Virus record (IMG/VR): IMGVR_UViG_3300022540_000360 | Coordinates: 1 to 25,112 of that record | DNA from: a virus | Length of the DNA stretch: 25,112 nucleotides | Direction: 5' to 3' (one strand) | Shown: positions 1 through 25,112 of the stretch, in pieces | Position numbering within the stretch: position 1 is the stretch's first letter | How the letters are laid out: every line of letters starts with the position of its first letter | Notes under the pieces: model-generated | The model's input: only the letters and a program-made list of their open reading frames with translations | What the model was told of the DNA's origin: nothing | The model's database searches: none | Made by a program: the position numbers and the translations under genes

Positions 1-2
1 AT

Positions 3-2519
3 ATAGGGGAGGGGAAACTAAACTGGCTTATCATTGGAGAATCTCCAAGCATGACGGATGCGGATGCAGGAGTCCCCCTCTCTGGTGCAGATGGAAGATT
101 TCTGAAGAGAAGATTATCTAAATTAGGACTGAGGCTTGAAGAAGATTTTTGGATAACAAATGCAATTATCTGTAAACCACAAAAGAACAAACCTCCTACT
201 GATAGGCAATTAAAACTTTGCAGAAGGAATCTTATTGAAACCATCGAAGAGTTACAGCCTAGATTTATATGGACATTTGGTAGTATTGCATCAAAGGCGG
301 TAATTCAAAAGGGACTTAAAAAAGTTTCTGTATCTTCCCTTACAAATAGGATGATACCGTTGAATGAGTATGATGCATGGCTAATGCCCATGTTTGATCC
401 TAAATATTTAATAAGAAATGAAAATGATCGCAATCTCCAACAGTATTACTTAAGGAATTTAAAGAATGTTTTAGATTTCATGAAGGAAGATCCAGACCTT
501 CCTTGTGTAAATCCATTTGACAAGATAACATTCCTTCGAACACCTGATGAAATAGAAGATTTAATCAACAAACTTATTGATGATGGAACTCCATCATCTT
601 TTGACTTTGAAGCAACAGGATTGTATCCTTGGATAGAAGGACACAAAACCACCTCAATGGCAATTGCTACTGAGGATATGTCCTATGCCTTTCCTATTCA
701 ACATCCTGAAGCTAAGTTTACCCATGAAGAAGAAGATCTTGTAATCGATTCTGTTTGCTACTATCTCGAATCAAAAAAGCTTGAAAAGATCGGGCACAAT
801 GTGAACTTTGATAAGAGATGGGCATACTGGGCATTAAGTGCAGATCCAGAAGGATTCTTCCCTTGTTCTATGGTTGCTTCGCATATCCTTGATCATAGAA
901 ATGGAAATAATAGTCTGAAGGATCAAGCCTTTCTGAGGTGGGGAATTGTTAATTATGATAAAGCTACTGAGGGCTACATAAAGCAGGTTCCAGGTACTCT
1001 TTTTAACAGAATGACAGAAATGCCCTTAGATGAACAACTACTGTACGTTGGGGCCGATGCGAAGCTCACTATTAAAACTTATTTAGAACAGTGTGAGGAG
1101 TTCACAAAAGGACAAGAAAGCGCTAATGCATTCTTCATCGACAGCCTTGTACCTCTTTTAGATATTCAAAACAATGGAATCCTGATTGATGTTCCTTATT
1201 TCGAACAAGTAGCGAGGGATCTTGCAGAAGAAATTGAAGAAATTGAAGAAGAGATTAATAAATCAGATGACGCAGAAAGATATCCGATAATATACAAAGA
1301 GCCATTTAATTATTCAAGTCCGAACTGTCTTAAAAGAATCCTGTTTGAGATGAATGATGTGGAAGCAGTAAAGTTTACAGGCAAAGGGAATGAGTCTGTA
1401 GATGAAGAGGCATTAGGAAAAATTGATTATTGGATGTGTAAAGAAATAGTCAAGGTTCGAAAACTCAAAAAACTCAAAGACACTTACATTAGTCAGTATC
1501 TCAGGGGAGAATGTGATGGTGTTGTTCATCCTGAATTTCCACTACACACTGTTACCAGTTTCAGATCCAGTTGTTGTAATCCCAACATTCAAAATACTCC
1601 TAAAAGAAACAAAAAATCTAAGAAATTAATTCGATCAGGATTTATTACACCTAGGCAATGGAAGGTCTTTGAACTTGACTTCTCAGGTATAGAAGTTTCC
1701 ACCTCTGCAATGTATCACAAAGATCCTGGGTTTATGGAGTATCTTTTCACTCCAGGCACTGATATGCATAGAGATGTCACTTGTGATTTATGGATGCTTC
1801 CTACAAATGTGCTTCTCAATCCCGAATACACTAAAGAACAGAAAGAACTTGCTGGTATACTGCGATTCTTTGGTAAGAACCTTTGGACATTTGCTCAGTT
1901 CTATGGTGATTACTTCGGTAGCTGTGGAGAGAACCTATGGAAGATTTGTCTATTTGAAGAGAAATTAGTATTACCTGATGGTACTCTTCTTAAAGATTGG
2001 ATATTTGATCAAGGCATCACTGAGCTAGGAACAATGCACAAGGGGCAGCCTACTCCTGGCAGCTTCCTTGCTCACTGCAAAGAAGTTGAGAATAAGATGT
2101 GGAATGAAAGATTCCCTATCTATACTCAGTGGAAAAAAGATATCAATGATTTCTATAATGAACATGGTTATACTGAGTCTCTTTTAGGATTTAGATTTGA
2201 TGGATACATGGATAGGAAACAGACAACAAACTACCTAATTCAGGGTACTGCTTTTCATCTACTGATGTGGTGCCTAGCAAGGGTTAATGAGAGACTGAAG
2301 AAGGAGAAATGGGAATCCTATCTAATAGGAGAGGTACATGATTCTATGATAGGTTATGTCCATCCTGCTGAAGAACAGGATCTATGGCCTATGATGAAAA
2401 AGATTTGTACTGTTGATGTAGTCAAAAAGTTTCCTTTTATCAATGTACCTTTAGGGATTGAAATCGAAACATCTGAACCAGATGGCAATTTTGCTAACTT
2501 AACGGAGATTGAGATATGA
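3..2519 (+). CDS. DNA polymerase I (family A) with N-terminal uracil-DNA-glycosylase-like domain, 5' end outside window
   Basis: Replicative phage DNA polymerase. The first ATG visible is at 51, but the frame is open back to base 3 and the codons before 51 read LIIGESPS, the first motif of family 4 uracil-DNA glycosylases, so the gene starts left of the window. Numbering from M51: two Cys (41 and 57, 15 residues apart) match two of the four Fe-S ligands of family 4 UDGs, and FDPKYL near 115 replaces the usual HPSxxL. The 3'-5' exonuclease follows, with D185/E187 (FDFEATGL), D254 (NVNFD) and D336 (YVGAD). The polymerase domain has motif A LDFSGIEVS (D543), motif B with R605, K609 and FYG near 617, and motif C EVHD (D764). 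SPO1 polymerase has a comparable fusion. The stop overlaps the next ATG. The polymerase call is firm; glycosylase activity is doubtful. Confidence 0.95.
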   Translation: MGEGKLNWLIIGESPSMTDADAGVPLSGADGRFLKRRLSKLGLRLEEDFWITNAIICKPQKNKPPTDRQLKLCRRNLIETIEELQPRFIWTFGSIASKAVIQKGLKKVSVSSLTNRMIPLNEYDAWLMPMFDPKYLIRNENDRNLQQYYLRNLKNVLDFMKEDPDLPCVNPFDKITFLRTPDEIEDLINKLIDDGTPSSFDFEATGLYPWIEGHKTTSMAIATEDMSYAFPIQHPEAKFTHEEEDLVIDSVCYYLESKKLEKIGHNVNFDKRWAYWALSADPEGFFPCSMVASHILDHRNGNNSLKDQAFLRWGIVNYDKATEGYIKQVPGTLFNRMTEMPLDEQLLYVGADAKLTIKTYLEQCEEFTKGQESANAFFIDSLVPLLDIQNNGILIDVPYFEQVARDLAEEIEEIEEEINKSDDAERYPIIYKEPFNYSSPNCLKRILFEMNDVEAVKFTGKGNESVDEEALGKIDYWMCKEIVKVRKLKKLKDTYISQYLRGECDGVVHPEFPLHTVTSFRSSCCNPNIQNTPKRNKKSKKLIRSGFITPRQWKVFELDFSGIEVSTSAMYHKDPGFMEYLFTPGTDMHRDVTCDLWMLPTNVLLNPEYTKEQKELAGILRFFGKNLWTFAQFYGDYFGSCGENLWKICLFEEKLVLPDGTLLKDWIFDQGITELGTMHKGQPTPGSFLAHCKEVENKMWNERFPIYTQWKKDINDFYNEHGYTESLLGFRFDGYMDRKQTTNYLIQGTAFHLLMWCLARVNERLKKEKWESYLIGEVHDSMIGYVHPAEEQDLWPMMKKICTVDVVKKFPFINVPLGIEIETSEPDGNFANLTEIEI

Positions 2520-2701
2520 TCTGTACTAATTGTGAGGATTCAGGATATGAATGGGAAACAGTTGATGCCTGTGGCAAATGTAAGAAGGGTACAGGAGTAC
2601 AACATAAACAGAATCAGGAACACTTAAAATGGCACAATAAAGAAGTTAGAAGATTGAGAAAGGAAATCAAGGAATACCAAAGGAACATAAAACTTCCATA
2701 A
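2516..2701 (+). CDS. Small zinc-ribbon protein (61 aa), unknown function
   Basis: The ATG overlaps the polymerase stop (ATGA), so translation is probably coupled. Two CxxC pairs, C3/C6 and C19/C22, form a likely zinc ribbon; the second (CGKCKKGTG) resembles the CxxCxGxG knuckles of DnaJ. The C-terminal half, from about residue 30, is a highly charged Lys/Arg/Glu helix. It sits between polymerase and clamp loader, which suggests an accessory role in replication, but nothing in the sequence names one. Confidence 0.7.
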   Translation: MICTNCEDSGYEWETVDACGKCKKGTGVQHKQNQEHLKWHNKEVRRLRKEIKEYQRNIKLP

Positions 2702-2712
2702 GGAGAGACAAG

Positions 2713-3636
2713 ATGAGTCAGGCACTACACCTAAAACATAGACCACAAGAATTTGATCAAATGGCAGGAAACGAAACATCTATTGAAATGCTTTGTTCTG
2801 TACTTGATAGAGACTATGAAAAGATTCCACGTTCTCTATTATTTACAGGAGAGTCAGGAACAGGCAAGACTACGATAGTGAGAATAGTGAAGGAAGAACT
2901 TGCCTGTTCTGATGCTGACTTCCACTTATTCAATACAAGCAATACAAGAGGAATAGATACCATAAGAGAAATGCAAAAGCTCTCTAGACTTGCTCCTATG
3001 GATGGAGACTTAAAGATCTTCTTCCTGGAGGAATGTCACCAACTGACTAAGCCAGCACAAGATGCTATGCTCTTGATGCTTGAAGATGCTCCACCTAATA
3101 CATTCTTTTTTCTTGCTACTACGAACCCTGAGAAGCTGAAGAAGGCAGTCAAAACACGCTGTACAACGATCAAACTTAAAACTCTATCCTATAAGGTCAT
3201 TACTGACTATCTACGCACTATCACAGAGGCAGAAGGAATTGAAGACTATCCGAAAAAGATCCTGACTGCTATCGCTAAAGCTTCTCAAGGATCTTGCAGG
3301 GAAGCTGTGAAGATCCTTGATCAAGTTATTGATATTGAAGATGATGAAACAGCTCTTGAAGCTGTAGAATCTTCTCTTGGTTCTGAATCAGATATAGCGG
3401 AACTGTGCAAAGCCCTATTGAATGGAAGTAAGTGGAAGGTGATTGCTGAGATTTTGAAAACATTGGATATGGAACCTGAATCAGCAAGATTAGTGATATT
3501 AAAGTGGTTCAATAAGGTACTTCTCGACAAAGGAGAGCAAAGAGTAGCTGAAATGATGGAACTCTTTGAGAAAAATTACTATGACAGTGGAAAAGCAGGA
3601 TTAACCAATTCCTGTTATGCAGCATCATTGCTTTAA
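2713..3636 (+). CDS. Sliding-clamp loader ATPase subunit (T4 gp44 / DnaX-like AAA+)
   Basis: AAA+ ATPase that would load the polymerase sliding clamp onto primed DNA. Visible motifs: Walker A GESGTGKT (46-53), Walker B FFLEECH with acidic residues 106-107, sensor 1 ATTNP (about 135-139), and the clamp-loader arginine finger as TRC at 148-150 (SRC in most relatives). The length (307 aa) fits gp44-type small loaders, and there is no zinc module as in bacterial DnaX. An AAGGAGAG ribosome binding site precedes the ATG. No clamp gene and no gp62-like second subunit lie in this window, so they are either elsewhere or supplied by the host. Confidence 0.92.
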   Translation: MSQALHLKHRPQEFDQMAGNETSIEMLCSVLDRDYEKIPRSLLFTGESGTGKTTIVRIVKEELACSDADFHLFNTSNTRGIDTIREMQKLSRLAPMDGDLKIFFLEECHQLTKPAQDAMLLMLEDAPPNTFFFLATTNPEKLKKAVKTRCTTIKLKTLSYKVITDYLRTITEAEGIEDYPKKILTAIAKASQGSCREAVKILDQVIDIEDDETALEAVESSLGSESDIAELCKALLNGSKWKVIAEILKTLDMEPESARLVILKWFNKVLLDKGEQRVAEMMELFEKNYYDSGKAGLTNSCYAASLL

Positions 3637-3657
3637 ATGCACTCAGAGGGCATTTAA
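3633..3657 (+). other. Stem-loop at the 3' end of the clamp loader gene
   Basis: A perfect 8-bp inverted repeat (TTAAATGC / GCATTTAA) with a 9-base loop overlaps the clamp loader stop codon. A short T run (3665-3669) follows eight bases later. This could be a weak intrinsic terminator or an mRNA 3' end structure; the stem is AT-rich and the T run is distant, so termination is uncertain. Confidence 0.4.
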
Positions 3658-3885
3658 TCATTGATTTTTAATGAAAGTGCTGATATGATATTTCTTATAA
3701 GTAAATTTTTCATCCCTGTTGATCTTGCAGGATGCGAAGTACTAATTCAGATGGACTGCAATCTGTCTGTGTTGTTGCTTTGTCTGCTTTAATTGACTTG
3801 AACTCCTTTTCGATAAGCGGGCAGGGATGAATCCTATTAGGGCATTTATAATGCCTACACATTAATCCTATTCTAGGAGGGAAAA
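3658..3885 (+). other. Non-coding, structured intergenic region
   Basis: The largest gene-free gap in the window. It contains a 10-bp perfect inverted repeat, TTCATCCCTG (3709-3718) and CAGGGATGAA (3822-3831), closing a stretch of about 103 bases that has smaller internal complementarities, for example CAGAT/ATCTG. It is followed by the palindrome GGCATT-TAT-AATGCC (3841-3855) and then a strong AGGAGG site for the next gene. The ten bases AGGGCATTTA occur twice (3647-3656 and 3839-3848). No convincing gene was found on either strand. It may be a small RNA, a leader element or a replication-linked site. Confidence 0.45.
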
Positions 3886-4152
3886 ATGCCAAAACAGCCT
3901 AATTTCAAATACGATTGTGGAGATGAGGTAAAAGACAAAATCACAGGATTTGTTGGTATTGTCAATTGCCGAACACAATGGTTAAACAATTGCAGCACGT
4001 ATGGGGTGAAGTCTCGAAAGCTTAAGGATGGAGCTATGCTGAGTCAGGAATCATTTGATGAACCACAGCTTGAACTTGTGAAGCGTAAAGCACTTGAGCC
4101 TAAACAAAATACAGGCGGGCCTTGTGATTCAGTCAAACGCACAAACAGATAG
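3886..4152 (+). CDS. Small conserved phage protein, SH3/KOW-like
   Basis: 88 aa with an excellent ribosome binding site (AGGAGGG, five bases before the ATG). Residues 8-35 read DCGDEVKDKITGFVGIV and on, a pattern I recognise from many small phage proteins of unknown function that look like a compact SH3 or KOW beta barrel: a GDxVKDxxTGFxGxV turn, then a strand ending in a QLELV segment near residue 62. The C-terminal 25 residues are polar and probably disordered. It begins the transcription segment that leads to the SSB and recombinase. Its function is unknown. Confidence 0.75.
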   Translation: MPKQPNFKYDCGDEVKDKITGFVGIVNCRTQWLNNCSTYGVKSRKLKDGAMLSQESFDEPQLELVKRKALEPKQNTGGPCDSVKRTNR

Positions 4153-4162
4153 GAGGTGATAA

Positions 4163-4672
4163 GTGAGCTTTAAAGAAGATGTCAGCATCGACAGGCATAG
4201 TCTTGATTATGAATGGTTAAGACAAGCCGATCTCTTTCATAAGTACTCAGAAGACTATGCTAACGCCATGTTTGAACGAGATAAAAAGAAGGAAAGATTG
4301 ACTTTAGTAAAAGCTCAAATTGATGGTGATATTCGATTAGATCCAGAATCTTATGGTTTTACAGGAAAGCCTACTGAACCTGCCATAGCTTCTCTCATTA
4401 TACAAGATGAACGTTATGAGGTTGCCAACAGTGTATACCTTGAGGCTGTAAGGGATATGAATGTAGTGGCAGGAGCTAAAATAGCTATGGAGCATAAAAA
4501 AACTGCTCTTGAGGTTCTTGCTAAATTATACCTTTCCGGATACTGGGGAGAAGCCCGCATTCCTGATGAGGCTAGGAAGAAATACGAAACTGAAAATGAA
4601 TCTACCGCGTTGAACTCAAGTTCAAGATTACAAAGTCGGTTAAAAAGTAAAAGAGGAAATACAGATGGCTAG
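4163..4672 (+). CDS. Conserved phage protein next to SSB, candidate recombination mediator (UvsY-like role)
   Basis: 169 aa starting at GTG 4163; the near-perfect Shine-Dalgarno AGGAGGTGAT at 4151-4160 decides this start. The protein is predicted mostly helical: a charged N-terminal helix (about 14-50), a middle part with KPTEPAIASLI (about 71-81), and a C-terminal helix ending in LAKLYLSGYWGEA (about 118-130), then a basic Ser-rich tail. I recognise the general pattern from phage genes placed just before single-strand binding protein genes, some of which are annotated as recombination mediators. The UvsY-like role is inferred only from the neighbours (SSB, then UvsX); no defining motif is visible. 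The end overlaps the SSB start by 8 bases. Confidence 0.6.
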   Translation: MSFKEDVSIDRHSLDYEWLRQADLFHKYSEDYANAMFERDKKKERLTLVKAQIDGDIRLDPESYGFTGKPTEPAIASLIIQDERYEVANSVYLEAVRDMNVVAGAKIAMEHKKTALEVLAKLYLSGYWGEARIPDEARKKYETENESTALNSSSRLQSRLKSKRGNTDG

Positions 4673-5705
4673 AACATCGAGATTCAGAAGTAAAAAAGGA
4701 TATAAAGAGGGCTTGCAGAAAAGAACAGAGCAAGCTACAGGAAGTAGAGGAGGAAAATGGAAGCCTATCTTTCTTTCTACAGCTAAATTTGAAAAATGGA
4801 CATGCAAAGAGGGTGACCATGTTATCGACATCATTCCATATCTTGATGATGATGATATCTTTCAATACAAACTGGAAGTCCTTGTTCATCAGAGAATTGG
4901 ACCTGATGAAGGAAACTATATTTGCCCAAAAACCTTTGACAGTAAAGCAAACTGTGCTCTCTGTGATTTAAGATCAATGGCTCAGGCTGAGGATAACGAA
5001 GCGATGGCGGATCTTCTCCGTCCCCGTGAACGAGTGATCTACAACATTGTTTGTTATGACAACAACAAAGAAGAGGATAAGGGAGTTCAAGTCTGGGAAG
5101 CCTCTGGTTATCTTGCCGAGGATAACTTTCAAGCAGCAGCCAAAAAGAGACAAAAGGGTGGAGTCAGTAGTAAAATCTCTTTCGCTGATCCTGACGATGG
5201 TAGGACTATCAGTTTCGAACGAACAGGAAGTGGTGTCGGAACTCGTTATATAGGGTTTGTGATGGAGGAACGTGATGAACCGATTTCAGATGATATTCTG
5301 GATGAAGCCTACATATTGGAAGATCTCATTGATATTCCCTCAGATGAGGTTCTCCAAGAACAGGCTGATATTGTCCTTGGTTCTTTTCGTTCCAATGAAG
5401 AAGATGAACAACCTGAAGATTCTGATAAGAAGGATAAATCCAGTAAAACATCCTCTCGTATGTCTCGAAGAAGCAAGGGACGTGGGAAGAAGGATGAAAA
5501 AGATGAGAAGAACGAAGAAAAGGAGGAAAAGTCTAAATCTTCTCGAAGACGTACCAGAAGAACCATAGACAAAACAGGTGACTCAGGTACAGGAGATGAT
5601 GTTCCCATGGATCTTGGAAAGGATGAAGACAAAGAGGCAGAAGATAAAGAGAAATCATCTGACAGAAAACGTTCAGGTCGTCGTAGAGTAACAAGAAGGA
5701 GATGA
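4665..5705 (+). CDS. gp32-type single-stranded DNA-binding protein with zinc motif and long charged tail
   Basis: Covers single-stranded DNA during replication and recombination. The diagnostic feature is the zinc site H75-x11-C87-x9-C97-x2-C100, nearly identical in spacing to T4 gp32 (H-x12-C-x9-C-x2-C). The N-terminus is basic (first 35 residues), as expected for cooperative binding. The OB-fold core runs to about residue 240. From about 244 to 346 the protein is low complexity: Glu/Asp/Lys-rich, then Arg/Ser-rich, and it ends in a strongly basic stretch (RKRSGRRRVTRRR). gp32 and bacterial SSB normally end acidic, so the basic end is odd. It lies directly before the UvsX gene. Confidence 0.88.
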   Translation: MARTSRFRSKKGYKEGLQKRTEQATGSRGGKWKPIFLSTAKFEKWTCKEGDHVIDIIPYLDDDDIFQYKLEVLVHQRIGPDEGNYICPKTFDSKANCALCDLRSMAQAEDNEAMADLLRPRERVIYNIVCYDNNKEEDKGVQVWEASGYLAEDNFQAAAKKRQKGGVSSKISFADPDDGRTISFERTGSGVGTRYIGFVMEERDEPISDDILDEAYILEDLIDIPSDEVLQEQADIVLGSFRSNEEDEQPEDSDKKDKSSKTSSRMSRRSKGRGKKDEKDEKNEEKEEKSKSSRRRTRRTIDKTGDSGTGDDVPMDLGKDEDKEAEDKEKSSDRKRSGRRRVTRRR

Positions 5706-5707
5706 GT

Positions 5708-6787
5708 ATGAGTAGACTACGTTCTCGAACAAAGCAACTTGCAGAGGAGCTTGAAGAGCATGCTAATGAAGATGCCGATCAGGATGGATTCTTTTATACT
5801 CCTTCCGATTCTGATATGTTCGTGTCCACAGGGTCTACACTTCTCGACCTTGCCATTTCAGGTGGCAGGGTCAGGGGAGGAGGAATCCCTGGAGGAATAA
5901 TGGTAGAAATCTATGGCGGACCTGGTGCTGGCAAAACTGCACTTGCTATGGAAATTTGTGCTTCTGTCCAGTATAAAGGTGGAGAAACTACTGTTGCTGA
6001 TCCTGAAGCAAGGCTTGATAAGGAATATGCTAAGTCTTATGGGGTAGAAATATCTGCTGATGATTATTCTCGTCCCAACATTGTTATGGATGTGAAGAAT
6101 GATAGAGGTAAGGTGACTGAAGAAGGACTTGAAAGTATTATCAAGAACTGGAATCCTCAGAGTACAGAAGTTGTGAATGCCTTGATAGCTGATAGCATAG
6201 CTGCCTTATCTACTTCCATGGAGATGGGAAAAGGTGATTTACGTGGACAGAAGAAGGCTAAAGATCTTCATGCCCTTTGCAGAACAACTGCAAGGAGGAT
6301 AAGTAAAGACAATAGATTAGTTGTCTTTACTAATCAATTGACAGTAGGAGAATATGGTTCAGATTCTCCTGGTGGAGTAGCTATTAAGTTCTATGCTTCT
6401 CTTCGTATCATAATCAAACAAAAAGCACAGATTAAACCAAAGAAAAAGAACAAAGCAGGAAAGGAGGTAATAAAGGTAACTGGCATTGAAAGTGAGTGTT
6501 GGATTAAGAAATCATCTGTTGATGATCCCTACCGTTCTGCGCTTATTTATTTAATGTTTGGTTCTGGTATTGATGATATCCGTGCAAATCTTCAATATGT
6601 AAAAGATATGACGAAAGAGTCTTCTTATGATTGTATTGATGGTAAGACTTATGTGGCAATGAATGCTGCGATTAAATATATCGAAGATAATAATCTTGAA
6701 TCTGAATTGAGAGAAAAGGTAATTGATTTATGGGAAGAATCTGAATCTTTATTTAAAATTAAGAAGAAAAAGAAAGTTCGATTTTGA
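5708..6787 (+). CDS. UvsX/RecA-like recombinase
   Basis: Strand-exchange ATPase. Walker A GGPGAGKT lies at 70-77 and Walker B LIADS at 159-163 (numbered from M5708). The segment FTNQL followed by the SDSPGG loop matches the RecA/UvsX region linking Walker B to DNA-binding loop L2. An ATG at 5702 overlaps the SSB stop, but AAGGAG at 5696-5701 leaves no spacer for it and a normal six-base spacer for the ATG at 5708, so 5708 is preferred (359 aa). The C-terminus is a Lys-rich run ending in KKKKVRF. The last 200 bases look more AT-rich at third codon positions than the rest, close to the inserted endonuclease gene. Confidence 0.93.
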   Translation: MSRLRSRTKQLAEELEEHANEDADQDGFFYTPSDSDMFVSTGSTLLDLAISGGRVRGGGIPGGIMVEIYGGPGAGKTALAMEICASVQYKGGETTVADPEARLDKEYAKSYGVEISADDYSRPNIVMDVKNDRGKVTEEGLESIIKNWNPQSTEVVNALIADSIAALSTSMEMGKGDLRGQKKAKDLHALCRTTARRISKDNRLVVFTNQLTVGEYGSDSPGGVAIKFYASLRIIIKQKAQIKPKKKNKAGKEVIKVTGIESECWIKKSSVDDPYRSALIYLMFGSGIDDIRANLQYVKDMTKESSYDCIDGKTYVAMNAAIKYIEDNNLESELREKVIDLWEESESLFKIKKKKKVRF

Positions 6788-7500
6788 TTACTCAAAAAGA
6801 ACTAAAAAAGATTCTTCATTATGATGAGAAAACTGGTGTATTTACTTGGAAAGTAAATAGAGGTAACAATCAAACAAAAGGTGAAATTGCTGGATATCCA
6901 GATAAGGATGGATATGTACGAATTTCAATTAATAAAAAGAGATTCCTTGCTCATAGACTTGCTTGGTTATATAAGAAAGGATATTTACCTGAAAATCTTA
7001 TAGATCATGAAGATAGAAATCCTTACCATAATTGGTGGGATAATCTTAGGGAAACTTCCCACTCTTGTAATGCAAAGAATACTGGTAATTTTAGTCATAA
7101 TACTTCTGGAGTAAAGGGAATATGGTTTAATAAAAGTGCAAAGAAATGGCAATCAGAAATTAAAATAAATAAAGTGCCAAAGTATCTTGGCATTTATAAA
7201 GATTTTACAGAAGCTGTTGCCCACAGATTGGCTGCGGAGCAATGTATAAACTGGGAAGGATGCGATTCCTCCTCTCCTGCTTATCAATATATGAAAGAGG
7301 TTCTAACAATGGCAAGAGTAAAGAAAGATCTGGAAGACAACATCGAAGCATTGATTGATGGACTGGGTAATCTTAAAGATGAGCTGAGAAATGCTATGAA
7401 CAATAAGGCAGCAGCTGGTCGTGCTCGAAAACTTACCCTGTCCTTGGCAAAGAGAGGAAAGGATTTTCGAACACTGTCAGTAGCCTACAGTAAAGAGTAA
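6784..7500 (+). CDS. HNH homing-type endonuclease with AP2 domain, fused in frame to an Hc1-like protein
   Basis: The start is TTG at 6784, overlapping the recombinase stop as TTGA; the resulting N-terminus (MITQKELKKILHYDEKTGVF) is the usual one for phage HNH-AP2 endonucleases, and no strong ribosome site is seen. HNH residues are H57, D74/H75, N83 and N87 within IDHEDRNPYHNWWDNLRE. The AP2 DNA-binding domain covers about 105-155 (SGVKGIWF, then KYLGIYKDFTEAVAHRLAAE). The typical family C-terminus SSSPAYQYM lies at 163-170, after which the frame runs on without a stop into a histone Hc1-like protein (from M176). The endonuclease part is distinctly AT-rich. These enzymes are selfish elements that cut and invade related genomes. 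Confidence 0.88.
   Translation: MITQKELKKILHYDEKTGVFTWKVNRGNNQTKGEIAGYPDKDGYVRISINKKRFLAHRLAWLYKKGYLPENLIDHEDRNPYHNWWDNLRETSHSCNAKNTGNFSHNTSGVKGIWFNKSAKKWQSEIKINKVPKYLGIYKDFTEAVAHRLAAEQCINWEGCDSSSPAYQYMKEVLTMARVKKDLEDNIEALIDGLGNLKDELRNAMNNKAAAGRARKLTLSLAKRGKDFRTLSVAYSKE
7309..7500 (+). CDS. Histone H1-like Hc1 family small DNA-binding protein (internal start within the fused frame)
   Basis: 63 aa (MARVKKDLEDNIEAL...) with its own ribosome site AGAGG (7296-7300) eight bases before the ATG. The stretch NKAAAGRARKLTLSLAKRGK closely follows the chlamydial Hc1 pattern NKAAAQRVRTDSIKLEKVAK, and the ends (DFRTLSV / VYRKESI) also align. It is one amphipathic, Lys/Arg-rich helical protein expected to bind and compact or shield DNA. 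It is probably the ancestral gene downstream of the recombinase, into whose start the endonuclease gene has become joined. It may be made alone, as the C-terminus of the fusion, or both. Confidence 0.7.
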   Translation: MARVKKDLEDNIEALIDGLGNLKDELRNAMNNKAAAGRARKLTLSLAKRGKDFRTLSVAYSKE

Positions 7501-7512
7501 AGAGTAGAAATT

Positions 7513-7573
7513 TAGGGAGAAGGTGGATGATGGCTTCCTGTGCATTATACTCTTTGTGCTTTCCTTCTCCCTA
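7513..7573 (+). other. 11-bp perfect stem with 39-base loop
   Basis: TAGGGAGAAGG (7513-7523) pairs perfectly with CCTTCTCCCTA (7563-7573). It lies in the 126-base gap after the Hc1-like gene and before the start chosen at 7627. There is no T run after it, so it does not look like a standard terminator; it could stabilise or mark processing of the mRNA, or contain a small regulatory element. Confidence 0.5.
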
Positions 7574-7626
7574 TTTCACAGAATATCAAAAGAGATAATA
7601 AACTCTTACAAATGTTGGAGAAAACA

Positions 7627-7857
7627 ATGGCGAAGCGTGAATTAGTAGATGGATTTGAAGAACTTACTGTAGATGTATCAAAGACAATTCAGGAGAAGGA
7701 TTTTGAACCTTTGAAAATCCGCCTATCTTTGAAGAAAATGATCAAACCTGAAGAGATTTCAGACGAAATCAGAGAGGTATCGGAAATCCTTGAAAACGAG
7801 ATCTGCGATATCATGGGAATTGAATCAAATCCTGATGATGATGATGTTCCATTTTAA
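7627..7857 (+). CDS. Small acidic protein, unknown function
   Basis: 76 aa starting MAKRELVDGF. The frame is open further upstream to a GTG at 7540, but that would place the N-terminus inside the preceding hairpin and give an odd sequence, while GGAG at 7617-7620 sits correctly before the ATG at 7627. The body is a mixed-charge helix/strand protein (KIRLSLKKMIKPEEISDEI) and it ends in an acidic tail with four Asp, DDDDVPF. An acidic tail ending in a hydrophobic residue after the Asp run resembles SSB-type interaction tips, but this is only a resemblance. The function is not recognised. Confidence 0.65.
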   Translation: MAKRELVDGFEELTVDVSKTIQEKDFEPLKIRLSLKKMIKPEEISDEIREVSEILENEICDIMGIESNPDDDDVPF

Positions 7858-7900
7858 ATCATGCTAAATATAGTTTTAATAAACCAAGTGCAGGGTGATC

Positions 7901-8176
7901 ATGAAAAAACCAACAGACTTTGTATATCATTACATAGTACATAAAGAAAAATTAAACCCCTATGTTGATGTGGATAAATTGATTACATCCATAGTGTATT
8001 ATGTGCAAAATCATAGTGTGTATTTTAATTACTCACCCAATTTTGTAGATGATGTAATGGTGTTTGGAATAGTAGGACACACTCAGGATCACCTTGAACT
8101 GCAAAAGAAGTTGGGGAACATCCTCAAAGAACTTGGATGCATATTGAAATTCTCTACATTCCATAAATTTGGTTGA
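7901..8176 (+). CDS. Hypothetical protein (91 aa)
   Basis: ATG at 7901 preceded by AGGGTGAT (7892-7899), which fits a Shine-Dalgarno; a GTG at 7895 in the same frame lies inside that site and is rejected. The protein has no signal peptide or membrane segment. It alternates strands and helices (FVYHYIVHKEKL, then VYYVQNHSVYFNY) and ends with a basic helix (LELQKKLGNILKELG). I do not recognise it. It stops three bases before the exonuclease start. Confidence 0.6.
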   Translation: MKKPTDFVYHYIVHKEKLNPYVDVDKLITSIVYYVQNHSVYFNYSPNFVDDVMVFGIVGHTQDHLELQKKLGNILKELGCILKFSTFHKFG

Positions 8177-8179
8177 CAA

Positions 8180-9073
8180 ATGAAAACATTATTAATTGAT
8201 TGCTCCGCTTTATGTTATTCTTCAGCTCACACCCTCCGAGGTCTTGAACATGAAGAGATTCAGGTAGGTGTATTGTTTGGATTCCTTCGCCAATTAAGAT
8301 CCCTTTCTGAACGGTTCAACACAAGTGATTTTGTGTTTCTATGGGATTCTAAATCTTCTGATCGCAAAAAACTATTCCCTGAGTATAAAGTCAAGCGTGG
8401 CAAAAGCAGGAAGGAAGATCCTGAACTTGCAGCTATCTTTCAAGCCACTTATGAGCAAATCAAAAAACTCAAATTGGATATCTTACCTAGAATGGGATAC
8501 GTCAATTCCTTTGAACAAGAAGGAAAGGAAGCTGATGATCTTCTTGCTAATATTGTTGAAGGATACAAAGATTGTGTCATTGTAACTGGTGATGAAGATC
8601 TGTTACAAATGCTTGATCTCTGTGATATGTGGTCAACTGGAAAGAAGAAGCTGCTCACTGCTGAGTGGTTCGAAGGTGAATATGGAATACATCCTTATGA
8701 GTGGGCAGAGGTAAAAGCCTATGGAGGATGTAAAACCGATGAAGTGCCTGGAATACCTATTCCCGATGGTAAGGGTGGATGGAGTTCAAAAGGAGTTGGG
8801 CCTGGCACTGCTATCAAATACATAAAAGGAGAATTGCCCTCTCACTGGAAAGCTTTCAAAGCAATAAAAAGCGAACATGGACAGGAAGTATACAGAAGAA
8901 ACCTCCCTCTTGTTAAATTACCTATGGATGGAACAAAAGATATTGAATTGAAAGAACAAGGAGTACTGAACTTTCTCGCTTTCTGGGACATATGTCAAGA
9001 ACTTCGGTTCGAAATGTTCATGAAAGGCACTGAGAAGGTTAAATGGGATTTATTTCTACGGGGTGAATTATGA
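8180..9073 (+). CDS. 5'-3' exonuclease / flap endonuclease (T5 D15 / T4 RNase H / Pol I 5'-nuclease family)
   Basis: Removes RNA primers and 5' flaps, a task the neighbouring polymerase cannot do because it lacks this domain. Metal-binding acidic residues are seen at D7 (LIDCSA), D56 (FLWDSKSSDRKK), E117/D119/D120 (EGKEADDLL) and D138/D140 (VTGDEDLLQ). The FEN fingerprint FPEYKVKRGKSR follows the second motif. The helix-3-turn-helix region reads GGCKTDEVPGIP and later GVGPGTA, with D187 in place of the usual GDxxDNIPG spacing and a longer linker between the halves. The ribosome site is weak, so coupling to the gene before it is likely. Confidence 0.9.
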   Translation: MKTLLIDCSALCYSSAHTLRGLEHEEIQVGVLFGFLRQLRSLSERFNTSDFVFLWDSKSSDRKKLFPEYKVKRGKSRKEDPELAAIFQATYEQIKKLKLDILPRMGYVNSFEQEGKEADDLLANIVEGYKDCVIVTGDEDLLQMLDLCDMWSTGKKKLLTAEWFEGEYGIHPYEWAEVKAYGGCKTDEVPGIPIPDGKGGWSSKGVGPGTAIKYIKGELPSHWKAFKAIKSEHGQEVYRRNLPLVKLPMDGTKDIELKEQGVLNFLAFWDICQELRFEMFMKGTEKVKWDLFLRGEL

Positions 9074-9276
9074 TACCAAAGAATACAGTTATATTTTCTG
9101 ATCCTAAATTCCTGAACGAATCTGGTACTCCTAAAGAAGGAGCTGACATCCATCTAGGATATCTCAGATGTCATCCTGATTCCCTTGATAAGGTATTGAA
9201 TGGCATTAAACAGACACTTGGTTTTGTCCTTGAAGTGGTTCATAACCAGCCAGAGATAAATCAATGCACCAATTAA
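9070..9276 (+). CDS. Hypothetical protein (68 aa)
   Basis: The ATG overlaps the exonuclease stop (ATGA) and a GGGGTGA site precedes it. The sequence (MIPKNTVIFSDPKFLNE...) has no clear motif; a middle segment LGYLRCHPDSLDKVLNGI looks like a strand followed by a helix. It overlaps the next gene by 13 bases. It is probably real because of the tight packing between two recognised nucleases. Confidence 0.6.
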   Translation: MIPKNTVIFSDPKFLNESGTPKEGADIHLGYLRCHPDSLDKVLNGIKQTLGFVLEVVHNQPEINQCTN

Positions 9277-9779
9277 AACATTCAGAATTAAAAGAAATAA
9301 GAGAATTCTTTCATGAACAACAAAGGGGAATTTGTCCTATTATTAATCAGGAAATTCCTATTGAGGATATGGTTGTTGATCATAAACACAGAAAGAAGTC
9401 CACTCCTGTTGGGGAAAATAGATGTGGTATGGTTCGTGGTGTAATACAAAGGTCGGCAAATGTAATTGAAGGCAAATTATCAAGCGCTTATGTGCGATAT
9501 GGTCTACATAAATTCGATATCACATTACCTGACTTCCTCAGAAACCTTGCTGACTATTTGGAAAATCCTCCGCTCTCTGAAGAATTATTAATTCATCCTT
9601 CAGAGGCTCCTCCACCAAAGAAGCTGATGAAGAGAAGTTATAATTCTTTATATACTCTGTATAAAAAGAATCCTGTACGTACACCATTTCCTAAATTTCC
9701 TAAATCAGGTAAAATGATAAATGCGCTTCAAAATCTGTATGATTATTACGAACTCGAACCGGAATATTATAAACAGTAA
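9264..9779 (+). CDS. Recombination endonuclease VII-like Holliday junction resolvase, zinc cysteines mostly lost
   Basis: The T4 gp49 (endonuclease VII) fold is suggested by the order RGICPI (C24), VVDHKHRK (D39, H40, H42), MVRGVIQRSANVIEGK (N66). These align with the T4 catalytic set D40, H41, H43 and N62. In T4 the zinc is held by four Cys; here only the first (C24) remains, and the others are I27, Q62 and A65. The following LPDFLRNLADYLE segment (about 92-104) is common in phage members of this family. The C-terminal 60 residues are Lys/Pro/Tyr-rich. The likely role is resolving branched replication/recombination DNA before packaging. Confidence 0.8.
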   Translation: MHQLKHSELKEIREFFHEQQRGICPIINQEIPIEDMVVDHKHRKKSTPVGENRCGMVRGVIQRSANVIEGKLSSAYVRYGLHKFDITLPDFLRNLADYLENPPLSEELLIHPSEAPPPKKLMKRSYNSLYTLYKKNPVRTPFPKFPKSGKMINALQNLYDYYELEPEYYKQ

Positions 9780-9793
9780 CCTAAGAGGATACT

Positions 9794-11071
9794 ATGGATG
9801 AATGGAAAGAAGTATTGAACATAATCTATGAGATCGAAAGAGCCAAAGGAAATGCAAAGCATCCTCTCATCATCAAGTACCTTAATGAAAACAAATTGTT
9901 TGCTAAGATGGTAGAATATACCCTCAATACAAGCAGGACGTTCAAATGCAAAAAAGTTAAATGGACAGATGATTCTGATCCTCATGGAGATATCTTTGTC
10001 TATCTTGATTTCCTTAATGGCAAGAGTGGGGCAAATAGTACTGACAGGGACGCATTAGGAGAGATGGCCTCTGTGTCTGAAGAAAAATTCGAAGTCGTGA
10101 AAAGACTCCTTGAAAGAAAGATGGGATGTGGTCTTACTGTCAAAACTCTCAATAATCTATTGCCTGGATTTGTTCCTTACTTTAAGTACATGCGTTGCAG
10201 TGGACTTAATAAATCGGATTATATTGTATTCCCCTGCTACAGTCAGTTGAAGGCTGATGGTGAATACTTTGATGTCTTTGTTCCAAGTGATGACAAGCAA
10301 TCTATTTCATTTCAAACAAGAAATGGTAAAGTGGCTGATTTCTCATTAGTGGATACAGATTTTATGGATTTCCCTGCTGATTATAACGTTAAGTTAAGTG
10401 GCGAAGCTCTTCTCCTCAAAGAAGATGGTATTGGTTTTGAAGACAGGAAAGATGGAAATGCTATCATCAACAAAGCCTTGTATGGTAATCTGTCTCAGGC
10501 TGAAGCTGATAGGATCAGGTTTTCATTCTGGGATTCTGCATTTGATGGAGATGATTTGGATTATGAAGAAAGATTGGATGATCTTTATGGACTCCTCTTG
10601 CCTGTTATTGAATGCAAGATAGTCAAGAATTGGGAAGAGGTATGGGAACATTATGCTGATGTCAGAAAGAGAGGACTTGAGGGAACTGTCCTTAAAAACT
10701 TCAAAGGAAGATGGAAAGATGGTACTTCTTCTAATCAGATCAAGGTCAAATCCGAAAAGGAATGTGAGCTTGAAGTCTATGATATAGTTCCTGGAGAAAG
10801 AAAGTATTCAGGAATGATAGGCTCCTTGATGTGTAAATCATCCTGTGGTCAATTGCTCACTGATGTAGGAATGGGACTATCTGATGAGGACAGAGTAAAA
10901 GATGATTGGATTGGAAAGATAATCACAGTACGATTCAATGCTGTATCTCGTTCTAAAGCAAAGGAGACATGGGCAATGACTCATGCGAGACTTGTTGATG
11001 ATCGTCCAGACAAACTTCACGCAGATTCTTTTGCTTATATTAAGAAGGTAAAGGAAGTAAAACGGAGGTAA
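9794..11071 (+). CDS. ATP-dependent DNA ligase
   Basis: Seals nicks by forming an enzyme-adenylate on lysine. Motif I is KADG with K153 as the adenylated residue (SQLKADGEYFD). Further nucleotidyltransferase motifs are FQTRNGK (about 175-181, motif Ia/III region), LSGEALLL (about 199-206, motif III), RGLEGTVLKNFKG (motif IV, about 292-304) and QIKVKSEKE (motif V). The C-terminal part after about 325 fits an OB domain (VTVRFNAVSRSK-like strand near the end). At 425 aa it is near the size of T4-type phage ligases. An AGAGGA site precedes the ATG. Confidence 0.93.
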   Translation: MDEWKEVLNIIYEIERAKGNAKHPLIIKYLNENKLFAKMVEYTLNTSRTFKCKKVKWTDDSDPHGDIFVYLDFLNGKSGANSTDRDALGEMASVSEEKFEVVKRLLERKMGCGLTVKTLNNLLPGFVPYFKYMRCSGLNKSDYIVFPCYSQLKADGEYFDVFVPSDDKQSISFQTRNGKVADFSLVDTDFMDFPADYNVKLSGEALLLKEDGIGFEDRKDGNAIINKALYGNLSQAEADRIRFSFWDSAFDGDDLDYEERLDDLYGLLLPVIECKIVKNWEEVWEHYADVRKRGLEGTVLKNFKGRWKDGTSSNQIKVKSEKECELEVYDIVPGERKYSGMIGSLMCKSSCGQLLTDVGMGLSDEDRVKDDWIGKIITVRFNAVSRSKAKETWAMTHARLVDDRPDKLHADSFAYIKKVKEVKRR

Positions 11072-11072
11072 T

Positions 11073-11261
11073 ATGAAGCGTAACGACAAAGACTTATTGT
11101 CAGACATTGAACTTCTGCTGCACTTAGTGCCAGAATGGGTAAAGAGAGTACCAAAAGGTCTTGATCCTACATTTTATGGGACATTGACGTATAATGGTGA
11201 TCTGGCAGTAAATGAAAGATATAATAGGCTCGTAGAATTGGTAAGCGAGCGGCCAAGATAA
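11073..11261 (+). CDS. Hypothetical protein (62 aa)
   Basis: The GGAGG site is formed by the last codons of the ligase gene, one base of spacer separates stop and start, so the two genes are coupled. The sequence is a short helical protein (LLSDIELLLHLVPEWVKRVPKG) followed by a polar C-terminus. No family is recognised. Confidence 0.6.
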   Translation: MKRNDKDLLSDIELLLHLVPEWVKRVPKGLDPTFYGTLTYNGDLAVNERYNRLVELVSERPR

Positions 11262-11316
11262 CGGTCGTAATCAGGAATAAGCGAGACTGAATGCAGACAA
11301 ACGGGAGAAGATTAAA

Positions 11317-11826
11317 ATGATCCTACAATTTCCATGTACGAAAAGGAAAAGAGATTTAATACACATGTGTCGGCGGTTACATATGGAACGCCGAGAAGAC
11401 CGTGTGAATACTAAGATACGGATCATACAAATCAAACGAGCTTGGAGGCAGCGGGTGGGTAATAAATCTAGTGAGAAGAAAATTAGAAGAAGGTGTGCAG
11501 GTTGTTCCAAACACCTCCTTATTCAGCAGTTTGACTTTCTCAAAACTCAACCGAACAAAAGGGATAAACTTTGCAAAAAATGTAAGGGCATAATTAACAG
11601 GCTCGACCCAAAAAAGTTACCAGGGGAATTGGTGAAGAAAAATGTTTTAAACGTAAACCCTGGGGAAATTGTCCTATCAAGTGGTAAACTTTTCTTTGTT
11701 TCAGAGAGTTTCCCGAGAAAAGTCTACAAATCAGACATTGCAGGCTTTCGTATCATGGATAACGGGGATATCTTACGACGCACAATGGTTGATCTTGGTA
11801 CTAATTGGTGGAAAATTATTATATAA
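11317..11826 (+). CDS. Basic zinc-finger protein (169 aa), unknown function
   Basis: GGGAG before the ATG supports the start. The first 58 residues are very rich in Arg/Lys. A four-Cys zinc site follows: C60/C63 (CAGC) and C86/C89 (CKKC), with the spacing and flanking residues (xxFxFLKTQPNKRDKLCKKC) of the small zinc fingers common in phage DNA-binding and HNH-associated proteins. The C-terminal 70 residues look like a small beta domain (GEIVLSSGKLFFVSESF) ending in TNWWKIII. Codon choice (CGG, CGC, ACG) differs visibly from the neighbouring genes, suggesting separate acquisition. Confidence 0.6.
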   Translation: MILQFPCTKRKRDLIHMCRRLHMERREDRVNTKIRIIQIKRAWRQRVGNKSSEKKIRRRCAGCSKHLLIQQFDFLKTQPNKRDKLCKKCKGIINRLDPKKLPGELVKKNVLNVNPGEIVLSSGKLFFVSESFPRKVYKSDIAGFRIMDNGDILRRTMVDLGTNWWKIII

Positions 11827-11844
11827 CGGCCATTTTGAGCTGAC

Positions 11845-11870
11845 GCAAGTACATAACTCAAAAGACTTGC
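11845..11870 (+). other. Weak 6-bp stem-loop between small zinc-finger genes
   Basis: GCAAGT (11845-11850) and ACTTGC (11865-11870) can pair with a 14-base loop in the 93-base gap. The stem is short and has no T run, so a regulatory role is only possible. Confidence 0.2.
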
Positions 11871-11919
11871 TTCATATTTCGAGAAAGCGTTTAGTCCTTT
11901 AAATCTATAGGAGCGTTTA

Positions 11920-12345
11920 ATGAAAGACAAAAATATAAGCCTTATTGCAGATGAATACGTGGAAGAAACTGAAAATCCTATATGGGAAACAATGAGAAAA
12001 GAACTTCACCCTGATCAGATCGAGCAAATGCAACTTGAACAAAGACTGGCTGTATGTGAACTCGATCATGCAGGAGATCCTCGTGGGCCTGGACCTTATC
12101 AGGCGGAAAATACTATAATGATAAAGCCGCATGATGGAGAATCTGGTGATATGATGGCTATTCATGTGTGTAATCTGTGTGCGTATAGTCTCGCTGAAAA
12201 AGATAGTGACTGGTATTTATTCATATGCTTTACCTGTCTATCTACTAAGTGGGTCTATAAAGACGATCTTCATCGAGAGTATACAGAACAAATCGTCGGC
12301 ATGAACGAATGCCCTAATTGTGTTGCAAAAACTTCCACTCATTAA
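11920..12345 (+). CDS. Zinc-ribbon-rich protein (141 aa), unknown function
   Basis: AGGAG precedes the ATG. The N-terminal 45 residues are acidic and helical. Then come ELDHAGDPRGPGP, and three CxxC pairs in the C-terminal 60 residues: CNLC, CFTC and CPNC, which could hold one or two zinc ions. The acidic N-terminus plus zinc ribbons is seen in phage proteins that modify host transcription or bind nucleic acid, but no specific family is recognised. Confidence 0.6.
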   Translation: MKDKNISLIADEYVEETENPIWETMRKELHPDQIEQMQLEQRLAVCELDHAGDPRGPGPYQAENTIMIKPHDGESGDMMAIHVCNLCAYSLAEKDSDWYLFICFTCLSTKWVYKDDLHREYTEQIVGMNECPNCVAKTSTH

Positions 12346-12441
12346 GAAGTACAATGCAAACGGGTGGAATAATCACAGTAGCCTGTTATCATTTCAGGAC
12401 GTGATTAGATATATAACTTTAGTTTTAATGGAGCAGAAATA

Positions 12442-12978
12442 ATGTTAATAGGATTCACAGGGGAAATTGGAGCAGGAAAAAGCACTGCCGCAGAATGGCT
12501 TGTTTCTTACAGAGGATACAAACAAAAATCGTATGCTGAACCTTTGAAAAAAGCAGCATCTATTATGACAGGATTATCGATTGAACATTTCTACAACAAG
12601 GATCTGAAAGGAATATATGTTGAGTGGCTTGGTATGACTCCTCGAAGATTCCTTCAACTTCTTGGTACAGAATTTGCAAGGAGAATGATTCTGAAGGATT
12701 TTTGGATTACAAGGATGAGGAGAGAACTCTTATCTCCTGAATGGGATATCAGATGTGGATACAATATCGCTGTTGATGATGTTCGCTTTCAAAATGAAGT
12801 AGACCTGATTCATGAATTTGGTGGAAAGGTAATTCGCATTGATAATATGAACGCAGGAGAAGATGGAGATCATGAATCTGAAAAGATGGAAATTCTCACA
12901 GATGTTACTTTTGATAACAACGGGTCATTCGCTGCTTTACATGATCAAATCAGAGTTTATTTGGAAGAAATCTCATGA
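12442..12978 (+). CDS. Deoxynucleoside monophosphate kinase (T4 gp1-like)
   Basis: Phosphorylates dNMPs to dNDPs for phage DNA synthesis. The P-loop is at 7-15 (GEIGAGKST). Then come the gp1-like segments KQKSYAEPLKKAA (about 27-39) and RRFLQLLGTEFAR with an FWITRMRREL block, which match the substrate-lid region of the T4 gp1 family, and IAVDDVRFQNEVDLI as the strand with the D-D-V-R-F-x-N-E motif. Its 178 aa is slightly shorter than T4 gp1. The stop overlaps the start of the Rad50 N-half (ATGA). With ThyX in the same window it points to a self-contained thymidylate supply. Confidence 0.88.
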   Translation: MLIGFTGEIGAGKSTAAEWLVSYRGYKQKSYAEPLKKAASIMTGLSIEHFYNKDLKGIYVEWLGMTPRRFLQLLGTEFARRMILKDFWITRMRRELLSPEWDIRCGYNIAVDDVRFQNEVDLIHEFGGKVIRIDNMNAGEDGDHESEKMEILTDVTFDNNGSFAALHDQIRVYLEEIS

Positions 12979-14030
12979 CTATTACAGCCCTTGAACTAGT
13001 TTATTTTGAGGGACACGAAGGAACTCTACTAGAATTTGATCCTGGAGTTAATATAATCACAGGACTTTCAGGACATGGTAAGAGTTCTCTTGTGAGAGGA
13101 TTCAATTGGGTTCTTACAAATCAACCTATGGGAGAATCAATGATCTCCCATTTTGCAGGAGAAAATGATACAGTATCTTCCATTGAGTTCGAAGAAGGCT
13201 CATATATAGTTAGAACTCGTGGTAATAAAGAGAACAGCTATGTGGATTCTTCAAATGAAGATCCTTACAAAGCTTTGAGAGGCAAGGTTCCTGATTCTGT
13301 GTCTCTTATTTCCAATATGGATGACACAAATGTCCAAAGACAGAAAGACTTTTACTTCATGCTTAATGATAGTCCTGGGCAAGTGGCAAGGATGTTTAAC
13401 AAGGTGTCAGGACTTGATGAAATGGATTATGCTCAAACTGAGATCAATATCCGGTATAAGAAAAAGAAGAAAGAAATGGATGTACTTTCTTCAAGACATG
13501 GTGCTATTGAGGAAAAACTTTCTGATACTTCTTGGATTGTTGAAGCAGATGAGCGATACAGCATCATTGAAATGTATGAGAAGGAAGAAAAAGAACTCAT
13601 TGGTGAAATTGTATTCCTTGATAATGCTATAGCCTCAATTGAAGTAATCGAGGAGGAAATAGCAAGTCTCCTTGATCCTGGTATAATTGAAAGAATTGAC
13701 ACCATCTTTACAGTTGAAGAGGAAGTTATAGAAGTGGAGGAAGAAATAGATAAATTACAAAACCTCTTAGAATCCTCTTCACTGCTTGAAAATGAGATAA
13801 GGAATATCAGACTACCTGAAGAGGGAAGAATAGACGAGATAGAGGATGTGATACGTGAAATAGAAGAGATTGATGATTCTATTTCGAGAATAAATCTTCT
13901 AATTCAATATTGCGCTAACTATGAAGCTGATATAGTTGATGCTGAAGGAGAACTTATCATTCTTAAAAACAAATATAAAGATGTTCTCAGCACCTTTGAT
14001 ATTTGTCCTATTTGTGAGAGAAAATTATGA
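12975..14030 (+). CDS. Rad50/SbcC-like ATPase, N-terminal half ending at the zinc hook
   Basis: Residues 1-150 are the N-lobe of an SMC/Rad50 ATPase: ALELVYFEGHEGTLLEF strand, Walker A GLSGHGKS (30-37), and the Q-loop NVQRQKDFYFML. From about 155 to 340 the protein is a Glu/Lys/Ile-rich coiled coil. It ends with CPICERKL, where C344 and C347 form the Rad50 zinc-hook CxxC only four residues before the stop. No signature motif or Walker B is present; these are found in the separate gene at 15837-16454. This is therefore a naturally split Rad50. It overlaps both neighbours by 4 bases, and the nuclease partner follows directly. Confidence 0.88.
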   Translation: MTITALELVYFEGHEGTLLEFDPGVNIITGLSGHGKSSLVRGFNWVLTNQPMGESMISHFAGENDTVSSIEFEEGSYIVRTRGNKENSYVDSSNEDPYKALRGKVPDSVSLISNMDDTNVQRQKDFYFMLNDSPGQVARMFNKVSGLDEMDYAQTEINIRYKKKKKEMDVLSSRHGAIEEKLSDTSWIVEADERYSIIEMYEKEEKELIGEIVFLDNAIASIEVIEEEIASLLDPGIIERIDTIFTVEEEVIEVEEEIDKLQNLLESSSLLENEIRNIRLPEEGRIDEIEDVIREIEEIDDSISRINLLIQYCANYEADIVDAEGELIILKNKYKDVLSTFDICPICERKL

Positions 14031-14902
14031 AAATTGTAGCAACTGCTGACTGGCATATCAGGGCTAAGAATCCTAGAATTAGAAATGACGAATATGCCAT
14101 GACTCAATATCGTAAGATCAAATGGATTCTTGATCTCGCAGAGAAGAAGGGAGCAGATGTAGCAGTAGCGGGAGATATTTTTGATGCTCCTCGTTGTCCT
14201 TATTGGTTATTAGTCATGTATATTGATTTATTTAAAAGATTTCATAAAAAGATTTATGTTGTCCCTGGGCAACATGATCTTCATTTTCATAATCCTGATT
14301 TAGCAAACACTCCTTTGGGAGCTTTACTCTCTGCAAAAATCGTAGAGATTCCTAATAACAAGGGGGTGAGGGGGGTAGGATGGGAAGAAGAACTACCTGA
14401 AAAAGGTTCTCATGTTCTTCTATGGCATTTTCCAGTAACTCCAGAAGAACCTCCTTTCTTTATGGAGGATGCTGTATCAGCAGAAGATATGATGGATCAA
14501 CTTGAAAGCAAAGGGTATGGCTTGATAATAACTGGTGACTATCACGTTGCTCATTGTACTCTTTCTGAGCACTGCATCCTTGTCAATCCTGGCCCTATCA
14601 TGCGGTCATCAAAGGATAAAATCGATTATATTCCTAAAGTTTTCTTTTATGATAATGGAATGATCGAAGAATATGAAATCCCCATTGAAAAAGATGTATT
14701 TGATCTTGAGAAGTTGGAACAGGATGACAGAAAGGAATTCAGTGATGACTTAAAAGAACTTATCGAATCATTTAGTGAAGAAACAAAGTTTCTGAATTAT
14801 TGGGAAGTGGTTCAAAATGTAGCAAAGAAGGCAAAAACGAGTAAAGATGCAACTATAGTGCTTAAACAGGTGGAGGAGAGTTACAATGGAAAAGGATCTT
14901 GA
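14027..14902 (+). CDS. Mre11/SbcD-like nuclease (T4 gp47 family)
   Basis: Metallophosphoesterase subunit of the SbcCD/gp46-47 end-processing complex. Metal-binding motifs are D8-W-H10 (TADWH), GD at 49-50 (AGDIFD), GQHD at 81-84 where most relatives have GNHD, H134 (LLWHFP), GDYH at 170-173, and NPGP at 187-190. The N to Q change in the third motif is also met in other phage members, so it is not proof of inactivity. The C-terminal 75 residues are charged and helical, suitable for capping the Rad50 coiled coil. The ATG overlaps the Rad50 N-half stop. Confidence 0.92.
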   Translation: MKIVATADWHIRAKNPRIRNDEYAMTQYRKIKWILDLAEKKGADVAVAGDIFDAPRCPYWLLVMYIDLFKRFHKKIYVVPGQHDLHFHNPDLANTPLGALLSAKIVEIPNNKGVRGVGWEEELPEKGSHVLLWHFPVTPEEPPFFMEDAVSAEDMMDQLESKGYGLIITGDYHVAHCTLSEHCILVNPGPIMRSSKDKIDYIPKVFFYDNGMIEEYEIPIEKDVFDLEKLEQDDRKEFSDDLKELIESFSEETKFLNYWEVVQNVAKKAKTSKDATIVLKQVEESYNGKGS

Positions 14903-15137
14903 TTTACTTGAGGATATCAAAAAGAAAGTAGAGGATGATCAGAAACGGATTATCAGACTCCAAGGCAAACTTGATGGTGTTCTTGAATCCCTAAGTAATG
15001 AAGGGATGGATGGAAAAATAGATGCTACAAAAAGAATTAAGAAGTTGAATGGACTCAAAGACAAGTTGCTTGTAAAGCTTGAGGGATTAATTGAAGTATT
15101 CAAAGAGGATTATCCTGAACTGGTAGGAGAAGAATGA
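14886..15137 (+). CDS. Small coiled-coil protein within the split Rad50-Mre11 operon
   Basis: 83 aa with GGAGGAG six bases before the ATG; it overlaps the nuclease gene by 17 bases and the next gene by 4. The entire sequence is a heptad-like charged helix in two parts (IKKKVEDDQKRIIRLQGKL and KRIKKLNGLKDKLLVKLEGL) joined near SNEGMDG, forming a likely antiparallel hairpin. It has no cysteine. Its place between the two Rad50 halves suggests it may pair with the long coiled coil of the N-half, which the C-half is too short to match; this is inference. Confidence 0.75.
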   Translation: MEKDLDLLEDIKKKVEDDQKRIIRLQGKLDGVLESLSNEGMDGKIDATKRIKKLNGLKDKLLVKLEGLIEVFKEDYPELVGEE

Positions 15138-15349
15138 ATATAAAATGGGAGGTAAAATACCTTATTTGTTGTGGATGTATGAGTGTATATGAGGAAATAG
15201 AAGAATACACAGCATTGACAAAGCTTGGAGTATATATGAAGTTCCACAAAAAGCATGGAAAAGATCTCCCTTGTAGTTATACAGATAGATCGAATTTTGA
15301 ATCATTTATATCATTTTGTAATTTAGTTAGTTTTAAAACTTTCATATAA
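15134..15349 (+). CDS. Small Cys-containing hypothetical protein (71 aa)
   Basis: GGAG lies before the ATG, which overlaps the coiled-coil gene stop. Residues LICCGCMSVYEEIEEYTAL carry three Cys (C12, C13, C15); further H38/H41 and C47 could complete a zinc site, giving a C-C-H-C type small finger (HKKHGKDLPC). No family is recognised. Confidence 0.6.
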   Translation: MNIKWEVKYLICCGCMSVYEEIEEYTALTKLGVYMKFHKKHGKDLPCSYTDRSNFESFISFCNLVSFKTFI

Positions 15350-15365
15350 TTAATAGGAGAATAAA

Positions 15366-15566
15366 ATGGCAAGGGATGATGAGTTTGTAGAAATTGAAGG
15401 CACTATTTTGAGACAGACAGGAAATGCAATCCACTTTGATGATGGAAACATTACTGCATGGATTCCTAAGTCTCAGATTCAAGAGACTGACTTCAGTACA
15501 GAAAAAGATGAACTGGTAGAAATCACTATACCAGAATGGCTTGCTTTTGAGAAAGGGCTTATATGA
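15366..15566 (+). CDS. Small conserved phage protein (66 aa), beta-barrel-like
   Basis: AGGAG seven bases before the ATG. The pattern EGTILRQTGNAIHFDDG, then AWIPKSQI, then VEITIPEWLAFEKGLI is one I recognise from many small phage proteins near replication genes; the WIPKS and IPEWLAxxKGLI segments are the conserved parts. It is likely a compact five-strand fold. Its function is unknown. Confidence 0.75.
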   Translation: MARDDEFVEIEGTILRQTGNAIHFDDGNITAWIPKSQIQETDFSTEKDELVEITIPEWLAFEKGLI

Positions 15567-15859
15567 AAAAGAACTTATCCAATGATCAAGAAAAGTCTAA
15601 ATATTTTCAAGGGAAGACAATGAGCAGCAATGAAATAACAATTTCCATAGTATCAGTCTTAATTGCTTTAACTGTCTTCATAATATCTATTATTTACCAT
15701 CCTGACGTGCAGATAGAGGCAAACTACGATAAGCACACTAAATGCTTGAATGGGGTGTTATATTACAAAGGGTGGTGGGGTTCAGTTTCACCAGCGTTTA
15801 GACAGGACGGTAGTTTAATCACTTGTGAGGTGGAATATGATTCGAAAGAAAATAGATAA
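15563..15859 (+). CDS. Small single-pass membrane protein
   Basis: 98 aa from the ATG that overlaps the previous stop; an alternative ATG at 15620 has its own AAGGGAAG site, so a 79-aa form may be the main product. One hydrophobic segment, ITISIVSVLIALTVFIISII (about 25-44), is a clear transmembrane helix. The C-terminal half is polar with two Cys (CLNGVLYYKGWWG and ITCEVEY), perhaps disulfide-linked if outside the cytoplasm. Its end overlaps the start of the Rad50 C-half. Its placement inside a DNA-repair operon is odd; the function is unknown. Confidence 0.65.
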   Translation: MKKNLSNDQEKSKYFQGKTMSSNEITISIVSVLIALTVFIISIIYHPDVQIEANYDKHTKCLNGVLYYKGWWGSVSPAFRQDGSLITCEVEYDSKENR

Positions 15860-16454
15860 CGCCCTTGCAGAACGTAGAGTACTCTCAGTAGAGCACAAAG
15901 AAGTCGAGAAAGAAATGGAAATTGTTGATGACTCTTTGCGCTTCCATGATGAGGCTCGTATTATTATTCAAAAATCTGCACAAATCGTACAGAAGAATCT
16001 GGAAGAACATATCTCAGGCATTGTCAGCAAGGCATTGAGGATTGTTTTTCTTGATGAAGCCAAAGAATTTCACGTAGAATTCGTAACAAGGAGGAATGTG
16101 ACTGAGTGTGACCTGAAATTAGTTGAACATGGAAATCTCCTTGACCCTCTTGATTCATGTGGTTTTGGTGAAGCCGATGTATGCTCCTTTGCTCTTCGCG
16201 TTGCTTATTGGGCTTTAGGAACAACAAGGAATGCATTGATAGTTGATGAGCCTTTCAAATTTCTAGATGGAGATAGAATAAAAAGGGCATTTGAAATGGT
16301 TCAGGTATTGAGTGATGAATTGAATCTTCAAATGATAATTATTACTCATGAAAATGAAGCACAAGGGCATTATTCCAAAAGATTCCATGTTGTAAAGAAA
16401 GGAAAAGAATCCACAGTTATTTCTGAAAATGCAGAAAGATTTAAAATCAATTGA
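15837..16454 (+). CDS. Rad50/SbcC-like ATPase, C-terminal half
   Basis: The start ATG at 15837 follows GAGGTG (15827-15832) by four bases; a GTG at 15825 lies inside this site and is rejected. The 205-aa product begins with a short coiled coil (about 1-60), then the C-lobe: signature motif SCGFGEADVCSFALR (107-121), standing in for LSGGE, Walker B ALIVDEPFKFLD (133-144) and the H-loop IITHE (168-172). Walker A and the zinc hook are absent and are supplied by the gene at 12975-14030. The ascending coil is about 60 residues against about 185 in the N-half. The two halves should assemble with the nuclease into one complex. Confidence 0.88.
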   Translation: MIRKKIDNALAERRVLSVEHKEVEKEMEIVDDSLRFHDEARIIIQKSAQIVQKNLEEHISGIVSKALRIVFLDEAKEFHVEFVTRRNVTECDLKLVEHGNLLDPLDSCGFGEADVCSFALRVAYWALGTTRNALIVDEPFKFLDGDRIKRAFEMVQVLSDELNLQMIIITHENEAQGHYSKRFHVVKKGKESTVISENAERFKIN

Positions 16455-16456
16455 CT

Positions 16457-16499
16457 TATATAGGTTCATCTTCTTGATGATAATAGATGAACCTATATA
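16457..16499 (+). promoter_or_regulatory. 15-bp perfect hairpin abutting the ribosome site of the HNH gene
   Basis: TATATAGGTTCATCT (16457-16471) pairs perfectly with AGATGAACCTATATA (16485-16499) around a 13-base loop. The first base of the AGGAG ribosome site of the HNH gene (16499-16503) is the last base of the stem, so folding would place the site at the base of the helix and may limit translation. Hairpin control of homing-endonuclease translation is known from T4 I-TevI. No T run follows, which argues against a normal terminator. Confidence 0.6.
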
Positions 16500-16509
16500 G
16501 GAGAATATT

Positions 16510-17049
16510 ATGCCAGCTAAGTGTAGATGTGGTTGTAGAAAAGAAGTAAAGTGGAATAAACAAAAGAAGAGATGGAATACCCTGATTCATGGACATTGGT
16601 TCAGATACTACAATAAAACAAAAGCTCATTCTGAAAAAGTTTCTGCTAATAATAAGAAACGAGTATTAAGTGAGGAAACAAAGAAGAAGATTTCTAATTC
16701 CCTACAAGGGCATGTTAGATCTGAGGAATCGAAACGGAAACAATCCATCACTATGATTGACAGAGAGGTAGGAAGAAAAGAAAATAATAGCGCTTGGAAT
16801 GGAGGTATTTCTCCTTATAAGAATACAGGAGAATGGGTTAAATTAAGTAAAGAAATAAAGAAAAGAGATAACTATATATGCCAAGAATGTAGAAGTAAAA
16901 ATCTTCTAACAGTTCACCATATTGATTTTACCAAATCTAATCATAGTCCATTAAATCTTATAACATTGTGCAAGCAATGCCATGCAACTAAACATAAAGA
17001 ACATGGTGATTACAAAAGGAGTAAACCCAAACTAAGGAGGAATAAATGA
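16510..17049 (+). CDS. HNH homing-type endonuclease with NUMOD3 motifs
   Basis: Free-standing selfish nuclease. The N-terminus has CRCGC (5-9) followed by the usual IHGHW segment. NUMOD3 DNA-binding repeats lie at about 53-80 (LSEETKKKISNSLQGH, then RSEESKRKQS). The HNH domain lies at 115-160: C124/C127, H136/H137 (VHHIDF), N149, and C154/C157-H158 (TLCKQCH), giving a zinc-ribbon-stabilised beta-beta-alpha-metal site. The gene lies between the Rad50 C-half and ThyX; its last codons carry the AAGGAGG site of ThyX, so it is tightly inserted without breaking either neighbour. Confidence 0.92.
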   Translation: MPAKCRCGCRKEVKWNKQKKRWNTLIHGHWFRYYNKTKAHSEKVSANNKKRVLSEETKKKISNSLQGHVRSEESKRKQSITMIDREVGRKENNSAWNGGISPYKNTGEWVKLSKEIKKRDNYICQECRSKNLLTVHHIDFTKSNHSPLNLITLCKQCHATKHKEHGDYKRSKPKLRRNK

Positions 17050-17915
17050 AAATAGCAAATCAAATAAGTACAATCTGGGGAGAATGTCCTTCAGATAGAA
17101 AGTCAGGAGTTAAGTGGATCGAAAGGGCAGGAAGAATTTGTTACCGATCTGAGGATAAAATAGTGGAAGGATCGGATGAAGTGTTTGTCAGTAATATTCT
17201 AAAGAGAAATCACAAGGCAGTTATTGAGGCCTCAAACCTCGTCATTCGTTCAAAAGACAAGTACAGATACCCTGTTATTGAAAGTGATGAAATGAAGAAG
17301 CAATACGCTTCTAATTATCTTAATCACGCAATAGAGAAAGATAGGATTTTTGTAGGAGGAAATTGGAGAGCCTGGATGGAGAAACTTGATATTCATTCAG
17401 TGGATAATTTATTCTCATTCTTTGAAAATCATAATACATATGAAATTGTTCCAAAGAATGAAATTCCCTTTTCTCTGAAACGTGTAACTGTAGAAATGAT
17501 CACAGACAGGGCAGTAACCCATGAGATCGTAAGACATCGTCCATGCTCCTTCTTGCAGGAATCCCAACGATATTGTTCATACATGGATAATCTTGAGTTT
17601 ATCAGCCAGTGGTGGTGGAGAGATCTTACGCATAAACAGTATATAAATATTGTAGAGAAGCCTCTCATTGATGCAGAATTTGCATACAAAGGGGCAATGT
17701 TCCAATTGAAAGATCATTCACAGATCAAACGTGCAGAAAAAGCTCGTTTCATTTTACCTAATGCAACGAGTACAAAGATTGCGGTGACTGCGGATCTTCC
17801 TGAATGGAATCTGATATTTAGTCTTCGTTGCTCTTCTGCTGCATATCCACAAATGAGAAATATGATGAATCCTCTTAAACAAGGATTCTCTGATTATGGT
17901 TGGCTAACTGAATAA
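17046..17915 (+). CDS. thyX: Flavin-dependent thymidylate synthase ThyX
   Basis: Makes dTMP from dUMP using FAD, NADPH and methylene-tetrahydrofolate. The ThyX signature RHRxxSxxxxSxRY is complete: RHRPCSFLQESQRY at 163-176. Nearby VTVEMITDRAVTHEIVRH and a C-terminal block EKARFILPNATSTKIAVTADLPEWN are also family-typical (the LP segment before the substrate-binding helix). At 289 aa it is longer than many bacterial enzymes because of an insertion at about 70-140. AAGGAGG lies just before the ATG, which overlaps the HNH stop. Some phages make hydroxymethyl-dUMP with thymidylate-synthase relatives; here ordinary dTMP synthesis is the default reading. Confidence 0.95.
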   Translation: MKIANQISTIWGECPSDRKSGVKWIERAGRICYRSEDKIVEGSDEVFVSNILKRNHKAVIEASNLVIRSKDKYRYPVIESDEMKKQYASNYLNHAIEKDRIFVGGNWRAWMEKLDIHSVDNLFSFFENHNTYEIVPKNEIPFSLKRVTVEMITDRAVTHEIVRHRPCSFLQESQRYCSYMDNLEFISQWWWRDLTHKQYINIVEKPLIDAEFAYKGAMFQLKDHSQIKRAEKARFILPNATSTKIAVTADLPEWNLIFSLRCSSAAYPQMRNMMNPLKQGFSDYGWLTE

Positions 17916-17923
17916 ATAATACA

Positions 17924-17956
17924 TGAGTCGGTTATGCACACAGTATAACCGACTCA
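17924..17956 (+). promoter_or_regulatory. 12-bp perfect hairpin between thyX and the J-domain gene
   Basis: TGAGTCGGTTAT (17924-17935) pairs perfectly with ATAACCGACTCA (17945-17956), with a nine-base loop, in the 59-base gap after thyX. It is followed by an AT-rich stretch but no T run, and by the GGAG site of the next gene. It may be an RNase processing site, a stability element or a weak terminator. Confidence 0.5.
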
Positions 17957-17974
17957 ATATAATTGGAGTAAGAT

Positions 17975-18622
17975 ATGGATCCATATAAAGTACTTGGAAT
18001 AGAAAGAAATGCCTCTTTTTTAGAGATCAAAAAGGCATATCGTGAACGATCAAAAGAATGCCATCCTGACAGTCCTTCAGGAAGTGATCAAGCATTTACG
18101 GAATTGAACCTTGCCTACAGGGTTCTATCAGATGACAAAAAGCGCACACTATATGATGAGAGTGGAATCGTTGAGGATGAGGCTCCAGATCATATTCAGA
18201 ATATGGTCAAGGGCAGACTAGCTGAACTTGCTAGTAAATGGATTGACAATATGCTCCGTGGTGACAAGGTTCCCTTGAAAGAATTCATATTAAATGGACT
18301 CAATAACGGAGAGAACAGGCTTCAATTGGTCATAAAAGACATAAAAGAGATCATTGAAAATTTAGTTGACATTAGAAAGCGATTGACCCATAAAGATGGA
18401 AATTCACTGATTCATAATATCATCGATGAGAGAATCATAATAAATAAAAAGAGCATCAAGGCGAATGAAGAAGAATTAATTATACTTGACAAGCTTAAGG
18501 AGATCTTAGAAGACTATAACTTTGAAGAAGGAAAAGAGGAAGAAATGATTACCATGCTCAATTCTTCCTCTACAACTTCCACATTTAGAGGAGCAAGTTT
18601 CAATCGATATTACAAACTCTAA
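17975..18622 (+). CDS. J-domain (DnaJ-like) protein with unknown C-terminal region
   Basis: Residues 1-62 form a J domain: DPYKVLGIERNASFLEIKKAY, the HPD tripeptide at 30-32 that activates Hsp70 ATPase, and LAYRVLSDDKKRTLYDE. There is no Gly/Phe region and no DnaJ zinc domain. Residues 70-200 are mostly charged helix with coiled-coil character (EIIENLVDIRKRL, IKANEEELIILDKLKEIL). The C-terminus is Ser/Thr-rich. It probably recruits host DnaK to a phage substrate, as J proteins do; the substrate is unknown. GGAG precedes the ATG. Its stop codon touches the stop of the convergent endolysin gene. Confidence 0.85.
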   Translation: MDPYKVLGIERNASFLEIKKAYRERSKECHPDSPSGSDQAFTELNLAYRVLSDDKKRTLYDESGIVEDEAPDHIQNMVKGRLAELASKWIDNMLRGDKVPLKEFILNGLNNGENRLQLVIKDIKEIIENLVDIRKRLTHKDGNSLIHNIIDERIIINKKSIKANEEELIILDKLKEILEDYNFEEGKEEEMITMLNSSSTTSTFRGASFNRYYKL

Positions 18623-19132
18623 TTACATAACATATAATAAAAGATGGGATACTCTCTTAATCCATCCTCTAATGTATTTCTTTTGTTCAGGATGTTTTCT
18701 GAGTAGATCACTGTATCTTTGAAGTCTGTAGGCAACAATCCCTTGTATGAGAGAATAGTGGATATTTCTATTCGCAGTCGCTACTGTGGCAGATCCTATA
18801 ATCCCATCTACCACTAAATTGCCTGATTTTAAATTACAAGATTGTTGGATCCATCTAGCAGCAGATGATACTCCACAATTCACACTTGAATCAAACAAAA
18901 CAGTGCTAACTTCTTCTCTAAACTCTCCACACCTATTTCTTAACCAGAAATCATCATAGTATAACCATCTCGCTTCATACAGAGTGAGATTTTTAATATC
19001 AAGATCAGGGTAGGTTTTAGCCGAGATACCAAACTTAGTAAATCCTCCCCTGTCTAAAGGATCGAAGTTAGTCCCACCTTCACTTTGTTCTACGAAAGAC
19101 ATTGCCTTTAGAAATGCTTCCGGTAAATTCAT
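18623..19132 (-). CDS. Endolysin, GH108 N-acetylmuramidase with C-terminal PG_binding_3 domain
   Basis: Degrades host peptidoglycan at lysis. The N-terminus carries the GH108 active-site block FVEQSEGGTNFDPLDRGG with catalytic Glu at 18 (EGG), followed by FTKFGIS. The C-terminal half (VVDGIIGSATVATAN ... KYIRGWIKRVSHLL) is the family's usual peptidoglycan-binding part. At 169 aa the length is normal. There is no signal peptide or SAR segment, so a holin should be needed. GAGGA lies seven bases before the ATG on the minus strand. It is the last gene of the leftward lysis/structural block. Confidence 0.92.
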   Translation of the reverse strand: MNLPEAFLKAMSFVEQSEGGTNFDPLDRGGFTKFGISAKTYPDLDIKNLTLYEARWLYYDDFWLRNRCGEFREEVSTVLFDSSVNCGVSSAARWIQQSCNLKSGNLVVDGIIGSATVATANRNIHYSLIQGIVAYRLQRYSDLLRKHPEQKKYIRGWIKRVSHLLLYVM

Positions 19133-19158
19133 ATTGGTTCCTCATCCATTTAATAATG

Positions 19159-19203
19159 TTAAGAAAGTAAAGCTACCATTAAAACTGCTATCATCTTTTT
19201 CAT
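19159..19203 (-). CDS. 14-residue hydrophobic micropeptide MKKMIAVLMVALLS
   Basis: A short open frame of 14 codons with a good AGGAG site seven bases upstream, placed inside the end of the preceding membrane-protein gene. The peptide has two Lys after Met and then nine or more hydrophobic residues, exactly like the first part of a lipoprotein signal peptide, but it stops where the lipobox Cys would be. It lies between a membrane protein and the endolysin. It may be a lysis-related membrane peptide, the relic of a lipoprotein (for example an outer-membrane spanin), or a leader peptide for the endolysin gene. Confidence 0.45.
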   Translation of the reverse strand: MKKMIAVLMVALLS

Positions 19204-19204
19204 T

Positions 19205-19552
19205 TTAGCACTCCTGTTTCTTTTGAATTTTAATAAGACAATCACTTACCTTCTCTACAGACTCATTAATCTCTGTTGCAACAATCAAGAGTCTTTCATG
19301 ATCATCTGCATTTTGTTGATCCTTCAAAGCTCTTGTATCCAACATACCTTGCATTTTAGCTTCCCACACCGCAGTGACCCCTTCACACTGTCCTTTTGTG
19401 ACAAATTGATTTTTAATCTCTCTTTGTTGTGCCTCAACATGGGAGATCCTGTTTATCATTCTTCCTGCCACTACTCCAAAAACAACAGCATGAATAACAA
19501 GCGCTCCTACTCCTGAACATCCTAAAATCACAACTTCTGGTGTAACATTCAT
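19205..19552 (-). CDS. Small membrane protein of the lysis region (holin or spanin-like candidate)
   Basis: 115 aa with AAGGAG before the ATG. Residues 7-33 (VVILGCSGVGALVIHAVVFGVVAG) form one transmembrane helix near the N-terminus. The rest is a hydrophilic, mostly helical domain (HVEAQQREIKNQFVTK, then ATEINESVEKVSDCLIKIQKK) with coiled-coil character. One membrane helix plus a helical tail, upstream of an endolysin that lacks a signal, fits a class III-type holin, an inner-membrane spanin or an XhlA-like protein. None of these is proven. Confidence 0.55.
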   Translation of the reverse strand: MNVTPEVVILGCSGVGALVIHAVVFGVVAGRMINRISHVEAQQREIKNQFVTKGQCEGVTAVWEAKMQGMLDTRALKDQQNADDHERLLIVATEINESVEKVSDCLIKIQKKQEC

Positions 19553-19565
19553 GGCTATTGTCTCC

Positions 19566-19925
19566 TTATTTAGTTATGTCTTGAACGACTTTAAACTTAT
19601 CAAGCATCTCAGTTCCAATCAATCCTTCAGCATCAGTCACTTCAAAATCAAAGAAATACTCCACTCCTGTTTCTGCATTAGTTGGAGGAAGATCCATTTC
19701 GGCAGCTGAAGGCAAGAATCGCATTCTTCCGTCTGTCGCAGCTCCTACAATCTCTCCTACTAAAGTGAACTCTGGAGTATCTGTAACTGTAGGAGCTTTT
19801 AATTTATTCACAGTGAATTTAAACGTAAAGGCAGTGATATCTAAGGGCGTTCCTGCCTCTTTATCTTCCCATAGTCTAAAAACAATGGCCTTAGTATCAC
19901 CTCGCTTCCTTTCGATTGCACTCAT
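19566..19925 (-). CDS. Structural protein with BppU-like N-terminal beta domain
   Basis: 119 aa. The ATG at 19925 overlaps the stop of the gene before it (TGATG); a GTG one codon earlier is less likely. The pattern KRGDTKAIVFRLWEDKEAGT, LDITAFTFKFTVN, DGRMRFLPSAAEMDL and YFFDFEVTDAEG is the immunoglobulin-like beta fold found at the N-terminus of phage baseplate upper (BppU) proteins and in stand-alone tail proteins. It is probably a virion or baseplate component of the appendage genes before it. Confidence 0.65.
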   Translation of the reverse strand: MSAIERKRGDTKAIVFRLWEDKEAGTPLDITAFTFKFTVNKLKAPTVTDTPEFTLVGEIVGAATDGRMRFLPSAAEMDLPPTNAETGVEYFFDFEVTDAEGLIGTEMLDKFKVVQDITK

Positions 19926-20158
19926 CACGCCATCTCCACGTCTATTTCAGCTTCCACTTCCACAGATATTTCAGCTTCTACTTCTACTGAAATTTCCTCT
20001 TCCATTTCTATATCAATTTCTGCATCCATTACTTCTACCTCTACAAGGTCTGCAATAGTAAATCCCCCTGATCCTGCCGCTTGATTACAAAGGTGTTCCC
20101 AGGGGGTTCCTGTATTTAGAGTTGAATTTTCAAGCAACACTTCTGCTGGAGTTGGCAT
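19925..20158 (-). CDS. Small structural-cluster protein with acidic octapeptide repeats
   Basis: 77 aa from the ATG at 20158, which overlaps the stop of the gene before it (TAATG) and has GGAG eight bases upstream; the frame is open further back but without support. Residues 1-35 (MPTPAEVLLENSTLNTGTPW and a Gly-rich part) look like the head of a small tail protein. From about 40 to the end the sequence is built of octapeptides of the type ISVEVEAE, alternating hydrophobic and acidic residues, suited to an amphipathic beta strand or stacked beta structure. The coding DNA is a 24-base tandem repeat. Function unknown; likely a virion part. Confidence 0.65.
   Translation of the reverse strand: MPTPAEVLLENSTLNTGTPWEHLCNQAAGSGGFTIADLVEVEVMDAEIDIEMEEEISVEVEAEISVEVEAEIDVEMA
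19944..20039 (+). repeat. Four tandem 24-base repeat units within a coding gene
   Basis: Units start at 19944, 19968, 19992 and 20016. Each begins ATTTC followed by a degenerate CT-rich sequence; the first two units are nearly identical. The period equals eight codons, so the repeat is an in-frame protein repeat on the minus strand rather than a non-coding element. Confidence 0.85.
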
Positions 20159-21330
20159 TATGGTTTCTCCAGATCTATTCCATTCCAAACAGTATTTGCT
20201 ATTCCAGTTTTTGAAATTGCATTGTTTGCTAATTCAAAATCCCCATACATCCCACTTTCTAGCGGGAGTTTTGTGGCCCAATCATATACATCACAAGTTC
20301 CGGCAACTTTGAATTTGCCATTTGTCATAGTTGTGAGATCAAGGAATATTGCTCCCCCTGCCATAACAGCACTACATTCTTCAACCCCAGTTTTATTTAT
20401 GAGTTTGAATGCGCCGCTTAAATCTCGCAATGCCAGGGGCTGTCCCGCTCCTCCCATGTCTATTGTTACTGGCGGTCCTCCCGCTGTGCATTCTGTTACA
20501 CATCGAACGAATGTTGCGTAATCCGATCCTCCTAATGTGATTACCCCAGGCGGTTTTAATATGCATTCTTTTATTTCTCCATTAACATATGTTAAATCTT
20601 CAATCATGCAGTTATAGAGCAAAGCATCCCCATCCAATGTTCCAGCTATTGTGGCAGAATAAAATTCACATCGTTCTACATTTGCAGGACTAGATACAGT
20701 AATTATAGATTTTTCATGACTTTCCCCAATAAAAACCATATCACTATAATCAGCACCACTATCTACAGTAAGATCACCAACTACATAAACAACACCAAGG
20801 CCTTGATTAGAAGCAATAGACATTGTATCTGCTAGATTATTTGATGGGTTTTTAAGAGTTCCGATAGGTTCTCCATCAGGAGTATTGCCGGTACCTGCTG
20901 TACCATTCACAACATCAATAGTTACTCCATTATTAAAAAACCCAAACTTCAATCCATTTGCAAGTTGGGTAGAAAAACCCTGAGTAATAGGCTGAAGTCC
21001 AAGAATTTGAGTTGTATACGCTCCAGTAGTAGGTAAAAACATATCTGCATTCGAATCTTCAGGAGCAAGATTACCAGAAGCAAGGATGGTGATGTGCTCT
21101 TCCGGTGGTTTAATTCTCCAACCAAGATCATTTCTCAAGAACCAATATGCTCCTGCATTCAAAAAGGCATTAAGCGGATCACCACCTGTGGTACGAAATG
21201 CTTGTGGGTATCCAAGATTTCCTTCAAGGAGCCAGTTTTTCCAATCAGAGTAAACATCTATCCAGTCGATGCTTGTAACACCTGATTCAAGGGTGATGAT
21301 TAATGTTTCTCCATTAATATTTACAGTCAT
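20158..21330 (-). CDS. Tail/baseplate appendage protein with beta-helix-like body
   Basis: 390 aa. The ATG overlaps the stop of the previous gene (TAATG). The N-terminal 120 residues carry a module I recognise from many phage tail genes: WIDVYSDWKNWLLEG, YPQAFRTTGGDPLNA, YWFLRNDLGWRIKPP and TTGAYTTQILG; it is thought to anchor the protein to the particle. The rest (about 150-370) is rich in Gly/Val/Ile/Asp with short repeated turns (VERCEFYSATIAG, LLYNCMIEDLTY, KECILKPPGV) typical of a right-handed beta-helix. No enzyme active site is recognised, so receptor binding is only possible. Confidence 0.75.
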   Translation of the reverse strand: MTVNINGETLIITLESGVTSIDWIDVYSDWKNWLLEGNLGYPQAFRTTGGDPLNAFLNAGAYWFLRNDLGWRIKPPEEHITILASGNLAPEDSNADMFLPTTGAYTTQILGLQPITQGFSTQLANGLKFGFFNNGVTIDVVNGTAGTGNTPDGEPIGTLKNPSNNLADTMSIASNQGLGVVYVVGDLTVDSGADYSDMVFIGESHEKSIITVSSPANVERCEFYSATIAGTLDGDALLYNCMIEDLTYVNGEIKECILKPPGVITLGGSDYATFVRCVTECTAGGPPVTIDMGGAGQPLALRDLSGAFKLINKTGVEECSAVMAGGAIFLDLTTMTNGKFKVAGTCDVYDWATKLPLESGMYGDFELANNAISKTGIANTVWNGIDLEKP

Positions 21331-22934
21331 TATTCTGCGTTCCTATCAATTCGTTGTTGGATACCTATCGAGGCATCTGATGCAGGTACAATGTATCCGT
21401 TTACACGTATTGTCTCATACACTGGAACCCCATTCTCCCAATTATGAATCACATAATACACATTTGTTGATGCAGGAGCAGCCCAAGAAAAAGATCTATC
21501 ATCTGGTGAACCTGCTGTAGCGTCCTCTATTCCTGCGACTACTGAATCATCTGAAGTTTTGTATACTCTAACCTCAGAATTATCTTTCATACCTGTAAAG
21601 GTCACTGTAGTATCACTGTTGACAGTTACAGAACAACCAGCTGTTCTAATAGAGGGTGTAGTTCCTCCAGAAATAGTAATTTCCATTGAACCACTGGCAA
21701 TATTGACATAGATTGCTTCATTGCCTGTACTGCCATCAGTCGCAGCATATCCTGTCCAAGTATCATTTGTTAGAGTAATATTACCTGCGGTTCCTGTGAT
21801 TTCCAATCCATGCTTTGTCCCACTGCTAATAAACGTTGAACCTGTTATTAATGCAGCATTAGCAGGAGAAGAGACCGTAACTGCTTTTACACTGTCATTA
21901 GTATTATCAAAAGTACATCCTGCAAAAGCTGCTCCTCCTGTAGTGATTAAATTACATCTACGATATGTAAGAACATCGATGGAGCTATTTGATTGATATG
22001 TGAATGTTCCCATATCAGTGAAAGTACAATAATCTTTATTGATATCAGCATTATCAACTGCTTCAAAATTTCCTCTTGAAATAGTACCAAGAGCAGTTAT
22101 ATTTACATTTGTCCAATCTACCCTAGAACTTGCATTATTTACTTCAATCCTATTGAATCCAGATGTAACTTTAGGAGTATTATCAATTAATATACTAACA
22201 TTGGAGTCTCTGAAATCAACAGCATTAGAAGCTGTTCCAAGAGTCATTTTCCCTTTGAATAAAAATCCCCCAGGAATCCCTTGTATTAATCCCCAACGAT
22301 TATATCCGTTTGTTACATCATTGTAATCATTCTTAGTTGCAAATCCAGAAAAGATACAATATCCATTTGAAATGTCACCATATTCAAAAATTGATGATCC
22401 TCTGCCATATCTAATAGCATCTACACCATGTGGATTCCCTTTGCCAATAGCAACGAGGGGTCTTACTGCTGCTCCAATATATTGCTCAGTACCAGTTGGA
22501 GTGCCTATTGTATCATCAGAACTAACGGTAGTATTCAGAGCGTGATTCATCCATCCACCATAAGGATTTCGTCCAAAGTCCGATCCACCAATATCCCATG
22601 CATAAAAATCAGCAAGGCTACTGCCAACAAGGGCGGTCATTCCTCCATTTACATAAGTATCCAACCCTGTTGATGATGAAAAAACCTGCCATATGAAGTA
22701 TGCCCCGTCTGTAGGCAGAGTTATTCCCGAACCATTATCAACCAATAAAGAAGCAATGGTGGCTTTTGTTGCTTGTTGAGTAATTGCAACAGTGCCTTGG
22801 ATGAAAGGATAATCTGAATCAGCAGTAGCACCACCACCATCATCCCAATTGCTATCACTAGATTCTGCCCAGTTCGTTGTTGCCTCGGCCAAATCAACAT
22901 CAGTTAGATCATGAGTGTAACTCGGAGCGGTCAT
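21330..22934 (-). CDS. Large tail/appendage protein, beta-helix rich
   Basis: 534 aa; AAGGAAA precedes the ATG. The sequence is Ser/Thr/Asn/Gly-rich. The N-terminal part (about 1-180) contains an LTDVDLAEATTNWAE segment common at the start of phage virion proteins. The middle (about 215-425) has many rungs such as VDFRDSNVSILIDN, VDWTNVNITALG, YCTFTDMGTF and AALITGSTFISSG, as in right-handed beta-helix tail proteins. The C-terminal 110 residues (VTFTGMKDNSEVRVYKTSD, ISWAAPA-type strand) look like a beta-sandwich. The end overlaps the next ATG (TAATG). It is probably a minor virion or fibre protein. Confidence 0.75.
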   Translation of the reverse strand: MTAPSYTHDLTDVDLAEATTNWAESSDSNWDDGGGATADSDYPFIQGTVAITQQATKATIASLLVDNGSGITLPTDGAYFIWQVFSSSTGLDTYVNGGMTALVGSSLADFYAWDIGGSDFGRNPYGGWMNHALNTTVSSDDTIGTPTGTEQYIGAAVRPLVAIGKGNPHGVDAIRYGRGSSIFEYGDISNGYCIFSGFATKNDYNDVTNGYNRWGLIQGIPGGFLFKGKMTLGTASNAVDFRDSNVSILIDNTPKVTSGFNRIEVNNASSRVDWTNVNITALGTISRGNFEAVDNADINKDYCTFTDMGTFTYQSNSSIDVLTYRRCNLITTGGAAFAGCTFDNTNDSVKAVTVSSPANAALITGSTFISSGTKHGLEITGTAGNITLTNDTWTGYAATDGSTGNEAIYVNIASGSMEITISGGTTPSIRTAGCSVTVNSDTTVTFTGMKDNSEVRVYKTSDDSVVAGIEDATAGSPDDRSFSWAAPASTNVYYVIHNWENGVPVYETIRVNGYIVPASDASIGIQQRIDRNAE

Positions 22935-23346
22935 GATATTTTTCCTTCAGAATTAGAAATATATCTTCTTCCTTTTTTCCTTTACAGAGATATATTATAG
23001 GAATTTTATTAACCTTACATAGTGCAACAGAAAACCCTTCTCTAGTGAGACTGTCAATCTGTCTCTTGACGATATTTAGAAGAACATCAGTATCGTCTGA
23101 CAAAGCAATGAAAATATCTTCAGTTAACTTTTCAAATATAACCCCACATTTATCAGGTCTTAACTCAATCCCTGCATTATCCATTTGGTGATAAGCACAC
23201 CTATACTTTAAACATTTCACAGGAACAGAATCAAAAATAGCACAACCCTCACCTACAATAACATCTTTGCACATTTCACCAGGAGGAGAACACATCCAAG
23301 GTACACTGAGTAATTTACAACATAATGTGCATCCATCACATTTCAT
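22909..23346 (-). CDS. Cys-rich YkgJ-like zinc/iron-binding protein
   Basis: 145 aa with Cys at 3, 6, 9, 10, 19, 26, 35, 45 and 50. The start MKCDGCTLCCKLL is the CxxC-x2-CC motif of the YkgJ (zinc/iron-chelating) family, followed by CSPPGEMC, GCAIF and KCLKYRC in the family order. The C-terminal half is helix and strand without Cys. Such genes are often seen among phage tail genes, yet their role there is unknown. The ATG overlaps the upstream stop (TAATG), and the 3' end overlaps the start of the next gene by 26 bases. Confidence 0.75.
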   Translation of the reverse strand: MKCDGCTLCCKLLSVPWMCSPPGEMCKDVIVGEGCAIFDSVPVKCLKYRCAYHQMDNAGIELRPDKCGVIFEKLTEDIFIALSDDTDVLLNIVKRQIDSLTREGFSVALCKVNKIPIIYLCKGKKEEDIFLILKEKYHDRSELHS

Positions 23347-25099
23347 TAGGCTGTATTCCTCTCTGTCTGAGACACAAGTGGTATAGTAAGGGGTGTTCCT
23401 GATTCAATCGTTTGTACAGTGGACTCAGTATATTGAGCAGTATCAAAACCTACTGCTTTAGCCTTTACATAAGTTGAAGTAGAAACTGTCCTGCCCCCTT
23501 GAACATTACCATCAAAATCATAGCTGAAAACAAAATCATCATCTGAAGTAAGACCAGAAACAACTTGATCTATATCTGGATCTTGAGAAGATTCAGTAGT
23601 AATGGTTTGTTCAATTGTTGTAATAGTGGTAGAAGTGGATGCTCCATCTACTTCATAAATACCATCATTACTTGCAGATCCAACCACCTGAATTTTCATT
23701 CCATCAGTAAATACTGATAAATCAGGATTCCCATCTGAAGTAATTGTATCAGGGGCAGTGAATGTGAAGTTACTGTCACCATTAATTCCAACATTAGTAT
23801 GAACAATGATTGCATCTGGTGAATCAATGCAATTCTGATCTACATTGGCAGATGTAGTTGTCACATCAACAATAGCTTTATTGTCATAACGAGAAACAGT
23901 CCAATCTTCTCCAGCAGTAGTGATGACACTAATCTGATACACACCATTCATGTCAGCATCACCACCTATAAGTCCATCAATTCGAATATAAGCACCAACA
24001 ACTACTTCAGAATTTGTTGGTAAATTAGCACCAACAGATGTGATTTTACTTGTTGCGTTAGTAAGAACAAAATCAGCAACGACGGTGCGAATAGTCCTAT
24101 CATAGAATAAATCAAATTCGGCTGCTGTATCTCCAACTAGAGTCGCATTAAAATCAAGAGTAACTGCGATTGTTTCAGGAAATGACCTGGAAGTTTCAGT
24201 ATTATCAAAGAAAGAAACGTCATTCTTTGATGTAGCATTCAAGTTGTCAATAAAAACACCTGTGCCGCCGCCATCAGGATTATTAGGAAAGGTAAGCCCA
24301 CCATCAGTAGAACCTACTTCTAGAGTATCACCAACAAAGCGCATTAGTCCATCCATAGTTCGACCAATTGCTACGTCAGCATCATCATCTATGTCACCAG
24401 TTCCATAACCACCAGTAGATCTTAATGACCATTGAACAAATTCATAAACCTCTTGCGCTGTACCATTATTCGCTTCAACAATAATGCCAAAGTTATATGA
24501 CCCACCAACTAATCCTGGTTTTGATTGAGGCGTTGCATAATATGTAATGCCCATTCCTGAATATGGTGAAACATCAGCAGCACCATCTGAATTAGCATCA
24601 ATACCAACATCAGTAACTTCAATTTTTAAATCAGTTGCGTTAGCAAGAGGGAATGAATATACAAAGTTTCCAAGAATGGATTTACCAGCCGATGCAAGAT
24701 TGCCTTGTCCAAATGTTTTACCGTAAGTATCAGCATCACGAACACGTAAACGAAGAGTAAAAGCATTATCATTATCAACAGCAAGGATGGCAGTAGTGTC
24801 GTCAATATTAACTGTTAATCCTGTAGTCGTAAGTACTGTCGCTGTAACAGCAGTTAATGTATGTGTCCCATTGTTTCCAGAATCTTCGGCATCACGAATA
24901 GTGACTTGACCACCAACTTTATACCCTTCAGTAATAAATGACCCACCAACTCTTGTTATAGTTGTTGTGGTTATGGCAAGATCGGTTTGAGTCTGTTCCT
25001 CAAAAAACATAACCGCTTCATTTACCGGTCCTGCAAAGTCGAAATCAACAGTATCATCAGTAACAGTGTCGGGACCAAATTGATATTAACAATTGTCAT
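23346..25099 (-). CDS. Large tail/virion protein with three repeated beta modules; apparent frameshift near its start
   Basis: From an ATG at 25010 the frame gives 554 aa. The frame is open upstream of that ATG and encodes protein-like sequence (FGPDTVTDDTVDFDFAGPV) but has no start codon before a stop. In the adjacent frame an ATG at 25099 with GAGG nine bases upstream starts MTIVNIN; one extra A in the AAA at 25077-25079 would join the two as MTIVNIN-FGPDTV. The body carries three similar modules at about 15-68, 312-385 and 413-475, each with a GxxIxVxG turn and an N-x-G-x-Y/H-x-L/I/V core (NNGTHTL, MNGVYQI, NDGIYEV). The composition (Thr, Asp, Gly, few Cys) is typical of virion proteins. 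Confidence 0.7.
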
Positions 25100-25112
25100 T
25101 GGCTTCATCCTC

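Follow-up and report, generated by a model that had tools for sequence, protein, structure and literature searches.

Background

The closest described systems are the Mre11-Rad50/SbcCD complexes, such as E. coli SbcCD, archaeal MR and gp46/47 of phage T4. Rad50 and SMC proteins are usually regarded as single hairpin chains, the hook or hinge being covalently continuous with both arms. Mre11/Rad50 fusion proteins have also been described (PMC3175470), including A7KV18 of Bacillus phage 0305phi8-36, in which one P-loop segment is missing according to the authors, and jumbo phages carry a split DNA polymerase III alpha and split RNA polymerase subunits (PMC7824862). The literature searched yielded no description of a Rad50 that is split or permuted. 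The set of genes analysed here, in which Rad50 is cut at its zinc hook and which occurs in phages and large plasmids, has probably not been recognised before.

Organisation of the split locus

The window is the whole 25,112-nucleotide stretch of viral DNA analysed (IMG/VR record IMGVR_UViG_3300022540_000360). The N-terminal half of Rad50/SbcC is encoded by the following features:

12975..14030, + strand: Rad50/SbcC N-half, 351 aa, with its stop four residues past the CxxC hook
13062..13085, + strand: Walker A motif GLSGHGKS, N-half residues 30-37
13341..13343, + strand: Q-loop glutamine Q123, invariant in 31 N-half homologues
13425..14003, + strand: N-half helical arm, residues 151-343, ~193 aa
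14004..14015, + strand: zinc-hook motif CPIC, N-half residues 344-347, a sequence motif from which zinc binding is inferred

The assignment is supported by an AAA_23 match (1.8e-9), by profile comparison with solved Rad50 proteins (5e-22 to 3aux) and by a single-chain structure prediction, which matches Mre11-Rad50 structures and has A7KV18 as its second-best fold match. PHROG 16465 (exonuclease) is also matched. The protein terminates with CPIC, then ERKL, then the stop codon. In the family alignment, Walker A residues G30, G35 and K36 are invariant across the 31 N-half homologues, as is the first hook cysteine (C344), and the second is present in 28 of them; the hook is absent from the Magritte N-half and altered in two other members (L022 and L032). 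The model places consecutive helices along the arm at 147-184, 187-232, 235-276 and 284-341, although its pTM of 0.38 makes the path of the arm untrustworthy.

The C-terminal half lies downstream:

15837..16454, + strand: Rad50/SbcC C-half, 205 aa from ATG, comprising a short coil and the C-lobe
16155..16178, + strand: signature motif SCGFGEAD (family consensus xGGGxxD; G113/G115 conserved)
16230..16250, + strand: Walker B ALIVDE, followed by P; D141 and E142 (GTG numbering) invariant in 26 homologues
16347..16349, + strand: H-loop His175 (GTG numbering), in ITHE; histidine in 19/26 homologues, D, T or Q in the others

An alternative GTG start at 15825 would give 209 aa, and AGGTGG lies upstream of the ATG at 15837. 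The C-half profile matches solved Rad50 proteins (1e-17 to 3qkr_B) and phrog_15167 (ATPase; 4e-18), and no CxxC occurs in any of the family C-halves examined. The residues of the ATPase site are thus divided between two chains, with the Walker A lysine and Q-loop glutamine in the N-half and the Walker B DE and signature glycine in the C-half, so that neither chain alone has the whole site.

Five genes separate the halves:

14027..14902, + strand: Mre11/SbcD nuclease subunit, 291 aa (Metallophos 2e-9; family alignment)
14886..15137, + strand: CC, a helical-hairpin protein of 83 aa, helices 2-38 and 43-75
15134..15349, + strand: small ORF, 71 aa, first of an insert that separates CC from the C-half, outside the conserved set
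15366..15566, + strand: small ORF, 66 aa, phrog_8389 (unknown function), part of the insert
15563..15859, + strand: 98-aa ORF with one hydrophobic stretch, part of the insert

The SbcD start overlaps the end of the N-half by ATGA. Its motifs GQHD and GDxH replace the usual GNHD and GHxH, and the metal-ligand positions are mostly conserved despite these substitutions of Q for N and D for H. The replacements are unusual and count against the multi-part Mre11-Rad50 complex proposed below, the nuclease function itself being inferred. CC is predicted to fold as a helical hairpin and not as a single long helix, and in this phage it contains no cysteine. Neither of two origins considered for it was retained: a search of the PDB gave no convincing match, leaving it without a known homologue, and profile comparison revealed no real similarity to the N arm or the C-half coil. 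The three small ORFs are lacking in the closest relative (L004), where the C-half begins 2 nt past CC.

The locus is surrounded by genes for RecA, a gp32-like SSB, a polymerase, a 5'-3' exonuclease and a ligase. HNH-like genes also occur near it (16510-17049). PADLOC and NCBIfam offered no better assignment for the locus proteins.

This gene structure and its motifs are directly shown. They bear out an earlier note, made from sequence alone, which had placed Walker A, the Q-loop, a coil and CPIC in 12975-14030 with a stop four residues later, the signature, Walker B and H-loop in 15837-16454, and Mre11/SbcD, a coiled-coil protein, two small proteins and a membrane protein between them; for the last of these, what is seen is the single hydrophobic stretch. 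That note also reported coils of ~185 and ~60 residues: the mismatch held, with the N arm corrected to ~193 aa. It missed the universality of CC, the phage-specific nature of the small-ORF insert, the repeat array of the N arm and the permuted and Mre11-fused plasmid forms.

Conservation in phages and rearrangement on plasmids

In IMG/VR the N-half alone, used as query, returned nothing, and a five-sequence alignment retrieved family matches; a genome-collection scan added one useful locus, from Sutcliffiella. Of the non-redundant loci, 28 had enough flanking sequence to be counted, and in every one the N-half, Mre11, CC and the C-half are separate ORFs. The N-half terminates at its own hook in nearly all of them, and CC lies directly 5' of the C-half in most. 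The halves still co-occur where the genes are scattered, as in Magritte, Tunturi_5, a Jeotgalibacillus plasmid and the L065 record. Since this four-gene set recurs in 28/28 usable loci, the split is no chance event: it is a conserved and widespread architecture of phages and large plasmids and not a local accident, and the suspicion that the halves are widespread but poorly described is upheld, with plasmid forms in addition. CC, of ~80 aa, is the universal fourth component in these 28 loci.

A full-length Rad50 encoded elsewhere would have refuted this reading of the locus. The 25 kb fragment contains no AAA_23 protein beyond the single one, and no second such protein above the cut-off was found in 19 related records, including two complete phages. 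Among the family loci there is no relative with the N-half followed by the C-half in a single frame.

Eight loci on large plasmids of proteobacteria (Pseudomonas, Vibrio, Variovorax, Methylorubrum and Alteromonas) instead encode a circularly permuted chain, in the order C-half, N-half, with the hook at the C-terminus; one such chain is matched by 21 plasmid records. On Firmicute plasmids of Geobacillus, Paenibacillus, Brevibacillus and Aneurinibacillus, Mre11 is fused to the N-half and the C-half remains separate. A CC-like part in the permuted lineages has only weak support (hhalign probability 33%). Co-occurrence and permuted fusions are observed directly. That the two halves share one ATPase head is inferred in the absence of data on the complex, and is nevertheless very likely because permuted single-chain versions exist; these are the strongest evidence for it.

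Arm length and the 47-residue repeat

The N arm ranges from 144 to ~355 aa across the family, most members having 193-199 aa and some 238-355 aa, whereas CC and the C-half coil together stay near 140 aa (~141) whatever its length. In this phage an N arm of 193 aa faces a C-half coil of about 60 aa. The N arm also shows a periodicity of 47 aa (z 11.8, against a shuffle maximum of 4.5), and the N-half model has helix breaks near 185, 233 and 280. Neither E. coli SbcC nor T4 gp46 has this repeat. In the permuted and plasmid lineages, for which results are mixed, the period differs from 47 aa, so the claim is limited to the phage-type split family.

A proposed multi-part complex

The locus very likely encodes a multi-part Mre11-Rad50 complex for processing DNA ends (probability about 0.8); its assembly, stoichiometry, zinc-mediated dimerisation, nuclease function and the role of CC are all inferred. 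The N-half and C-half would associate without a peptide link into one Rad50 ABC-ATPase head, and two such composite heads would hold ATP between them and gate a dimer of Mre11, in the manner of ordinary SbcCD. At the other end, two N-halves may share a zinc ion through their C-terminal CxxC motifs, joining two complexes at the apex. The ligands would come most simply from a second N-half, because CC has no cysteine here and the C-halves have no CxxC; hook dimerisation cannot be universal, since some members lack the hook or have an altered one. The C-half would supply no more than its short coil, at the arm's base, and CC is likely, again by inference, to be a structural subunit that packs against the N arm and replaces the missing returning coil. 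Encoded beside the phage's own replication and recombination genes, the complex may process DNA ends for recombination-dependent replication.

A bolder reading, on which the evidence leaves us undecided, is that of a distinct Mre11-Rad50 lineage, in which Rad50 was opened once at the hook, CC was gained as a dedicated third subunit replacing the returning coil, the arm came to be built of a variable number of ~47-aa units, and the halves were later rejoined in permuted order on some plasmids. If so, the lack of a covalent return strand could leave arm length free to change and the apex free to change or open.

Alternative explanations

It could be argued that the halves are unlinked, each being a degenerate or independent ATPase-like protein, as they are separate genes and at times far apart. 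This is very improbable: their invariant residues make up complementary parts of a single catalytic site, they constantly co-occur and they are fused in the permuted chains. A Lamassu-like defence system, in place of a replication or repair complex, is suggested by the match of LmuB to nearly the whole length of the N-half (PDLC03859, 1e-17), and is hardly more credible. In place of the LmuA effector the locus has an Mre11 whose metal ligands are mostly intact, LmuB is a single polypeptide about 650 aa long (PMC10586767) whereas the ATPase here is split, and the locus sits among replication genes; no LmuA match was found among the four conserved proteins scanned. Assembly error, frameshift or an interrupting element (intron, intein or homing gene) can practically be ruled out. 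The nearby HNH-like genes might favour an element, but numerous independent contigs share this split, as do complete phages and complete plasmids, the halves are separated by Mre11 and CC rather than by mobile genes, and the N-half has a proper stop after the hook.

The remaining alternatives concern the arm. In a plain three-way cut of Rad50, CC and the short C coil would lie end to end as the descending arm of an ordinary coiled coil, antiparallel to the N arm. In its favour, CC is directly 5' of the C-half in gene-adjacent loci, and the shortest N arms of the family (144-148 aa) approximate the summed length of CC and the C coil. However, most N arms are longer while CC and the C coil remain constant, CC is a predicted hairpin, and the N-arm repeat has no counterpart in E. 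coli SbcC or T4 gp46. A plain cut version of Rad50 is therefore unlikely, because only the N arm varies, and the earlier view that the assembled complex is not simply a cut Rad50 is supported. Alternatively, helical units of ~47 aa may form an array in which the N arm folds largely back on itself, with CC as a separate accessory or regulatory subunit at the head or apex, Nbs1-like in place but not in homology. The periodicity, the helix breaks, the variation of arm length at constant CC and the dissimilarity of CC to the arm and C coil all agree with this. Yet with alternating hairpins the end at which the hook lies would switch between odd and even numbers of units, and the model cannot separate a kinked rod from a bundle; we lean slightly against this view, which departs from the multi-part complex proposed above only over the roles of CC and the arm.

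Significance and comparison with known systems

A Rad50 cut at the hook, together with the permuted chains, would show that covalent continuity of arm and hook is dispensable, and natural half-proteins would help to dissect communication between arm and head. Moreover, several phage and plasmid annotations such as 'exonuclease', 'ATPase', 'ParA' and 'hypothetical' are explained as pieces of one machine. PHROGs 16465 and 15167 are listed as separate families, and their names record no link as halves of Rad50.

The fusions of the A7KV18 type resemble the plasmid loci in which Mre11 is joined to the N-half and the C-half is separate; the bearing sections of PMC3175470 describe neither a stand-alone C-half nor a break at the hook nor CC. 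The split polymerases of jumbo phages are likewise a large conserved phage enzyme in pieces, but a different enzyme, and the bearing sections of PMC7824862 give no counterpart of the permuted fusions. Lamassu LmuB is, like the N-half, a small Rad50-like ATPase with a hook, but it is a single chain and works with the LmuA effector instead of Mre11. With the Mre11-Rad50/SbcCD systems the locus has in common the head motifs, the zinc hook, the Mre11 partner and its place among replication and recombination genes. Ordinary Rad50 is one chain with matching ascending and descending coils, whereas the Rad50 of this locus is divided at the hook, and the phage set differs further from ordinary SbcCD in its additional CC subunit, its repeat-built N arm and its altered Mre11 motifs.

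Gene organization of the split Rad50/SbcC

The window, one entire IMG/VR record of 25,112 bases that may itself be a fragment, encodes Rad50/SbcC in two parts, the N-half and the C-half:

12975-14030: N-half, with Rad50 N-lobe, helical arm and CPIC hook, then four residues and the stop
14027-14902: SbcD/Mre11, in ATGA overlap with the N-half
14886-15137: CC, an 83-aa protein, overlapping SbcD
15134-15349, 15366-15566 and 15563-15859: three small ORFs
15837-16454: C-half, downstream of the small ORFs, with signature motif, Walker B and H-loop

The C-half probably starts at the ATG at 15837, which has AGGTGG just 5' of it. Profiles built from relatives of both halves match Rad50 heads of known structure (5e-22 for N, 1e-17 for C), and the predicted N-half model matches Mre11-Rad50 structures. 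In the closest relative, L004, only 2 nt separate CC from the C-half start; the three small ORFs are therefore an insert of this phage. Directly behind the C-half stop, and ahead of an HNH-like ORF at 16510, a near-perfect inverted repeat (TATATAGGTTCATC ... GATGAACCTATATA, 16455-16500) was noticed by eye; it could be a terminator-like or an insertion-related hairpin.

Conservation of the four genes and of their motifs

An IMG/VR scan with a five-sequence N-half alignment yielded 61 loci, assessed by profile scans of all ORFs and counted non-redundantly. N-half, Mre11, CC and C-half are separate ORFs in all 28 non-redundant loci with sufficient flank, and CC and C-half lie at most 20 nt apart in 22 of these. 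Of the ten other loci, nine run off the end of their contig; in the tenth, L065, the parts are dispersed. In one related contig (L010, 8204-8839) two ORFs make up a broken C-half, which might reflect either a sequencing frameshift or an additional split. The same pieces were found by tblastn in two annotated isolates, Bacillus phage vB_BboS-125 and Microcystis phage Mvi-JY20, under the names exonuclease, chromosome segregation protein, ATPase or hypothetical. No description of a split, naturally split or permuted Rad50/SbcC was found in the literature searched, a search that left out many subscription papers and preprints.

A single ABC ATPase site is shared out, half per chain, with catalytic residues retained in both: K36 and Q123 are kept in 31/31 N-halves, D141 and E142 (numbered from the GTG at 15825) in 26/26 C-halves. 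The H-loop histidine (C-half position 175) is Asp, Thr or Gln in seven of the 26. Where CxxC is present, 4 to 28 residues follow it before the N-half stops; two related loci (L022, L032) have CPIFDVPC instead, and the N-half of the actinophage member Magritte has no hook. Metal-ligand positions of the Mre11 family are mostly kept; GQHD stands in place of GNHD in 23, and GDxH in place of GHxH in 25, of 32 sequences.

Evidence linking the two halves

That the halves belong together is supported by the complementary ATPase half-sites with their kept residues and by co-occurrence even when the genes are scattered, as in Magritte (C at 0.3 kb, N at 94 kb, Mre11 at 120 kb), Tunturi_5 (C at 19 kb, Mre11 at 125 kb, N at 128 kb), a Jeotgalibacillus plasmid (Mre11-N fusion at 374-376 kb, C-half at 450 kb) and L065 (N at 15 kb, C at 73 kb, Mre11 at 74 kb, with a CC-like ORF immediately ahead of C). 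The earlier note had held that a full-length Rad50 elsewhere in this genome would refute a natural split. Across 19 larger related records, including the complete vB_BboS-125 and Mvi-JY20, no second AAA_23 protein scored above cut-off, and in records belonging to the split family the sole such protein is the N-half. Therefore no full-length Rad50 is hidden in those 19 records and the split was not refuted there, with the caveat that most of the records from IMG/VR are possibly partial.

Permuted and fused forms on plasmids

A plasmid search revealed a 635-aa "AAA family ATPase" on the Pseudomonas amygdali megaplasmid pMPPla107, in which the C-half profile (40-213) precedes the N-half profile (236-632) and CPTC lies near the C-terminus. 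At least part of this chain is matched by 21 plasmid records, and the C-then-N order recurs in three further Pseudomonas plasmids and in Vibrio, Variovorax, Methylorubrum and Alteromonas. A chain with its head termini joined and its ends at the hook is the expected product of circular permutation by way of a split ancestor. In the permuted loci the ORF immediately 5' is short and bears a similar FG-motif, and an Mre11-like ORF lies 3', so that CC-[C-N]-D (D being Mre11) is a rotation of N-D-CC-C, if the upstream ORF is indeed CC, for which support is weak (profile link at 33% probability). The Mre11-like partner on pMPPla107 (L079, 7742-8650) lacks the first-motif histidine (GDPLLGG) and may therefore be catalytically dead; that of Methylorubrum retains GDPHLG.

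Plasmids of Geobacillus, Paenibacillus, Brevibacillus and Aneurinibacillus encode an Mre11-N-half fusion and a separate C-half; in three of these four, profiles also pick out a stand-alone CC. Bacillus phage 0305phi8-36 encodes an Mre11/Rad50 fusion, noted to lack a P-loop segment (PMC3175470), that is the second-best fold match of the window's N-half. The plasmid arrangement may explain that fusion, a C-half in 0305phi8-36 not being established.

Proposed role

In the best-supported mechanism, N-half and C-half would form one Rad50 head, and two heads with an Mre11 dimer would constitute an ATP-gated end-processing nuclease; N-halves are inferred to join via the C-terminal CxxC. Neighbouring genes encode polymerase A, clamp loader, gp32-like SSB, RecA, 5'-3' exonuclease, ligase and ThyX. 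By analogy, they fit the recombination-dependent replication in which T4 gp46/47 acts (PMC3175470). The ORF at 51-2519 places a uracil-DNA glycosylase-like domain ahead of the family A DNA polymerase, and 17975-18622 encodes a DnaJ domain followed by a weak Apea-like HEPN match.

Arm architecture and comparison with known Rad50 proteins

Measured from the end of the lobe to the hook, most N arms are 193-199 aa long. Three members have shorter ones (144-148 aa) and two have longer ones (238-244 aa); the arm reaches 298 aa in vB_BboS-125 and about 355 aa in Bacillus prophages. CC (77-94 aa) and the C coil (57-82 aa), by contrast, vary little. The predicted fold of CC is a hairpin of two helices (mean pLDDT 82, pTM 0.43). 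In most members, therefore, CC and the C coil are not just the return strand that the N arm lacks.

In a tree of N-lobe and C-lobe (386 columns, four outgroups), split, fused and permuted forms group apart from E. coli SbcC, Sutcliffiella SbcC and T4 gp46. Permuted and fused forms are each monophyletic (support 100). The node uniting the family with a 520-aa Sutcliffiella outgroup has support 100, that of the family alone 38. One split followed by later fusions is compatible with this tree, but with so few outgroups and weak deep nodes it remains an unproven possibility.

Predicted arm helices of the N-half (147-184, 187-232, 235-276, 284-341) are in step with an internal 47-aa repeat, although at pTM 0.38 the model leaves both a kinked rod and a folded bundle possible. 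Arm periods are mixed in the plasmid and jumbo-phage lineages. The phage-type split N arms carry the repeat (z 11.8, where shuffled sequences reached at most 4.5), whereas the arms of E. coli SbcC, Sutcliffiella SbcC and T4 gp46 showed no such repeat.
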